From Hwanghaeella grinnelliae (GTDB lineage Bacteria > Pseudomonadota > Alphaproteobacteria > UBA8366 > Aestuariispiraceae), in assembly GCF_004005845.1 (NCBI RefSeq), contig NZ_SADE01000002.1, forward strand, positions 496,421-560,420: a stretch of DNA of 64,000 bases, read 5' to 3'. The notes under the pieces are model-generated. The model made no database searches. It had not been told where the DNA came from and saw nothing but the letters and a program-made list of their open reading frames with translations. Of this stretch, positions 1-64,000 are shown piece by piece. The number at the start of each line of letters is the position of its first letter. Positions within the stretch are counted from its first letter, which is position 1. The position numbers and the translations under genes are program-made.

Positions 1-358
1 AAACCAGCAGGATCATCACGATCAGCATCAGGATGGTGGAGAAGAATTCCGCCCCCCAAAGGAACCGCCCCTTGAGGCGGCCGATCAGGATGTCCATGCG
101 GATGTGACCGCCCAGGCGCTGACAATAGGCGACGCCGATCATGGCAATCACCGGCATCAACTGTTCAATCCAGTCGACATAACCCGGCAGAGGCTGGTTG
201 AAGAAGTTCCGCCCGCCGACGCTGATCACCGCCAGGACCATCAACGAAAAGACGGCCAACCCGCCGAGCAGGGCGAGGGCCGATTCGATTTTGAAGAAGG
301 CCCGGTCGATGCGGCTGAGGGTGCTGTCATCCGACAGAATGGAGGCGTGGCCCGCCAT
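1..358 (-). CDS. dctQ: TRAP transporter small permease (DctQ family), partial
   Basis: This is the N-terminal 119 residues of a DctQ-type small membrane subunit of a TRAP transporter; the C-terminus lies outside the window. Three hydrophobic segments are visible, roughly residues 29-50, 63-78 and 98-119. The stretch GGHIRMDIL after the second segment matches the conserved DctQ motif, in which the chain re-enters the membrane after a basic loop. The ATG at 358-356 follows the binding-protein gene by 80 bases on the same strand, which is the usual dctP-dctQ-dctM order; dctM is expected just beyond position 1. In the known family, DctQ pairs with the large DctM permease in Na+-driven uptake of organic acids. 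The substrate cannot be told from sequence. Confidence 0.85.
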   Translation of the reverse strand, partial: MAGHASILSDDSTLSRIDRAFFKIESALALLGGLAVFSLMVLAVISVGGRNFFNQPLPGYVDWIEQLMPVIAMIGVAYCQRLGGHIRMDILIGRLKGRFLWGAEFFSTILMLIVMILLV

Positions 359-438
359 GACGTGCTCCGAAGAATATGAAGGACACCGGTCCCGTTACGG
401 GGATTCCCCGACAGGGACCGGCGCCAAGTTCAGGAGGG

Positions 439-1449
439 TTAACTCCCGGAGACGGTGCTTACGACGAGGTCGTAAAGTTCCTGGGCCGGCAAACCGCGGG
501 CCTTGTTGTCTTCGATCCATTTCTGGGCGGCAGGGCCGGCGACCTTGGCTTTCAGGTCGGCGATGGCGTCGGCGTCATAGGTGATCTGTTTGATCCCCTT
601 TTTGTCCAGCAACGGACCCCATTTCGCCATGGTCTTTTCGTTGTAGAAGTCGATGTAATAGGCCATCGCTTCATCAACCGATCCCAGCAGCGCGTCGCGC
701 TCGGCATCGGAGAGGGAGGCCAGTGCGTCGGTGTTGACCACGACCGGGCAATTCACGGTGCCTGGGTTCAGATTGGTGGTCCACCACTCGGCGTTCTCAA
801 CCGTGCCGAAGGACATATGGGCGTGCGGGGCGAAGGAAACGGCCTTCACCACACCGCTGTCCATGGCCTGGCGCACTTCCGTCGCGGACATGGAGGTCGG
901 CACGGCACCGAGAGCCGCCATCGCTTCACCGATCCCGCCGGTGGCGCGAACGGACATGCCGTCGAAGCCGGACAGCGCGGTCGGCGCATCACCGACACCG
1001 ACCACATTGTACTGCGGCAGCGGGGTGGGCATCAGCAGCGTCGCGTTCCACCGCGCCAGGTCCGCCTGGACCGCCGGATGGTTATAGACGGCCATCGATA
1101 CCTTGTTTTCCAATTCCAGCGAATCTACGCCCAGGAACGGCAGTTCCAGAACCGTGATCGACGGGTTCTTATCGGCATGGTACCCGGCGCAGAACTGCGC
1201 CATTTCAAAGGCGCCGATGGAGATCCCGTCCAGGTTCTCCTTGTTCTTGGCGAGACCGCCGTAAGAGATGTTCAGGGTGAATTCGCCATTGGTCTTCGCT
1301 TTGACCAGTTCGGCGATCTTTTCGACATGTTCGGTAAAAGCGCGGCGCTTGCCCCAGAGCGAGACATTCCATTCCGTCGCCATGGCTTCACCGACGAACG
1401 ACGTGGCAATCAGCGCCGACACGGCGACGCCTAGATACTTGGCTTTCAT
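439..1449 (-). CDS. dctP: TRAP transporter periplasmic substrate-binding protein (DctP family)
   Basis: A 336-residue extracytoplasmic solute receptor. The first 24 residues form a Sec signal peptide with a cleavable AMA|TEW end. The rest has the DctP fold pattern: an early GGLAKNKENLDGISIGAFEMA region, and the conserved central stretch GFDGMSVRATGG that carries the carboxylate-binding Arg of this family. The length is typical. It lies upstream of dctQ and downstream of a DctB/DctD-type sensor-regulator pair, so ligand-induced expression is likely. The start is backed by a GGAGGT-like ribosome-binding site about 7 bases upstream. The ligand is unknown; the GISIGAFEMAQFCAGYH region resembles receptors for aromatic or small organic acids, but this is not decisive. 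Confidence 0.9.
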   Translation of the reverse strand: MKAKYLGVAVSALIATSFVGEAMATEWNVSLWGKRRAFTEHVEKIAELVKAKTNGEFTLNISYGGLAKNKENLDGISIGAFEMAQFCAGYHADKNPSITVLELPFLGVDSLELENKVSMAVYNHPAVQADLARWNATLLMPTPLPQYNVVGVGDAPTALSGFDGMSVRATGGIGEAMAALGAVPTSMSATEVRQAMDSGVVKAVSFAPHAHMSFGTVENAEWWTTNLNPGTVNCPVVVNTDALASLSDAERDALLGSVDEAMAYYIDFYNEKTMAKWGPLLDKKGIKQITYDADAIADLKAKVAGPAAQKWIEDNKARGLPAQELYDLVVSTVSGS

Positions 1450-1551
1450 GCTGACCTCCCAGCTTTTGAGTTATTGAAACTTTTGTTGGGCCGGACCTTA
1501 TGAGAGCGCCGCCGGGCGAACTATGAAGATTTTCGCCATACGGGCCGGTTT

Positions 1552-1573
1552 GCCCTGCGGATTTCCGCAGGGC
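1552..1573 (-). terminator. Perfect hairpin between dctD-type gene and dctP
   Basis: GCCCTGCGG, a four-base loop, then CCGCAGGGC: a perfect 9-bp stem 25 bases past the end of the response-regulator gene and about 100 bases before dctP. There is no T tract on either strand, so it could be a factor-assisted terminator, an mRNA-stabilising hairpin or an attenuator rather than a classical intrinsic terminator. It separates the regulatory pair from the transporter operon. Confidence 0.5.
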
Positions 1574-1597
1574 TGCGTCTGATGCCATTCGGGAGGG

Positions 1598-3040
1598 TCA
1601 GATCAGATCGGCTTTATTGAGGCCGAGTTTGACGATCTTTTCGTTCAACGTCCGGCGACCGATGCCCAGCGCCTCGGCGGCGGCATCCATCCGCCCCTTA
1701 TGCGCCTGGATCGCCTTCGCGATGAGCTGACGTTCGAAGGAAGCAACCGCCTCGCGCAGGGTTTCCGGCACATCCATGCTGTCGCCGTCGAGGGAGATCG
1801 CGCCGGCGACGGAGCCGCGCCCGCGTCGGGCGGCCAGCACCCGGCGTTCGGCAACATGGCGCAATTCCCGCACATTGCCGCGCCAGTCATGGGACAGCAG
1901 CGCGGCGAGGTCTTCCGGCGTCAGTTCCGGCGGGTCAATTTCGAACAAAGCCGCGTGCTGGGCGACAAAATGCTGATAAAGCAGGGGAATGTCGTCCCGC
2001 CGTTCGCGCAACGGCGGCAGGGTCAGGACCACGGTGTTAAGGCGGTAGAGCAAATCCTCTCGGAACGTGCCGGCAGCGACCGCCGCGTCCAACCGCTCGT
2101 TCGAAGCGGAAACGACACGGAAATCCGCCCGCACCGGCGCGGTCGCGCCAACCGGCAGGAATTCCCGCGTTTCGATGGCGCGCAACAGTTTCGCCTGGGC
2201 GGGCAGGGGACAGGCCCCGATTTCATCCAGGAACAACGTCCCGCCATCGGCCACGGATAGGGTCCCTGTTTGCGCCGTGGCGTTTTGGCCGCCATGGCCG
2301 CCCGACAGGCCGAACATTGCGGTTTCGAAATGGGTTTCCGGCAAAGCCGCGCAATTGAGCGCAATGAAAGGGCCGGCGGCGCGCGGGCTCAAATCATGCA
2401 GGGCACGGGCGACCAATTCCTTGCCGGTTCCGGTTTCGCCCAGCAGCATCACCGTCGCATCGGTTTCGCCGAGGTCAAGGATATCGGCGCGCAGATCCTG
2501 AATCGGCTTGGAATCGCCCAGCAGAATACGGTCCAGATCCGAAAGATGCGCAAGGCGCGCCCGCAGCCGGGCCGTATCCTGGCGAAGGCGGTATTGTTCC
2601 GCGGCATGGCGCAGCGCGGTCATCAAGCGGCGCGGGTCGAACGGCTTTTCCAGGAAAGTATAGGCGCCGTCCTGCATCGCTTCCACGGCCATCGGGATAT
2701 CCCCATGGGCGGAAATCAACACGATGGGCGGGGTATCCGCACCGGCCAGACTGCGCAACAGGTCCAGACCCGACAGGCCCGGCATGCGCACATCCGACAG
2801 AATGACGTCCGGCTGGAACCCGGTGATGCGCTGGCCCGCATCGACCGCGTCGGCCAAAGCCTCCACCCGCCAACCCGCCTTTCCAAGCAGATGGGTCAGC
2901 GAGTCCCTCATCTCACGGTCGTCATCGATCACAATGATGCGGCGACCGGGCGTGTCCTTGCCCTTCTTGCCCGATGAATCGCCGCGCGAAACGGCGCCAT
3001 TCGAATTCGCGTTGGCGGCATCCTTGGCGGGGTGCGTCAT
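1598..3040 (-). CDS. dctD: DctD-type AAA+ response regulator lacking the GAFTGA loop
   Basis: A 480-residue NtrC-superfamily regulator. The order is a low-complexity tail (1-33), a receiver domain with phosphoacceptor Asp83 (SDVRMPG) and Lys132, an AAA+ domain with Walker A GETGTGKE at 201-208 and Walker B (GGTLFLDEIG), an arginine-finger region, and a C-terminal Fis-type helix-turn-helix (about 455-478). The segment that normally carries GAFTGA, the loop that contacts sigma54, here reads MFGLSGGHGGQNATAQTG (242-259), so the motif is absent. In the known family that loss abolishes sigma54 activation; Rhodobacter capsulatus NtrC is a GAFTGA-less member that works with sigma70. The gene overlaps the sensor kinase by 4 bases, so the two are translated together. 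The target is presumably the adjacent TRAP operon. Confidence 0.88.
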   Translation of the reverse strand: MTHPAKDAANANSNGAVSRGDSSGKKGKDTPGRRIIVIDDDREMRDSLTHLLGKAGWRVEALADAVDAGQRITGFQPDVILSDVRMPGLSGLDLLRSLAGADTPPIVLISAHGDIPMAVEAMQDGAYTFLEKPFDPRRLMTALRHAAEQYRLRQDTARLRARLAHLSDLDRILLGDSKPIQDLRADILDLGETDATVMLLGETGTGKELVARALHDLSPRAAGPFIALNCAALPETHFETAMFGLSGGHGGQNATAQTGTLSVADGGTLFLDEIGACPLPAQAKLLRAIETREFLPVGATAPVRADFRVVSASNERLDAAVAAGTFREDLLYRLNTVVLTLPPLRERRDDIPLLYQHFVAQHAALFEIDPPELTPEDLAALLSHDWRGNVRELRHVAERRVLAARRGRGSVAGAISLDGDSMDVPETLREAVASFERQLIAKAIQAHKGRMDAAAEALGIGRRTLNEKIVKLGLNKADLI

Positions 3041-4860
3041 GGGCGTGAAGGTCCTTCCGTTTTCAGCGGCAAGGTAACGGTGAATTCAGCGCCGCCGCCG
3101 TCTTGTTCCGGAATGTCGCGCGCCGTCAGCCTGCCATCGTGCTCTTTCACGATCTCCGCCGAAATGGCAAGGCCGAGGCCCATGCCCTCGCCGCTGGCGC
3201 GCGTCGTGACGAAGGGTTCCTGCAGCGCCTCGATGGTCAAGCCGCCCAGACCGGGCCCGGTGTCACGAATGCTGAGCTGCGCCAGGTCATCGGCATCCTC
3301 CACCCGGACCGTCAGCTTGCGCCGCGGTGCGGATTGCATGGCCAGGACGGCGTTCCGGCACAGATTGACGACGACCTGTTCCAGGCGCAGCCGGTCGCCC
3401 TGCACCATTACCGGCGCATCGGACAATTGCGCGTCGAGTTTTATTCCCGCGCCGTCCAGATCGGGTTCGATCAAGGCGAAAGCCTCGTGCCAAACATCTT
3501 TTAAATCGACGGGCTTCATATCGACCGGCTTCAAACCGACGGCCCCGTTCGCCCCGCCATCGACGCCCGCGCCGCTGGGCCGCGCGAAAAAGCGCAACTG
3601 CTGCGTCAGGCGTTCCATCCGCCCGACGACGGAGGACAGACGGGAAAAGGTCTCGCTGTGCTCGCCAGGCACGGCATCCAGTTCCGCAGCAGCCAGATAA
3701 TTCTTCATGGCGGAAATCGGTTGTCCCAATTCATGGGTCACCGATGCCGCCAGCTGGCCCAAAGCGGCAAGCTTGCTGGTCCGCGCCAATTCGGTTTGCG
3801 CCTTTTCCAACCGGCGTTCCGCCTCTCGCCGTTCCTCGATCTCGCGCGCCAGGTCGATATTCGCGGCCTGCAGTTTCCGGCGCGCAGCCTGGGATTCGGC
3901 GAGTGATTCGCGGACCCTGCGGATGCGCAGATACAAGCCGGCGGCGGAAATGACGATCGCCAGGATCGCGGCCCCGATGACCACCAACCAGGCACGGGTC
4001 AACACATCCCGTTCCGGCGACAGGAAATGCAGCACCCAATCCGATCCTTGGATAGGGGCCGTGACATGCAGATGAGACACACCGTTCAGGCGGACTTGGT
4101 CCGGGCCAAGGCGTTTCCAGTCCAGCGGCGCCAGCGCTTCCTGGCCGAACTGTTTCCTTGCCTGAATTGCCCGGCGCTGATCTGCGCTGAGCGCATCGAG
4201 CGCGCGGTACCGGATCGACGGTTCGGAGGATAACAGCACGATGCCGTCCCGGTTGGAGACGAAAACCGTCTCTCCGCCATCGGACCAGGCGCGTTCCAAC
4301 CCGCTGAGGTCGAGTTTCAACGCCACGACCCCCACAATCGCCCCATCGGTATTTCGTACCGGCTCCGCAATGAAATAGCCGGGCCGGGACGTGGTCGCCC
4401 CGATGCCGAAGAACTGGCCGCGTTCGCCGGCAAGCGCGGCGCGGAAATACGGGCGGAAACCGTAGTTCTGGTTCAGAAAGGTCAGATCCCGATCATAGTT
4501 CGACGCGGCTACGGTCAACCCGGTCCGGTCCATCAGGTAGATGGCGTCCAGGTCAGCCTCCGACGCGAAGGAGGCGAGGCGCGCGTTTAGCTGTTGCCGC
4601 CCGAAGCCCTGTGCCGCGCGCAGCACGAAAGGGTCGTGGGCCAGCACGAAAGGCAGGTGCTGATAGCGTTCCAGGGCGCTGAGCAACGTGCTGCGATACA
4701 GCGTGACGCGGCTTTGCGCGCGCTGCAGTTCCAGGGATTCGAAATAGGACCGGGCGGTAAAGAAGACCAACACCATCAGGCCGATCACCGCCACCGCGGC
4801 AACTTTGCCCCACAGCCGTCCTATTCCCCAGACCCGTTGTCCAATGGCCGTCTCGCTCAT
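3037..4860 (-). CDS. dctB: DctB-type sensor histidine kinase
   Basis: A 607-residue membrane kinase. TM1 lies at about 19-36, a periplasmic dCACHE-like sensor at about 37-283, and TM2 at about 290-312. A coiled coil (315-360) follows, then the dimerisation and phosphoacceptor box with His376 (ASVTHELGQP) and an HATPase domain with N box (NLCRNAV), G1 (DTGPG) and G2 (GMGLGLAIS). The H-box wording and sensor architecture are those of DctB, which senses C4-dicarboxylates in rhizobia; the ligand here may differ. The stop overlaps the start of the regulator (ATGA), giving one transcript. Together they should control the TRAP transporter downstream. Confidence 0.9.
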   Translation of the reverse strand: MSETAIGQRVWGIGRLWGKVAAVAVIGLMVLVFFTARSYFESLELQRAQSRVTLYRSTLLSALERYQHLPFVLAHDPFVLRAAQGFGRQQLNARLASFASEADLDAIYLMDRTGLTVAASNYDRDLTFLNQNYGFRPYFRAALAGERGQFFGIGATTSRPGYFIAEPVRNTDGAIVGVVALKLDLSGLERAWSDGGETVFVSNRDGIVLLSSEPSIRYRALDALSADQRRAIQARKQFGQEALAPLDWKRLGPDQVRLNGVSHLHVTAPIQGSDWVLHFLSPERDVLTRAWLVVIGAAILAIVISAAGLYLRIRRVRESLAESQAARRKLQAANIDLAREIEERREAERRLEKAQTELARTSKLAALGQLAASVTHELGQPISAMKNYLAAAELDAVPGEHSETFSRLSSVVGRMERLTQQLRFFARPSGAGVDGGANGAVGLKPVDMKPVDLKDVWHEAFALIEPDLDGAGIKLDAQLSDAPVMVQGDRLRLEQVVVNLCRNAVLAMQSAPRRKLTVRVEDADDLAQLSIRDTGPGLGGLTIEALQEPFVTTRASGEGMGLGLAISAEIVKEHDGRLTARDIPEQDGGGAEFTVTLPLKTEGPSRP

Positions 4861-4935
4861 GAAGATGGGTTACAGCCGAAGCGCCCCAAAGTCTAATGGG
4901 GAGTCGAACACGCATGACGGCAGGCCTGCCGGTCG

Positions 4936-5901
4936 CTATTCGTATTCCCGGTCTTTGAGCGGAATGCCGGCAACGCGGGTCATCAGGTCGTCGATGAAAT
5001 ATTGTTCCGCCCGGTTCAGCCGGGCCGCCGGGTTGGTGACCAGATAGATGTCGATTTCCGGCGCGTCTTCATAGGGCGGCAAACGCCAGAGCAATCCATC
5101 TTCCACATCGCGGGTGACCACATGGACCGGCAAGGGACCGATGCCAACGCCGGAGATGATCATCCGCCGCACTTCCTCCAGATGGGGGGAGGTCGCGCGC
5201 AGGGAATCATCCCAACCCAATTGGGTGCGCAGCAGGGCGACCGGGCGCAGCGCGTCATGCAGCTGATCGGTACTGAACGAAACCGACGGTTCCCCGGCCA
5301 GATCCTTCAGCGCCAAGTCCCGTTGTCCGAAGAACCGGTGATCCGGACCGCAGAAGAACCCGAAATGCTGTCGGTAGAGATGTCGGTAGGTGAGTTTCGG
5401 GTGCTGCTTGTGGACCAGACAGATGCCGAAGCTGGCGCGCTTTTCCAGGACCCAGGAGGTAACCTCGGCGCTGGTGGCGACCGTTGCTTCATAGGTGACC
5501 TCGGGATGCCGTGCGCTGAAATCGCGGATTGTCTCGTCAAAAGGCGGGAAGGTTACGTGGCTCGCCAATCCAATCGACACTTTCCCCCGGATACGGTCGT
5601 CGATATCGCGGATGGAAACCGTGAGGCGCGCAACAGATCCATAAATTTCCACCACTTCGCGATACAGATGGTCCCCGGCATCGGTGACGCGGAAATGCGT
5701 CGGGCCCCGGTCTATCAGTTTCTTTTTCAGCCGATCTTCCAGGCGTTTCAGCGCGTTGCTCACCGTCGGCTGTTTCAGCAGCAGCCGGTTTGCCGCGGCC
5801 GTGATGCCGCCTTCCTGCACGATCACCATGAAGGTGCGCAGCAGGTTCCAATCCAGTTCCCGCGCCAGGCGGTCGCTTTGTTCCGTGACGACTCTCATCA
5901 C
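4936..5901 (-). CDS. LysR-type transcriptional regulator, divergent from potBCDA
   Basis: A 321-residue LysR protein with the N-terminal winged helix-turn-helix (about 17-76, including TAAANRLLLKQPTVSNAL) and a type-2 periplasmic-binding-fold effector domain. It is transcribed away from the polyamine-type ABC operon, from which it is separated by 131 bases holding a clear dyad. Divergent LysR genes usually control their neighbour, so it is the likely regulator of the Pot cluster. The effector domain does not by itself reveal the ligand. The alternative of control over the kinase pair downstream is less likely because of the intergenic dyad. Confidence 0.9.
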   Translation of the reverse strand: MMRVVTEQSDRLARELDWNLLRTFMVIVQEGGITAAANRLLLKQPTVSNALKRLEDRLKKKLIDRGPTHFRVTDAGDHLYREVVEIYGSVARLTVSIRDIDDRIRGKVSIGLASHVTFPPFDETIRDFSARHPEVTYEATVATSAEVTSWVLEKRASFGICLVHKQHPKLTYRHLYRQHFGFFCGPDHRFFGQRDLALKDLAGEPSVSFSTDQLHDALRPVALLRTQLGWDDSLRATSPHLEEVRRMIISGVGIGPLPVHVVTRDVEDGLLWRLPPYEDAPEIDIYLVTNPAARLNRAEQYFIDDLMTRVAGIPLKDREYE

Positions 5902-5930
5902 ATCATTCTTTCAAACTATGACTAGGATTT

Positions 5931-5952
5931 CCATTATCTATTTGATTAATGG
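5931..5952. promoter_or_regulatory. Dyad in the LysR/potB divergent promoter
   Basis: CCATTA and TAATGG form perfect inverted arms separated by 10 bases, in the 131-base region between the divergent LysR and potB starts. Placement and size fit a LysR recognition site, although the half-site spacing (T-N12 or N14-A) is not the textbook T-N11-A. No clear promoter hexamers could be assigned. Confidence 0.45.
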
Positions 5953-6032
5953 TAGGGTGGGGCGGACGCTTCCCACTTGGAAATCCGCAAAACACACAAG
6001 AATGAACGCGGATCTAGAGGGGGCAGTTCGGG

Positions 6033-6908
6033 ATGGCGTCGCTTGACCCAATGGACAATCGATGGCGGCCTTGGCGGTTGCTGGCACCGGCATTGACGGC
6101 GGTGTTTTTGCTGCTGGTCGTGCCGATCAGCTTCATCATCGTCTATTCGTTCTGGCTGCGGACCGCGACCGGCGCGGACATTGCCGGCTTCCACCTGGAC
6201 AATTGGGAAGAAGTCCTGACCGACCCGTTCTATCGGGACATCATGGTCTTCACGATCTGGATCGCCTTCGCGACCACCGTCGTTTGCGCGGTCGCCGGCT
6301 ATATCCCCGCCTATTTCATCGCCACCACCCAATTCAAGCACAAGGCCTTCCTGCTGCTTCTGCTGATGCTGCCGTTCTGGATCAGTTACATCATCCGGAC
6401 GATGTCCTGGATCAACATCCTGGGGTCCAGCGGCATCGTGAACGTGGCGCTGCAATGGCTGGGCATTACCGACGAACCGATCCAGATGCTGTACAATCAG
6501 TGGACCGTGATCGTGGGTCTGGTCCATTTCCTGCTGCCTTTCATGATCCTGAACATCTATGTCAGCCTGTATGCGATCGACCGGAATCTGGTCGACGCCG
6601 CGCGGTCGCTGGGCTGCACCGGCTGGCAGTCGTTCCGGGAAGTCACCCTGCCGCTATCGGTTCCCGGCCTGGCCGCCGGATCACTGCTGTGTTTCGTGCT
6701 GGCGGCGGGAACCTATATCACCCCGGTCGTGCTGGGCGGGCCGACCGACGCCATGTTCGCGAACCTGGTCTTCGATGCGATTATCACCCAGTTGAACTGG
6801 CCGCTGGGGTCCGCTTTGTCGCTGGTCCTTCTGATCCTGCTGGGCGTGCTGGTTGCGATCTACAACCGTTTCGCGGGCCTTGGCCAAATCGCCAAGAGCT
6901 TCGGATAG
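6033..6908 (+). CDS. potB: ABC transporter permease, PotB type
   Basis: A 291-residue inner-membrane permease of the spermidine/putrescine family with six predicted transmembrane segments. It carries the cytoplasmic EAA-like coupling loop (DAARSLGCTGWQSFREVTLP, about residues 187-206), which contacts the ATPase. It is the first gene of the order permease, permease, binding protein, ATPase, and the next gene starts 8 bases after its stop. The start ATG at 6033 could alternatively be the in-frame ATG 18 bases downstream. Known family members import polyamines or related cations; the neighbouring acetylpolyamine amidohydrolase supports that substrate class here. Confidence 0.9.
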   Translation: MASLDPMDNRWRPWRLLAPALTAVFLLLVVPISFIIVYSFWLRTATGADIAGFHLDNWEEVLTDPFYRDIMVFTIWIAFATTVVCAVAGYIPAYFIATTQFKHKAFLLLLLMLPFWISYIIRTMSWINILGSSGIVNVALQWLGITDEPIQMLYNQWTVIVGLVHFLLPFMILNIYVSLYAIDRNLVDAARSLGCTGWQSFREVTLPLSVPGLAAGSLLCFVLAAGTYITPVVLGGPTDAMFANLVFDAIITQLNWPLGSALSLVLLILLGVLVAIYNRFAGLGQIAKSFG

Positions 6909-6916
6909 GGGGCGCG

Positions 6917-7705
6917 ATGTTCACCAGTTGGAGCCTTATCCGTTTCGGCACGATCCTGATCTATCTGTTCATGTTCGCGCCGGTGGCCGTCGTCGTGCTG
7001 TTGTCCTTCAACGCCAATCAGTTCGGTTCCTTCCCGATGGAAGGGCTCAGCCTGCGCTGGTTCGTCGCGTTGCTGGAAAACAAGGCCATCGTCCGCGCTT
7101 TCCAGACCTCCCTGCTGCTGGGGGCGCTGACGGCGGTCATCTCGACCACGCTGGGCGTGCTCGGCTCGCTCGCCATGGTGCGGTACGACTTCCCCGGCAA
7201 ATCGCTGATCGCCACCGCGCTGATCGCGCCGATCCTGGTGCCGGAAGTGGTTCTGGCCGTGGCGCTGCTGCTGTTCCTGGGCGCGATGGGCATGCCGAAA
7301 AGCTTTCCGCTGCTGCTGGCCGGTCATGTGATCTTCACCCTGCCCTTTGTGGTGCTGGTGGTGCAGGCGCGCCTGGTCGCTGTGAAGCGCGAATATGAAG
7401 AAGCGGCGATGAGCCTGGGCGCCGGGCCGATCGAAACCTTTTTCCAGATCACCTTGCCGCTGATCCTACCGGCGGTGCTGGCAGGCGGTCTGTTCGCTTT
7501 CACGATTTCCTTCGACGACATCACCGGCACGCTGTTCTGGAAGCCGGGCGGCGTGGAAACCGTGCCGACGCAGATCTTCGCGATGCTGCGCAATTCGATA
7601 TCTCCCGAAATCAACGCGCTGGGAACGGTGATGATCGTGATCACCGTCGCCTTGCCGCTTTTGAGCGCCGGGGTCGCGCGTCAATTGACGCGCAAACAGA
7701 AATAG
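6917..7705 (+). CDS. potC: ABC transporter permease, PotC type
   Basis: A 262-residue permease, partner of PotB. It has six hydrophobic segments and the EAA loop EAAMSLGAGPIETFFQITLP (about 160-179). The true start is the ATG at 6917, which begins MFTSWSLIRFG; the open frame extends upstream only because it runs inside potB. The ISFDDITGTLFW stretch near the C-terminus is typical of PotC. It works as the second half of the membrane channel of the same importer. Confidence 0.9.
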   Translation: MFTSWSLIRFGTILIYLFMFAPVAVVVLLSFNANQFGSFPMEGLSLRWFVALLENKAIVRAFQTSLLLGALTAVISTTLGVLGSLAMVRYDFPGKSLIATALIAPILVPEVVLAVALLLFLGAMGMPKSFPLLLAGHVIFTLPFVVLVVQARLVAVKREYEEAAMSLGAGPIETFFQITLPLILPAVLAGGLFAFTISFDDITGTLFWKPGGVETVPTQIFAMLRNSISPEINALGTVMIVITVALPLLSAGVARQLTRKQK

Positions 7706-7824
7706 GGATTGCCAAGATAAGAACCCGAAGCAGGGAGAAGCGTTCCCTAATCATACGGGCATTTGCCCAACTGGTTTGAACAAAGCCAACAAATTTGAAC
7801 AAAGACAGTGAACAGGAGGTCTGA

Positions 7825-8988
7825 ATGACAAAAATGGACGATACAAAACGCTATGAACGGCTGTTGGAACGGTATGGAAACGGCGACCTGGAACGGCGCA
7901 CGTTTCTGGGCCTGATCGGCGCGGCGGCAGTGACCGCCGGCGTCACCGGACTGCCGATCGCCAAACTGTCCCGCCAAGCCATGGCGGCAACGCCGGACCA
8001 GGTCCGCTTCGACGGCTGGGGCGGGGTCGTTTCGGAAGCGTTCCGGGAATATGCCTTCAAGCCCTACACGGCGAAGACCGGCATCGACGTTGTCGACGGC
8101 ACCTTCGGCGGCGCGGACGAATACCTGGCCCGCGTCAAGGCCAGTCAGCCGGGCGAATACAACATCGCGCATCTTTCCGGCGTGTTCGACTATGTTCGGT
8201 ATCATGGTCTTGAGCTCAGCAGCGAGCTGAACGAAGCCAATATCCCGAACCTGGAAAACGTCATCACCGCGCTGAAGGACGTGCTGCGCAACGTCACCGG
8301 CGGCAAGCTGTCCGCCGTGCCCTATGATTACGGCACGACCAGCCTTGCCTATAACCGCAAGTATATTACCGACGATCAGATGAAGTCCGACGGCGTCAAT
8401 CTGCTGATCGACGAAAAGTACAAAGGCAAGATCGGCGGCTGGGGCGAATGGAAAACCCGGATCTGGTACGGCGCGCTGCAAACCGAGCAGGACCCCAACG
8501 ACATCCAGGACATGGATGCGGTTTGGGACGCCATCCGCAAACACCGTGACCTGTCGCTGAAATACTGGGCGTCCGGCGCGGAGCTGATGAGCCTTCTGGC
8601 GGAAGAGGAAATCTATGTCACCGAGGGTTGGTCCGGCCGCATCAAGGCGCTTCAGGACCAAGGCCACGACATCGGCTATTTCGACCCGCCGGGCGGATTG
8701 GGCTGGCAGGAATGCCTGTTCGTTCTGAAAGGCAGCCCGATGGCCGCCTGCGAAGAATTGCTGAACTTCATGCTGGAACCGGAAGTGGCGGTCGCCGTCG
8801 CCGAAGGTCAGAACTACCCGCCGGCGCTGGACCCCAACAAGGTCGAGCTGAGCGCGAAGGTGAAGGGCCTGCCGGCCTTCGATCCGACCGGCACGCTTTC
8901 CGGCCTGAACTTCTTCGATCCGCCATACTGGAACGCCAACGAAGCCGATTGGTCGAAGACCTTCGGCCGTGTCCAGAAGGGCTACTAA
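7825..8988 (+). CDS. potD: ABC transporter substrate-binding protein, PotD/PotF type, Tat signal
   Basis: A 387-residue periplasmic binding protein of the bacterial solute-binding family 1/8 type seen in polyamine importers. The N-terminus carries a twin-arginine signal: RRTFLG at 24-29, a hydrophobic stretch, and a cleavage site near AMA|A (about 54), so it is probably exported folded. A perfect AGGAGGT ribosome-binding site lies 4 bases before the ATG, consistent with the high expression a receptor needs. Aromatic residues typical of polyamine cages are frequent (for example DGWGGVVSEAF and GGWGEWKTRIWYG), but exact ligand contacts cannot be assigned. A GC-rich palindrome follows the gene. 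Confidence 0.88.
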   Translation: MTKMDDTKRYERLLERYGNGDLERRTFLGLIGAAAVTAGVTGLPIAKLSRQAMAATPDQVRFDGWGGVVSEAFREYAFKPYTAKTGIDVVDGTFGGADEYLARVKASQPGEYNIAHLSGVFDYVRYHGLELSSELNEANIPNLENVITALKDVLRNVTGGKLSAVPYDYGTTSLAYNRKYITDDQMKSDGVNLLIDEKYKGKIGGWGEWKTRIWYGALQTEQDPNDIQDMDAVWDAIRKHRDLSLKYWASGAELMSLLAEEEIYVTEGWSGRIKALQDQGHDIGYFDPPGGLGWQECLFVLKGSPMAACEELLNFMLEPEVAVAVAEGQNYPPALDPNKVELSAKVKGLPAFDPTGTLSGLNFFDPPYWNANEADWSKTFGRVQKGY

Positions 8989-9003
8989 GACTGCACGGAG
9001 TCG

Positions 9004-9025
9004 GGGGAGGGGCGCGCCCCTCCCC
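9004..9025 (+). repeat. Perfect 22-bp GC palindrome between potD and potA
   Basis: GGGGAGGGGCG followed at once by its own complement. As RNA it would fold into a very stable hairpin immediately behind the binding-protein gene. No T tract follows, so partial termination or 3'-end protection of the potD message is more likely than full termination. Confidence 0.6.
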
Positions 9026-9075
9026 ATCCGGCAACATTCCCATCCGGCACTATTGATTGAGCGGAGGACCGCGAC

Positions 9076-10161
9076 GTGACCGATCATGCGGTGGAATTGA
9101 AATCGGTGGTGAAGCGCTATGGTGACTTCACGGCCGTCCACGACACCAATCTGGGCATTCCCGAAGGGTCGTTCCTGACCCTATTGGGGCCGTCCGGCTG
9201 CGGGAAAACCACCACTTTGCGCATGATCGCCGGCCTTACCGGCATCACGGAAGGCGACATCCTGATCAAGGGCCGCCGGGTCAACGACCTGCCGATTCAC
9301 AAGCGCAATCTGGGTATCGTATTCCAAAACTATGCGCTGTTTCCCCACCGTACCGTTCAGCAGAACGTCGCCTTCGGCCTGAAATACAGGAATACGCCGA
9401 AAGACGAAGCGGAACGACGCGTCCGTGAGGCGCTGGAACTGGTGCAGCTGCCGCAGATGGCGGACCGAATGCCGTCCCAACTTTCCGGCGGGCAACAGCA
9501 GCGTATCGCGCTGGCCCGCGCCATCGTGATACAGCCCGACGTACTGCTGCTGGACGAACCGCTTTCCGCGCTGGACGCCAATCTGCGCGAGGATATGCGG
9601 ATCGAGTTGAAGCGCATCCAGCACACATTGGGCATCACCACCGTTTTCGTGACCCACGATCAGTCCGAGGCGCTGGCCATGTCGGACCGGATCGTGGTGA
9701 TGAGCGCCGGCCATGTGGAACAGGTCGGCAGCCCGGAAGAGGTCTATAACCGCCCCGCTTCCGAATTCGTCGCCGGGTTCCTGGGCAATTCAAACATCCT
9801 GTCTGGCAAGGTGATGGACATCGCCGGGCCTGTCGCCAAGTTGGAACTGGACGGGCTGGGCCCGGTCCTGGCCGCGACCGACGGCGTCGGGCGGACACTA
9901 TCCACCGGGGAGACGGTGAAAGTCTCGATCCGGGCGGAAAAACTCATGCTGGACGGGGCGGACCCGGCGGGGGACGACATCTCCACCTTCCCCGGCACCG
10001 TGACCACGGTGGATTACCAAGGCCAGGTGGCGCGTTATTTCCTGGAATCCGGCGGTTTGACCCTGCAGGCAATCAATACGATCGACGAACGCCCGTTGCA
10101 GGAAGGCACGGAAACCGCGATACGCATCCGCGCCCGCGACTGCGTGGTCCTTCCTCACTAA
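9076..10161 (+). CDS. potA: ABC transporter ATPase, PotA type
   Basis: A 361-residue ATP-binding subunit. Walker A is GPSGCGKTT, followed by the Q loop, the ABC signature LSGGQQQR, Walker B VLLLDEPLSALD and the H loop (FVTHDQ). A C-terminal TOBE domain starts near residue 280. It begins with GTG at 9076, preceded by GGAGG at about 9062-9066. The order potB-potC-potD-potA within 4.1 kb forms one transport operon energising uptake of a polyamine-like solute. The catabolic genes that follow at short spacing suggest they belong to the same transcript or regulon. Confidence 0.92.
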   Translation: MTDHAVELKSVVKRYGDFTAVHDTNLGIPEGSFLTLLGPSGCGKTTTLRMIAGLTGITEGDILIKGRRVNDLPIHKRNLGIVFQNYALFPHRTVQQNVAFGLKYRNTPKDEAERRVREALELVQLPQMADRMPSQLSGGQQQRIALARAIVIQPDVLLLDEPLSALDANLREDMRIELKRIQHTLGITTVFVTHDQSEALAMSDRIVVMSAGHVEQVGSPEEVYNRPASEFVAGFLGNSNILSGKVMDIAGPVAKLELDGLGPVLAATDGVGRTLSTGETVKVSIRAEKLMLDGADPAGDDISTFPGTVTTVDYQGQVARYFLESGGLTLQAINTIDERPLQEGTETAIRIRARDCVVLPH

Positions 10162-10199
10162 TCCCGACCGTTTTTCCCACTCGATTATTCGGCACCCTG

Positions 10200-11561
10200 A
10201 TGAAAACGCATTCCGAACGTCCAGAATCCAACCTGTTCTATCAATCGCGCCAACGCCGGCCGATGCTGGACCGGGCCGAGGGCATCTATCTCTACGACCG
10301 CGACGGCAACGCCTATCTTGATGGGTCCAGCGGGGCGATGGTCTCCAATATCGGCCATTCCAACCCCAATGTTCTGGCCGCGATGAAACGGCAGATGGAC
10401 AAGGCCACCTTCGGCTATCGCCTGCATTTCGAAAACGAACCGGCGGAATTGCTGGCGACGAAGACGGCGTCCTACATGCCCGACGGGATGGACCGCGTGT
10501 TCTTCGTTTCCGGCGGGTCGGAAGCGGTGGAAAGCTGCATCAAGCTGGCCCGGCAATACGCGCTGGCGACCGGGCAGGAAAAACGCTGGAAGGTAATTTC
10601 CCGCACGCCCAGCTATCACGGTGCGACCATGGGAGCTCTGGCGCTGACCGGCATGAATTCCATGACCGACCCGTTCGAACCGATGCTGCGGATGATGCCG
10701 AAAATCCCCGCCCCGACCTGTTATCTGGACCGGGACAACCTGACGCTTGAGCAGCGCGGCACTCGCTATGCCGACATCCTGGAAGACCGGATTGAGCAGG
10801 AAGGGCCGGAAAGCGTGCTGGCCTTCATCGTCGAGCCGATCGGCGGGGCATCAACCGGCGCGCTGGTACCGCCCGACACCTACCTGCCACGCATTCGAGA
10901 AATCTGCGACAAATACGGCATCCTGCTGATCTATGACGAGGTAATGACCGGCGCCGGGCGAACCGGTAAATTCCTGGGCGGCGATCATTGGCCGACTGCC
11001 AGGCCGGATATCATGGCGCTGTCGAAAGGTTTCGCGGCGGGCTATGCGCCGCTGGGGGCGATGGTCGCGCACCGGCGGTTGGTCGAACCGGTGCTGGACT
11101 CGGGCGGTTTCGTCCACGGCTACACCTATGCCGGCAATCCGTTGGCCTGTGCCGCCGGTCTCGCCGTATTGGCGGAAGTGGAACGCCAGGACCTGGTTTC
11201 CCGCGCAGAGGTCATGGGCGCCAAACTGAAGGCGGAACTGACCGGCCTGATGGATCGTTATCCCTTCATCGGCGATGTGCGCGGCCGCGGCATGCTGCTG
11301 GCCTTCGAGCTTGTCGCCGACCGGGAGACGATGGAACCGCTGCCGAAGGAAATGAACGCCTTCACCGAATTGGTTGAAGAAGCCTATCGCCGCAAGCTTA
11401 TCATCTACGCACGGCGCACGCGCGGCGGCGTGATCGGCGACCATTTCCTGGTCTGCCCACCGTTGATCATCGACCAGGACCAGGTCGGCGAATTGATGGA
11501 AAAGCTGACCGGTGCGTTGGACGCCTTCGCGGACAAAGCCGGCCTTGAGAGAAACCCATAA
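10200..11561 (+). CDS. Class III (omega) aminotransferase
   Basis: A 453-residue fold-type I PLP enzyme. It shows the class III pattern: a PLP phosphate-binding region (SGGSEAVESCIK), IYDEVMTGAGRTG with the cofactor-contacting Asp, and the Schiff-base lysine Lys276 in ALSKGFAAGYAPLG. Known relatives move the terminal amino group of polyamines, beta-alanine or other omega- or beta-amino acids to pyruvate or 2-oxoglutarate. It sits 38 bases after potA and overlaps the BKACE gene by one base (TAATG), so the two are translationally coupled. The pairing suggests the aminotransferase product, or a derivative of it, is the keto acid the next enzyme cleaves. The exact substrate is unknown. Confidence 0.88.
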   Translation: MKTHSERPESNLFYQSRQRRPMLDRAEGIYLYDRDGNAYLDGSSGAMVSNIGHSNPNVLAAMKRQMDKATFGYRLHFENEPAELLATKTASYMPDGMDRVFFVSGGSEAVESCIKLARQYALATGQEKRWKVISRTPSYHGATMGALALTGMNSMTDPFEPMLRMMPKIPAPTCYLDRDNLTLEQRGTRYADILEDRIEQEGPESVLAFIVEPIGGASTGALVPPDTYLPRIREICDKYGILLIYDEVMTGAGRTGKFLGGDHWPTARPDIMALSKGFAAGYAPLGAMVAHRRLVEPVLDSGGFVHGYTYAGNPLACAAGLAVLAEVERQDLVSRAEVMGAKLKAELTGLMDRYPFIGDVRGRGMLLAFELVADRETMEPLPKEMNAFTELVEEAYRRKLIIYARRTRGGVIGDHFLVCPPLIIDQDQVGELMEKLTGALDAFADKAGLERNP

Positions 11562-12490
11562 TGGCAAAGCCCGTCATTATCACCTGCGCGGTCACGGGCT
11601 CGGTCCACACGCCGAGCATGAGCCCCTATCTGCCGGTAACGCCGAGCGAGATCGCTGAGCACGCCATCGAGGCGGCGGAGGCGGGCGCGTCGATCCTGCA
11701 TCTGCATGCCCGCGACCCGAAAGACGGCCGTCCCTCACCCGACCCGGCGGTCTTCGGCCAGTTCCTGCCCCGCATCAAACAATCCTGCGACGCGGTGGTG
11801 AACATCACCACGGGCGGCGGGTCGACAATGACGGTGGAGGAACGCATGGAAGCCGCGCTCGTCCATTCGCCGGAAATGTGCTCGCTGAACATGGGCACGA
11901 TGAATTTCGGCCTGTTCCCGGTGCTGGATCGGATGAGTGAGTTCAAGCACGACTGGGAAGCGCCCTTCCTGGAAGCGACCCGCGACTTCATTTTCAAGAA
12001 CACGTTCAGGGATATCGAAACCGCGCTGGACCGCTTGGGCGAAGGCCATGGGGTGCGGTTCGAGTTCGAATGCTACGATGTCGGTCATCTTTATACGCTG
12101 AAGCATTTCATCGACAGGGCATTGGTCAAACCGCCCTTCCTGATCCAGTTCGTTCTGGGCGTGTTGGGCGGTATCGGCGCGGATACCGAGAACCTGGTGT
12201 TCATGAAAAAGACAGCGGACAAATTATTCGGCACGGATTACGAATTCTCCGTCCTGGGCGCCGGGCGGATGCAAATGCCGCTGGCCGCCGTTGCGCTGAG
12301 CATGGGCGGCAATGTCCGTGTCGGTCTTGAGGACAGCCTGAGCATCGGCCCCGGCAAACTGGCCGAACGCAACGCCGATCAGGTCCGCCAGATCCGCCAG
12401 ATCGCCGAAGGCATGTCGCTCGATATCGCAACGCCGGCACAGGCCCGCGACCGCCTGGCCCTGAAGGGCGGCGACGCCGTCGGTTTCTAA
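11561..12490 (+). CDS. BKACE family (beta-keto acid cleavage enzyme, Kce-like)
   Basis: A 309-residue member of the 3-keto-5-aminohexanoate cleavage family (formerly DUF849). Members condense a beta-keto acid with acetyl-CoA, giving acetoacetate and a new CoA ester. The zinc ligand pair is visible as His47-x-His49 in ILHLHARDP, and the usual N-terminal strand VIITCAVTGS and the late GNVRVGLED motif are present. The start overlaps the aminotransferase stop by one base. The GSVHTPSMSPYLPVTP variant near the N-terminus marks a subfamily different from lysine-fermentation Kce. Candidate substrates are beta-keto acids bearing an amino or ammonium group made from imported polyamine-like or beta-amino compounds; this is inference. 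Confidence 0.85.
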   Translation: MAKPVIITCAVTGSVHTPSMSPYLPVTPSEIAEHAIEAAEAGASILHLHARDPKDGRPSPDPAVFGQFLPRIKQSCDAVVNITTGGGSTMTVEERMEAALVHSPEMCSLNMGTMNFGLFPVLDRMSEFKHDWEAPFLEATRDFIFKNTFRDIETALDRLGEGHGVRFEFECYDVGHLYTLKHFIDRALVKPPFLIQFVLGVLGGIGADTENLVFMKKTADKLFGTDYEFSVLGAGRMQMPLAAVALSMGGNVRVGLEDSLSIGPGKLAERNADQVRQIRQIAEGMSLDIATPAQARDRLALKGGDAVGF

Positions 12491-12522
12491 CCCTCATTTT
12501 CAGTGAAGAGACGCAGATCGCC

Positions 12523-13560
12523 ATGAAAGTCTTCTACTCCGACATCCAAATGCGCCACGACCCGCAGATGTTCCTGTCGAGCGGCGCGCCGCAGCCGAGC
12601 CCGGAAAAACCGGAACGCGCGACACGTCTTCTGGACAGCGCCAAGAAAGCGGGGCTGGACCTGGAAGCGCCGGAAGATTTCGGCCTGGCGCCCATCGCGC
12701 GTGTCCACACGCCGGAATACATTCAATTCTTGTCGACGATCTATCCGCGCTGGCAGCGCATCCCCGGCGCGGCGCCCGAGGTCATTCCGAACATTCATCC
12801 CGACCGGCGGGATTGCGCCTATCCGGCATCCGCCGTCGGGCAGGCCGGGTATCATCAGGCCGATACCGCCTGCCCCATCGGGCCGCAAAGCTGGGAGTCG
12901 ATCCGTTGGAGCGCCAACACCGCCACCGCCGCCGCCATAGCGGTGGCCGACGACGCATCGGAAGGCCCCAGTTGGGCCTATGCGCTGTGCCGGCCACCGG
13001 GGCATCACGCGTTGAAGGACCTGGCCGGCGGATTCTGCTTCGTGAACAATGCCGCCGTCGCCGCCGCCGAGTTGTTGGCCAGCGGGGCCGAGCGGGTCGC
13101 CATCGTGGATGTGGACCTGCATCACGGCAACGGCACGCAGGGCGTATTCTATGACCGCAACGATGTGCTGACCGTTTCGATCCATGCGGATCCGGTCCGC
13201 TTCTATCCCTTCTTCTGGGGCCATGCGGATGAACGCGGGGTGGGTCCGGGCCTTGGCTTCAACCTGAACCTGCCGATCCCGCGCGGCACGGCGGATGCCG
13301 AATACATGCCGGTGCTGGAAGACGCGGTCGCCCGTGTGGAAGCCTTTGCGCCGGAAGCCGTGGTCGTCGCGTTGGGCCTGGACGGGTTCGAAGGCGACCC
13401 CTTCGGCGGCCTCAGCATTTCCACCGCCGGGTTCGGCCAAATCGGCGCGCGACTTTCCAAATTGACCCTGCCGACTGTGCTGGTCCAGGAAGGCGGCTAT
13501 CTCTGCGACGAGCTGGGCCTGAACCTGGAAAGCTTCCTGGACGGGTTCGGGAACGGCTGA
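12523..13560 (+). CDS. Acetylpolyamine amidohydrolase (histone deacetylase fold)
   Basis: A 345-residue zinc deacetylase. The catalytic His pair is His161-His162 (RPPGHHA). Zinc ligands are Asp198 and His200 (DVDLHHGNG) and Asp287 (GLDGFEGDP), and the transition-state Tyr is Tyr326 (EGGY). The segment FYPFFWGHADERG (228-240) is characteristic of the acetylpolyamine amidohydrolase branch, as in the Mycoplana enzyme, rather than general HDAC-like proteins. The likely reaction is release of acetate from N-acetylputrescine, N-acetylspermidine or similar compounds. It lies 32 bases after the BKACE gene, at the end of the polyamine-uptake cluster, which supports the substrate class. Confidence 0.87.
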   Translation: MKVFYSDIQMRHDPQMFLSSGAPQPSPEKPERATRLLDSAKKAGLDLEAPEDFGLAPIARVHTPEYIQFLSTIYPRWQRIPGAAPEVIPNIHPDRRDCAYPASAVGQAGYHQADTACPIGPQSWESIRWSANTATAAAIAVADDASEGPSWAYALCRPPGHHALKDLAGGFCFVNNAAVAAAELLASGAERVAIVDVDLHHGNGTQGVFYDRNDVLTVSIHADPVRFYPFFWGHADERGVGPGLGFNLNLPIPRGTADAEYMPVLEDAVARVEAFAPEAVVVALGLDGFEGDPFGGLSISTAGFGQIGARLSKLTLPTVLVQEGGYLCDELGLNLESFLDGFGNG

Positions 13561-13582
13561 CGACCGGTCGGCCGGGCGCCGT

Positions 13583-14203
13583 TCAAGCCCTCGATGCGGC
13601 CAAACCGATCCCGGCAAAGACGAACAAACCGCCGGTCGCCCGTTGCAGCCGACGCATGGCGGTCTGCGTCACGCTCATGGCGCGGATCCGGGCGCCAAGA
13701 CCGGCATAAACGGCGGCAACCATGAAGGCGATGACACCGACGGAAACGGTCATCAGGACCATGCGTCCGGACTCGGAGCCGGGCGTCCCGAGGAATTGCG
13801 GAAACAGGGCCGTGAAAAACAGGATCGCCTTGGGGTTGCTCACCGCAACCAAGAACCCGTCGCGGAAGAGCCGACCGGAAACACGCGGCGCGGCGGTAGT
13901 CCCGGCGCCGGCCTCAATCTCGTCCGCCTTGCTGCGCCACATCCGCACCCCAAGATAGACCAAATAGGCCGCCCCCAGATATTTGGTCGCCAGGAGGACG
14001 GAGGCGGATTCGGTCAGGAGCAGGCCGAGACCCGCTGAGGCGGCCGAGGCCTGCAGCAGGGAGGCGAATGCGTTGCCGGCCGCGGTCGCCAAGGCTTTGC
14101 ACCAACCGAAGCGGGCGCCATGCGTGAAGGCAATCAGTGTGCTCGGCCCCGGAACGACGGAAACGGCAACCACCGAGGCACAGAACAAAATCCAAAACGC
14201 CAT
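13583..14203 (-). CDS. LysE/RhtB family amino-acid exporter
   Basis: A 206-residue inner-membrane exporter with about six hydrophobic segments and the family signature near the N-terminus (VPGPSTLIAFTHGARFG). The start at 14203 (MAFWILF) gives the usual RhtB length; an in-frame ATG at 14275 would add 24 polar residues and overlap the TetR gene, which seems less likely. It ends 22 bases from the convergent acetylpolyamine amidohydrolase gene and follows the TetR gene by 49 bases, so TetR probably controls it. The substrate (amino acid or amine) is not readable. Confidence 0.85.
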   Translation of the reverse strand: MAFWILFCASVVAVSVVPGPSTLIAFTHGARFGWCKALATAAGNAFASLLQASAASAGLGLLLTESASVLLATKYLGAAYLVYLGVRMWRSKADEIEAGAGTTAAPRVSGRLFRDGFLVAVSNPKAILFFTALFPQFLGTPGSESGRMVLMTVSVGVIAFMVAAVYAGLGARIRAMSVTQTAMRRLQRATGGLFVFAGIGLAASRA

Positions 14204-14252
14204 TAGCCGGCCCCGCCATGGAGCGTTTTCGGTGGGTCGATGTGACACGGCT

Positions 14253-14906
14253 TCATCCGTCACCTCTTTTGCCACCTGGTCCGTAAAGCGTCAGAAACTT
14301 GCGATAGGCGCGGTCGGAACGGGATTGAATCTCTACCTCGGTAAGCGCGTCGATAGCGCCGATTACCCGGCGTATCTGCAGGTCGCCGATCAGCAGATGA
14401 AAGTATGTCTCCGCGGCGTCTTCCGGCGTGTCGAACTCGATTTCACCCGCGTGCCGCGCACGAAGCAGCAGGCTGCGCAGCAGCGGCGCGATGGTGTCGC
14501 GGCCCGCCTCGGCGATCGACCTGCCAAGCGTGCCGGTATCGCTGACATCGCCCGCCGCGGCTCGATTGAGGACGACCGCCCGCCCGCTCGTCACCAGCGA
14601 AAGCAGGACCGGCCCCAGTTGCGCGAGCGTTTCCAGCGGCTTTCCGTCGCCGGCAAGCGCGCCCTCAAGAAGAGTGGCGGCCTGCTTGGCATTGCTTTCC
14701 ACAAGCGCCCGAAACAGGCCCTGCTTGTTGCCGTACCATTTGTAGAGGGTTTCGTTGGACGCCGAGGCGCGTTTGGCGATGACGAGGAGGGAGGCGCTGT
14801 TGTAACCCACCTCCTCAAGAACCTCATAAGCCGCCTTTTCGATACGCTCCCGCCGCTCCGCTTGCTTTGGCGTTTCCGATGGGCGTCGTTCCGCTGTCGC
14901 ATCCAT
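14253..14906 (-). CDS. TetR/AcrR family transcriptional regulator
   Basis: A 217-residue repressor-type protein with the TetR helix-turn-helix at about 20-65 (VIAKRASASNETLYKWYGNK) and an all-alpha ligand-binding C-terminal domain. It is followed on the same strand by the LysE-type exporter, the usual arrangement for local control of efflux. The 73-base upstream gap contains TGTAC (14929-14933) and GTACA (14956-14960) half sites that could be an operator, but they are 22 bases apart. The ligand is unknown. Confidence 0.88.
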   Translation of the reverse strand: MDATAERRPSETPKQAERRERIEKAAYEVLEEVGYNSASLLVIAKRASASNETLYKWYGNKQGLFRALVESNAKQAATLLEGALAGDGKPLETLAQLGPVLLSLVTSGRAVVLNRAAAGDVSDTGTLGRSIAEAGRDTIAPLLRSLLLRARHAGEIEFDTPEDAAETYFHLLIGDLQIRRVIGAIDALTEVEIQSRSDRAYRKFLTLYGPGGKRGDG

Positions 14907-14979
14907 GATGAATCGAACCGTCTTCAGTTGTACGGGTCAATTTCTGTATAGATGTGTACACCCTGTCAAGGCCGGTCGG

Positions 14980-15453
14980 CTATAACCGCAGCAGATAACT
15001 CTGTTCGCCGTCGCAAACGAGCGTGCCGTCCTGATTGTGGATACGCAGGGCGACGGTCATCTTGCCCGTCGTTCGACCCGGTTCCAGGGCGGTGATTTCG
15101 AATTCGGGATAGAGGGTATCGCCTTCATAGACGGGCGCGCGGAAACGGCTGCTCTGTTCCAGGAATCCAACCAGCGCCTCGCCCATCTGATGCGCCAGCG
15201 GGCTTGCGCCGATCGCGGCCTGAATCAGCGTCATATAGCCATGGGCGAAGAGTCGCTCATGGCCCAGCCGCTTCAGGTATTCGATATCGTAATGAACCGG
15301 GTGGTTGTCGCCCGACGCGGCTTGAAAGGCAGCGAAGATGCCGCTGGTCATGGTGCGCGACGGCGCGCGAAAAACCTCCCCCAGCTTGAAATCGGCAAAG
15401 GGACGGACCGCGTGGGTGCGGTGCTGGGTCGGATCGAAACTCATGAGGGCCAC
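14980..15453 (-). CDS. MaoC-type hot-dog dehydratase/hydratase
   Basis: A 157-residue single hot-dog domain protein. The hydratase catalytic pair is recognisable in FQAASGDNHPVHYD (Asp and His) followed by LFAHGYM. Relatives hydrate short enoyl-CoA esters or act in mesaconyl-type pathways. It lies 66 bases downstream of a LysR gene on the same strand, and so may be part of that gene's transcript. An in-frame ATG three codons downstream (MSFDPTQ) is an alternative start. With the DddP-like gene on the other side of that LysR gene it may form a small catabolic unit, but no substrate can be named. Confidence 0.82.
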   Translation of the reverse strand: MALMSFDPTQHRTHAVRPFADFKLGEVFRAPSRTMTSGIFAAFQAASGDNHPVHYDIEYLKRLGHERLFAHGYMTLIQAAIGASPLAHQMGEALVGFLEQSSRFRAPVYEGDTLYPEFEITALEPGRTTGKMTVALRIHNQDGTLVCDGEQSYLLRL

Positions 15454-15519
15454 CGAGGATGTAAGTTGAAACGGCGATAGCTTCGCCGATACCGGTCAGG
15501 CTGGCAAACCAAGACCGGT

Positions 15520-16464
15520 TCATTGGGGTCCAGGTTCATTTGAGGGCGCCTCATCCGCCTCCGCCATCAGGAAATCGAAGAGTGGTTTCACCAATGGGCC
15601 CAGCGCTTTCTTCTCAGGATAGGCTAGATAGTAGCGGGACCCGCTTTCCACCATCGGCGCGTTGAGCGCAACGAGGTCGCCGGCAGCGAGTTCCGCCGCC
15701 AGCAGCGCCGTGCTGCCCAGCGCGATCCCGTGGCCCTGCAGGGCGGCGCCGATGGTCTGGGCATAGGTCGCGCATTTGCGGCGCGGCCAACGGTCGAGTT
15801 CCGGCAAATTGCAGCGCTTCGACCAGACAGCCCAATTCGTCCAATCGGGTGCCAGCCGCGGGAAATCCAGCAACAGGGGCGGGGCGCCCGTCCAGGCATC
15901 CGGAAAACCCGCTCCCGCCGGCAGTCCCGCCTGTTCGATGAAGCCCGGCGCGGCGACCGGCAGCAGGCGTTCCGCCAACAAGGGCGTCAGCGTCCATCCG
16001 TCGATCCGGCCGTCGGAATAGACGATGGCGATGTCGTTTTCCGCCGAGAGCTGATCGGCAAGACCATCGCTGGTCACGAGGTTGATGGCGCAGGCTGTGT
16101 CACCAAGGCCGAATTTTCTAAGCCGGGGCTGCAGCCAGAAAAGCGACACCGCGCTGTTCGCCGCGATCCTGATCGCCGATCCACCCGTGCCGGGCAACGC
16201 CCTGATCGCGGTTTCCAGATAGTCGAAGGCCATGACCGCATTGTCCCGAAGCTGCGTGCCTTCGGGCGTCAGCTCCAACCGCCGCCCGTCGCGCCGGAAC
16301 AGCGGTATGCCCAGAAACTGCTCCAACTGGCGAATGCGTTTGCTGACCGCGGCCTGGGTGACGAATAACTCCGCCGCCGCCGCGGTGAAGCTCATCCGGC
16401 GGGCGGCGGCCTCGAAGAACAGAAGCGCATCCAGTGCCGGGAGGGATCGACGATATTTTTGCAT
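15520..16464 (-). CDS. LysR-type regulator, GcvA-like
   Basis: A 314-residue LysR protein of the GcvA/AmpR-like group, recognised from the N-terminus RRSLPALDALLFFEAAARRM and the helix-turn-helix TAAAAELFVTQAAVSKRIRQ. I chose the ATG at 16464, which gives the group's standard N-terminus; a GTG at 16470 in the same frame adds two residues. The gene diverges from the DddP-like gene, and a perfect palindrome overlaps its own start codon, suggesting autoregulation and control of the divergent gene. The effector is unknown. Confidence 0.88.
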   Translation of the reverse strand: MQKYRRSLPALDALLFFEAAARRMSFTAAAAELFVTQAAVSKRIRQLEQFLGIPLFRRDGRRLELTPEGTQLRDNAVMAFDYLETAIRALPGTGGSAIRIAANSAVSLFWLQPRLRKFGLGDTACAINLVTSDGLADQLSAENDIAIVYSDGRIDGWTLTPLLAERLLPVAAPGFIEQAGLPAGAGFPDAWTGAPPLLLDFPRLAPDWTNWAVWSKRCNLPELDRWPRRKCATYAQTIGAALQGHGIALGSTALLAAELAAGDLVALNAPMVESGSRYYLAYPEKKALGPLVKPLFDFLMAEADEAPSNEPGPQ

Positions 16465-16477
16465 AACCACAGGTTAT
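16463..16477. promoter_or_regulatory. LysR-type operator palindrome
   Basis: ATAACC-ACA-GGTTAT, a perfect 6-3-6 palindrome that also satisfies the LysR T-N11-A rule (T16464 to A16476). It overlaps the start of the LysR gene and lies 85 bases upstream of the DddP-like start, an ideal place for autorepression and for activation of the divergent gene. Confidence 0.6.
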
Positions 16478-16561
16478 CATATTTGCGGATTTTTTCTGCA
16501 GTTTTCATGAGCATAGTTTCCGGTGTCTCATTACCATACGTATCCTCTTTCCGGAGACAGC

Positions 16562-17878
16562 ATGATGACCTCACCGCTGGAGACCGTCGCTCAAGACGGC
16601 ACACAGGCCCATTTGTTGGATTGGCATGCGCAACGCACCGACCTGGCGGGGCTGGCCAGCCTGGACCGCGACACGGCACCGGAGGATGTGGACGTCCACG
16701 CCGTCTATACCTATCGCCAAGCCCGCCTGCGGCAAAAGATGGCGGAATTAAACGTCGATGCGGTCATCCTGAGCGACCCGGTGAACATTCGTTACGCAAC
16801 CGGAACGCGGAACATGCAGGTCTTCAGTCAACGCAACGCGCCGTCGCGCTATCTGCTTCTGACGCAGGACCGGTCGATCCTGCATGAATTCACCGGCTGC
16901 CTGCATCTGGCGGATAGGTTCGGCCCCGCGGGCTTCAACACCGTGGACGAGGTCCGTCCGGCGACGACAGCGAGTTTCGTGGCGGCGGGACCCGCCATTG
17001 CCGAACGGGAGCGGCGATGGGCCAAAGAGACCGCCGCCACGATTGCCGGCCTTGTCGGCCACAGAGCCACGGTCGGGTTGGAACGGTTGAACGCCAACAC
17101 GGCGATTGCCCTGAAGGACCAGGGCCTGAACATCGTCGACGCGCAATACCCGGTGGAGATGGCACGCGCGATCAAATCGGTCGAGGAAGTGAAATGCGTC
17201 ATCGCGTCGCTGCGGGCGACGGAAGTCGCCGTCGGGAAACTGCGCAACGCTATCCGTCCCGGCATGACGGAAAACGCCCTGTGGTCGGTGCTGCACCAAT
17301 CGATCATCGAGCAGGACGGCGACTATTGCGAGACGCGCTTGTTGAATGCCGGCCCGCGCACCAACCCCTGGTTCCAGGAATGTTCCATGAATGTGATCGG
17401 GGAGAACCAGCTGATCGCATTGGACACCGATGTGGTCGGTTGTTTCGGATATTATTCGGACTTTTCTCGGACCTTTCATTCCGGGCCCGGTAAACCAAGC
17501 GCGGTGCAGCGGGACCTATACAAGACCGCCCATGAACAGGTGCAGCACAATATCGGCATCCTGCGCCCGGGCCTGTCTTTCCGGGAATACGCGGATCGGG
17601 CCTGGAACATCCCGGACCAATACTATGCCAACCGGTACTACCTTTCGGCCCATGGCTGCGGGATGACCGGCGAATACCCGTACCTCTATCATCACGGCGA
17701 CTTCCCCGATGCGGGCTATGACGGCGTGATCGAACCCGGCATGACGCTGTGCGTCGAAAGTTTCATCGGGGCGGAAACCGGCGGCGAAGGCGTAAAGCTG
17801 GAACAACAGGTCCTGATAACCGAGACCGGCGTGGAGTTGTTGTCGAAATTCCCGTTCGAAGCGGTGCTGATGGAATAA
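16562..17878 (+). CDS. M24-fold protein similar to DMSP lyase DddP
   Basis: A 438-residue pita-bread (M24) protein. Stretches such as AGPRTNPWFQEC and the C-terminal EPGMTLCVES...VKLEQQVLIT match the DddP family more closely than ordinary Xaa-Pro peptidases. The six metal ligands are all present: Asp288, Asp290, Asp300, His364, Glu399, Glu414. The active-site Tyr of DddP is kept (Tyr359), but the residue equivalent to DddP's catalytic Asp377 is Gly370 (AHGCGMTGEYP). It may therefore be a DddP relative with another reaction, such as hydrolysis of an amide or peptide. The ATG at 16562 is preferred over 16523 because GGAG sits 5 bases upstream of it. Confidence 0.75.
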   Translation: MMTSPLETVAQDGTQAHLLDWHAQRTDLAGLASLDRDTAPEDVDVHAVYTYRQARLRQKMAELNVDAVILSDPVNIRYATGTRNMQVFSQRNAPSRYLLLTQDRSILHEFTGCLHLADRFGPAGFNTVDEVRPATTASFVAAGPAIAERERRWAKETAATIAGLVGHRATVGLERLNANTAIALKDQGLNIVDAQYPVEMARAIKSVEEVKCVIASLRATEVAVGKLRNAIRPGMTENALWSVLHQSIIEQDGDYCETRLLNAGPRTNPWFQECSMNVIGENQLIALDTDVVGCFGYYSDFSRTFHSGPGKPSAVQRDLYKTAHEQVQHNIGILRPGLSFREYADRAWNIPDQYYANRYYLSAHGCGMTGEYPYLYHHGDFPDAGYDGVIEPGMTLCVESFIGAETGGEGVKLEQQVLITETGVELLSKFPFEAVLME

Positions 17879-17996
17879 AAGGGAGGGAGGAACTAAGCCC
17901 CGAACCGGGACGACGGGCCGGTTTAACCCCTTGTTAAGGCATTTCGTATATTAGCAATATCGAACACACATTGTTTCCGAAGCGGTCAGGGTCGGG

Positions 17997-19787
17997 TTGT
18001 TGCTCAATCGTATCTCCATCAAACACGCTTTGGCGGCAGTTGTCGGACTGCTCTTCATTTGCGGTGCCCTTCTTGAAATAGAGGCCCAGATCAGCAGCAA
18101 CCAACAGGTCGAAATACGGCAGAAATGGCTGAATTTCGAAGCCCAGAGTTCGGAGAAGGCGCGGCTCTACACCTCGCTTCTCGCCAATATGGGCTATGGC
18201 GGGTTGATCCATAACTTCAAGAACTACTTGCTTCGCAAGGACCCCGCCTATGCGGAGGCGGCGCGGAACGATATGGGCGCCGTTGGCGCCATCATCGCCC
18301 AATACATGACCGTACAGACAGAACAGGAAGAACTGACCGCCCTGCATGACCTGCGTAATATGCTGTCGAATTATCGGAAGGCCTTGCGGGACGCCGAGTT
18401 TTACATGACCGATCACCTGGCCGATGCCGCCCAGTTGGACACCAATGTCAATGTGAGCGACCACTTTGCTTTGGCCGCGATCCATACTTTAGGCCGCGTC
18501 ATCGAAAGCGAAATTGGAGCGGGCGTAAAAATCGGAAAACCCCGACTGGCCAAAGAATTGCGTCGAGCCATCGGTTACGGCGGCTTCATCCACGACTTCA
18601 AGGACTATGTCCTCAGGCAGGACTCGCAATATGCCAACCGTGCGCGGCAGAGCCTGCTGACCGCGCAGCGCGTCCTTAGAGAGTGGCAATCGTTTCCGAT
18701 CAGCTACGCAGAGAGTCTTGCCCTCAAAGACATCGAATCCATCCTGGCCACGTATGGCGCGAAACTTGAAGACGCCGAGGCAATGCCAGCCGGCGCCGTA
18801 ACCGCCGAAGAGATCGACGCGATCGTCGCCACCGACGACTATCCGGCGGTCCGGGGATTGGCGGTTCTGGACCGGGAAATCGCGCTCGCCATCAAACGGG
18901 AATACGGTGAGGTTCAGGAGCAGTTCAGCTTTGCGGCCCAATTGGCCGAACTTCGCGACTGGACTTCCCGGGGCGTGATCCTGACGCTGATGATTGCTTC
19001 GGGCCTTGTGCTGTTTTTGATGGTCATTCGGCCTTTGAAGAGGATCGAAACGGTCATGTCCCGCCTGGCCGAAGGCGACCTATGGGTCGAGATTCCCGGC
19101 ACAGACGCGCAGAACGAGGTCGGGCGCATGGCGCGCGCGATAGGCGTCTTCAAGGAAACGGCCTTGCGCCTGAAGGAATCAAACGAAAAGCTTGAAGCGA
19201 CGGTCTCGGAACTGACCGATACGCAGAAGCGTATCGAAAAACAGGCCACCGACCTGGCCGAGATGGCGGAATCGCTGGAAGTCGAACGTCAACGCGCCGA
19301 GAAACTGTCGATCACGGATACGCTGACCGGTTTGAACAACCGGCAAAAACTGGACGATGTCCTCGCCGAAGAAACGGACCGCGCGGCCCGGTACGGCAAT
19401 CCCCTGTCGCTAATCTTGTTGGACGTGGACCATTTCAAATCGGTGAACGATACCCACGGCCACCTGGCCGGTGATGACGTATTGATCAAGATAGCCGAAA
19501 TCGTCACTGCCACCGTCCGGTCGGTCGACATCGTCGGCCGTTGGGGCGGCGAGGAATTCGTCATCATATGCCCGGAAACCGGTGAAAAGGGTAGCGCCGA
19601 GGTCGCGGAGAAACTCCGCAAGGCGATCGAAAGGGCCGACTTTCCCATCATCGGCGCCAAGACCGCCAGTTTCGGAATTGCCGAATATGTGAAGGGTGAC
19701 ACCCCTGATGCGATCATCAATCGGGCCGACCAGGCGCTCTATAACGCGAAGCGCATGGGCCGAAACCGCGTGGAACTCGCCGCCTGA
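17997..19787 (+). CDS. Membrane diguanylate cyclase with duplicated sensor module and HAMP domain
   Basis: A 596-residue GGDEF protein. TM1 is at about 10-27, an extracytoplasmic sensor at 28-320, TM2 at about 325-344 and HAMP at about 345-397. A coiled coil (398-437) leads to the GGDEF domain (438-596) with an intact active site GGEEF (517-521). An inhibitory I-site, RSVD, lies exactly five residues before it, so it should be an active, feedback-limited c-di-GMP synthase. The sensor is an internal duplication: MGYGGLIHNFKNYLLRKD (65-82) and IGYGGFIHDFKDYVLRQD (192-209), each followed by a similar helix ending in L-x-D-A-E. The start is a TTG with a purine-rich leader; a second TTG follows immediately. 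Confidence 0.88.
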   Translation: MLLNRISIKHALAAVVGLLFICGALLEIEAQISSNQQVEIRQKWLNFEAQSSEKARLYTSLLANMGYGGLIHNFKNYLLRKDPAYAEAARNDMGAVGAIIAQYMTVQTEQEELTALHDLRNMLSNYRKALRDAEFYMTDHLADAAQLDTNVNVSDHFALAAIHTLGRVIESEIGAGVKIGKPRLAKELRRAIGYGGFIHDFKDYVLRQDSQYANRARQSLLTAQRVLREWQSFPISYAESLALKDIESILATYGAKLEDAEAMPAGAVTAEEIDAIVATDDYPAVRGLAVLDREIALAIKREYGEVQEQFSFAAQLAELRDWTSRGVILTLMIASGLVLFLMVIRPLKRIETVMSRLAEGDLWVEIPGTDAQNEVGRMARAIGVFKETALRLKESNEKLEATVSELTDTQKRIEKQATDLAEMAESLEVERQRAEKLSITDTLTGLNNRQKLDDVLAEETDRAARYGNPLSLILLDVDHFKSVNDTHGHLAGDDVLIKIAEIVTATVRSVDIVGRWGGEEFVIICPETGEKGSAEVAEKLRKAIERADFPIIGAKTASFGIAEYVKGDTPDAIINRADQALYNAKRMGRNRVELAA

Positions 19788-19838
19788 TCCGATCGTTAAC
19801 CCGTCATGGCACCCACGGTTTTAGCTAAGGGAGAATCT

Positions 19839-19880
19839 AGCCAGGGGGATTCAGCCAGGGGGATTCAGCCAGGGGAATTC
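19839..19880 (+). repeat. 14-bp tandem repeat, three copies
   Basis: AGCCAGGGGGATTC occurs twice head to tail and a third time with one G-to-A change, in the 99-base gap between the convergent diguanylate cyclase and glycosyltransferase genes. A degenerate fourth copy may precede it at about 19823. It is not translated and has no evident function; slippage-generated spacer DNA is the simplest reading. Confidence 0.85.
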
Positions 19881-19886
19881 GGGCGG

Positions 19887-22040
19887 CTAGGCCTCTTCTA
19901 CGGCCTTGATTCCATAAATGGCGAGATATTGGTTCGCCATTTCGGCGCGCGAAAATTCCCGTTCCACCCGGGCGCGGTTCGCATCCCCCAACGCCGCGCA
20001 TTCTCCCGGATTATCGCGCAGAAACCGCAAAGCCGTCACGAACCCATCGATATGACCGGGCCGGACAACCATGCCGCCGGGTCCCACAAGCCGCGCGGAA
20101 TCGCCCGTATCGGTCGCGACGATGGGCAGGCCGCTCGCCATCCCCTCCAGGATGGAATTCGATTGGCCTTCGCCGAAATGCGATGTCGAGACGAGGACGT
20201 CCACGGCGGTCAGGATATCCGGAACGTCGTGCCGCACCCCAAGCCCGCGGAGATTGGCCGGCCCGGGAAGCGCGTCGGTCCCCAGACCCGCAGCCAGCGC
20301 GGTCATGTCCGGCAGGCCCTCGGCCACGGCCTGAAACACATCATAGCCCTTCATTGGATCGGTTCGGGCCACAATTGCAAAAACGAACGCGTCCGCCGGA
20401 ATGCCAAGCGACGCGCGGATCGCATCGCGGCCATCATCCCGCTTGCGATAGATCGACATGTCGACGCAATTCTGTACCAAGGACAGCCGGCGATTATCAT
20501 ACCCGAACGCAATATGGCTTTGCAGCCCGGCAATGGAGTTCGAGGTAATGCGCCGCGGCAGGAAGGACAGGTATTTGCACAACAGCACTGTTGCCTTCAA
20601 CTGAAGCCGGTAGCGGGAAAAATCCATGTTCGAACACCGAACGCCCCAATACAGGTCCGTCGCGTTGCGGTTCGGCAGGCAGATATGGGCAAGGGTCGCA
20701 AATAGGTCGCCGTGATACATCCAGCCTTGCAGGGATTTGGGCCGCGCCTTGGACAAGGCCGCCCTCAACATTTTGAACCCGGCAAAGATATCACCCGCGC
20801 CGGAAATGCCGCAGGCGGAATAGCGGTCGCCAATCAGCGCCTTGATCCGGGCTTCGTGCCGGCCGCCGGATTTCAAATTGACGACATATTGAGGGATGCC
20901 ACGCCCCTCCAACTCCTCAACCAGTTGGACCAGCATGTTTTCGGCGCCGCCCACTTCGAGCCCGGAAATGACATGCATGACGGAATTCGGCCGCGCATCG
21001 GAGCCCTGCCTGCGGGCATTGCCGCCCGAATTGAAAAGGGCGCGTAGGACCCGCCCGAAAAAGCGCCGTCCCCGAAAAGGCCAAACAGCAAAAGCGAGGC
21101 CGCCGAGACAAAACCCGGCAATTTTCCCGCCGCCGCGCCATGCGGCGACAGCCCTTTCCAGAAACGTTGCGGAAAGGAAGCGGGCGGCATTCAGTATAGA
21201 GCGCCTGGCGACCGGTTTCAGGTTCTTCCGCAGAAGCAACCTTGCGCCGGCGGACACATTATCCCGCGGCGGCTGCGAACGGTCATGCACGATCGCAATC
21301 GCGTTGCTGGCGACCGCAATGGATTCACCGCCGAGACTACAGCGCAACAACCAGTCCCAGCCTTCAAAGCAGCGCAGTTCCGGTTCGAAATATCCATGAC
21401 GCTCGAAAACGTCACGGCGTGCCAACAGGGTACTGCCAAGATGGATATCGCAGCCGGATACCAGGCGGTCGTATCGATCCGCCGCGGCGGGAAACCGATA
21501 GGTGATATCCGCGCCCGTACCGTCGCGGTTTTGGCTTTGGATAAACGCGGAGGCGCACAGGGAGACCGGCGCGTCGAGCCGCTGGATGTAGCTTAGCTGT
21601 TCGCGAAGCTTGTCCGGCGTCCATTCGTCACCGGCATCGAGAAAGGCGATCCATTCGGTATCGAGCGCCCGAATGCCGATGTTTCGCGCATTCCCGGCCC
21701 CGCCAGTGACTTCCAGCCGGATCGTCCGAATGCGGTCATCCTGGATAAGGTCCGCCACGGCATTTTTTTGATCGCGGGCGGATGCATCGTCGACGATGAC
21801 CAACTGCCAATTCGAATGTGATTGCGCGAGAACACTCCGCACCGCCCGGGCGAGCGTAGCCTCTGAATTGTTTGACGGGATGACTACGCCAACTGTCGGT
21901 GTCTTCAGGTGATGTCGGGCCAAATCAGGATCAGGGTCGCGTTTCAGGCTGCTTGACCCTCTTTCTAAGCCGATTGCCGTGGACCGCCAAGCTGGATATG
22001 TGCGCCGGTCTGCCCGGTTGGACCGAACGAAGCACGGCAT
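19887..22040 (-). CDS. Two-domain glycosyltransferase (GT2 fused to GT4)
   Basis: A 717-residue protein with two glycosyltransferase domains. The N-terminal GT-A domain (about 48-260) has the GT2 opening VGVVIPSNNSEATLARAV and VIVDDAS, and an acidic metal site in FLDAGDEW. A basic hydrophobic segment (about 300-335) may touch the membrane. The C-terminal GT-B domain (about 350-717) has the GT4 hallmarks: HVISGLEVGGAENM, and the E-x7-E region in EGQSNSILEGMASGLPIVATD. It probably adds two sugars in succession to a surface polysaccharide or glycan; acceptor and sugars are unknown. The first 45 residues look unlike coding sequence, so the true start may be downstream, for example a TTG shortly before the LKTPTVG segment. 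It stands alone, convergent with the cyclase gene. Confidence 0.82.
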   Translation of the reverse strand: MPCFVRSNRADRRTYPAWRSTAIGLERGSSSLKRDPDPDLARHHLKTPTVGVVIPSNNSEATLARAVRSVLAQSHSNWQLVIVDDASARDQKNAVADLIQDDRIRTIRLEVTGGAGNARNIGIRALDTEWIAFLDAGDEWTPDKLREQLSYIQRLDAPVSLCASAFIQSQNRDGTGADITYRFPAAADRYDRLVSGCDIHLGSTLLARRDVFERHGYFEPELRCFEGWDWLLRCSLGGESIAVASNAIAIVHDRSQPPRDNVSAGARLLLRKNLKPVARRSILNAARFLSATFLERAVAAWRGGGKIAGFCLGGLAFAVWPFRGRRFFGRVLRALFNSGGNARRQGSDARPNSVMHVISGLEVGGAENMLVQLVEELEGRGIPQYVVNLKSGGRHEARIKALIGDRYSACGISGAGDIFAGFKMLRAALSKARPKSLQGWMYHGDLFATLAHICLPNRNATDLYWGVRCSNMDFSRYRLQLKATVLLCKYLSFLPRRITSNSIAGLQSHIAFGYDNRRLSLVQNCVDMSIYRKRDDGRDAIRASLGIPADAFVFAIVARTDPMKGYDVFQAVAEGLPDMTALAAGLGTDALPGPANLRGLGVRHDVPDILTAVDVLVSTSHFGEGQSNSILEGMASGLPIVATDTGDSARLVGPGGMVVRPGHIDGFVTALRFLRDNPGECAALGDANRARVEREFSRAEMANQYLAIYGIKAVEEA

Positions 22041-22140
22041 TCCACGATCGATCCGGAACGACCACCTGCCGCCGGCCGTTCACCAGCGGACACACCGCGT
22101 CCCGGCGCGTCGAACTTCTTTGCAGCTTGCAGAGGGAATC

Positions 22141-22215
22141 TGGAGCGGGCGATGAGATTCGAACTCACGACATCAACCTTGGCAAGGTTGCGCTCTACCC
22201 CTGAGCTACGCCCGC
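22141..22215 (-). tRNA. tRNA-Gly (anticodon GCC)
   Basis: A 75-base cloverleaf read on the minus strand. The acceptor stem is GCGGGCG paired with CGCCCGC, then a discriminator U and an encoded CCA. The D arm is GCTC-AGGGGTA-GAGC, the anticodon stem CAACC/GGTTG closes the loop TTGCCAA (anticodon GCC), and the T arm contains GTTCGAATC. All stems are intact. GCC reads the Gly codons GGC and GGU, the commonest in this GC-rich genome. Confidence 0.97.
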
Positions 22216-22241
22216 ATTATCCAGATTTCGGCCGGTTCGCC

Positions 22242-22289
22242 TTAGGGTGTTTTTCCCTTGGGGAAGTGCCCTTTCAGCGCCCGTTTCAT
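22242..22289 (-). CDS. Possible 15-residue leader peptide upstream of tRNA-Gly
   Basis: A short frame, MKRALKGHFPKGKTP, ends 26 bases before the tRNA-Gly gene and lies behind a candidate promoter. It is very basic and has a regular bacterial stop. No ribosome-binding site is visible, so it may be chance. It is listed because small conserved peptides of this kind are often missed. Confidence 0.2.
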   Translation of the reverse strand: MKRALKGHFPKGKTP

Positions 22290-22332
22290 CGCCGGTGGGT
22301 AGCCGGCCACGGCTCCTTGCGGAGCGGCGCGC

Positions 22333-22360
22333 ATATTACCCATGGATTGGCGCATTGCAA
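22333..22360 (-). promoter_or_regulatory. Candidate sigma70 promoter for the tRNA-Gly transcript
   Basis: On the minus strand, TTGCAA (22360-22355) and TAATAT (22338-22333) are separated by 16 bases, close to the -35/-10 consensus. Transcription would start near 22326, giving a leader of about 110 bases before the tRNA. No closer promoter was recognised. Confidence 0.35.
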
Positions 22361-22493
22361 GCATCTACGCGAAAAATAATTTCCGCTTCCGGCAAGGCTC
22401 GTTTCAGTATCGTTGAACCCGCGGAAAACCTGCGTTACGACGGCCATTCCCTTGGCGTCTTGCCGGGTTTCGTTTCGTGAAAGGATCCGCGTC

Positions 22494-23030
22494 ATGTCCG
22501 ATGAGCAAACCACCCGCCCCCTGACCGATACCGACTTGTATGCGAAGCTGGACGCAATGGGCATCGCCCACGAAACCGTTGAGCATGAGCCCGCCTATAC
22601 GGTGACCGACGCCAAGCATCTGAGGGGTGAGCTGGATGGCGCCCATATCAAGAATCTTTTCCTGCGGGACAAGAAAAAGAACATCTGGCTGGTAACGGTC
22701 CTGGAAGAACGGGATGTGGACCTGAAGCAACTGCGCGGCGTTCTGGGCGCGAAAGGCAACCTTAGTTTCGGATCGCCCGAATTGCTGATGGATTGTCTGG
22801 GTGTCATTCCGGGGTCGGTAACACCGCTTGGCGTCGTCAACGATCACGACGGTCGGGTGAATGTCGTGCTGGACAAAGGGGTGATTGATCATGCCTTGGC
22901 CAATGTGCACCCGCTGCGCAACGACCGGACCACGCAGATCGCCTCCCAGGACTTGCTGAAATTGCTGGAGGCCGAGAACCATCCGCCCCTGATTTTGGAC
23001 TTCGCGGATTTACCAAGCCAGACCGCTTAA
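22494..23030 (+). CDS. Prolyl-tRNA editing protein (YbaK/ProX family)
   Basis: A 178-residue free-standing YbaK-like editing domain, which hydrolyses mischarged aminoacyl-tRNA (typically Ala- or Cys-tRNA-Pro). The family motif KNLFLRDKKKNIWLV with its essential lysines is clear, as is the later GSVTPLGVVND loop. The start at 22494 follows AAAGGATC at a good distance; an in-frame ATG at 22413 lacks such a site. Length and single-domain form match the PrdX/ProXp-ala group. The gene is transcribed away from tRNA-Gly and is followed by the chemoreceptor gene on the same strand after 143 bases. Confidence 0.9.
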   Translation: MSDEQTTRPLTDTDLYAKLDAMGIAHETVEHEPAYTVTDAKHLRGELDGAHIKNLFLRDKKKNIWLVTVLEERDVDLKQLRGVLGAKGNLSFGSPELLMDCLGVIPGSVTPLGVVNDHDGRVNVVLDKGVIDHALANVHPLRNDRTTQIASQDLLKLLEAENHPPLILDFADLPSQTA

Positions 23031-23173
23031 AGAACGCATCTCGATCTCTTTCTTGTTAACCATCCGGTAACGCAAGCCGCTCTAGTTTTTTGCGGCGCAC
23101 AATGCGCGTTCCAAGCGCCAAGCTTCGTCTCTGCTCGGTGTGGTTTCAACGGGGGTTGTCTAGGGGGATTGAG

Positions 23174-25348
23174 ATGTCGGAGTTCGGCACTTCGTCGCGT
23201 GCAAGGCCGTTTTCACAAAGCCTTGGCAAGAAATTGGGTTTGGCCGTTGGCAGTATTGCGTTGGCCACCATCATCTTCACCATCGTCGCAGTCGTTGGAT
23301 TCCGTCAGGTCTCCGATTCTGTTTCCCAGTTCGGAGAACAGACGATGCCGCGGTTGCGGGCCGCCATCGTGCTCAAACAGGTCGGCGGTGAAATATCGGC
23401 CGATACAGCGCGTCTCGCCTCAGCCGCGAGCGAATCGGAACGCGACGCGATCGCCGGTCGGCTATCGCAATCCCTGTCTGTTCTGGTCGAGGCCGCCGAT
23501 ACCTTGATGGCCGGAACGGCAGGGGCCGCGGATGCCGATTCCGCAGCCATTGCGGAAAGTCTGACCGGCGTCCGGGACGTCGTCGGCGCGCTGCGGGACA
23601 ATGTTTCCCTTCGCTTGCAGACCGGCAAGAAGATCGCCGGGCAAATCGCCGCCATTCTGACCGCGAAACAGGAACTGGACGCGGCACTGGGCCCTTATCT
23701 GGAAGATCAGACACGCGGGACGAAACAAACCATCGACCTGCTGCTCGAAGATGTCGACGCCAATATCATGAAGCTTCTGGAATTGACCGCCGGATTCGGC
23801 GTGAACCAAAGCCTGCATGGCCTGACGTCTATCGCCGACAGACTGGTCGGTGTCGCCATCGAAGCGACGACAGTGGAACGCGCCGACCAATTGGAAGCCC
23901 TGGCCGAACGGCGCAAGGAATTGAAAGTCTGGGTCCAGGACCGATTAAGCAATCTGCTGGCCGATAGTTCCGAAGGCGCCGTCAGTGTCCGCGAAAAGTC
24001 CAAACTTCTGGTGGCCGCTGCGGTTGGCGAGGAAGGCGCTGATATTCTCGAAACCCAGCGTCAGGTCTTGCGGGTCGACGCCGCCGGGCAGGAACTTGTC
24101 GCGGCCGGGAACCGCCACATAAATACCCTGTTGGGCCTGATCGACCGGGTCACCACCCGGGCGACCGACGACGGCGCCGCCGCCATCGACCGGGCGGACC
24201 GGGTCGTCTCGGCGACCCAGGCGATTCTGATCGGATTGTCTGTCGCGTCGATCCTGTTCGCCTTCGCCATAGGCTATTTCTATATCAGTCGCCGGGTGGT
24301 CGCCCGCATCGCCCGGTTGGCCGATAACATGCGGCAGTTGGCCGACGGCGACCTTGCCGTCGAAACCGTCAAAGGGCCGGCGGACGAAATTGGCGACATG
24401 GCCGAAGCCATGGAAATATTCCGCGATAATGCGCGTGAGGTCGAACGCCTTACCGAAGACCAGGAAAAGGCCAAGCAGGCGGCCGAACGAACCCGTCGGG
24501 AAGCCCTGCAATCACTTGCCGACGGCTTCAACGCGCGCGTCGCCAGCATCGTCGGGGACCTGGAAGGGTCTGTGACGCGGCTTGTTTCGTCTTCGCAAGC
24601 GATGTCCGGTGACATCGATACGGCGGCACAACGTTCCCAGGACGTCGCCCAAGCCACCACCGGCGCGGCTGACAATGTCGGGGCGATTTCCAGCGCATCG
24701 CAGGCGCTGCTTGAAAGCACACAAGACATGACCGGCATGATGGGCAAGGCCGCCAGCGCCGCCCAGGCCGTGGTCACGGATGTGGAAGCCACCGACCGGG
24801 CGGTCGAGGGTCTTTCAAAGGCGGCGGAGAAGATCGGCGATGTGGTTCAGATCATCTCGGACATTGCCGAGCAGACGAACCTTCTGGCGTTGAACGCGAC
24901 CATCGAGGCCGCCCGCGCGGGCGATGCCGGCAAGGGTTTTGCGGTCGTCGCCAACGAAGTGAAGACGCTTGCCGGCCAGACCGCGGCGGCCACAACGGAC
25001 ATCACCGCACAGGTGGCCGCGATCAAATCGACAGTGCAAGCCGCGGTCAATGCCATGAGCAAAGTGTCGAACGGCGTCGGCGAAGTCGATGTCATCGTCG
25101 GCGAAAGTTCGAACGCGTCGCTCGCGCAATCTGAATCGACACGGGAAATCGTCGCCAGGATTCAGGCGACGGCGTCCGAAATTCGGACCGTGACGGACGG
25201 TGTCCAGGACGTTGTCCGGACCGCCGGCCAGACCCGCAGCGGGTCGGACACAGTGCTTGATGCCGTCGAGACCGTCCGGACACGGTCCAGCGACCTCAGC
25301 AGCGAATTATCCAAGTTCGTCGCCGATATTCGGACCGGCACCGCTTAA
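23174..25348 (+). CDS. Methyl-accepting chemotaxis protein
   Basis: A 724-residue chemoreceptor. TM1 is at about 18-40, a long helical periplasmic domain at 41-350, TM2 at about 355-375, and then HAMP. The signalling domain has the conserved hairpin tip ([20 protein letters not shown], followed by [11 protein letters not shown]) that contacts CheA and CheW. I chose the ATG at 23174, backed by AGGGGG, because the upstream extension of the frame lacks a ribosome site. The periplasmic part is an Ala-rich four-helix-bundle-like region, and the ligand is not recognisable. With the flagellar gene at the right edge it supports a motile organism. Confidence 0.93.
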
Positions 25349-25526
25349 CCACGGCCTGCCGAACGTCATGGCGGGGGCAGTGGAAGGCATTTCGGCGGGA
25401 TTCCGAAGTATCTTTCCCGCCTCCGCCCTTGTCCTTCGCGCTAGAAACCGCCACATAAAGCGCAACAGAAATTCCAGGCGGAATCGACCGAATCCGCCGA
25501 AGACGAAGCGGGGGTTCACCAGAACC

Positions 25527-26444
25527 ATGGACATCGATTTGACGAACGTCGCCAAGGGCGGCGACCTGATCAAGGACAGCGATACGAACAGCTTCATGGC
25601 CGATGTCGTCGAAGCCAGCATGGAAACGCCGGTGATCGTCGACTTCTGGGCGCCGTGGTGCGGTCCCTGCAAGACCTTGGGCCCAGCGCTGGAACGCGCG
25701 GTCAATGCCGCGGCCGGGGCGGTGAAGATGGTCAAGATCGATATCGATCAGAACCCTGAAATCGCGCAGCAGATGCGCGTTCAGTCGATTCCGGCCGTCT
25801 TCGCCTTTTCTGGCGGCCGGCCGGTCGACGGCTTCGCCGGCGCGGTGCCGGAAAGCCAGATCAAAAGCTTCATCGACAAAGTGGTCCGCCAAGCCGGCGG
25901 AGAGCAGGGCGAAAACCCGGTCGAACAGGCTTTCGAGCAGGCCGAGGAAGCCGTTGAAAAGGGCGATTTCGAATCCGCGGGCGCGATCTATCAGCAACTG
26001 GTGGCGCACGATCCGAACAACATCAAGGCCGTCGCCGGTTTTGCGAATGCGCTGGTGAAACTCAACCGTCTCGACGTTTTGGAACAATTCCTGGAACAGC
26101 TGCCGCCGGAACAGCGGGACGCGAACGAGATGGCGTCGGTCCACGCGGCGCTGGAACTGGCCGCGAAGGCGGATGAGGCAAACAGAGAATTGGCGAGCCT
26201 GGAAGAAAAGGCCGCCTTGCACCCGAACGACCTGCAAGCGCGCTATGACCTGGCTGTCGCACTGTCCGCCGTCGGCCGCGCCGAAGAGGCGATCGATCTG
26301 CTGATGACGATCATGGAAACGAACCGCAACTGGAACGAGGATGCGGCGCGGGTACAGCTTTTGAAGATTTTTGAGGCACAGGGGCCGACGGACCCGGTGA
26401 CCGTCGCCGGACGTCGCCGCCTGTCGTCGATTCTGTTCTCCTGA
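25527..26444 (+). CDS. cnoX: CnoX-type thioredoxin-TPR protein
   Basis: A 305-residue protein with an N-terminal thioredoxin fold (about 15-125) with active site WCGPC, followed by TPR-like helices (about 135-305). This is the YbbN/CnoX architecture: a holdase that protects proteins from oxidation and hands them to GroEL. E. coli CnoX lacks a redox-active CXXC, whereas this protein keeps the canonical motif and could also reduce disulfides or sulfenic acids. The start at 25527 gives the conserved N-terminal length; the frame extends upstream into the chemoreceptor gene by chance. The following Lon-N gene is 81 bases away. Confidence 0.9.
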   Translation: MDIDLTNVAKGGDLIKDSDTNSFMADVVEASMETPVIVDFWAPWCGPCKTLGPALERAVNAAAGAVKMVKIDIDQNPEIAQQMRVQSIPAVFAFSGGRPVDGFAGAVPESQIKSFIDKVVRQAGGEQGENPVEQAFEQAEEAVEKGDFESAGAIYQQLVAHDPNNIKAVAGFANALVKLNRLDVLEQFLEQLPPEQRDANEMASVHAALELAAKADEANRELASLEEKAALHPNDLQARYDLAVALSAVGRAEEAIDLLMTIMETNRNWNEDAARVQLLKIFEAQGPTDPVTVAGRRRLSSILFS

Positions 26445-26525
26445 TGACTTTCGCTGGGCGGCGGGGCCGTGGCCGGCGGTCCGGCACATCCTCGCGCCCA
26501 AGAGGGAACCGGTATAGGGTACGCT

Positions 26526-27245
26526 ATGAGTGTTTTTGATCCGACCGCCGAAGACCTTCCGGAAGATCTGCCGATATTCCCTCTGACCGGCGTGCTGCTG
26601 CTGCCGCGGGCGCAATTACCGCTGAACGTATTCGAGCCGCGCTACCTGAACATGATCACCGACGCGCTGGGTGAGGGCCGCATGATCGGCATGATCCAGC
26701 CGCGCGTGCCGCGCGACTTCGTGCAGGGCCGCGAAGATGACGAGGACGAAGAAGACGATCTGGAAATCACGGATATGGACCGGGAACAGCCCGCCATTTT
26801 CCCGGTCGGCTGCGCCGGACGGATCACCCAATTCGAGGAGACCGACGACGGTCGCTTGCTGATCAATCTGCGCGGTATCGCGCGGTTCAAGGTCACAGAG
26901 GAAATGCCCATGCGCGACGGGTACCGCCGGGTTCAGGCGGATTGGTCGGATTATTTGGGCGACTTGACCGAGCACGACGAGGCGACGCCGTTGGACAAAG
27001 AGAGGCTGTTCGCCTCCCTCAAGCCCTATTTCGAGGCGCAGGAAATCCAGGCGAATTGGGACGCCGTTCACGACACCCCCTCCGAACGGCTGATCAATTC
27101 ACTGTCCATGATCTGCCCGTTCGAAGCGCTGGAAAAGCAGGCGTTGCTGGAAGCCCCGACACTGAAAGACAGGCTTGATGTCTTGACCTCATTGGTCGAG
27201 ATGGCGGTATTGGAAACCACCCACGAAGAATCCGGGCGGCAATAG
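26526..27245 (+). CDS. Lon N-terminal substrate-binding domain protein
   Basis: A 239-residue stand-alone LON-N (PUA-like) domain protein without ATPase or protease parts. The opening LPIFPLTGVLLLPRAQLPLNVFEPRY is a textbook Lon-N start. An acidic insert (EDDEDEEDDLE, about 78-88) is unusual and sits between strands. Its biochemical role is not established; the domain binds unfolded protein segments in Lon. It lies between the CnoX gene and a Trm112-like gene, all on the plus strand, probably as one transcript. Confidence 0.9.
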   Translation: MSVFDPTAEDLPEDLPIFPLTGVLLLPRAQLPLNVFEPRYLNMITDALGEGRMIGMIQPRVPRDFVQGREDDEDEEDDLEITDMDREQPAIFPVGCAGRITQFEETDDGRLLINLRGIARFKVTEEMPMRDGYRRVQADWSDYLGDLTEHDEATPLDKERLFASLKPYFEAQEIQANWDAVHDTPSERLINSLSMICPFEALEKQALLEAPTLKDRLDVLTSLVEMAVLETTHEESGRQ

Positions 27246-27299
27246 GCCCTGCGGGCCTTCGATGCGGTTTTCAAAGCGGGAATCGGAAGAGAGCATAGG

Positions 27300-27500
27300 A
27301 TGAGCGAGAACAAAGATCAGAGCCGTCAGGTCGACCCGAAGCTTTTGGAATTCCTGGTCTGCCCGCTGACCCACGGGACGTTGCGTTATGACCGGGAAGC
27401 GCAGGAGTTGATCAGCGATCAGGCGAAACTGGCCTATCCGATCCGCGACGGCATTCCGATCATGCTGCCCTATGAAGCGCGCCAGCTGGACGACGACTGA
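27300..27500 (+). CDS. Trm112 family small protein
   Basis: A 66-residue protein of the Trm112/UPF0434 family, recognised from [17 protein letters not shown] and [16 protein letters not shown]. Eukaryotic and archaeal Trm112 activates methyltransferases; bacterial versions are small and mostly uncharacterised. Only one cysteine of the zinc-ribbon set remains, as is common in alphaproteobacteria. It starts 54 bases after the Lon-N gene and 23 bases before the DUF971 gene, within a likely operon that also holds a methyltransferase-like protein. Confidence 0.9.
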
Positions 27501-27523
27501 CTGGTCGGGAAAAGGAACACGGA

Positions 27524-27925
27524 ATGAACGGCAACGCTGCGGGCACGGAAGACGCGAACCGCTTTGCGACCAAGGTCTGGCCGACCGAGATCAAACTGCA
27601 CAAGGCGGAGAAGATCCTGGAAGTCGCCTTCGACACCGGCGAGACATTCAAATATCCGGCTGAATACTTGCGGGTCGAAAGCCCGTCGGCGGAAGTGCAG
27701 GGCCATTCGCCTTCCCAGAAGAAGACCGTTCCGGGCCGACGCCATGTGGGCATCATGAACCTGGAAACCGTCGGCAATTACGCGGTCCGGATCGTCTTCG
27801 ACGACCTACATGACAGCGGTATTTTTTCTTGGGCCTATCTGTATGAACTGGGCACGGACCAGGAAGCCCGCTGGGCGAACTATCTGGCCGCCTTGAGCGC
27901 CCAGGGCCTCAGCCGAGACCCATGA
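27524..27925 (+). CDS. DUF971 (gamma-butyrobetaine hydroxylase N-terminal-like) protein
   Basis: A 133-residue DUF971 domain protein. WPTEIKLHKAEKILEVAFD near the N-terminus, FKYPAEYLRVESPSAEVQGH, and the late SGIFSWAYLYELG are all family landmarks. The same domain caps the N-terminus of gamma-butyrobetaine hydroxylases and appears in Fe-S-linked proteins such as ApbC fusions; the stand-alone form is of uncertain function. It lies between the Trm112-like and methyltransferase-like genes, with short gaps. Confidence 0.88.
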   Translation: MNGNAAGTEDANRFATKVWPTEIKLHKAEKILEVAFDTGETFKYPAEYLRVESPSAEVQGHSPSQKKTVPGRRHVGIMNLETVGNYAVRIVFDDLHDSGIFSWAYLYELGTDQEARWANYLAALSAQGLSRDP

Positions 27926-27938
27926 GTTTAATTTTCGG

Positions 27939-28667
27939 ATGAGCTTCCTATTCAAGGAACTTGACTACCGCGAAACGCCGATCGGGCCGTTGAGCCTGCG
28001 GCGGCGGCGGATTCTGTCACTGGATACGGATGTCTTTGAAATCCTGCTGGGCGACGAGCATTTGATGTCCAGCCTGTTCACCGCGTCAGAGGTCGCCCTG
28101 GCCGACCTGGGTCTGGCCGCGATCGGCGCCGAAACGGCCGCCGCCGGGTCGCTGGACGTCGTGGTCGGCGGCTTGGGCTTGGGATACACCGCGGAAGCCG
28201 CCCTGAAGCATGATGCGGTGGGTACGCTCACGGTCGTCGAATTGCTGGACCCTGTGGTCGATTGGCATATCGAAGGGCTTCTGCCCATGGGCACCGGTTT
28301 GGCGGATGACAGCCGTTGCCAGTTCCTGCGCGCCGACTTTTTCGCCTGCGCCGGGTCCAGGGAAGGGTTCGATGCCAACACGCCCGGCCGCCAGCACGAC
28401 GCCATTCTGATCGATATCGATCATTCGCCGGACTGGTTGTTGAACGAAGGCAGCAGCGGTTTCTATACCGAAGCCGGTTTGGCGGCGCTGGCCGGCAAGC
28501 TGAAGCCCGGCGGCGTCATGGGCCTGTGGTCAGACGCGCTGGAGGATGCCGGCTTCACCGAAAGATTGGGCAAGGTGTTTTCCGAAGCCTGGGCCGAACC
28601 CGTCACCTTCCACAACCCGCTGCAGGACAAACCCTTCACCCAGACCGTCTACCTGGCCCGCCGATAG
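27939..28667 (+). CDS. Spermidine synthase-like class I methyltransferase-fold protein
   Basis: A 242-residue Rossmann-fold protein. The nucleotide-binding strand-loop is DVVVGGLGLGYTAEAAL, followed by the acidic strand end VVELLDPVVDWH, then DAILIDIDHSP, as in spermidine synthase and related SAM-dependent proteins. The usual N-terminal beta-domain of true spermidine synthases is reduced and some polyamine-binding residues are not visible, so a different amine or protein substrate is possible. It starts 13 bases after the DUF971 gene, the last gene of a five-gene plus-strand run. Confidence 0.75.
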   Translation: MSFLFKELDYRETPIGPLSLRRRRILSLDTDVFEILLGDEHLMSSLFTASEVALADLGLAAIGAETAAAGSLDVVVGGLGLGYTAEAALKHDAVGTLTVVELLDPVVDWHIEGLLPMGTGLADDSRCQFLRADFFACAGSREGFDANTPGRQHDAILIDIDHSPDWLLNEGSSGFYTEAGLAALAGKLKPGGVMGLWSDALEDAGFTERLGKVFSEAWAEPVTFHNPLQDKPFTQTVYLARR

Positions 28668-28678
28668 GTTTCGTCGGC

Positions 28679-29368
28679 TTAGGTCGGTGGCAAGGCGTGG
28701 TGGATGGCCGGGCCGGGATTGGGCAGGTAGTCGATCAGAATGTTGATCCGCCGGCGCTTGGCCTTGTTCTTCACCGAATGAGTCTTGCGGTTGTTGAAGT
28801 CATAAACTTTGCCGACCTGCATCTTTAGTTTCTTGCCGTCGATCTTGTATTCGACGCCCGGCGGGGAGATCAGCGGCACATGCACCCGGTGGGCGCGGGC
28901 CGCCATGGGCTGACCGTCGATATGGGCGCCGACCTTGCCGCCGGCGGCCATTTCGACGATGGCAACGCGGGTCAGCACGCCCCTGGGTGTCTTGATATAG
29001 GAAATCGCCTTCTCAACCACCGGGGCGACCAGCGCTTCGAACTGTTTCCATTGCGGGAAGGCGCTGACCTCGCCCTGGTCGTTCTCGTCGATCACCACGG
29101 GCATCAGGGGTTCAGGATCGATGCTCTCCTGCTTGCACCATTCCAGGAACACTTCCTTCATGGAGCGTCGCTTCCACGGCATCTGATAAGGCACGAAATT
29201 GTGGATCAGCGGAATCGCGCGGGTGAATTCGCTGTGCACCCGGCTGGCGAGCAGATCCTGGCGGAAGCGATTGCGCTCCCAATCCTCGTCCGGCAGTCCG
29301 TCGACGAACGCCGCCAGTTCCTTCACATCCACCGGCCCCAGGACCTTATAGGGGACACCGATATCCAT
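28679..29368 (-). CDS. Aspartyl/asparaginyl beta-hydroxylase family oxygenase
   Basis: A 229-residue 2-oxoglutarate/Fe(II)-type oxygenase. The first metal-site histidine is in GAHIDGQPM. The later THSVKNKAKRRRINILID stretch contains the second histidine and the arginine that normally binds 2-oxoglutarate, and RVHVPLISPPGVEY is the conserved core strand. The usual HxD pair is present as H-I-D. In animals the family hydroxylates EGF domains; bacterial substrates are mostly unknown. It ends 11 bases from the convergent methyltransferase-like gene and lies 53 bases downstream of the COQ6-type gene. Confidence 0.85.
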   Translation of the reverse strand: MDIGVPYKVLGPVDVKELAAFVDGLPDEDWERNRFRQDLLASRVHSEFTRAIPLIHNFVPYQMPWKRRSMKEVFLEWCKQESIDPEPLMPVVIDENDQGEVSAFPQWKQFEALVAPVVEKAISYIKTPRGVLTRVAIVEMAAGGKVGAHIDGQPMAARAHRVHVPLISPPGVEYKIDGKKLKMQVGKVYDFNNRKTHSVKNKAKRRRINILIDYLPNPGPAIHHALPPT

Positions 29369-29421
29369 TCCCGTACCCTTCTTTCTAAAACCGATAGGCC
29401 GTTATAGCGCCTCGCCCCCTA

Positions 29422-30648
29422 CTATAGGGCTTCTCCCCGTATCAAACGCGGCAATTCGCCGACGACCCCCATCGCGTGCCGCATCAGGAACCGTTTCACC
29501 GGCGGCGTCTTGTTAACCGCCGCCAGCCCGATATCGCGGGCCAGGCGAACCGGCGCAACATCGTTGGAGAACAAGCGCGTCAGCCCATCCATCACCGCCG
29601 AAAGCAGCACATTGTCGAACCGGCGCCATTTTTCGTACCGGCGCAGAACGCTTGCCGCGCCGAGGTCCAGGCCCAGCCGCTTGGCGTCGACCAGCACTTC
29701 AGCCATCGCGGCAATATCGCGCAGCCCCATGTTCAACCCTTGGCCGGCGATCGGGTGAACCGCATGGGCGGCATCCCCCACCATGGCGAACCGGTCGCCG
29801 ATATAGGTTTCCGCGTGCTGCAAGGAAAGGGGGTAGGTGAAGCGCGGGCCGACCAATTCGATATCGCCCAACCAATCGCCGAAGCGGGTCTTCAACTCGG
29901 CCAGGAAGGCCGCATCGTCCAACTCGGCGAAACCGCGCGCCAGATCCGACCGTTCCGACCAGACGATGTTCGACCGGTCGCCGGTCATCGGCAGCATGGC
30001 GAAAGGGCCGCTGGGAAGGAAAAGTTCAACCGCGACGCCGTTATGGGGCAACGCGTGTTTGACGGTGCAGACGATGGAGGTCTGATCATAGCGCCAGCCG
30101 GTGACCTTGATTCCCATCCAATCGCGCAGCGTCGAGAACTTGCCATCCGCCGCGATGACGACGGCGGCCTGAATCGGCTCCCCATCTTCGATTTCGATTG
30201 TCGAGAAGCCGGGACCGGCCTGGACGGAGGTAACATTGACCGGCGCATGCAGCGTCAACGTTTCCAATTCCGTACAGCGTTTATGGAGCGCGACGCGCGT
30301 GGCGCGGTTCTCGACGATATAGCCGAAGGGGTCATCACCGATATCCGTGTGATCGTAATGCAGGAAAAGCGGCGAAATCCCGTCCAATACATGGCCGTCG
30401 ACAACGCGGATGTCCCAGATTGGGGACGCGTCGGCTTCCAGATGTTTCCAAACGCCGATGCCCTTCAGAACCTGAGCGGACCCATAGGCAATTGCCGATG
30501 CGCGACCGTCATAGGCCGGCACGGTTTGCATGTCCTGGGCCTCCCGGTCGACCAGTGCCACCCGAAGACCCGCCGTGGCCAAAGCGCAGGCCAAACCTGC
30601 GCCCACCATGCCGCCGCCGACGATGCCGACATCCACCCGTTCCGTCAT
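29422..30648 (-). CDS. UbiH/COQ6-family FAD monooxygenase
   Basis: A 408-residue flavoprotein hydroxylase. The FAD-binding dinucleotide motif is GIVGGGMVGAGLACAL, a DG-type motif occurs midway (VIAADGKFSTLR), and the second FAD motif is GDAAHAVHPIAGQGLNMGLRD. Members hydroxylate the aromatic ring during ubiquinone synthesis, and this is the likely role. The start at 30648 follows an AGGTTGA ribosome site; an in-frame ATG at 30711 is upstream but lacks one. The gene is transcribed away from glnK across a 258-base gap. Confidence 0.9.
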   Translation of the reverse strand: MTERVDVGIVGGGMVGAGLACALATAGLRVALVDREAQDMQTVPAYDGRASAIAYGSAQVLKGIGVWKHLEADASPIWDIRVVDGHVLDGISPLFLHYDHTDIGDDPFGYIVENRATRVALHKRCTELETLTLHAPVNVTSVQAGPGFSTIEIEDGEPIQAAVVIAADGKFSTLRDWMGIKVTGWRYDQTSIVCTVKHALPHNGVAVELFLPSGPFAMLPMTGDRSNIVWSERSDLARGFAELDDAAFLAELKTRFGDWLGDIELVGPRFTYPLSLQHAETYIGDRFAMVGDAAHAVHPIAGQGLNMGLRDIAAMAEVLVDAKRLGLDLGAASVLRRYEKWRRFDNVLLSAVMDGLTRLFSNDVAPVRLARDIGLAAVNKTPPVKRFLMRHAMGVVGELPRLIRGEAL

Positions 30649-30821
30649 TTCAACCTGCCTCGCATAACAGATACTACTACCGCAAGTATTGCCTGTTTTT
30701 TGATCAATCACGCCTCTGTGACTAATTTTTAGGCTGTTTCTTTTTTAGCCTCCGGCGCCAGACCCCAAAGAAATATGTCCTATCCCACTGATTTTCAATC
30801 GTTTCTCTGATTCGGCGATTC

Positions 30822-30837
30822 CGGCACGCATTTTGAT
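30822..30837 (+). promoter_or_regulatory. Candidate sigma54 promoter for glnK-amtB
   Basis: CGGCACG, four bases, then TTGAT: a match to the -24/-12 consensus TGGCACG-N4-TTGCW except that the -12 element has GA instead of GC. It ends 69 bases before the glnK ATG. NtrC-controlled sigma54 promoters are usual for this operon, which supports the assignment. No NtrC palindrome was found with confidence. Confidence 0.4.
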
Positions 30838-30891
30838 TTAACAAGGTTTCATGGTGCGGCGCAAAAACTGTGGCCGAACATTCAACATTGA

Positions 30892-31245
<354 letters not shown>

Positions 31246-31258
31246 GGGAGTTATCAAT

Positions 31259-32602
31259 ATGAAATTCAAAAACCTTCGCTTCGGCCGCTCCGCCCGGCTT
31301 GGCGTTGCGGCCCTCGGCGGCCTTGGTGTTGCGGCCATGGCGGCCCCGGCATCAGCGGCGACCGACGTTGAAACCGCGTTTATCTTCAACACGCTGTCCT
31401 TCCTGATGCATGGCTTCCTGGTCATGTGGATGGCGGCCGGTTTCGCCATGCTCGAAGCAGGGCTTGTCCGGACCAAGAACACCACCATGCAATGCCTCAA
31501 GAACATTGCGATCTATTCCGTGGCCGGCATCCTGTACTATCTGATCGGCTACAACCTGATGTACATGGATGTCAGTGGCTTCATCGGTTCGTTCTCGATC
31601 TGGTCGGCGGCCGATCCGAGCATCACGGCAGATGGTTTTGTCGGTGAAGAAGCAGGCTATGCGGCAGGATCCGATTGGTTCTTCCAGATGGTCTTCGTGG
31701 CGGCGACCGCCTCCATCGTTTCCGGCACGGTTGCGGAACGCGTTAAGCTTTGGCCGTTCCTGATCTTCACCGTCGTCCTGACCGGCATCATCTACCCGAT
31801 CCAGGGTTCCTGGACCTGGGGCGGCGGCTGGCTGAGCGAAATGGGCTTCTCCGACTTCGCCGGTTCCACCATCGTTCACTCCGTCGGCGGCTGGGCTGCT
31901 CTGGCCGGGGCGATCGTGATCGGTGCACGGAAAGGCAAATTCGTGGACGGTAAGGTCCATCCGATGCCGGGCGCGAACCTGCCGCTGGCAACGTTGGGTA
32001 CCTTCATCCTGTGGATGGGCTGGTTCGGGTTCAACGGCGGCTCACAGCTGGCCATGGGAACCGCTGCCGATATCCGCGATATCTCCAGCATCTACATCAA
32101 CACCAACCTGGCTGCTGCCGGTGGCGTTGTCGCCGCGATCATCCTGACGCAAGTCATGTACAAGAAGGTCGACCTGACCATGGCGCTGAACGGCGCGCTG
32201 GCCGGGCTGGTCTCGATCACGGCTGAACCGCTGGCACCCGCACCGGGCCTGGCCGTCATCATCGGCGCCATTGGCGGCGTGATCGTGGTCTTCGCTGTAC
32301 CGATGCTGGACAAGCTGAAAATCGACGATGTCGTCGGTGCGGTCTCCGTCCACTTGATTGCCGGTATCTGGGGCACCCTGGCGGTTCCGCTGAGCAATGG
32401 CGATGCAAGCTTCGTCACGCAGATCGTGGGGATCGTCTCAATCGGTGCCTACACCTTCATCTTCAGCTTGATCGTCTGGACGATCCTGAAAGTCACCATC
32501 GGTGTCCGCGCAAGCGAAGAAGACGAAGTCGATGGTTTGGACAAAGCCGAATGTGGGATGGAAGCCTATCCCGAATTCGGTGTCGGTTCGCAGCGTATGT
32601 AA
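31259..32602 (+). CDS. amtB: Ammonium transporter AmtB
   Basis: A 447-residue ammonium channel with an N-terminal signal-like segment (about 1-33, ending ASAATD) and eleven hydrophobic segments. Family landmarks include AGFAMLEAGLVRTKN, FAGSTIVHSVGGWAALAGA with the first pore histidine, and the second pore histidine in SVHLIAGIWGT. The translation start at 31259 is the ATG after the GlnK stop. The C-terminal tail EEDEVDGLDKAECGMEAYPE is the conserved segment that contacts GlnK. The operon is closed by a strong terminator. Confidence 0.96.
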   Translation: MKFKNLRFGRSARLGVAALGGLGVAAMAAPASAATDVETAFIFNTLSFLMHGFLVMWMAAGFAMLEAGLVRTKNTTMQCLKNIAIYSVAGILYYLIGYNLMYMDVSGFIGSFSIWSAADPSITADGFVGEEAGYAAGSDWFFQMVFVAATASIVSGTVAERVKLWPFLIFTVVLTGIIYPIQGSWTWGGGWLSEMGFSDFAGSTIVHSVGGWAALAGAIVIGARKGKFVDGKVHPMPGANLPLATLGTFILWMGWFGFNGGSQLAMGTAADIRDISSIYINTNLAAAGGVVAAIILTQVMYKKVDLTMALNGALAGLVSITAEPLAPAPGLAVIIGAIGGVIVVFAVPMLDKLKIDDVVGAVSVHLIAGIWGTLAVPLSNGDASFVTQIVGIVSIGAYTFIFSLIVWTILKVTIGVRASEEDEVDGLDKAECGMEAYPEFGVGSQRM

Positions 32603-32689
32603 CGCTCGGGCCAAGAGTTTCGGTCGGGGCCTGATGGCCCCGGTCGGACAGACGGCGTCTCTGACGTCGTTTCCCACCCGCTGACTTAT

Positions 32690-32720
32690 CCCCGGAAGGT
32701 CTCCTTCCGGGGATTTTTTT
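32690..32720 (+). terminator. Rho-independent terminator of glnK-amtB
   Basis: CCCCGGAAGG, a three-base loop, then CCTTCCGGGG forms a perfect 10-bp stem followed by A and seven T residues. It lies 88 bases beyond the amtB stop. This is the clearest intrinsic terminator in the window. Confidence 0.96.
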
Positions 32721-33031
32721 ATCTCGAATATCCAAGGCTGACGGTATGACGCGCGGGCCCTTGAAAAGGTGGGGCCGTGCGCAGGGTGGGCGTTACCAAC
32801 CGCCGCCACCACAGGAATTGCCGCCTGAAGAGCGCCTTCCCTTGCCGTCGAATCCGAAATCATCCTCATAGGAAGCCGCGTATCCCGCTAAGCAAGAGAA
32901 ACGAAATCAGTTTTTTATTTGAATTGAGTGCCTTGCAGAAGAAACGGAGTATTCTCTATTATTGTCTGTATTTGAGAGCTAATCTCTTTGCTTCGTATTA
33001 TTTCAACTTTGTTTAATTCGATGAGATAACC
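32721..33031. other. 311-base gene-free stretch with an AT-rich end
   Basis: No convincing gene or RNA is visible between the amtB terminator and the aminotransferase start. The last 130 bases (about 32900-33031) are much richer in A and T than the surrounding DNA and probably hold the promoter of the aminotransferase-ftsK-lolA run. A 79-codon frame inside has an atypical Arg/His-rich composition and is not credible. Confidence 0.6.
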
Positions 33032-34273
33032 ATGGCCGAAAGCGCCGCCGACAAACTTTTCGACTATCCCTATCGCCGGCTGGCCACTCTGCTCAAAGGG
33101 TTGGAGCCGGGGGAGAGCCCTATCCTGACGCATGTGGGGGAACCGCAGGGCGCGCCGCCGGCCTTTCTGTCGGAGACCGTCACCCGGAACGCACATTTGT
33201 GGTCGAAATATCCGAGCCCCAGGGGAACACCCGACTATCTGAAGGCGGTCGCGGATTGGATCACGCGGCGGTATGACCTGGCCCCCGGCACGGTCGACGC
33301 GGCCCGGCACGTCACCACGGCCTGCGGCACGCGCGAGGCCTTGTTCCAGGCCGGAATCCTGGCCGCTGCGATCAAACGCCCACAGGTGAAGGGCAAGCCG
33401 CTGATCGGTATGCCGAACCCGGCCTATCACGTCTATTACGGCGCCGCCGTGATGGGCGACGCGGAACCTTTGCCGGTACCGGCCGCCGATGCATCAACCA
33501 ACTATCTGCCCGACTACCCCTCTCTGTCGGCGGATGTGCTGGACCGGATGGCAATCGCCTATCTGTGCACGCCGTCCAATCCGACGGGCGGCGTGGCGGA
33601 CTTGCAGACGCTGACCCGGAATGTCGAGGCGGCCCGCCGCCACGGCTATATCCTGGCGCTCGACGAATGCTATTCGGAAATTTTCAACGGGTCCGAACCG
33701 CCGGCTGGCGGCTTCGACGCGGTGAAGGCGCTCGGTGAGGCCGGCGAGGGCGCACTCGACAATATCCTGGTTTTCAATTCGTTGTCGAAACGGTCTTCCG
33801 CGCCGGGCTTGCGCTGCGGTTTCGTGGCCGGCCAAGCGGATTTGATCGACAAATTGGTAATGGTTCGTGGCTATGGCGGGGCGCAGATCCCCGAACCATT
33901 GATGGCCGCCGGCGCCGCCTTGTGGCGGGACGAAGACCACTTGGTGGCCAACCGGGCGCTGTATAGCGGGTTGTTCGACCTGTCGGACGAGATTCTGGGC
34001 GATTTGCCGGGCTATACGCGCCCGACGGGGGGCTTTTTCCTGTGGCTGCCGGTTACCGACAGCGAAGAAGCGGCCAAACGCCTTTGGGTGGAAGCCGGCG
34101 TGAAGGTCTTGCCGGGACGGCTGATGTCCCGGCCGGTGGATACGGAAGGACATACACCGGGCGATGGGTTCATCCGCATCGCCCTGGTGCACGACCCGGA
34201 AACGGTGCGTGAAATGCTGGGCCGCGTGCGGCGGGTGCTGCTGGACGGGCTGACAGTGACTGAGGAGGGTTAG
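33032..34273 (+). CDS. Class I/II aminotransferase, possibly DapC-type
   Basis: A 413-residue fold-type I aminotransferase. [10 protein letters not shown] carries the conserved Asn, [10 protein letters not shown] the PLP-binding Asp and Tyr, and [16 protein letters not shown] the Schiff-base Lys253. GLRCGF holds the carboxylate-binding arginine. The closest named group I recognise is N-succinyl-diaminopimelate aminotransferase (lysine and peptidoglycan synthesis). The direct neighbour ftsK, only 4 bases downstream, makes a cell-wall role plausible but does not prove it. Confidence 0.78.
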
Positions 34274-34277
34274 GACC

Positions 34278-36677
34278 ATGGCGACACGGACGGACGCGCG
34301 GCAGCCACTGCTGCCGGATTGGATGGCGGCACTTCTGAAACAGCGCCTGGTCGAGATTTCCGGCCTGATGCTGGTTCTGGCCGCCCTCGCGATGTTGGCC
34401 GCGTTGGTGAGTTTCGATCCCCTCGACCGGTCCTGGAGCGTCGCGACCGCGGCGCCGGTGCAAAACCTGCTGGGCGGTTTCGGTGCCTATTTTGCCGACG
34501 CGGTGCTGCAATTCGTTGGCTTGGCCGGCGCGCTTATGGTGCCGATTACGGCAGCCTGGGGCTGGCGCATTGCGGCCGAGCATCGTCTGCCGCACCCGGC
34601 CTTGAAGATCCTGTCGGCCGTTCTGGCCGTTTTCCTGGGCGCCGCCGGCATGGCCGGCCTGCCGACCGCGGAAAGCTGGCCTTTCCAAATCGGTATGGGC
34701 GGCTTCGTCGGCGATACGGTGCTGGGCACCTTGATCGGCTGGCTGGAGCCTTTGCGGCTACCGTTGTCCTCCTCCGCCTTGGCGGGGATTCTGGGCTTGG
34801 TCGGCCTGACGCTGACCGTTCTGGTGCTGGGTTTCAGCCTGGCCGAATGGGTCATTGCCTTCCGCAAGGTGAAGAAGGGCGCGCATATGGCACGGTCCGC
34901 CGCCGATCCGGCCGCCTTGAAAGGCGCCGTGGCCGCCGCCAAGGACGCGGTTCTGCAGCGCGGCTGGGGAGAGCGTGCGGAGCCCACCCTGTTGCCGCGC
35001 GTGAAACCGGAAGGCCCGCCGCGTCAGGCGCCCGAAGTGAAGCACCCGGTGAAGCCGGGCCGGGTCGAGGAACGCGGCGAGAAGCAGCAGGAAAGCAAAC
35101 GCGCCCGCAAGGAACGCCAGATCACGCTGGACCTGCCGCGCAACACCGGCGAATACGCCTTGCCGCCGCTGGACCTGCTGGACGAAAGCGACAACACCGG
35201 CAAGGTGCAGGAAAACCAGGAAGCGCTGGAACAGAATGCCCGCATGCTGGAAGGGGTGCTGGAAGATTTCGGCGTCCGTGGGGAAATCGTGAAGGTTCGC
35301 CCGGGTCCCGTGGTGACGTTGTACGAATTGGAACCGGCCCCGGGCACCAAGACCAGCCGCGTGATCGGCCTGGCCGACGATATCGCCCGGTCGATGAGCG
35401 CGATTTCCGTGCGTATCGCCACCGTCCCCGGCCGCAACGTGATCGGCATCGAAATGCCGAATGGCGACCGCGAGCTGGTCGGCCTGCGAGAGGTCTTGTC
35501 CAGCCGGACCTTCGAGGAAAGCAAACTGAAGCTGCCGATGGTGCTGGGCAAGGATATCGGCGGCATTCCGGAGATCGCGGACCTGGCCACCATGCCGCAT
35601 CTGCTGATCGCGGGGACCACCGGGTCGGGTAAATCCGTTGGCTTGAACGCGATGATCCTGTCGCTGCTCTACCGCCTGCCGCCCGATCGCTGCAAATTCA
35701 TCATGGTCGATCCGAAAATGCTGGAACTATCGGTCTATGACGATATCCCGCATCTGTTGGCCCCGGTCGTGACGGACCCGAAGAAGGCGGTCGTCGCCCT
35801 GAAATGGACGGTGCGGGAGATGGAAGACCGCTACCGCGCCATGTCCAAGCTCGGCGTCCGCAATATCGAGGGCTACAACAAGCGCGTCGCCGAAGCCGCC
35901 CGCAAGGGCGAGGAACTGACCCGCAAGGTCCAGACCGGGTTCGACCCGGAAACCGGCCGCCCGATCATGGAGGAGGAGCCGCTGGACCTGACGCCCTTCC
36001 CCTATATCGTCGTCGTGGTCGACGAAATGGCCGACCTGATGCTGGTCGCGGGCAAGGAAATCGAAGCCTCGATCCAGCGCCTGGCGCAGATGGCGCGCGC
36101 CGCCGGGATCCATTTGATTATGGCCACGCAGCGCCCGTCGGTCGACGTCATCACCGGCACGATCAAGGCCAACTTCCCGGTTCGCATCAGCTTCATGGTG
36201 ACCTCGAAGATCGACAGCCGCACCATTCTGGGCGAGCAGGGGGCGGAACAGTTGCTGGGCCGGGGTGACATGCTGTACATGGCGGGCGGCGGCCGCATCA
36301 AGCGCGTCCACGGGCCCTTCGTCGACGATGCCGAAGTGGAGGACGTGTGCAACTTCCTGCGGTCCCAGGCCGAACCGGATTACGTCGAAGCGGTCACAGA
36401 CGAAAACGACATGTCCGGCGGTTTTGACACAGATGTGAGCGGGGCTGCTTCGTTCGGAGAGAGCGAAGGACCGGAAGACGCCCTATATGATCAAGCGGTG
36501 GCGCTCGTCGCCCGGGAAGGCAAGGCGTCGACCAGCTTCGTGCAGCGGCACTTGCAGATCGGGTATAACCGCGCCGCGCGGATCATTGAGAGAATGGAGA
36601 AAGAAGGCGTTGTCGGAAGAGCCAACCATGTCGGTAAGCGGGACGTTCTGGTCGGGGATCACAGCAACATGGACTAA
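34278..36677 (+). CDS. ftsK: DNA translocase FtsK
   Basis: A 799-residue septal DNA pump. Four transmembrane segments (about 25-190) are followed by a charged linker (about 195-300) and the RecA-like motor with Walker A GTTGSGKS (446-453) and Walker B ([12 protein letters not shown]). A C-terminal winged-helix gamma domain (about 735-795) reads the polar guide sequences. It couples division to chromosome-dimer resolution. The linker is short compared with E. coli FtsK, as in most alphaproteobacteria. The lolA start lies inside the last 50 bases of this gene. Confidence 0.97.
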
Positions 36678-37305
36678 ATCCGTCCATCTGGCCCTGCTTG
36701 CCCTGCCAATACTGGCGATTGCGCTTACGTCCGGCCAAGCCCGGGCGCAGGTCTTCAGCCCGGAACAGATCGCGGATATCAACCGGATCGAGACTTACCT
36801 CAATCAACTGACGACGCTGGAATCGCGCTTCGTCCAAATCGACCCGCGGGGGAATTTCTCCGAAGGCACCGTCTTTCTGTCCCGGCCCGGTAAGATGCGG
36901 TTCGAATACGACCCGCCGTCGCCTCTGCTGCTGGTCGCCGACGGCACCTGGTTCATCTATGTGGACAAGGAACTGGAGGAAGTGTCCCACATTCCGCTGG
37001 ATTCCACGCCCGCCGCCTTCCTTTTGCAGGAAAACATCTCGCTGAAAGACGACTTCAAGGCGACCGACATATCGCGCGGCAGCGGCTTGGTGGTCATCAC
37101 CGTCATCGATCGTTACGCACCCGAAAACGGTCAGGTTCAGCTTGTCTTCGAAGACCGCCCCCTGCAGCTGAAGCAATGGACCGTCACCGACGCCCAGGGC
37201 TTGGACACGCGCGTCACGCTGGTCAACGCCCGGTTCGGCCGGGAGATGCCGGACGAGCTGTTCCGGTTCAAAGACCCCTGGAACAGCGCCATCGGCGACC
37301 GCTGA
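36628..37305 (+). CDS. lolA: Outer-membrane lipoprotein carrier LolA
   Basis: A 225-residue periplasmic carrier. The signal peptide ends near QARA|QVF (about 41), and the mature part has the LolA opening ([14 protein letters not shown]) and the conserved [12 protein letters not shown] strand. It shuttles lipoproteins from LolCDE to the outer membrane. The only start that leaves a complete signal peptide is the ATG at 36628, which overlaps ftsK by 50 bases in another frame. ftsK-lolA is a conserved order, so cotranscription is likely. Confidence 0.92.
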
Positions 37306-37411
37306 CCCTCTCCGCGACGAGCCGCGCCACCCCATCTCTCCTTTTCCCCGGCCGCCGCATGCTCTAGAAGCGGTGAGCAGGAAACCGTAAACACCGCAAG
37401 GACCTGCCCGT

Positions 37412-38407
37412 ATGACTTCTCAATATGACCTCGTCGGAATCGGCAACGCCCTCGTCGACGTTCTGGTGACGATTGAAGACACCTTCCTGGACGAACACAG
37501 CCTGCCGAAAGGCAGCATGAACCTTATCGATACCGCCCAATCCGACGCGCTTTACGACGCGGTGCCGGCAGGCGTCGAGGTGTCCGGCGGGTCCTGCGGC
37601 AATACCATGGCGGGCTTTTCCGCGCTGGGCGGCAAGGGCGCCTATATCGGCAAGGTCAGCGACGACGGGCTGGGCAAGGTCTTCATCCACGATATGAAGG
37701 CGATGGGCGTCGATTGCCCGATCGAACCGGCGACATCCGGCCCCTCCACCGGCCGCTGCATCGTGATGGTCAGCAAGGACGCGGAGCGCACCATGGCGAC
37801 CTATCTGGGCGCCGCGGTAGACCTCGGCCCGGACGATATCGACGAAGCGACCATCAAAGCCGCCAAGGTGCTTTATTTGGAAGGCTATCTGTTCGACCCG
37901 GAAGCAGCCAAGGCCGCCTTCATCAAGGCCGCCGATATCGCGCACGAAGCGGGCGGCAAGGTCTCGCTTTCCCTCAGCGATCCGTTTTGCGTCGACCGTC
38001 ACCGGGAAGCCTTCCGGGCGCTGGTCGAAAACCATGTGGACATTCTGTTCGCCAATGAGAGCGAGATCACCTCCCTTTATCAGGTCGAGGATTTCGACGC
38101 GGCGCTGCAGAAAGTGCGCGGCCATTGCGAAATTGCCTGCCTGACCCGGTCCGAAAAGGGATCTGTCGTGCTCTCGGGCGACGAAGTCCATGTCATCGAC
38201 GCGGATCCCATCGGCGACAAGCTGAAGGATACGACGGGCGCGGGCGACCAATACGCCGCGGGTTTCCTGTATGGCTACACGCAAGGCTTCGATCTGGCGA
38301 CGGCGGGCCGCATGGCCTCCATCGCCGCCGCCGAGGTGGTGTGCCATTACGGCGCCCGCCCGGAAGTCCATGTCCGCGACCTGATCCGCGAGAAACTGGC
38401 GGTTTAG
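37412..38407 (+). CDS. PfkB-family carbohydrate kinase, adenosine kinase-like
   Basis: A 331-residue ribokinase-fold kinase. PfkB signature 1 is around GGSCGNTMAGFSALGGKGAY and signature 2 is DTTGAGDQYAAGF with the catalytic Asp and anion hole. The overall pattern, including the opening YDLVGIGNALVDVLV, is that of alphaproteobacterial proteins annotated as adenosine kinase. The reaction would be ATP-dependent phosphorylation of adenosine or another nucleoside or sugar. It stands alone, 106 bases from lolA. Confidence 0.88.
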   Translation: MTSQYDLVGIGNALVDVLVTIEDTFLDEHSLPKGSMNLIDTAQSDALYDAVPAGVEVSGGSCGNTMAGFSALGGKGAYIGKVSDDGLGKVFIHDMKAMGVDCPIEPATSGPSTGRCIVMVSKDAERTMATYLGAAVDLGPDDIDEATIKAAKVLYLEGYLFDPEAAKAAFIKAADIAHEAGGKVSLSLSDPFCVDRHREAFRALVENHVDILFANESEITSLYQVEDFDAALQKVRGHCEIACLTRSEKGSVVLSGDEVHVIDADPIGDKLKDTTGAGDQYAAGFLYGYTQGFDLATAGRMASIAAAEVVCHYGARPEVHVRDLIREKLAV

Positions 38408-38424
38408 CACTCTTTTTTGCGGCA

Positions 38425-38494
38425 CCGGCCCGCTCCCCCACCCAGCCACCCATAGCCTACGATCCCGGGGTGGTTGGGTGGGGGAGAGGGCCGG
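38425..38494 (+). repeat. Long inverted repeat (27-base arms) between two genes
   Basis: The left arm 38425-38451 and right arm 38468-38494 are complementary at 26 of 27 positions if one G-T pair is counted, with a 16-base loop. The stem is extremely stable (runs of C paired with G). It starts 17 bases after the PfkB gene and ends 19 bases before the amidotransferase ATG. It lacks a T tract. It could block read-through, protect the upstream mRNA end, or be a small mobile palindromic element. Confidence 0.8.
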
Positions 38495-38513
38495 AACCGA
38501 GGATTGAACAACC

Positions 38514-39215
38514 ATGAAAATCGGCATCATTGAAACCGGCCGTCCGCTCGACGGCATGTTGGAAAAGTTCGGCGATTACCCGAGCATGTTCGCCAACCTG
38601 CTGCGCGGCGCGGACCCGGACCTGGAATTCCGCACCTACCATGTGCTGGACGGCGACTTGCCGAGCGACCCGGCGGACTGCGATGCTTGGCTGATGACCG
38701 GCAGCCGCCACGGCGTTTATGAAGACCATGATTGGATCAAACCGCTTGAAGAGTTCAGCCGCCGCGCCGCCGAGATGGGCAAGCGTCAGGTCGGCATCTG
38801 CTTCGGCCATCAGCTTTACGCCCAGGCCTTCGGCGGCAAGGTGGTGAAGAGCGACAAGGGCTGGGGCGCCGGCGCGCATACCTATAAAATCACCGAGCGC
38901 GCGCCCTGGATGGTGACCGATGACGAGGCGGTCAGCTGCATCGTCTCCCACCAGGATCAGGTGGTCGAAACCCCGCCGGGCGCCAAGGTCTATGGCGGCA
39001 GCGATTTCTGCGAAGCCGGCATCACGACCATCGGCGACACGGTCATGACCATGCAGTGCCACCCGGAAATGTCGAAGGACTTCTCCAGCGATCTGATCGA
39101 TCTGCGCCGCGAACGCATGGGCGACAAGGTTTCAGACGCCGCCAAGGAAAGCCTGGGAAAGGGCCTTCAGCGCGACGTGCTCGCGCAATGGATCGTGGCG
39201 TTTCTGAAGGGGTAG
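38514..39215 (+). CDS. Class I glutamine amidotransferase domain protein
   Basis: A 233-residue stand-alone class I amidotransferase. The nucleophile is Cys96 in VGICFGHQ, and the rest of the triad is His183 and Glu185 in QCHPEM. Relatives (GuaA-like, YfeJ group) release ammonia from glutamine or act as gamma-glutamyl hydrolases, for example in polyamine breakdown (PuuD is a distant analogue). No synthetase partner is adjacent, so it is likely a hydrolase rather than an ammonia channel subunit. Confidence 0.85.
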   Translation: MKIGIIETGRPLDGMLEKFGDYPSMFANLLRGADPDLEFRTYHVLDGDLPSDPADCDAWLMTGSRHGVYEDHDWIKPLEEFSRRAAEMGKRQVGICFGHQLYAQAFGGKVVKSDKGWGAGAHTYKITERAPWMVTDDEAVSCIVSHQDQVVETPPGAKVYGGSDFCEAGITTIGDTVMTMQCHPEMSKDFSSDLIDLRRERMGDKVSDAAKESLGKGLQRDVLAQWIVAFLKG

Positions 39216-39345
39216 CATTTCCGCCCATTCATGCCGGAAATGCCGCACCATCTTGCGGCGCAGCAAGGATCAGGGTAGAAGGCGCGCTACTTGTGCCGCG
39301 CGCGGCGAATATTTTGCCGCCGGCCCGCTATTCCGGAACACGAAA

Positions 39346-41184
39346 ATGCAGCTTCGCAATCTGGCGATCATCGCCCATGTCGACCATGGCAAAACGACCA
39401 TGGTGGACGAACTTTTGAAACAGTCCGGCGCCGTGCGCTCGAACCAGCAGGTCGAAGAACGGGCCATGGATTCAGGCGACCTGGAAAAGGAACGCGGGAT
39501 CACCATTCTGGCGAAATGCACATCCGTCGACTGGAACGACGTCCGGATGAACATCGTCGACACCCCCGGCCACGCCGATTTCGGCGGTGAGGTGGAACGT
39601 ATCCTCTCCATGGTCGATGGCGTGGTGCTGCTGGTGGACGCCGCCGAAGGCCCGATGCCGCAGACCAAGTTCGTCACCATGAAAGCGCTGGCCCTGGGCC
39701 TGAAGCCGATTTTGGTGGTCAACAAGGTGGATAAGCCGGATGCGCGGCCCGACTGGGTCGTCGACCAGGTTTTCGACCTTTTCGTGGCGCTGGACGCGAC
39801 CGAAGAGCAGCTTGAATTCCCGATCCTTTACGCGTCCGCCAAACAGGGCTGGGCCGCGGCGGATCTTGAGGCCGAGCGCACCAGCATGAACCCGCTGTTC
39901 GAACGCATCGTCGAGCACGTCTTGCCGCCGGAAGCGGATGCGGACGGCCCGTTCCGGATGCTGGCGACGACCCTGGAATCCGACCCCTATCTGGGCCGGA
40001 TCCTGACCGGCCGGATTTTCTCCGGCAAGGTGAAGATGGGTGAAACCGTGAAAGGCCTTGCGGCCGACGGCACATTGCTGGAACAGGTCCGCCTGACCAA
40101 ATTGCTCGCCTTCCGGGGCTTGAAGCGGGAACCGATCGAAGTCGCCGAAGCCGGCGACATCATCGCCGTCGCGGGCCTGCAGAAGGCGACCGTCGCCGAT
40201 ACGATCTGCGCCCTTTCCGTCAAGGAACCCTTGGAAGGCCGGCCGATCAGCCCGCCGACCATGGCGATGACCGTTGCCGTGAACGACGGCCCGCTGGCCG
40301 GCCGCAACGGCGGCGACAAGCTGACGGGCCGGATGATCGGCGACCGGCTGAAGCGGGAGGCGGAAAGCAATGTCGCCATCCGTGTCACCGAGAGCGCCGA
40401 CAAGGACGCCTTCGAGGTCGCCGGCCGTGGTGAATTGCAGCTGGGCGTCTTGATCGAACAGATGCGCCGCGAAGGCTTTGAGCTGACCATCGGCCCGCCC
40501 CGCGTCCTGTATACCCAGGACGAGAACGGCAAGCGGCTGGAGCCGATGGAAGAAGTTCAGGTCGACGTGGACGAGGAATTCTCCGGCGTCGTCGTCGAAA
40601 AGCTGGGCCAGCGCAAAGCGGAAATGACCGACATGCGCCCGTCCGGCGGCGGCAAGACCCGCATCTCGTTCACCATGCCGTCACGCGGTTTGATCGGGTA
40701 TCAGAGCGAGTTTTTGGCCGATACGCGCGGCACCGGCATTCTGTCGCGCCTGTTCACCGGTTATGCGCCGTATAAGGGGCAGATCCCGCAGCGTGGCGCC
40801 GGCGTGATGATTTCCAGCGAACAGGGCAAGGCCGTGACCTACGCGCTGTTCAACCTGGAAGACCGTGGGCCGATCTTCATCAATTCCGGCGACGACGTCT
40901 ATCCGGGCTTGATCATCGGCGAGCACAACAAGGGCCAGGATCTGGAAGTGAACCCGCTGAAATCCAAACAGCTGACCAACTTCCGCGCATCGGGCAAGGA
41001 CGAGGCCGTCAAACTGACGACCCCGCGCAAGATGACCCTGGAAGACGCCATCGCCTATATCCAGGAAGACGAGTTGGTGGAAGTGACGCCGAACGTCATC
41101 CGCCTGCGCAAGGCGATCCTGGACCCGCATGAGCGCAAGCGCCACCAGCGCCAGCGCGCCGCGGACGAAGCGAGCGTGGCGTAA
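39346..41184 (+). CDS. typA: Ribosome-binding GTPase BipA/TypA
   Basis: A 612-residue translational GTPase. G1 is AHVDHGKTT (10-18), G3 DTPGHADFG, G4 NKVDKPD, and the later domains match EF-G III and V plus the BipA-specific C-terminal domain. It is involved in 50S assembly at low temperature and under stress. The start at 39346 gives the family's N-terminus MQLRNLAIIAH; an upstream ATG in the frame (39253) would add 31 residues without similarity. Length is typical. Confidence 0.96.
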   Translation: MQLRNLAIIAHVDHGKTTMVDELLKQSGAVRSNQQVEERAMDSGDLEKERGITILAKCTSVDWNDVRMNIVDTPGHADFGGEVERILSMVDGVVLLVDAAEGPMPQTKFVTMKALALGLKPILVVNKVDKPDARPDWVVDQVFDLFVALDATEEQLEFPILYASAKQGWAAADLEAERTSMNPLFERIVEHVLPPEADADGPFRMLATTLESDPYLGRILTGRIFSGKVKMGETVKGLAADGTLLEQVRLTKLLAFRGLKREPIEVAEAGDIIAVAGLQKATVADTICALSVKEPLEGRPISPPTMAMTVAVNDGPLAGRNGGDKLTGRMIGDRLKREAESNVAIRVTESADKDAFEVAGRGELQLGVLIEQMRREGFELTIGPPRVLYTQDENGKRLEPMEEVQVDVDEEFSGVVVEKLGQRKAEMTDMRPSGGGKTRISFTMPSRGLIGYQSEFLADTRGTGILSRLFTGYAPYKGQIPQRGAGVMISSEQGKAVTYALFNLEDRGPIFINSGDDVYPGLIIGEHNKGQDLEVNPLKSKQLTNFRASGKDEAVKLTTPRKMTLEDAIAYIQEDELVEVTPNVIRLRKAILDPHERKRHQRQRAADEASVA

Positions 41185-41215
41185 GCCGCGACCCGCGGCT
41201 GGGGTTCGTCTCGGA

Positions 41216-41758
41216 ATGGCTACAGAGATCCTGACCGAACGGCTGCGCCTGCGCGAGTGGCGGGACGATCCGGCGGAGGTGGACGCGCTGCATGCCGTCC
41301 TCTCCGACCCGGAAACCATGAAGCTGTGGCCGGCGCCCTTCGACCGGGACGGCTGCGCGACATGGCTCGCCAATGTCCGCCAGAGCTATGAAAAGCACGG
41401 ATACGGCCGATTTGCGGTGGAAATACGCGAAACAGGCCAGTTGATTGGCGATTGCGGCTTGTTTCCCGGGCGTATCGGCGAGTGGTCCTTCGTCGATATC
41501 GGCTGGATCCTGCATGCGGACCATCACGGCAAGGGCTACGCGACCGAAGCCGCGCGCGCCATTATCGACCACGCTTTCTCAACCCTGGGCCTGACCGAAT
41601 TGGTCGCCCATATGGCCGAAGAGCACGCGGCCTCCCGCCGGGTCGCGGAACGCCTGGGCATGAAATTCATCCATGCCCAGCCCTATGAGCGGAACCTGGG
41701 CAAAACCCACACCTTCTTCCGTCTGACGCCGGAGATGTGGGCCAGCGCCGCCGAATAG
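41216..41758 (+). CDS. GNAT family N-acetyltransferase (RimJ/RimL-like)
   Basis: A 180-residue GNAT enzyme. The opening TEILTERLRLREWRDD is that of the RimJ/RimL-type subgroup, and the acetyl-CoA pyrophosphate loop is HHGKGYATEAARA. The substrate (ribosomal protein N-terminus, antibiotic or amino acid) is not readable. The start at 41216 comes 31 bases after typA. It ends 7 bases from the convergent TPR gene. Confidence 0.9.
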   Translation: MATEILTERLRLREWRDDPAEVDALHAVLSDPETMKLWPAPFDRDGCATWLANVRQSYEKHGYGRFAVEIRETGQLIGDCGLFPGRIGEWSFVDIGWILHADHHGKGYATEAARAIIDHAFSTLGLTELVAHMAEEHAASRRVAERLGMKFIHAQPYERNLGKTHTFFRLTPEMWASAAE

Positions 41759-41765
41759 GGCAGGC

Positions 41766-44700
41766 TCAGCCGCCCTGTTCCTGCTTCGCGCGTTCTTTCG
41801 CCGCCTTCAGCGAGTTGGTGTATTCAGGCGACCGTTCGAGCAGCCCCTTATCCATCAAATCCTGCCAAACGTCGGCGACATGCGTCCAGGTGACCCCGCT
41901 TTCCGGCACAAGGGCCAGGCGCCAGGTGACCACAGCAAGGCTGTTCTGGTAACGCGGATTGGCGGCGTCTTCCGCCACCAACGCTTCCGAGAAATTCAGC
42001 GATTGGCGATAAATAGGCAGTGCGCCCTGCGGGTTCCCGTTCTTCCGTAACGTATCCCCGTAGCTGATGCCGATTGATGCAACATCGACCCGTTTCTCTG
42101 GGTCTTCAGGTAACTCCGCCGCCACTTTTTGCTTAATCTCAAGCGCTTCGCGATAGCGCCCAATAGCGTCTTCCGGACGACCCGCGGCATCCAGAGCAAG
42201 AGCGACCTGCCAGAGTTGAATTCCGACAAAGTCCTCCCAATAAATATTCGTCGGATCTCGCACAAATAGCCGTTCGGCGACTTCAAGCGCTTCCCGATAT
42301 CGTTTCAGGGCACCTTTGGCATCCCCGCCGGCCAGGAGCACATCGCCAATCTGACGGTGGGAATAGATAAGATCTTCCAGGTAATCCGTGTTGTCGGGGT
42401 TCTCTTCAGCCGCTTCCGTACGCGCCTTCAAAGCCGCCCAATAAAACTTCATCGCCTCCTGTTTCTGGCCCAGCGCCATCAGGCGCTCGCCGTGCCAGGC
42501 CTGCGCGAAGGCAAGGTCCCGCCGCTCCAGCGTGTCTTCCGGTGCCAATTCGACAATTCGTTTCTGAATCGCGACGGTTGCGGCACTCAGTTTCGCGGCG
42601 GGCACCGGTTCGTTGAAATCCGCAAATGTCTCGCTTGCAGTTAAATAGCCTGCCTTGGCAGTTCTCAGCGCGGCAACATCGTTGGGATGTGTCTTTGCGT
42701 ATTCAGCCAGAAGTACGACCATCTTCTCATACTGCTTCAGGCCGCCCCAGACATCGTTGAGGTCGAAGGAGATATCCCCCAGCTTCGCATAGATCTCCGC
42801 GAACCATTCCGGCCAATAGGGCTCGTCAGGATCCAGGGAATTGAGTTTGCCGTAGAAGGTCAAAGCCTTCTCAAAGTTTTCCCGGGCGTCTGCCGCGTTA
42901 CCGTTGTCGCGATGCAGATTACCCAGGTGCTCGTACGTATTTGCAAAGGCACTCACCCAATACATAGAGTCCGGGTTTTCCGCAGCCTTGTTCTGGCTGT
43001 GCCGGACGGCTAGGTCGAGGGTTGCAACGGCTTCTTCATAGTCGCCCAAGGCCGATTGCTGATATGCCACCTTTACCAAGGCTAGTTTCAAGTCTTCGTT
43101 CAACTGCTCGTTCGACGGATCTTTCGCCAGACCTTCTCTTACCAGGGCCAAGCGGCGCTCCATTTGAACCAAAGCTTCTTGCTGCCGGCCCATGTCACCG
43201 AGAATTTCTCCCAAACGTTCCACGGCAACGCTCAAGTCGCGCAGTGCGTCGGGATCTTCCGGCGCTGTTTCCGCCAAAGCGGCCCGAATTTCATACGCTT
43301 CCTGGAACGTTGAATATGCCGCGTCGAAATTACCGTCGTTCTGATGCGTATCGCCAAGCAGGATCAAGGTTAAGGACAGGTTCCTGCGAAGCTCCCGGTT
43401 TTCCGGATCATTGGCCAGGTTGCGTCGGCCGGTTTCAAGGCTCTGCCCAAGATTGCTCAGGCTGTCGTCCAGACCGAGTATCTGGCTCATCCTGCTGGTA
43501 TTGTTCAGCCCGGTCGAAAGCCAATCGGCATATTCCTGATTTTCACGATCCAGTTCCAAAGCTTGCCGGAAGCCTTCCACGGCCTTGTCAAAAGCCGCCT
43601 TCGCTTCGACGTTCCGGCCCATGGCCTCGTATGAATCACCCGCTGCGTTCTGGGCGCGGGCAAGGCTGTAGTTAGCCTTCGGATTGTCGGGTTCGCTTTC
43701 CAAGAAACCCCGCCAGTCGGATACGGCCTTCTCAAAAGCAGCCGCGGCCTCCGCATAATCACCGGTCACGAAAAAGGATTCGGCAAAATCGGTGTGAATA
43801 TTCGCCACTTGCTCGATCAGCCAGACATCGCCGGGCAACACTTTCCGCGCTGCCATGGCGACATCCATGGCTTTCTGGGTATAGATGCGTTCCCGCACTC
43901 TTTCCGCCTGGCCATCGCCCAGACCTTCCATGTAAAGGGCCGTCGCTCGATTAATTTGAATAAGGTGGTCAATGATCGTGGTGTTCGCCGGCTCTTCGGC
44001 CAAAAGCTCATTCAACAGTGTTTCGGCAGTTTTGAACCGGTTCAGACCCTTCTCTTCCTCCCCGAGATTCAGTAGGGCCCAGCCCCCGACCTTTTCAGTC
44101 AGGGCGAGGCGGAATCGCAGGAACGCATCGCGGGGTTCTTTCTCCAAAACCCTCCGGTAGAGGCGGTTGGCTTCCTCATTCGGTGCAATAACGTCCTGCC
44201 AACGTTCCAGATCCAACAGGCTGTTGCCGATCGCCGCCTGTAATCCCGCTATTCGGCGCAAGGGTTCCGCATCGTCCGATACATCCGGGCTGACCGAACG
44301 CCAGTGTTTCAACGCCGTTTCATGCGCGGCGATAGCCTCTTCCAGGCGTCCGATCGAATACAGAAAATCGCCGATTTCTGCATCAAGAAAGGCCAGGGTT
44401 TGCATGTTCGGAAAGTCCTGTTCAGTCTTTCCGGCCATTGCGGCCCAGGTTTGGCGGAGGTCCTGAAAAATCGAAACCGCGGCATCATTCTCCCCCTGCC
44501 GAGACAGAGCATAGGCAGACCGCGATTGTGCCTTATAGAGATCGGATCGGAAGTCCCGGTTTGTCGGAGAGATCTGCAAGAGCGTCTTTAGGACCGAGGC
44601 CGCGGACATGTATCGTGCGCCCGCCTCTTCATGCCGGTACATCTCGGACAACACATATCCCGCCAATAAATCGGCTGAGTACTCGCCGATAAGCCAATCA

Positions 44701-46139
44701 GGCGAGCCCGGATATCTTTGCAGAAGCGTGTCATAATGCGCTGTCGCACGGCGCGCCAGTTCGAGTGCCGCGTCATATTCCTGCTGGCCGGCATGCAGCT
44801 TGCCGACCTCCAATTGCAGCGCGCCGATTTGCTGCCAATCAGTCGTTTGGGACGGGTCTTCCGCAATAACGCTTTCACGCACGGAAAGCGCTTCGTTGTA
44901 GGCCTTGATCGCACTCACCGGGTCTTGCTCGGCGACAAGTACGCCCACCGCACTAACAATCGCCGCAAACTGCTGGCGGCGGGCGATATCGGCAAGGCCG
45001 TTTTCGACAATCGGCCGCTGCAATTCCAAAGCGGCTCTGTATTGGGAAATGCCGCCGTCCCGATCGCCGACATTGAGCATGATTTCACCCAACCCAGCTT
45101 CGATTGCGGAGAGGCGCCAGATATGATCGATATTCTCCGAATCGGACTCCAGCACCACGCGCCAAGCATCGGCCGCGAGTCGGTAATGGTCGATCGCGGT
45201 TAGAAATTCGCGCCGCGCATATAGCCGGTCGGCAATTTCGATGTGCAGATCGGTCAGGTTCCAATTCTGATCGACGTCGGATGGATTCGCTTCAACCAGG
45301 CTTTGGCGGATTCGCAGCTCCTCGCGATAGGCCGTCAGCGTCGCGGCTTCGTCTTCCCGGTAGGACTGCAGAATACCGATATCGCGATAGGTTGCGGCTA
45401 AGCCGTGGCGATAATTTTCGTTATCCGGGAACCGTTCGAGCAAGGCCTGAGTCAGCTCCAAGTCCCGCTCGTAACTGGCCAGCGCATCGTCATACGCACT
45501 TTGGTAGGTCTGGGCATCTCCCAAACTGTTATAGGCGATCGACAGCGCGTACTGACGGTCAGGGTCGGTTTGGTCCATCCTGACCAGTTTTTCCCTCAGG
45601 CTGACCTCTGCCTTGAAGCTTTCCGTGGCACGCGCGCCGTCATTCATTGAATAAAGCGCCCGGCCGCGATCCTGATTGGCATCGGCCAGGGTGAAAATCC
45701 AATACTGATTCGACGGGTCCTTGTTCACTTCCCGTTCGACGATGTCCCGCAGAAAATTCGCATGGTCCAGCGCTTCCTGAAACCGGCCAAGTTCCTGCAG
45801 CGCGTCGTTGACCGCATCCAACGCCGTCACTTTGTTGTCAATCCATTCGAGGCTGCCTGGATCCGCGGTCAAACGTTCCGAGGCGAGAGCGAGCGCTGCT
45901 TGAAAAAGCTCAAGGGCTTTGTCCACGTCTCCGCCGGTCCAACTCTCGTCACCTTCGGCAATGAGATCCGTGAATTGCTGCGCAACTTCGGCGGACACCT
46001 GTTCGGTCGCGGCCGGAGAGGCCGCCAGTTGGATCGGCACAAGGGGAGCCGCCGCTTGGCCCTCGCCGAATCCTGCCGAAAACGTAACCGTGGTGGCCGC
46101 ACCGAGTGCGACACCAATGCGAAAAATAGACCCCCTCAT
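41766..46139 (-). CDS. Giant exported TPR-repeat protein
   Basis: A 1457-residue protein. A signal peptide (about 1-31, ending GEGQAAA) sends it to the periplasm or surface. The rest is almost entirely TPR-like helix pairs spaced about 48-54 residues apart, each with the pattern ALxxYxxALxLxxxLxxxDPxN; roughly 25 units can be followed. No enzymatic domain was seen. The preferred start is the ATG at 46139, preceded by a G-rich ribosome site; an in-frame ATG at 46187 adds 16 residues without a signal-peptide function. It is flanked by unrelated genes and diverges from ampG. TPR scaffolds of this size usually organise protein complexes; the partner is unknown. Confidence 0.85.
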   Translation of the reverse strand: MRGSIFRIGVALGAATTVTFSAGFGEGQAAAPLVPIQLAASPAATEQVSAEVAQQFTDLIAEGDESWTGGDVDKALELFQAALALASERLTADPGSLEWIDNKVTALDAVNDALQELGRFQEALDHANFLRDIVEREVNKDPSNQYWIFTLADANQDRGRALYSMNDGARATESFKAEVSLREKLVRMDQTDPDRQYALSIAYNSLGDAQTYQSAYDDALASYERDLELTQALLERFPDNENYRHGLAATYRDIGILQSYREDEAATLTAYREELRIRQSLVEANPSDVDQNWNLTDLHIEIADRLYARREFLTAIDHYRLAADAWRVVLESDSENIDHIWRLSAIEAGLGEIMLNVGDRDGGISQYRAALELQRPIVENGLADIARRQQFAAIVSAVGVLVAEQDPVSAIKAYNEALSVRESVIAEDPSQTTDWQQIGALQLEVGKLHAGQQEYDAALELARRATAHYDTLLQRYPGSPDWLIGEYSADLLAGYVLSEMYRHEEAGARYMSAASVLKTLLQISPTNRDFRSDLYKAQSRSAYALSRQGENDAAVSIFQDLRQTWAAMAGKTEQDFPNMQTLAFLDAEIGDFLYSIGRLEEAIAAHETALKHWRSVSPDVSDDAEPLRRIAGLQAAIGNSLLDLERWQDVIAPNEEANRLYRRVLEKEPRDAFLRFRLALTEKVGGWALLNLGEEEKGLNRFKTAETLLNELLAEEPANTTIIDHLIQINRATALYMEGLGDGQAERVRERIYTQKAMDVAMAARKVLPGDVWLIEQVANIHTDFAESFFVTGDYAEAAAAFEKAVSDWRGFLESEPDNPKANYSLARAQNAAGDSYEAMGRNVEAKAAFDKAVEGFRQALELDRENQEYADWLSTGLNNTSRMSQILGLDDSLSNLGQSLETGRRNLANDPENRELRRNLSLTLILLGDTHQNDGNFDAAYSTFQEAYEIRAALAETAPEDPDALRDLSVAVERLGEILGDMGRQQEALVQMERRLALVREGLAKDPSNEQLNEDLKLALVKVAYQQSALGDYEEAVATLDLAVRHSQNKAAENPDSMYWVSAFANTYEHLGNLHRDNGNAADARENFEKALTFYGKLNSLDPDEPYWPEWFAEIYAKLGDISFDLNDVWGGLKQYEKMVVLLAEYAKTHPNDVAALRTAKAGYLTASETFADFNEPVPAAKLSAATVAIQKRIVELAPEDTLERRDLAFAQAWHGERLMALGQKQEAMKFYWAALKARTEAAEENPDNTDYLEDLIYSHRQIGDVLLAGGDAKGALKRYREALEVAERLFVRDPTNIYWEDFVGIQLWQVALALDAAGRPEDAIGRYREALEIKQKVAAELPEDPEKRVDVASIGISYGDTLRKNGNPQGALPIYRQSLNFSEALVAEDAANPRYQNSLAVVTWRLALVPESGVTWTHVADVWQDLMDKGLLERSPEYTNSLKAAKERAKQEQGG

Positions 46140-46322
46140 GACCCCCCCAAAGCGCACTAAACAAAAAATACAAACCGAACGAACCAAACCCGAAAAAGCG
46201 AAGCTACCCCACTTAAACTACCTTCCGTATGAAAAGATGACATGGGTTACAACGATTAATTCACGATATGCCGACACAAATTCGATCGATACCCACCGAC
46301 CGAATCCGGGTAGTTTCCGGCA

Positions 46323-47633
46323 ATGAAATTTTCCATCGACAAAGCCGTCAAAACCTATCTGGACCCTCGGATCTGGCAGATCCTGGGGTTCGGCTTCGTC
46401 AGCGGGCTGCCCTTGGCGCTGACCACGGGGACTTTGACCTATTGGCTGGCGCGGGAAGGGGTGGATAAGACGGCCATCGGGCTGTTCGCGCTGCTCGGCA
46501 TTCCCTATGCGTTCAAGTTCCTTTGGGCGCCCCTGCTGGACCATCTGCCCGCACCGCCGCCTTTCGGACGGCTGGGCCGGCGGCGCGGCTGGGCGATCGT
46601 GATTCAATTGGCCTTGATGGCCGCATTGTTGGCCATGGGCGCGGCGGACCCGAACGAGACGACCCTGTTGTTCGGCCTGGCGGGGCTGTCCGTCGCCTTC
46701 CTGTCGGCCAGCCAGGACATTGTCATCGACGCCTTCCGCATCGAGCTTCTGGACCGCGACGAGCAAGGGGCGGGGGCGGCGGCGATTCAGCTTGGCTACC
46801 GCCTGGGCATGCTGGTCAGCGGGGCCGGCGCGATTTGGATGAGCGCCTTCCTGCCCTGGTTCTGGGTCTATGCGGGGATGGCGGCCTGCCTGCCTATCGG
46901 CATGCTGCTGATCCTGACTGCAAATGAGCCGGCGGAAAGCTTGGAAAGCTTGAGCCAGGACCGGAAGGCCGGTTACGCGGAATGGCTGAAGCGCGCGGTC
47001 GTGGCCCCGTTTCTGGATTTCATGAAACATCCTGGCTGGATCGCCCTTCTGGCCTTCGCGCTGCTGTACAAATTCGGCGACGCCATTGGCGGTATCATGG
47101 CCAATCCCTTCTATGTGGAGATGGGTTTTTCCGCCGAACAAATCGCCAGCGTAACGAAATTCTTCGGCCTGGGCGCGACGATCCTGGGCACCATTGCGGG
47201 CGGGGCCCTGGTGGCGGGCATCGGTCTTATCCGCGCCTTGGTCATTGCCGGTATCCTACAGGCGGTAACCAATCTGCTTTTCGCCCTGCTGGCCGCGAAC
47301 GGCGCCGATGTGGCGCTGCTGGCCCTTGCCGTGGGCGCGGATAATTTCACCGGGGGGTTGGGGTCGGCCGCCTTTGTCGCCTATCTCAGCAGCCTGTGTT
47401 CCGTCGCCCATACGGGCACGCAATACGCCTTGCTGACCAGCCTGATGGCCTTGGGTCGGTCGTTCTTCTCGTCCGGTGGGGGGTGGCTGGCCGATCAGAT
47501 GGATTGGGTCACCTTCTTCATCGCCACCACCGGGCTTGCCGTGCCCGGCCTGCTGTTGCTGTGGCTGATCGCCCGGCTGCCGGAAAGACTGCCCGCCCGG
47601 GAACCCGGTCAGCGCATGGATGCCAAACCTTGA
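46323..47633 (+). CDS. ampG: AmpG-like MFS permease
   Basis: A 436-residue major facilitator protein of the AmpG group, with twelve predicted transmembrane segments. The opening WQILGFGFVSGLPLALTTGTL, the loop PYAFKFLWAPLLDH and SASQDIVIDAFRIE are family landmarks. AmpG carries GlcNAc-anhydromuropeptides from the periplasm to the cytoplasm in cell-wall recycling and is linked to beta-lactamase induction. No ampC or ampR is nearby. The gene diverges from the TPR gene across 183 bases. Confidence 0.9.
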   Translation: MKFSIDKAVKTYLDPRIWQILGFGFVSGLPLALTTGTLTYWLAREGVDKTAIGLFALLGIPYAFKFLWAPLLDHLPAPPPFGRLGRRRGWAIVIQLALMAALLAMGAADPNETTLLFGLAGLSVAFLSASQDIVIDAFRIELLDRDEQGAGAAAIQLGYRLGMLVSGAGAIWMSAFLPWFWVYAGMAACLPIGMLLILTANEPAESLESLSQDRKAGYAEWLKRAVVAPFLDFMKHPGWIALLAFALLYKFGDAIGGIMANPFYVEMGFSAEQIASVTKFFGLGATILGTIAGGALVAGIGLIRALVIAGILQAVTNLLFALLAANGADVALLALAVGADNFTGGLGSAAFVAYLSSLCSVAHTGTQYALLTSLMALGRSFFSSGGGWLADQMDWVTFFIATTGLAVPGLLLLWLIARLPERLPAREPGQRMDAKP

Positions 47634-47690
47634 TCCCCGGGCCATGACCGCCGACAGCATCGTAAAATCATAGAATTGACGCTTGATTTG

Positions 47691-47719
47691 TGTGCCGCAG
47701 AGTGTATTGCTGCGGCGCA
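47691..47719. repeat. Inverted repeat upstream of ppa
   Basis: TGTGCCGCAG, nine bases, then CTGCGGCGCA: 10-base arms with one G-T pair, 58 bases after ampG and 84 bases before ppa. No T tract follows. It may be a weak terminator for ampG or an operator for ppa; neither can be decided from sequence. Confidence 0.5.
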
Positions 47720-47802
47720 ACATATCTCCCCTGTGATACAGTATCTCCTCGTCCGGAGCGGGATACCGTGAAACGGACTCGTTAGGCTGAAAGGTATGGC
47801 CA

Positions 47803-48369
47803 ATGGATGTCAGCAAAATTTCGATCGGCGAAAATCCGCCCTTTGACGTCAATGTCATCATCGAAGTGCCGGTCGGCGCCGATCCGGTGAAGTATGAGCT
47901 GGATAAGGATTCCGGCGCCATGTATGTGGACCGCTTCCTTTACACCGCGATGCACTATCCGGCGAATTACGGTTTCATCCCGCACACCCTTTCCGGTGAT
48001 GGCGACCCGACCGACGTGTTGGTTCTCAGCCCGCTTCCCGTGATGCCCGGCGCGGTCGTCCGGTCGCGTCCGATCGGCGTGATGATGATGGAAGACGAAG
48101 CCGGCCTGGACGAAAAAATCCTTGCGGTTCCGCATGACAAACTGCACCCCTATTACAACGATGTAACCAGCTACCGCGACTTGCGGCAGGTCCTTTTGGA
48201 CCAGATCGCCCACTTCTTCACCCACTATAAGGACCTGGAGAAGGACAAATGGGCGAAGGTTCTGCGCTGGGGCGAAGCCGGTGAGGCGCATAAGTTGATC
48301 GAAGAGGGGATTGAAGCCGCCAACAAAGCCAAAGACGCCAATGTGAAGGCGATTGGGTTTACGGGTTAA
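47803..48369 (+). CDS. ppa: Inorganic pyrophosphatase (family I)
   Basis: A 188-residue soluble pyrophosphatase. The signature DGDPTDVLV has the metal-binding aspartates, preceded by MHYPANYGFIPHTL, and the conserved Lys/Tyr sites (HPYYNDVTSY) are present. It hydrolyses PPi to drive biosynthesis. Length and hexamer-type sequence are those of the bacterial family I enzyme. The macro-domain gene follows 16 bases later, probably on the same transcript. Confidence 0.97.
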   Translation: MDVSKISIGENPPFDVNVIIEVPVGADPVKYELDKDSGAMYVDRFLYTAMHYPANYGFIPHTLSGDGDPTDVLVLSPLPVMPGAVVRSRPIGVMMMEDEAGLDEKILAVPHDKLHPYYNDVTSYRDLRQVLLDQIAHFFTHYKDLEKDKWAKVLRWGEAGEAHKLIEEGIEAANKAKDANVKAIGFTG

Positions 48370-48385
48370 CGGCTGAATTTACTGG

Positions 48386-48916
48386 ATGACGGGTGACGTG
48401 ACGGTAGCTGAGGGCAGTTTGACGGCGATATCCACGGATATCACGACGCTCGACCTGGATGCCATCGTCAACGCCGCCAATGAACAGCTGTTGCCGGGTG
48501 GCGGCGTTTGCGGGGCGATCCACAGCGCCGCAGGCCCCGATCTGGCCCAGGAATGCCAGACCTTGGGGCCTTGCCCGACGGGCGAGGCGCGGATAACAGG
48601 CGGGTACAACCTGCCGGCCCGGCGCGTCATCCACACGGTGGGGCCGATCTGGCTGGGCGGCGCGGCCGGGGAACCGGACCTGCTGGCGAAGTGCTACCGG
48701 TCCTCACTCGACCTTGCCAAAGACGCCGACTGCAAGACCGTCGCCTTTCCGGCAATTTCCACCGGCATCTTCGGCTATCCGCCCGCCGCGGCGGCCCAAA
48801 TTGCCGTGGAGACCTGCCGCGCCTGGCTGGTCGAGACACATTTCCCGCTGGATATCACATTCTGCTGCTTCGACGATGAGACGATGGCGCTCTATAACGC
48901 GGAAATGAAGGGCTAG
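48386..48916 (+). CDS. Macro-domain ADP-ribose-processing protein
   Basis: A 176-residue MacroD-type domain, as in Ymd[23 protein letters not shown] is the catalytic and ADP-ribose loop, and [14 protein letters not shown] is the phosphate-binding loop. Such proteins deacetylate O-acetyl-ADP-ribose or remove ADP-ribose from proteins and nucleic acids. It is the second gene of a likely ppa transcript. No toxin or sirtuin is adjacent. Confidence 0.93.
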
Positions 48917-48964
48917 CTGGCTCTTACCGCTCTTCGGGGCGCCTGTAGCGCGCTTCCGGGGCCT

Positions 48965-49321
48965 TCAGGGGCGCCACGCATCCTTCACATGCCGGATCGA
49001 TACCCCCGACACCAATACGGCATCGAAACGAATGGCCAGCCGGGCAAGAGCCGGCCGGCCTGCGGTAAGCCATTCGACGGCACGCATCAGGCGCTGCCAT
49101 TGCCGGGGCGAGATGGCCTCCGCCGCCAAATCCAGGCTGGGCCGTGCCTTCACCTCCACCACCGCAAGGATCTCGCCCCGGCGCATGACAAGGTCAAGCT
49201 CCCCCACCGGGGTTTTCAGCCGCCGCGCCACGGGCCGGTAGCCCTTGGCCACCAGATACAAAAAGGCGAAGGTTTCCGCCCAACGGCCGCGGCGTTCCGC
49301 CTGTTTCCGCGTGTCGCTCAC
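48965..49321 (-). CDS. yraN: YraN (UPF0102) endonuclease-like protein
   Basis: A 118-residue protein with a restriction-endonuclease-like core: GRWAETFAFLYLVAKGYRPVARR, then GELDLVMRRG and VVEVKARPS, which hold the usual E, D and ExK residues. Its biological role is not firmly known. It overlaps rsmI by 4 bases; rsmI-yraN is a widely conserved order, and with the LpoA-like gene on the other side of rsmI it recalls the enterobacterial yraL-yraM-yraN cluster. Confidence 0.93.
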   Translation of the reverse strand: MSDTRKQAERRGRWAETFAFLYLVAKGYRPVARRLKTPVGELDLVMRRGEILAVVEVKARPSLDLAAEAISPRQWQRLMRAVEWLTAGRPALARLAIRFDAVLVSGVSIRHVKDAWRP

Positions 49322-50244
49322 CGGCCCGACAAGGCCAGCGCGCGTTGATAGACCGTCCGGCGGGGCAGGCCGGTCTCGGCCGCGATCCGGTCCGCCGCGT
49401 CGCGTGTGCTGTCGCCCGAAGCCAGCGCATCGCGCAGCATGGCGTCCAGCGTTTCCTCAGACGGGCCTTCATCCTCACCCGGCGGATCGACCACGATGAC
49501 CACCTCACCCCGCGGCGGGCCTTCCGCCGCATAGGCGGCTGCAAGCTCACCCAAGGTCCCCGCGCGGAATGTTTCATGCAGTTTGGTGATTTCCCGTGCG
49601 ACCACGGCGCGTCTATCGCCCAGAACTTCCGCCATATCCGCCAATGCGCCCGGCAGGCGTTTCGCGCTTTCCATGAAGACCAGCGTGGCGCGGGTGGCGC
49701 GCAGTTCCGCGAACGTATCCTTCCGCGCCTTTGTCTTGGTCGGCGAAAACCCTGCGAACAGAAAACGGTCGGTCGGCGCGCCCGCCGCACATAGAGCCGC
49801 GAGGACCGAGGACGGGCCCGGCACCGGTTCAACCCGCAGACCCTTTTCCCGTGCCTCCCGCACCAGCTTGAATCCGGGGTCGGAGATCAGCGGCGTGCCG
49901 GCGTCGGAAACCAGGGCGACCGCTTCGCCCGCCGCCACACGATCCAACAATCCGTCGCGGCGGCGCGAATCGCTGTGATCGTGATAGGGGACAGTCGCCG
50001 TATTAATGCCATAATGGCTGAGTAGGGTTCGAGACGTGCGGGTATCTTCACAGGCGATGACGTCAACCGCCTTTAGAACGTCCAAGGCCCGGAGGGTGAT
50101 ATCACGCAGATTGCCGATCGGCGTCGCGACGATATACAACCCGGGGGGAAGGCGTGGTTCGCCGCCGCTTGATTTTTCGCGCCCGCTGGGGTCGTCTTTG
50201 ACCACGGTATTCACCTTTATTCGCCAAATGTGGGCGCCGTTCAC
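49318..50244 (-). CDS. rsmI: 16S rRNA 2'-O-methyltransferase RsmI
   Basis: A 308-residue SAM-dependent methyltransferase that modifies C1402 of 16S rRNA. GLYIVATPIGNLRDITLRAL and VIACEDTRTSR near the N-terminus and ALVSDAGTPLISDPG are diagnostic; a small C-terminal helical domain (about 255-305) is present. The first 30 residues are variable, and the start could be a few codons downstream. It overlaps yraN (ATGA) and diverges from the LpoA-like gene, whose preferred start is 72 bases away. Confidence 0.95.
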   Translation of the reverse strand: MNGAHIWRIKVNTVVKDDPSGREKSSGGEPRLPPGLYIVATPIGNLRDITLRALDVLKAVDVIACEDTRTSRTLLSHYGINTATVPYHDHSDSRRRDGLLDRVAAGEAVALVSDAGTPLISDPGFKLVREAREKGLRVEPVPGPSSVLAALCAAGAPTDRFLFAGFSPTKTKARKDTFAELRATRATLVFMESAKRLPGALADMAEVLGDRRAVVAREITKLHETFRAGTLGELAAAYAAEGPPRGEVVIVVDPPGEDEGPSEETLDAMLRDALASGDSTRDAADRIAAETGLPRRTVYQRALALSGR

Positions 50245-50316
50245 AGGAGCCGGACTTTGATTTCAGTTTTTGCCGCCCCCACGGATCGCCGTTCCCGAAC
50301 TATCGGAAACTGGACG

Positions 50317-51765
50317 ATGCCAAACTGGATTCGGGCGCACTATCCGCGTTCCACCGCAGGCATTGCAAGCGCCTTCCGGCCGCGCCGGCTGGCCGCCCTT
50401 CTGGCCATGGCGATTTGGCTGCCCCTGACCGTGGGCTGCCAAACCCTCAACCTGGGTCAGAAGGAAGAAGCCCCGCCGGCGGCAGAGGCGCCGGACGCGG
50501 AAGCAGACGCCGGCGCGGAAGCAACCGCCGAGGAACAGGAGGAAACCCGCATCGTCGTGCCCCGCACGGTGTTGAACGAGGACCCGTTCCTGTTGGACGG
50601 CGTTGCCGCGGCCCGCGACAAGGAAGGCGCGCAAATCGCCCTTCTGGTCCCGCTGACCGGACAGCATGGCGCGGTTGGCCAGGCGTTGCTGGAAGGCGCG
50701 CAGATGGCCCTGTTCGACATGCAAAACCCGGCCGCCAATCTGATCCCCTTCGACACGCGGGGCACCCCGGACGGCGCCCGCGACGCCGCCCTGCAGGCGG
50801 TTGAGGCCGGGGCCGACATCATCCTGGGACCGTTGCTGACAGCCTCGGTGGAGGCGGCGGCGCCGATCGCACGCCGGTCGGGCATCAGCCTGTTGAGTTT
50901 TTCGAACAATCCCGCGGTCGCCGGCGGCGGCGTCTATGCACTGGGCTTTGCCCCGGCGGAGCAGGTCCGTACGATCGTGGACTTCGCCGTCGGGCAAGGC
51001 GCAAGCCGGTTCGCGGTTCTGGCGCCCACCGGGCCCTATGGCGAATTGATCGTGCAATCGATGCAAACGACGGTGTCGAACTATCCGGCCCGGCTGATCA
51101 GCGCGCGGTTCATCGATGAAAGCGCCCATGACTATGCCGACCTGATCACCGCCATCTCCAACTATGACGGTCGCCGTCAGGCCCTGCTGGCCGAGCGCCG
51201 GTCGCTGTCCGGCAAGACGGACGGGGCGTCCAAGGCGGCGCTGCGCCGTTTGGAGGAGTTGGACACGCTGGGCGACCCGCCCTTCGACGCGATCTTGTTG
51301 GCGGCGACCAGCAACACGACCCTGCGCACCCTGGCGGCGCAATTGGCCTATTACGATGTGGACCAACCCGCAGTTCAAATTCTGGGCCTTCAGCTTTGGG
51401 ACGAATTTTCCCGATTGCAGACAGAACCGTCTTTGATCGGCAGTTGGTATCCGGCCCCGGCCAATGAGCGCCTGGAACAGTTCCGGTCCCGCTTCAGCCA
51501 GTTCTATGGACGGCGTCCGCAGCGCCTCGCCTCGCTTGGTTACGACGCGATGGCGCTGTGCGCGGTGCTGGCAGGCGACGGTACCGCCCCGAATTACAGC
51601 GCTTCGGCCCTGACCAACGAGCAAGGTTTCCTGGGTGTGGACGGCTTGTTCCGCCTGCAGCCCAACGGGGTCGTGCAGCGTTCCTATGCGATCCGGGAAA
51701 TCACCCGGAACAGCATCGAAACGCTGGAACCCGCGCGGACGACCTTCACGCCGCTGGTGAACTGA
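50317..51765 (+). CDS. LpoA-like periplasmic-binding-fold lipoprotein (penicillin-binding protein activator)
   Basis: A 482-residue exported protein. A signal peptide with a lipobox-like end (LTVGC, Cys at about 45) indicates outer-membrane anchoring, followed by an acidic Ala/Glu-rich linker (about 52-82) and a type I periplasmic-binding fold (about 100-475). This is the C-terminal half of E. coli LpoA, which activates PBP1A; the N-terminal TPR half of E. coli LpoA is missing. The neighbourhood rsmI/yraN is the same as that of enterobacterial lpoA, which supports the assignment. The start at 50317 is the ATG that leaves the signal peptide intact. Confidence 0.82.
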   Translation: MPNWIRAHYPRSTAGIASAFRPRRLAALLAMAIWLPLTVGCQTLNLGQKEEAPPAAEAPDAEADAGAEATAEEQEETRIVVPRTVLNEDPFLLDGVAAARDKEGAQIALLVPLTGQHGAVGQALLEGAQMALFDMQNPAANLIPFDTRGTPDGARDAALQAVEAGADIILGPLLTASVEAAAPIARRSGISLLSFSNNPAVAGGGVYALGFAPAEQVRTIVDFAVGQGASRFAVLAPTGPYGELIVQSMQTTVSNYPARLISARFIDESAHDYADLITAISNYDGRRQALLAERRSLSGKTDGASKAALRRLEELDTLGDPPFDAILLAATSNTTLRTLAAQLAYYDVDQPAVQILGLQLWDEFSRLQTEPSLIGSWYPAPANERLEQFRSRFSQFYGRRPQRLASLGYDAMALCAVLAGDGTAPNYSASALTNEQGFLGVDGLFRLQPNGVVQRSYAIREITRNSIETLEPARTTFTPLVN

Positions 51766-51783
51766 CACCGCCGACGCCTCAGG

Positions 51784-52752
51784 TCAGCCCGGCTGTTCGG
51801 CGCGGCGAAACATCCAGGTAAAGAATGTGTCGTCCGCCAGCGACCGCACCAGCGCGGCGATCAGCGCTGTCGCGACGATTGCAAACGCAATGCGGCCGAC
51901 CAGGATGCTGGTGATATCCGCCCCCAGCGCCATGACGACAATCGTGTCTTCGATCACACTATGGGCGAACCCCATGAAGACACAGGCGATGAATGTATCG
52001 CGCGGCGGTACGCGCCCCGACCGTGCTTCGCGGATCAGCAATCCGCCGCCATAGGAAATTCCCAGGAACAGCCCCACCGCGGCGAATTGTTCCGCTTCCC
52101 TGCGAATGCCGGCCAATCGCATCGCGGGCGACAGCAGCCACATCAACCCCCTCAAAAGGCCGACGCGCTTCATCAATGCCAATCCCCAGGTCAGACCGGC
52201 CAGAACCAAGAACATCACGGCCAAAGCCTCTATCAGACCGGCAAAAAAATCGATCCAATCGGTCGTCACGTTCAAGGGAATCCAGGTCGGGTTCACGGGA
52301 TCGGACAACCATTCGGCCGCGGTTAATACGCGATGCAAGAGAAAGGCGTAGATAATACCGCCGCCGACACGGAGAGAAATGGTCAGGGCCATGCCCGGCC
52401 CCGCCTTCTGGATGATCTTCTGTTCGATCGGCAGGGCGTGGGCGAACAACAGCAAGGCGGAAAAAACCGTTACATCGGCGGTGGTCAATTCCGAGACGGG
52501 GACGAGGGCGAAGATCAGCGATATGGCGCCCCAGATCCCGACAAGCAAACCGGTGAGCCAGGCCAAACCCAGTTCAGGCGGCAAGCCGAACAGATCCATG
52601 ACGGGGGCGAGCATCGGCGAAACCATCTCAATCGCGCCAAGCCGCGACAGCAGCTCCGTCCCAACCGCAACCGGCACGATTATCCGCACCAGTTCCCAAT
52701 AAATTCCAAAAATATCCCGCAGACCGCGACCGAGATCGGCAACAAAACGCAT
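51784..52752 (-). CDS. Nucleoside-recognition (Gate) domain membrane protein
   Basis: A 322-residue integral membrane protein with about eight hydrophobic segments and two Gate-domain halves (GIYWELVRIIVPVAVGTELL and FFAGLIEALAVMFLVLAGLT). Relatives include SpmA/SpmB and YjiH-type proteins; substrates are mostly unknown and may be nucleosides or small organic ions. FAHSVIEDTIVVMALGAD is the conserved C-terminal stretch. It diverges from the AsnC-type regulator by 132 bases, so the regulator may control it. Confidence 0.8.
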   Translation of the reverse strand: MRFVADLGRGLRDIFGIYWELVRIIVPVAVGTELLSRLGAIEMVSPMLAPVMDLFGLPPELGLAWLTGLLVGIWGAISLIFALVPVSELTTADVTVFSALLLFAHALPIEQKIIQKAGPGMALTISLRVGGGIIYAFLLHRVLTAAEWLSDPVNPTWIPLNVTTDWIDFFAGLIEALAVMFLVLAGLTWGLALMKRVGLLRGLMWLLSPAMRLAGIRREAEQFAAVGLFLGISYGGGLLIREARSGRVPPRDTFIACVFMGFAHSVIEDTIVVMALGADITSILVGRIAFAIVATALIAALVRSLADDTFFTWMFRRAEQPG

Positions 52753-52884
52753 TTCAGGGTTCCTTTGACGTGACCCCGTCTAGCTATCCCAACTCTCTTC
52801 GCATTTGTGGTCAAAGATTGCGCCTTCGTGCAATAATATTGCGCCAATGAGCTGGGAACGGAGCCGCGGAAGGATTAGATATCG

Positions 52885-53337
52885 GTGGATCGCCTCGACA
52901 GAAAACTGCTCAACCTGCTGCAGCGGAATGCCGCGCGAACGAACGCCGACTTGGCCGACGAGGTCGGTTTGTCGCCGTCGAGCTGTTTGCGCCGAATCCG
53001 CAAACTGCGGCGGTCCGGCATCATCGACCGCACCGTCGCGATCCTCAACGCGGCCAAGACGGAGCGTCGCTTGAAAGCACTGGTAACCGTGGAATTGGAA
53101 CTTCACGGGGAGCATCACATGCGCCGCTTCCTGGACCTCGCGGTGGCTGAAGAAGCGGTTTCACAGGCCTATGCGGTCACCGGAGAGGTCGATGTCTTTC
53201 TGACACTGAGATTGCGCGACATGGAAGAATTCGACGCGCTGTGCGACAGGCTGTTCCGCGATCAGACAAATGTTGCGCGATTCAATACCATGATGGTTAT
53301 CCGCACCGGAAAGGACGACACGGCGATCCGCTTGTGA
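52885..53337 (+). CDS. Lrp/AsnC family transcriptional regulator
   Basis: A 150-residue Lrp-type regulator: helix-turn-helix at about 3-50 (NADLADEVGLSPSSCLRRIR) and an RAM effector domain with the TGEVDVFLTLRLRDMEEF pattern. It starts with GTG at 52885. It diverges from the Gate-domain membrane protein gene, a common arrangement when an Lrp protein controls a transporter or exporter. The amino-acid ligand is unknown. Confidence 0.92.
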   Translation: MDRLDRKLLNLLQRNAARTNADLADEVGLSPSSCLRRIRKLRRSGIIDRTVAILNAAKTERRLKALVTVELELHGEHHMRRFLDLAVAEEAVSQAYAVTGEVDVFLTLRLRDMEEFDALCDRLFRDQTNVARFNTMMVIRTGKDDTAIRL

Positions 53338-53383
53338 TCGCCGTGCCTGACCAAACGCACCGTCATTCGCGCGGCACGGACGC

Positions 53384-54145
53384 TTACTGCCGAAAACTGG
53401 GATCCTTGCGGTCCAGCATGCGCATCAGGGCGGGCCATTCCTCGTTCCCGTGGGGGCCGTTCTTCGGATGGCCCATCTCCTTCAAGGGGGCCAGCGCGGC
53501 ATCGGTGATGCGGATCGGGTTCTGGGTCGCGCCCAGAACGTCAACCTGCACCTTGCAGGACATTTCCAGGTAGTAGTGATAGAAGAAGGCTTCCGCCGCG
53601 GTCCGCCCCACGGTCAGGAAACCGTGGTTTTCCAGCAGCATTGCGTAGCAGTCGCCCATATCCTTGGCGAGCAGTTCGCATTCGTCGTCCGCATGGGTGA
53701 CATCCTGATAGGGATGCGTCGCCAAGGTGCCCAGCACAAAACCGGAATGCTGCGACAGCGGCTGCAGCCCGCCCGGCATGGCGGCAACGGCCATCCCGGC
53801 GCGGGTATGGGTATGCATCACGAAATTGATGTCGGGCCGGGCCTGCAACATGGCGGAATGGATCAGATGGCCGGCGGTGTTCAAATTGCGGCTCTTATCC
53901 TCATGCTCCCCATCCCAGGTGACACGCATCAGGGTCGAGGCGCTGATCTCATCGAACATCAAATCGAAGCAGTTCAGCAGGTATTGGTCGTCATTCCCCG
54001 GAATCCGCGCGGAAATATGCGTCGCCGTAATGTCGGTCCAGCCATAGTGGACACACAGCCGATACAGCGCGGCAAGCTCCACCCGAACCTGCCATTCCTC
54101 GTCGGACATATCGCTCGGCCTGACTCGCAGTTGTTCCACCGTCAT
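53384..54145 (-). CDS. Class II aldolase/adducin family protein
   Basis: A 253-residue class II aldolase/adducin domain. The metal-binding residues are seen in VMHTHTRAG (two His) and LLENHGFLTVG (third His). The longer N-terminus and TDITATHISARIPGNDDQYLLN resemble the adducin-like branch with no proven aldol activity, rather than fuculose-phosphate aldolase. It is monocistronic, convergent with the AsnC gene, and separated by 194 bases from the repeat-NTPase gene. Confidence 0.87.
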   Translation of the reverse strand: MTVEQLRVRPSDMSDEEWQVRVELAALYRLCVHYGWTDITATHISARIPGNDDQYLLNCFDLMFDEISASTLMRVTWDGEHEDKSRNLNTAGHLIHSAMLQARPDINFVMHTHTRAGMAVAAMPGGLQPLSQHSGFVLGTLATHPYQDVTHADDECELLAKDMGDCYAMLLENHGFLTVGRTAAEAFFYHYYLEMSCKVQVDVLGATQNPIRITDAALAPLKEMGHPKNGPHGNEEWPALMRMLDRKDPSFRQ

Positions 54146-54281
54146 CTCATACTCCTAATCGCTAAACCCTTGCGGCAAACGTCAGTATCAATCCTGCACA
54201 TTCGAAAGTCCAACGCACTGTTCATACCCTTCCGTCACTGATTTTACCCTTTTCCGCAGAACCGCTATTCTCAATAGAACT

Positions 54282-54343
54282 TTTCGCGGTTACTTTTGCG
54301 CAAGTTGTCGCGAAAGCATGTCGGGAAAATTGCACTAAAGTGC
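54282..54343 (+). promoter_or_regulatory. Nested palindromes and micro-ORF before the repeat-NTPase gene
   Basis: Three dyads lie just before the start. TTTCGCG (54282-54288) pairs with CGCGAAA (54309-54315). TTGCGCAA (54296-54303) is a perfect palindrome inside them. GCACT-AA-AGTGC (54332-54343) covers the GTG start codon itself. A seven-codon frame ATG...TAA (54318-54338) ends one base before that GTG and could couple translation. The pattern suggests tight repression, but no binding protein is known. Confidence 0.45.
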
Positions 54344-57300
54344 GAATCGGAAATCGCCAGAGTTTCGAACGTTTTCGCCTGAGGGACCTCTACATATTCC
54401 GGGTGCCGTTGGTCGTGACCCTCGTCCTTGGGGTTGTCGCCATCGCGTCTGAATTCCTCCCGCCCCCCTTTCGCTTTCTGATGGAAGCCGTCTTTCCGAC
54501 CAGCGCACTTGCCACGGCGCAGAAGTGGCTTACCGGTATGGCCGCCGAATACCCGGCCTTCTCTCCGTTTCTCTCCTTCATGGACGACGCATTGAATGTG
54601 TTGGTTGCAGAGCATCCTGGGTTTGGCGTCTGTCTCCTTGGCTTTTTGCCGCTGTTGGGCGTGCTGAGGTTCCGCCTTTCCGGTCGCTGCCTCGACACCG
54701 TTCTGCCCCCGCCACCGTCGTTTTGTTCGTCCATCTTGGAGATCGATCACGGCGAGAGATTGCGGTGGGACGCCAAAGGAAAGCGCTACATTCCACGCGC
54801 CGATGAATCCAAACGTCTATTGGACTTCGCGCGAAGTTCCAGTCCTTTGGGGATCCTGAACGTTTGGGGCCAATCGGGTTTCGGCAAAACGCACGCCGTC
54901 GCCGACTGGCTGAAAACACTCTATCGGGAAGGCTGGGATATAGGGTTCGCCTTGCCGGACATCACCGTGGCTGAGGTTAAATCCTGGCGTCCGCGTGCGG
55001 ATCTTGCCCTGGTTCTCGATGACATTCGAGACGCGCGCAGCATGAGCAGTCTGATCAATGCTCTTGCAGAGAGAGGCGCAACAAGCGGTCGCCGGGTTCG
55101 TATTTGCATTGTAACGCAAACGCCCTTCGAGCCCCACGCGCTTCGGGAGAGACCAAACCCACTGGTAAATGCCGTTGACATATTGGCCCTTCGTATCGAG
55201 CCGGCCGATGCAAGTTGGGTGTCCAGGGCATCGAGACATATCCAAGGTTACGATTTGCCCTGGGATGAGGCGGAAAGGATCGCGCAGGCGTATAACGGAT
55301 GCCCGCTGTATTGTCTGATGAAGCTGGAAGGGGAGAAAGCCGATCCAAGAACCGAGGTCATAGAACGAGCTGCCCGAAAGGTCGCGGCCACAGCGCCGAA
55401 ACATTATCCGGTTCTTTTCATCTCTGCGTTGATCGGCCCCCTGGCCGTTTCGACGAAAAAATTCGCGGTCCCGGTCGCATCCGAGTTCGAACAACTTTTC
55501 CCCTGGGCTGCGGCAAGAGGATCCCGGCAAAGGGTTAGGTCCAGGCTTCCCGATGAAGTTGGAACATGGACTGTTCCGGCCTATGAGCCTGGACCGGAGG
55601 CGGACGAAGTTCTGTTGAGGATCGTCGGGGAATGGACAGGCCCCGCAACCAACGAGCTTCTGGCAACACTCGATTTTTTGGAACCCGCTCAGATTGCCCA
55701 GGCCATCGAGCGGATACTCGACCTTGTCCTCACGCATCCCAGGTCCAGCGACGTCTCAATGCCGAACGCCAATTCAGAGTCTGAAATTTTGCAGGGCCGC
55801 TATGAAACACAGATGACCGCGTCCCGGATTGTCGAAGCCCTTTCGATACTGAGAGACGTCGTTACGCAGAGGTATCACGAGCAAGTCATTGACGTTTTTC
55901 GAACGAAGCATGGCGCTCTTGGTGTTACTGCATCCTCTTTGGATCGGAATCGTGAAGCTCTAGTCACGACAACACGGTTTGTAGGGTGGGCGGTGCTTGT
56001 CTGTTCGAATGACGGCGAGGCCGTCCTCAATGAACCTTCATCACGTCAAATAGCACTCGTTGCAGCCAACGGCGCCGTCAACGCCATCTACGGATGGGGC
56101 GCCCTTGCCCTGGATAGTGGGCTGTCCGCGGCGGAACGGAAAGACGCAAGCGACGCCATGCGGGAAACAGAAGAGCGGCTGACCGCGCTTTATGACCGTC
56201 TGGTCACAGACAACGCGCTCGCCGACCGGGACAATGCCGAAACCACGCGGCAGATCGCGCTCATGGCGGCCCAAGGCGCCTTCAACGCCATCACCAGTTG
56301 GGGCACCCTTGCCCTGGATAACGTGCTGTCCGCGGCGGAACGGAAAGACGCAAGCGACGCCATGCGGGATGCAGAAAAGCGCCTCGCCGCGCTTTATGAC
56401 CGTCTGGTCACAGACGACGCGCTCGCCGACCTGCACACCGCCGAAACCACGCGGCAGATCGCACTTGAGGCGGCCAAAGGCGCCTTCAACGCCATCGCCA
56501 GATGGGGCTACCTTGCCCTGGATAACGGGCTGTCCGCGGCGGAACGAAAAGACGCAAGCGACGCCATGCGGGATGCAGAAAAGCGCCTCGCCGCGCTTTA
56601 TGACCGTCTGGTTACAGACAACGCGCTCGCCGACCAGCACGTCGCCGAAACCACGCGGCAGATCGCGCGCGCGGCGGCCAAAGGCGCCGTCAACGCCATC
56701 CTCCGATGGGGCTACCTTGCCCTGGATAACGGGCTGTCCGCGGCGGAACGAAAAGACGCAAGCGACGCCATGCGGGATACGGAAGAGCGGCTGACCGCAC
56801 TATATGACCGTCTGGTAACAGACGACGCACTTGCCGACAGGGACAATGCCGAAACCACGCGGCAGATCGCACTTGAGGCGGCCAAAGGCGCCGTCAACGC
56901 CATCCTCCGATGGGGCTACCTTGCCCTGGATAACGGGCTGTCCGCGGCGGAACGAAAAGACGCAAGCGACGCCATGCGGGATGCAGAAAAGCGCCTCGCC
57001 GCGCTTTATGACCGTCTGGTCACAGACGACGCGCTCGCCGACCTGCACACCGCCGAAACCACGCGGCAGATCGCGCTTGAGGCGGCCCAAGGCGCCGTCA
57101 ACACCATCCTCCGATGGGGCTACCTTGCCCTGGATAACGGGCTGTCCGCGGCGGAACGAAAAGACGCAAGCGACGCCATGCGGGATGCAGAAAAGCGCCT
57201 CGCCGCGCTTTATGACCGTCTGGTCACAGACGACGCGCTCGCCGACCTGCACACCGCCGAAACCACGCGGCAGATCGCACTTGAGGCGGCGAAAGGCACC

Positions 57301-57906
57301 GTCAACGCCATCGCCAGATGGGGCGCCCTTGCCCTGGATAACGGGCTGTCCGCGGCGGAACGGAAAGACGCAAGCGACGCCATGCGGGATACGGAAGAGC
57401 GGCTGACCGCACTTTATGACCGTCTGGTTACAGACAACGCGCTCGCCGACCAGCACGTCGCCGAAACCACGCGGCAGATCGCGCTTGAGGCGGCCAAAGG
57501 CGCCGTCAACGCCATCCACAGATGGGGCGACCTTGCCCTGGATAACGGGCTGTCCGCGGCGGAACGGAAAGACGCAAGCGACGCCATGCGGGATACGGAA
57601 AAGCGGCTCATCGCGCTTTATGACCGTCTGGTCACAGACGACGCGCTCGCCGACCAGCACACCGCCGAAACCACGCGGCAGATCGCACTTGAGGCGGCCA
57701 AAGGCGCCGTCAACGCCATCCTCGGATGGGGCGACCTTGCCGACCCGGGAAAAGTAATCGACGCAAAAGCCAGAATTCAAGAGATTCACAGACGCTATCC
57801 ATACGACGCGGAGATCGCATCCGTTGCCAACCGAGCCAACGCCTCCACAGAAACATGGGCGAATGAAATAGCCAGAATTGAGGCCCTGTATTCGAGGGCC
57901 GATTAA
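54340..57906 (+). CDS. Membrane-anchored STAND-like NTPase with near-identical 68-residue repeats
   Basis: A 1188-residue protein of unrecognised family. Two transmembrane segments (about 21-40 and 94-112) precede a P-loop NTPase domain: Walker A GQSGFGKT (177-184) and Walker B LALVLDD (222-228), then an AAA/STAND-like helical region. The stretch VPAYEPGPEADEVLLRIV (about 408-425) resembles the winged-helix PD-L-E motif of STAND NTPases. Residues 569-1112 are eight 68-residue repeats, with a ninth that breaks off after 22 residues into a unique C-terminal tail. STAND proteins bind a target through their C-terminal repeats and then oligomerise; a conflict or surveillance role is an inference. 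The start is GTG, and the micro-ORF before it is odd. It ends tail to tail with hemW, overlapping by 3 bases. Confidence 0.75.
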   Translation: MRIGNRQSFERFRLRDLYIFRVPLVVTLVLGVVAIASEFLPPPFRFLMEAVFPTSALATAQKWLTGMAAEYPAFSPFLSFMDDALNVLVAEHPGFGVCLLGFLPLLGVLRFRLSGRCLDTVLPPPPSFCSSILEIDHGERLRWDAKGKRYIPRADESKRLLDFARSSSPLGILNVWGQSGFGKTHAVADWLKTLYREGWDIGFALPDITVAEVKSWRPRADLALVLDDIRDARSMSSLINALAERGATSGRRVRICIVTQTPFEPHALRERPNPLVNAVDILALRIEPADASWVSRASRHIQGYDLPWDEAERIAQAYNGCPLYCLMKLEGEKADPRTEVIERAARKVAATAPKHYPVLFISALIGPLAVSTKKFAVPVASEFEQLFPWAAARGSRQRVRSRLPDEVGTWTVPAYEPGPEADEVLLRIVGEWTGPATNELLATLDFLEPAQIAQAIERILDLVLTHPRSSDVSMPNANSESEILQGRYETQMTASRIVEALSILRDVVTQRYHEQVIDVFRTKHGALGVTASSLDRNREALVTTTRFVGWAVLVCSNDGEAVLNEPSSRQIALVAANGAVNAIYGWGALALDSGLSAAERKDASDAMRETEERLTALYDRLVTDNALADRDNAETTRQIALMAAQGAFNAITSWGTLALDNVLSAAERKDASDAMRDAEKRLAALYDRLVTDDALADLHTAETTRQIALEAAKGAFNAIARWGYLALDNGLSAAERKDASDAMRDAEKRLAALYDRLVTDNALADQHVAETTRQIARAAAKGAVNAILRWGYLALDNGLSAAERKDASDAMRDTEERLTALYDRLVTDDALADRDNAETTRQIALEAAKGAVNAILRWGYLALDNGLSAAERKDASDAMRDAEKRLAALYDRLVTDDALADLHTAETTRQIALEAAQGAVNTILRWGYLALDNGLSAAERKDASDAMRDAEKRLAALYDRLVTDDALADLHTAETTRQIALEAAKGTVNAIARWGALALDNGLSAAERKDASDAMRDTEERLTALYDRLVTDNALADQHVAETTRQIALEAAKGAVNAIHRWGDLALDNGLSAAERKDASDAMRDTEKRLIALYDRLVTDDALADQHTAETTRQIALEAAKGAVNAILGWGDLADPGKVIDAKARIQEIHRRYPYDAEIASVANRANASTETWANEIARIEALYSRAD
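56044..57741 (+). repeat. 204-bp in-frame tandem repeat, eight full copies plus a partial one
   Basis: Copies begin at 56044, 56248, 56452, 56656, 56860, 57064, 57268 and 57472; a ninth from 57676 keeps only 66 bases. Copies 2-8 are nearly identical at the DNA level, including synonymous sites, so the array expanded recently or is homogenised by gene conversion. The encoded unit begins RQIALEAAKGAVNAI and contains LSAAERKDASDAMR. Differences cluster at unit positions 6, 9, 16-17, 20, 41-44 and 62-64; the rest is invariant. Confidence 0.97.
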
Positions 57907-59099
57907 GACAGCAGAAAGTCTATGACGCTGTTTAGGCGCAACCGCCCTTCCGTCGTGCAAGCAATCGTGCCGTCTGCGAAAGAAACATAGCCTTCCTCGA
58001 CCAGTCGTTCGATCCTGTCCGGGTCGGGCAGGGCGGATTGTCCGCCTTCTTCCTCAAGCCGCTGCAGGGGCACGCCCTCGGTCAGGCGCAAGCCCATCAT
58101 CAGGCACTCGGCGGCACGGTCCTGGGGGCCGAGGGGGCTGTCCTCCTCCGTTCCGTGGCCGGCCTGCGTCACTTGGTCCAACCATTTTTCCGGCAGACGG
58201 AAGCGCCGCTGTGCGCGCTTGGTCCCCTCGATCGTGACCCTTCCATGAGCGCCGGGGCCGATGCCCACATAGTCGCGATACCGCCAATAGATCAGGTTAT
58301 GGCGGGATTCCTGGCCGGGGGCGGCATGGTTGCTGACCTCGTAACCCGGCATGCCGGCGGCTTCCAATATCTCCTGGGTCACGTCGAAAAAGGCGGCGGC
58401 CTTTTCCTCGTCCGGCGTTTTGAACCGGCCCAGGCGGTGGTCGGTATGGAAGGCGGTGCCGGGTTCGATGGTGAGCTGGTAGATCGAGAGATGCCCGTTC
58501 ACATGATCCAGCGCTTCGGTCAGTTCCGCGCGCCAATCCTCCAGGCTCTGTTCGGGCCTGGCATAGATCAGATCGAAGGAATGGCGCGGAAACGTCCGGG
58601 CCGCCATCCGTACGGCGTCGAGCGCCTGGCCCGCGTCATGCTGCCGGCCCAGGAAGGCAAGCGCGCCGGGCCGCAGCGATTGCACGCCGAGCGAGACACG
58701 ATTGACGCCGGCGGCGGCGAAGCCGGCGAACTTGCCCGTTTCAGCCGATGTCGGATTTGCTTCCAGCGTGATTTCGATATCCGGTTCCGCCGGCCAAAGC
58801 GCCCGCGCCCGGTCGATCACCGCACCGACGGTTTCCGGATCCATTAGCGAGGGGGTTCCCCCACCGAAGAATATGCTGGCCAAGCGGCGCGGGCCGGTGT
58901 CGCCCTGCATCTGTGCCGCGGCGTGGTCCAATTCGCTGAGAAGCGCGTTGCGCCAGGCGGCGTGATCCACGCGGTCCCGCACATGGCTGTTGAAATCGCA
59001 GTAAGGGCATTTCGACAGGCAGAAAGGCCAGTGGACATACAGGCCCAAAGGGGCGGGCCGGTCAGGCAAAGCAGGCCTCGACCAACCGCTTGAACGCAA
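57903..59099 (-). CDS. hemW: HemW-type radical SAM haem chaperone
   Basis: A 398-residue radical SAM protein. The cluster-binding cysteines are Cys27, Cys31 and Cys34 ([11 protein letters not shown]), and the family's [15 protein letters not shown] and GYEVSNHA motifs are present. HemW inserts haem into respiratory proteins; true HemN has an extra cysteine (CxxxCxxCxC) that is not seen here. Translation probably begins with a TTG at 59099, overlapping the rdgB end by 38 bases, since no later start keeps the radical SAM region whole. Order hemW-rdgB-rph is conserved in alphaproteobacteria. Confidence 0.9.
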
Positions 59100-59658
59100 G
59101 CGCCCGGTGGCTCATGGCGTGTTTTGCCTGGGGCTCCATTTCCGCAAAGGTGACGTCATGGCCGTCGGGCACGAAAATCGGGTCATAGCCGAACCCCTTT
59201 TCGCCGCGCGGCGGCCATGAAATAGCGCCGTGCACCTCACCCTGGAAGGTCTCCACATGGCCGTCCGGCCAGGCAAGCGCCAGGGCGCAGACGAATTTGG
59301 CGGACCGGTCCGCACTGTCGCCCAGATCGTCCTGGACCATCTGCATGGCAATGCCGAAATCCTTGTCCGGACCGGCCCAGCGCGCGGAATAAATCCCCGG
59401 ATCGCCGTTCAGCGCCGTGACGGCAAGGCCTGAATCGTCGGCCAGCGCCGGCAAGCCCGACCCCGTGGCCGAGGCTTTCGCCTTCAGGATCGCGTTGCCA
59501 ATGAAGGTGGTTTCGGTTTCCTCCGGTTCGGGCAGGTTCAATTCGCCCGCGGACACGACCTCAACATCGAAAGGCGCGAGCAATTCGCCGATTTCCCGGA
59601 CCTTGCCCGGATTGTGACTGGCGATGACCAGTTTCTTTTCGTCGAAATGCCGCGCCAT
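59062..59658 (-). CDS. rdgB: Non-canonical purine NTP pyrophosphatase (RdgB/HAM1)
   Basis: A 198-residue house-cleaning pyrophosphatase that removes dITP and [18 protein letters not shown] is the conserved N-terminal loop, [15 protein letters not shown] carries the metal-binding acidic residues, and GFGYDPIF is the third motif. It lies 24 bases after rph on the same strand. Confidence 0.96.
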
Positions 59659-59682
59659 GGCCTGGTCCTTCCTGTTTCGGTC

Positions 59683-60393
59683 TTAGAGTCCAAGGGCCTT
59701 TTTCTGATGCCCCACCAGTTCCGCGATGCCTTTTTCCGCCAGGTCGAGCAGGGCATTGAACTGCTCCCGGCTGAAGGGCTCGTCTTCCGCCGTGCCCTGG
59801 ATTTCGACGATGCCGTTCGACCCGGTCAGAACGAAATTCGCGTCCGCCTGGGCCGAGGAGTCCTCATCATAATCCAGATCGAGCACCGCCGCATCGTTCC
59901 ACAAGCCGCAGGAAACGGCGGCCACGAAATCGGTCAGTGGAATGGTCTCGATCGCACCCATCTTCTGAATATGCTGGAAGGCCATGTGCAGGGCCACGAA
60001 ACCGCCGGTGATGCTGGCCGTGCGCGTCCCGCCATCGGCCTGCAGCACGTCGCAATCCACCTTGACCTGGCGTTCACCGAAACCCTGCATGTTGGTGACG
60101 GCGCGCAGGGACCGGCCGATCAGGCGCTGGATTTCCTGGGTCCGGCCGCTGCCGGCGGCGCGTTTGCGGTCCATCCGGTCATGGGTGGATCTCGGCAGCA
60201 TGCCGTATTCCGCCGTCACCCAGCCCTTGCCGGAACCCTTCAGGAAGGGCGGCACGCCGTCTTCGACGCTGGCGGTGCACATCACCTTTGTATGCCCGAA
60301 ATGAATAATGCAGGACCCTTCCGCATAGCGGGAAATGTCGGTTTCGATCTTGATATCGCGCATCTGGTCGAGCGCGCGGCCGCTGGGTCGCAT
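59683..60393 (-). CDS. rph: Ribonuclease PH
   Basis: A 236-residue phosphorolytic exoribonuclease that trims tRNA 3' ends. [18 protein letters not shown] and the phosphate-site [14 protein letters not shown] are diagnostic, and [18 protein letters not shown] is the core motif. Full length with an intact active site, unlike the truncated E. coli K-12 gene. It diverges from hrcA across 221 bases, the usual alphaproteobacterial arrangement. Confidence 0.97.
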
Positions 60394-60614
60394 GGATGTT
60401 CCTCTCGGTTCGGGAAATTCGCGCGGACGCTACAAGGGCACACGCCCAAGGTCCAGCGCCGATCCCACCCGGTCGCCGATTAGCGCCGATTAGATACCCC
60501 GCAGAAAACCCAATGAGAAATAACAGCTTGGTTTTACGCTGTGATGAACGGATTGTACCGATTGACGCCGTGCGGGCGCGTTCCTAGATTCCGACGGTAT
60601 AGTGAGGTTCGCCC

Positions 60615-61652
60615 ATGCTTGAGGAACTTAACCTAAGATCGCGCGAAATTCTGCGCCTTGTCGTGGAAGGCTATGTCGAAAGCGGCGAGCCCGTGGGCTC
60701 CCGCACGCTCAGCCGCAAGATGGAACAAAATATTTCCCCGGCGACGATCCGCAACGTGATGGCGGACCTGGAAGATGCGGGCCTGCTTTATGCGCCGCAT
60801 ACCTCTGCCGGGCGCCTGCCGACGGAAATGGGTTTGCGCCTTTTCGTCGACGGATTGTTGCAGGTGGGCAATCTGTCCAGCGACGAGCGGACGCAGATCG
60901 AGTCGCAATGCGAATCCTCCGGCAAATCGGTGACCCAGGTGCTGGAAGAAGCATCAGGCATGATGTCGGGTTTGAGCCGGATGGCGGGGCTGGTCGCCGC
61001 GCCGACGGCGAATGACCGCCTGCGTCATATCGAATTCGTTTCGATCGGCCCCAGCCGGGCCCTGGTGGTGATGGTCAGTGAGGGCGGTCTGGTGGAAAAC
61101 CGGATCGTCGAAATGCCGATCGGCGTGCCGGCCTCGGCCCTGATCGAAGCGGGCAACTATCTGTCTTCCCGCATCGCCGGGCGGACGCTGGACGAAGCGA
61201 AACGGTTGGTCGACCAGGAAATCGCCGCCAATCGGGCCGAAGTCGACGAATTGACCGGCAAGGTCGTCGAGCAGGGTCTGGCGACCTGGGCCAATTCGGT
61301 GGACGGCAAGGGCGTTTTGATCGTCAGCGGCCAAGCGAACCTGCTGGAAGACGTTTCCGGCCTGGCGGATCTTGAACATATCCGCGCGCTTTTCGCGGCG
61401 CTGGAGCGGAAGGAGACCTTGTTGAACCTGTTGGATGCGGCACGGTCCGCCAACGGGGTTCAGGTCTTCATCGGGGCACAGAATGAGTTGTTCACCCTGT
61501 CTGGTTGTTCCGTGATCATCGCCCCATATAAAAACAGCGATCAAAAGATCGTCGGGGCGATCGGGGTTGTCGGACCGACCCGGATGAACTACGCACGCAT
61601 CGTCCCCATGGTCGACTATACCGCGCAAGTGGTAAGCCGGATGATGGGGTAA
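60615..61652 (+). CDS. hrcA: Heat-inducible transcription repressor HrcA
   Basis: A 345-residue repressor with an N-terminal winged helix (about 3-75, including GEPVGSRTLSRK) and a GAF-like central domain. Members bind the CIRCE inverted repeat upstream of groESL; no CIRCE element lies in this window. It is followed by grpE 129 bases downstream, the usual hrcA-grpE pair. The upstream gap shows a CGCCGATTAG tandem duplication (60474-60493) of no clear meaning. Confidence 0.96.
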   Translation: MLEELNLRSREILRLVVEGYVESGEPVGSRTLSRKMEQNISPATIRNVMADLEDAGLLYAPHTSAGRLPTEMGLRLFVDGLLQVGNLSSDERTQIESQCESSGKSVTQVLEEASGMMSGLSRMAGLVAAPTANDRLRHIEFVSIGPSRALVVMVSEGGLVENRIVEMPIGVPASALIEAGNYLSSRIAGRTLDEAKRLVDQEIAANRAEVDELTGKVVEQGLATWANSVDGKGVLIVSGQANLLEDVSGLADLEHIRALFAALERKETLLNLLDAARSANGVQVFIGAQNELFTLSGCSVIIAPYKNSDQKIVGAIGVVGPTRMNYARIVPMVDYTAQVVSRMMG

Positions 61653-61700
61653 TCGGGTCGAGTACGCCTGGAACGCCCGAAACCCCTTTTTGTATCCCGG

Positions 61701-61729
61701 TTGAATTGCCTGTTCGGCCAGCCCAATTA
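61701..61729 (+). promoter_or_regulatory. Candidate sigma32 (heat-shock) promoter for grpE
   Basis: TTGAAT (61701-61706), a 15-base spacer and CCCAATTA (61722-61729) resemble the heat-shock consensus CTTGAA/CCCCATNT. It lies 52 bases before the grpE ATG, a sensible distance. The match is partial, so the call is tentative. Confidence 0.35.
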
Positions 61730-61781
61730 GTGCAAGCCGAGTTAGTGACAGCGAATTGATAGAGAAGAGCGGAAGTAACGC

Positions 61782-62411
61782 ATGAGTGCCGATCCCGAAA
61801 AAAACGAAGAACTCCCCGAGGACGAAGCCGAACAGCAGGAAGCCGGCCCCGAAGCCGCCGCGGAAGCGGAAGCTGCCGCCGAACCCGGCGAGGCCGACCC
61901 GGTAGAAGCGCTTGCCGCGGAAAACGCGGAGCTGAAGGACCGATTGATGCGCGCGCTGGCCGAAGTCGAGAACGTGCGCCGCCGGGCCGACAAGGAACGG
62001 CAGGATGCCGCCAAATTCGGCCCCAGCGGCCTGGCCAAGGAATTGCTGGCCGTGGCCGATAATCTGGGCCGCGCCCTGCAGTCGGTAACGGATGAAGACC
62101 GCGAGGCGAGCGCTTCGGTCAAGAACCTCGTCGTCGGCGTGGAAATGATCGAAAAGCAGTTCGTCGACGCTTTCGAACGCTTCCATATCAAGCGGATCGA
62201 CCCGCTGGGCGAAAAGTTCTCCTACGAAAAGCATCAGGCCATCTCCGAAGCGACCGATACCGGCCAGCCCGCCGGGACGATCGTTCAGGTCCTGCAGCCC
62301 GGTTATATGATGCATGAGCGTCTGTTGCGCCCGGCCATGGTTGTCGTCGCCAAGGGCGACTCGGATGCCGTGCCGCCGGAAGGCCACGCCTCCATCGATA
62401 CCACGGCCTGA
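61782..62411 (+). CDS. grpE: Nucleotide exchange factor GrpE
   Basis: A 209-residue GrpE protein: an acidic Glu/Ala-rich N-terminus (about 1-45), a long coiled coil (about 45-95, NAELKDRLMRALAEVENVRRRADKE) and a C-terminal beta domain ending VLQPGYMMHERLLRPAMVVVAKG, the diagnostic motif. It releases ADP from DnaK. It follows hrcA. dnaK is not in the window. Confidence 0.97.
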   Translation: MSADPEKNEELPEDEAEQQEAGPEAAAEAEAAAEPGEADPVEALAAENAELKDRLMRALAEVENVRRRADKERQDAAKFGPSGLAKELLAVADNLGRALQSVTDEDREASASVKNLVVGVEMIEKQFVDAFERFHIKRIDPLGEKFSYEKHQAISEATDTGQPAGTIVQVLQPGYMMHERLLRPAMVVVAKGDSDAVPPEGHASIDTTA

Positions 62412-62462
62412 ACGGCAGGTCTTTTGTAGCCGTTGAGGCTTTATGGGTTAGGGGGAGCAGCA

Positions 62463-63428
62463 ATGTCCGAAAACGCCTATGACAAGGGCCGCTTGAACCT
62501 GCCCTTCGTCGGTCATTGCACCTTTGGAAAACAACCCGCTTGCCTGGACTGGGACGCAATCGACGCGGATATCGCGATCCTTGGCGCGCCCTTCGACATG
62601 GGCACCCAATACCGGGCGGGAGCGCGGTTCGGGCCGCGCGGCATCCGTGAGGCCTCGACCCTGTTCTCCTTCGGTCACGGCGGGGCCTACGATTTCGAGG
62701 ACGATGTTACCTATCTGCCGGCGGACAAGGTCCGGCTGGTGGATATCGGGGATGCCGACATCATCCATACCGATACCAACCAGAGCCACGACAACATCGA
62801 ATTCGGCGTCCGCAAAATTCTGGACGCCAAGGCGCTGCCGGTCGTGCTGGGTGGGGACCATTCGGTGCACATTCCCTGTATCCGCGCCTTCGCCGATCAG
62901 GAACCGGTCCATATCATCCATGTCGACGCCCATCTGGACTTCGTCGATGAACGCCACGGCGTGCGTTACGGCCACGGCAATCCGCTGCGCCGGGCATCGG
63001 AAATGTCCCATGTCACCGGATTCACGCAACTTGGCATTCGAAACGTTTCGTCTTCGAACCGATCGGACTATGACGCCGCCCGTGCCGCGGGATCGGACAT
63101 TCTATCGGTCCGCGACGTCCGCAAGCTTGGCACGGACGGCGTTTTGGCGCGGATTCCGGAAGGCGTGCGCTATTACCTGACCATCGATATCGACGGTTTC
63201 GACCCTTCGATCGCGCCCGGGACCGGCACGCCCAGCCATGGCGGGTTCCTCTACTACGAAGTCTTGGAACTGATGCAGGGTCTGGCCAAGAAGGGCGATA
63301 TCGTCGGCATGGATTTGGTCGAAGTCGCGCCGGATTACGATATTTCCGGGTCCACCTCCTTCCTGGCGGCACAGTTGCTGATGAACATTTTGGGCTATGT
63401 CTTCCACGAAAAAGGTCTCAGCAGCTAA
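62463..63428 (+). CDS. speB: Agmatinase-type ureohydrolase
   Basis: A 321-residue arginase-fold enzyme. The two-manganese site is complete: VVLGGDHSV, HVDAHLDFVDE and TIDIDGFDPS. The SYY/GGxx loops fit agmatinase or guanidinobutyrase rather than arginase. It would release urea and putrescine from agmatine, which links it to the polyamine uptake cluster earlier in the window, although the two are 50 kb apart. The start at 62463 is preferred over an upstream ATG (62433) because the family begins near there. Confidence 0.88.
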   Translation: MSENAYDKGRLNLPFVGHCTFGKQPACLDWDAIDADIAILGAPFDMGTQYRAGARFGPRGIREASTLFSFGHGGAYDFEDDVTYLPADKVRLVDIGDADIIHTDTNQSHDNIEFGVRKILDAKALPVVLGGDHSVHIPCIRAFADQEPVHIIHVDAHLDFVDERHGVRYGHGNPLRRASEMSHVTGFTQLGIRNVSSSNRSDYDAARAAGSDILSVRDVRKLGTDGVLARIPEGVRYYLTIDIDGFDPSIAPGTGTPSHGGFLYYEVLELMQGLAKKGDIVGMDLVEVAPDYDISGSTSFLAAQLLMNILGYVFHEKGLSS

Positions 63429-63651
63429 ACCGCCGGATCTCGGCCGCTGAACCTGGGCCGCGCGCCCCTACCGATTTACCGAGGGTTCGGGCTTTTCTTG
63501 TGGTATAAGTCTGTCTGGAGAGTGCGGGCGCCTTTTCTCCCTCGTTAAGGCTCCCGAACGCTGCGTGGCCGTGAAGTGAGTATCCGTGACAGGTATCACA
63601 GCGCTATTTGAAGCGTCGCGCTAGGATGCCTGTCGAGGAGTTGAAGAGACG

Positions 63652-64000
63652 ATGCCCGATCAAGCTTTGAGAACCGCCGTCAGCGGCCTTGCCGCCGCGA
63701 CCACCCGGGTGAACGCCAGCGCGAACAATATCGCGAATGCGGGCACCGTCGGGCGTGTCGGCGCGGCGGAGGGCGATGCGGACCGGGCCTATCAGGCGCA
63801 AACCGTGCAGCAGACCAGCGCGCCCGGCAGTGGCACGCGCGCCGCCATCGTCCCGCGCAATCCCGCGACCCAAACCGTCTTCGCCCCCGACTCCCCCTTG
63901 GCGAACGCCCAAGGCCTTGTCGACGCGCCGAATGTGGACCTGGGCGAGGAACTGGTAAACCAGATCACCGCCAAAGCCGCCTTCAAGGCGAACGCCGCGG
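63652..64000 (+). CDS. Flagellar basal-body rod-type protein, partial
   Basis: The first 116 residues of a small FlgB/FlgC-like rod protein; the stop lies beyond the window. The N-terminus ALRTAVSGLAAATTRVNASANNIAN matches the flagellar basal-body rod signature, and DLGEELVNQITAKAAFKANA is the C-terminal helix pair of the same families. The middle is short, so the protein would be only about 120-130 residues, near FlgC size but without the usual long central part. It stands 223 bases after speB, without other flagellar genes in view, so it may be one of the stray rod-like proteins found outside flagellar clusters. Confidence 0.8.
   Translation, partial: MPDQALRTAVSGLAAATTRVNASANNIANAGTVGRVGAAEGDADRAYQAQTVQQTSAPGSGTRAAIVPRNPATQTVFAPDSPLANAQGLVDAPNVDLGEELVNQITAKAAFKANAA

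Follow-up and report, generated by a model that had tools for sequence, protein, structure and literature searches.

At one end of the window (the whole 64,000-nucleotide stretch of Hwanghaeella grinnelliae DNA that was analysed) lay genes of a dctB-dctD-dctP-dctQ-dctM operon, whose features are collected in Table 1. The gene order was syntenic in most of the loci compared, and a DctB kinase partner was encoded alongside dctD. The dctD gene was a complete open reading frame whose translation gave 480 amino acids. Its product had the architecture of a bacterial enhancer-binding protein, with a receiver, a Sigma54_activat AAA+ domain and a Fis-type HTH (Pfam PF00072, PF00158, PF25601 and PF02954, all above cut-off). 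The residues of the NtrC family were present as well, namely Walker A (GETGTGK, residues 201-207), Walker B (GGTLFLDEIG, residues 266-275), the arginine fingers, sensor II and the phospho-Asp.

Table 1. Features of the dct locus in window coordinates.
Feature	Position	Strand	Remarks
dctQ, TRAP small permease	1..358	-	runs past the window edge; dctM next, outside the window
dctP, TRAP solute-binding protein, presumed target gene	439..1449	-	
Candidate sigma70-type promoter	1495..1523	-	-35 TAGTTC 1518-1523, 17 bp, -10 TAAGGT 1495-1500 (or CATAAG 1497-1502)
Proximal degenerate DctD box GGCGAAAATCTTCA	1524..1537	-	32 bp from the distal box
Distal DctD box, perfect 22-bp palindrome GCCCTGCGGAAATCCGCAGGGC	1552..1573	.	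core TGCGGAAATCCGCA at 1556-1569
dctD, loop-less NtrC/DctD-type response regulator	1598..3040	-	receiver 35-143, AAA+ 174-339, Fis HTH 432-471
L1 loop region LSGGHGGQNATAQTG	2264..2308	-	residues 245-259
dctB, sensor kinase (dCache, HisKA, HATPase)	3037..4860	-	4-base overlap with dctD

The initial annotation had described an AAA+ domain that kept Walker A and Walker B and lacked GAFTGA, and both observations were borne out. Loop 1 of the window DctD read MFGLSGGHGGQNATAQTGTLSVADGGTL. In an alignment to the nearest GAFTGA-bearing orthologue, from Curvivirga aplysinae (L121/L038), which was gapless at the loop, the place of GAFTGA was taken by GHGGQN (residues 248-253, window 2282-2299). The AlphaFold model was confident across the AAA+ core, and very low confidence within the core was confined to residues 248-255, which were predicted to be disordered. 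The top Foldseek matches were Brucella NtrX and NtrC1; Brucella NtrX itself is not known to carry GAFTGA. A frameshift or assembly artefact at the loop was rejected because no GAFTGA-like string occurred in the other frames and the motif was also missing from every close relative. Elsewhere in the same genome, NtrX (L004, G000:C1:1940419-1941777) had no GAFTGA loop either (ALFGREPNGETARMVGLLEQ), as in other alphaproteobacterial NtrX. Another homologue of sigma54 activators (L008, G000:C4:555947-556867) had lost the Walker A lysine (GEAGTDTA) and carried GAIPGA instead of GAFTGA, and thus was probably independent of both ATP and sigma54. A TIM-barrel (PEP-hydrolase-like) protein (L021, G000:C1:485531-486370) was fused to a Fis HTH and to the degenerate remnant of an activator AAA+ domain, in which Walker A was missing.

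Orthologues were sampled by a genome scan that yielded 80 named loci, and more were added by further genome searches. GAFTGA was missing from all sampled orthologue loci except L109 (GSFTGA) and L121 (GAFTGA). The usual change was an exact deletion of eight residues; other proteins were short of 3, 12 or ~17 residues, or the segment had been refilled. In a quick tree built with the loop columns excluded and no bootstrap, a single branch (SH-aLRT 99) separated the loop-less proteins from the rest, and none of the 78 rows in the window DctD's branch had GAFTGA. The comparison of orthologues that the initial annotation had proposed therefore placed the loss across the clade. Since the sisters of the window protein (L048 and L049) had the eight-residue deletion, the most plausible account of the window's full-length loop is that the segment was deleted and later refilled with eight unrelated residues. 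Within the DNA of the refilled loop (window 2282-2308), two 9-base units (GGCGGCCAT GGCGGCCAA) formed an imperfect tandem repeat, from which part of the secondary insertion may have arisen.

In all 87 loop-less proteins we found the Walker A Lys, the Walker B Asp, one of the arginine fingers, the sensor II Arg, the phospho-Asp and the receiver Lys, while the Walker B Glu and the other arginine finger were each present in 86 of 87. Thus DctD combined a lost loop with a retained AAA+ domain, as GAFTGA-less sigma70 activators of the Rhodobacter capsulatus NtrC type do. The largest deletions, in L177, L178 and L193-L195, removed ~17 residues and with them the entire L1 loop together with its flanks, MFG among them; these loci kept the Walker motifs and the dctP box. 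Two loci had record titles from other phyla (L050, Mesoflavibacter, Bacteroidota; L101, Blastopirellula, Planctomycetota), yet their operons were alphaproteobacterial. The L050 contig was nearly equal to genome G011 of the window's family, and both titles were probably mislabelled or misbinned.

The gap before dctP contained a match to the DctD site TGCGGA-WW-TCCGCA, and the core of the palindrome was identical to that in the upstream region of Sinorhizobium meliloti dctA. The gaps of loop-less orthologues had a second, degenerate box 32-33 bp from the first. In the ten genomes with a loop-less DctD, a box was always found within ~125 bp of dctP (eight perfect, two with one mismatch), even in G005, where dctD and dctP were on different contigs. 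In contrast, there was none within 400 bp of dctP in the 18 genomes that had dctP and only distant DctD paralogues or none. For 10/10 against 0/18, the simple Fisher odds were ~1 in 13 million, only a guide because the genomes were related. Only one further perfect box occurred in the window genome (G000:C3:522950); it lay inside a TPR-type coding sequence and was therefore treated as chance. The palindrome was also considered as an intrinsic terminator, but the T-run was missing and no terminator was found.

The promoters of the operon existed in two states. In the 148-base gap of the window (1450-1597), no position had GG and GC in the frame required for a -24/-12 element, and the best score over 1450-2000, which covered the gap and the end of dctD, was 0.62 of the maximum; the frame check and the scoring agreed with the earlier remark that this gap held no such site. 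All three loop-bearing relatives had the same dctB-dctD-dctP order, paired boxes and a -24/-12 downstream of them. In L109 the boxes were 32 bp apart and the element (TGGCACATGAGTTGCT) lay ~120 bp downstream, and in G002 the boxes were 33 bp apart and the element (TGGCATGTGACTTGCG) lay ~70 bp downstream, with 0 of 300 shuffles as good in either case. In L121 (33 bp; TGGCATTTATTATGCC, ~120 bp downstream) the significance was only moderate, as 4% of shuffles were as good. On the other hand, none of the 51 loop-less gaps (median 127 bp, range 110-284) reached the lowest loop-bearing score or p < 0.05. The resulting 3/3 versus 0/51 did not amount to 54 independent trials because the tree reads one transition.

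In the loop-less gaps, a -35 resembling TWGGCA stood directly against the second box, with a -10 (xATxCT) 17 bp further on. The pattern xAxxxT at this spacer was found in 66% of the gaps (62% after thinning; 0 of 2000 shuffles), compared with 27% at 18, 15% at 19 and 0-6% at most other spacers. The -35 elements were poor. If transcription starts 7 bases after the -10, one box is predicted to be centred between -42 and -45 and the other between -74 and -78; for L109, assuming a sigma54 start 12 bases past the GC, the centres came out at ~-155 and ~-188. The window's own -35/-10 was weak and was missed by a strict consensus scan, which reported no promoter; the element was conserved in the clade.

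The window genome had an intact rpoN gene whose product, of 512 aa, showed the expected N-terminal region and RpoN box on visual inspection. It also encoded other activators with GAFTGA, GAFSGA or GSFTGA, so sigma54 was presumably used elsewhere in the cell. Accordingly, the claim of sigma54-independence for the window rests on the lost contact and promoter rather than on a missing sigma factor. The situation was different in the relatives. Of 63 genomes surveyed, 60 with a loop-less DctD remained after two loop-bearing genomes and one duplicate were set aside, and in 31 of these ~60 no match to Pfam Sigma54_DBD was found, with controls behaving as expected; six of the rpoN-less genomes were listed as 100% complete. 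The promoter anatomy was common to both groups: a box was present in 23/23 rpoN-less and 15/15 rpoN-bearing gaps, and a -10 at spacer 17 or 18 in 22/23 and 14/15, respectively. Since cells without rpoN cannot offer sigma54 and share this anatomy with the window, sequence comparison gave sigma54-independence good support in the branch, and common descent extends this to the window DctD. The sigma54-independent mode put forward initially was thus strengthened by the clade-wide loss of the loop with ATPase and phosphorylation residues kept, the split in -24/-12 elements, the missing rpoN in about half of the loop-less genomes and the sigma70-type -35/-10 conserved beside the DctD boxes. Orthologues of this branch are annotated as sigma-54 dependent in public records; on this evidence, the annotation was wrong for the ~85 proteins examined. 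Such annotation leads regulon predictions astray in marine bacteria, a group in which sigma54 is often missing. Among the tested alphaproteobacterial genomes with a dctBD-dctPQM operon, about half were rpoN-less, complete ones included.

The substrate of the transporter was approached through the solute-binding protein and the neighbouring genes. The window protein scored 44.5 against TIGR00787, below the cut-off of 175, and neither PDB nor family searches pointed to a particular substrate. Beyond the window start (G000:C2 ~491789-496168, L128:2369-6748), dctM was followed by PdxA-like and 3-hydroxyisobutyrate-dehydrogenase-like genes, and the same stretch had a divergent amidohydrolase-like gene. 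Together, these genes hinted that the substrate is a hydroxy acid and not simply a C4 dicarboxylate. In a transporter screen of Ruegeria pomeroyi, C4 acids were assigned to SPO2626-2628, which is other than the SPOA0237-0240 operon.

The R. pomeroyi DSS-3 orthologue of the regulator, SPOA0237 (dctD-2, L157; matched to SPO_RS21020 via gene order), was loop-less by sequence. In three mixed communities, the log2 fitness differences were -0.27, -0.25 and -0.22 for SPOA0237, -0.18, -0.2 and -0.18 for dctP (SPOA0238), and -0.14 in each community for dctM (SPOA0240) (PMC10041152, Table 1). The same sign in regulator and transporter mutants suggested activation, but the effects were small and the sign may reflect polarity of the SPOA0237 transposon insertions on dctPQM. 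R. pomeroyi has been described as possessing just one true sigma54 activator, belonging to another GAFTGA type (PMC3162934), consistent with the loop-less DctD having been left uncounted.

Taken together, DctD had probably lost its ability to work with sigma54 and become a phosphorylation-dependent activator of dctPQM at a promoter of the sigma70 family. Within this reading, we infer that DctD binds and acts positively, where transcription starts and what ATP and phosphorylation contribute. DctB would phosphorylate Asp83 of DctD, which would then oligomerise via its intact ATP site on the two boxes 32-33 bp apart. As the weak box would lie beside the -35 (~-42) and the strong one at ~-75, DctD may recruit or stabilise ordinary RNA polymerase in the fashion of a class II activator. 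The ancestor, an ordinary sigma54 activator, would have used the same pair of tandem boxes from the distance of an enhancer. In one evolutionary step, the loop would have been deleted and -24/-12 exchanged for a nearby -35/-10, with the deleted segment refilled afterwards in the window lineage. A broader proposal, which we hold only tentatively, is that the whole branch made a single coupled switch from sigma54 to sigma70, the boxes moving from ~-155/-188 (as in L109) to -42/-75, and that selection maintained the full ATPase machinery. The ATPase oligomer might then work on RNA polymerase carrying sigma70, or its hydrolysis of ATP might control DNA binding, and its role would be one undescribed for class II activators.

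An alternative is that the loop-less DctD represses or anti-activates dctPQM, with the proximal box at the -35 blocking RNA polymerase until a signal arrives. That box does overlap or abut the -35, and TyrR represses some promoters. So does Caulobacter NtrC, another protein without GAFTGA (PMC10274813). However, the shared fitness sign in R. pomeroyi was unexpected for a pure repressor, the poor -35 elements were typical of activator-dependent promoters and the strong box was upstream at ~-75, which made repression unlikely. It was far less probable that DctD still depended on sigma54 through an atypical loop and an unrecognised site. The intact rpoN, the loop that was back to full length and the intact AAA+ catalytic residues would fit such a mode, but the loop contained neither F nor T, both of which are required (PMC3162934), no -24/-12 was present in the gap or at the end of dctD, the nearest relatives were eight loop residues short, and about half of the clade was rpoN-less with an unchanged promoter. 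A decaying gene, whose loop was lost once the regulator had fallen out of use, hardly deserved consideration: loop length and sequence did vary (8, 12 or ~17 residues deleted, or refilled), but catalytic, phosphorylation and DNA-binding residues were invariant or nearly so in 87 proteins across a deep tree, which ruled out a pseudogene, the operator was co-inherited with dctD and R. pomeroyi showed a fitness phenotype.

Compared with known systems, the dctBD-dctA system of S. meliloti was similar in its receiver-AAA+-Fis regulator with a DctB partner and in an identical box (TGCGGATTTCCGCA) upstream of dctA, ~90 bp from its -24/-12. However, S. meliloti DctD has GAFTGA and its dctA a perfect -24/-12 (TGGCACGCATGTTGCT), neither of which was found here, and the target here was a TRAP transporter. 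The initial annotation had counted few natural exceptions to GAFTGA, with R. capsulatus NtrC as the example; that case is documented, but there are more, including Caulobacter NtrC, VspR/VpsR, TyrR, DhaR and HupR. According to PMC3162934 and PMC10274813, VpsR/VspR, TyrR, DhaR, HupR and YplP have a defective GAFTGA and are known or presumed to be sigma70-dependent; unlike DctD, they have other receiver or sensor domains and other target operons. As cited in PMC10274813, R. capsulatus NtrC, like the DctD branch an NtrC-type protein without GAFTGA, was reported to work with sigma70 RNA polymerase in a phosphorylation-dependent manner. It belongs to a different subfamily, its deletion is different from and larger than that of Caulobacter NtrC, and ATP binding but not hydrolysis was reported as essential, whereas the DctD branch conserved all hydrolysis residues. 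Caulobacter NtrC acts at sigma70 promoters, needs both ATP binding and hydrolysis, and has an eight-residue deletion in loop 1 spanning GAFTGA (PMC10274813). The deletion of eight residues was thus shared with the DctD branch, although Caulobacter NtrC represents an independent lineage (NtrC, not DctD) with a nitrogen and cell-cycle regulon, and the text consulted from PMC10274813 describes no sister lineage with the ancestral promoter.

In a literature search that was thin on subscription papers, we found no published report of a GAFTGA-less DctD branch. When an obligate sigma54 activator turns into an ordinary activator, usually only the end state is visible. The DctD branch was unusual in that an ancestral and a derived promoter survived side by side at the same operon. 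Operon, operator and kinase are the same in its living sister lineages, which between them display both states, and the switch is therefore open to stepwise reconstruction and testing.
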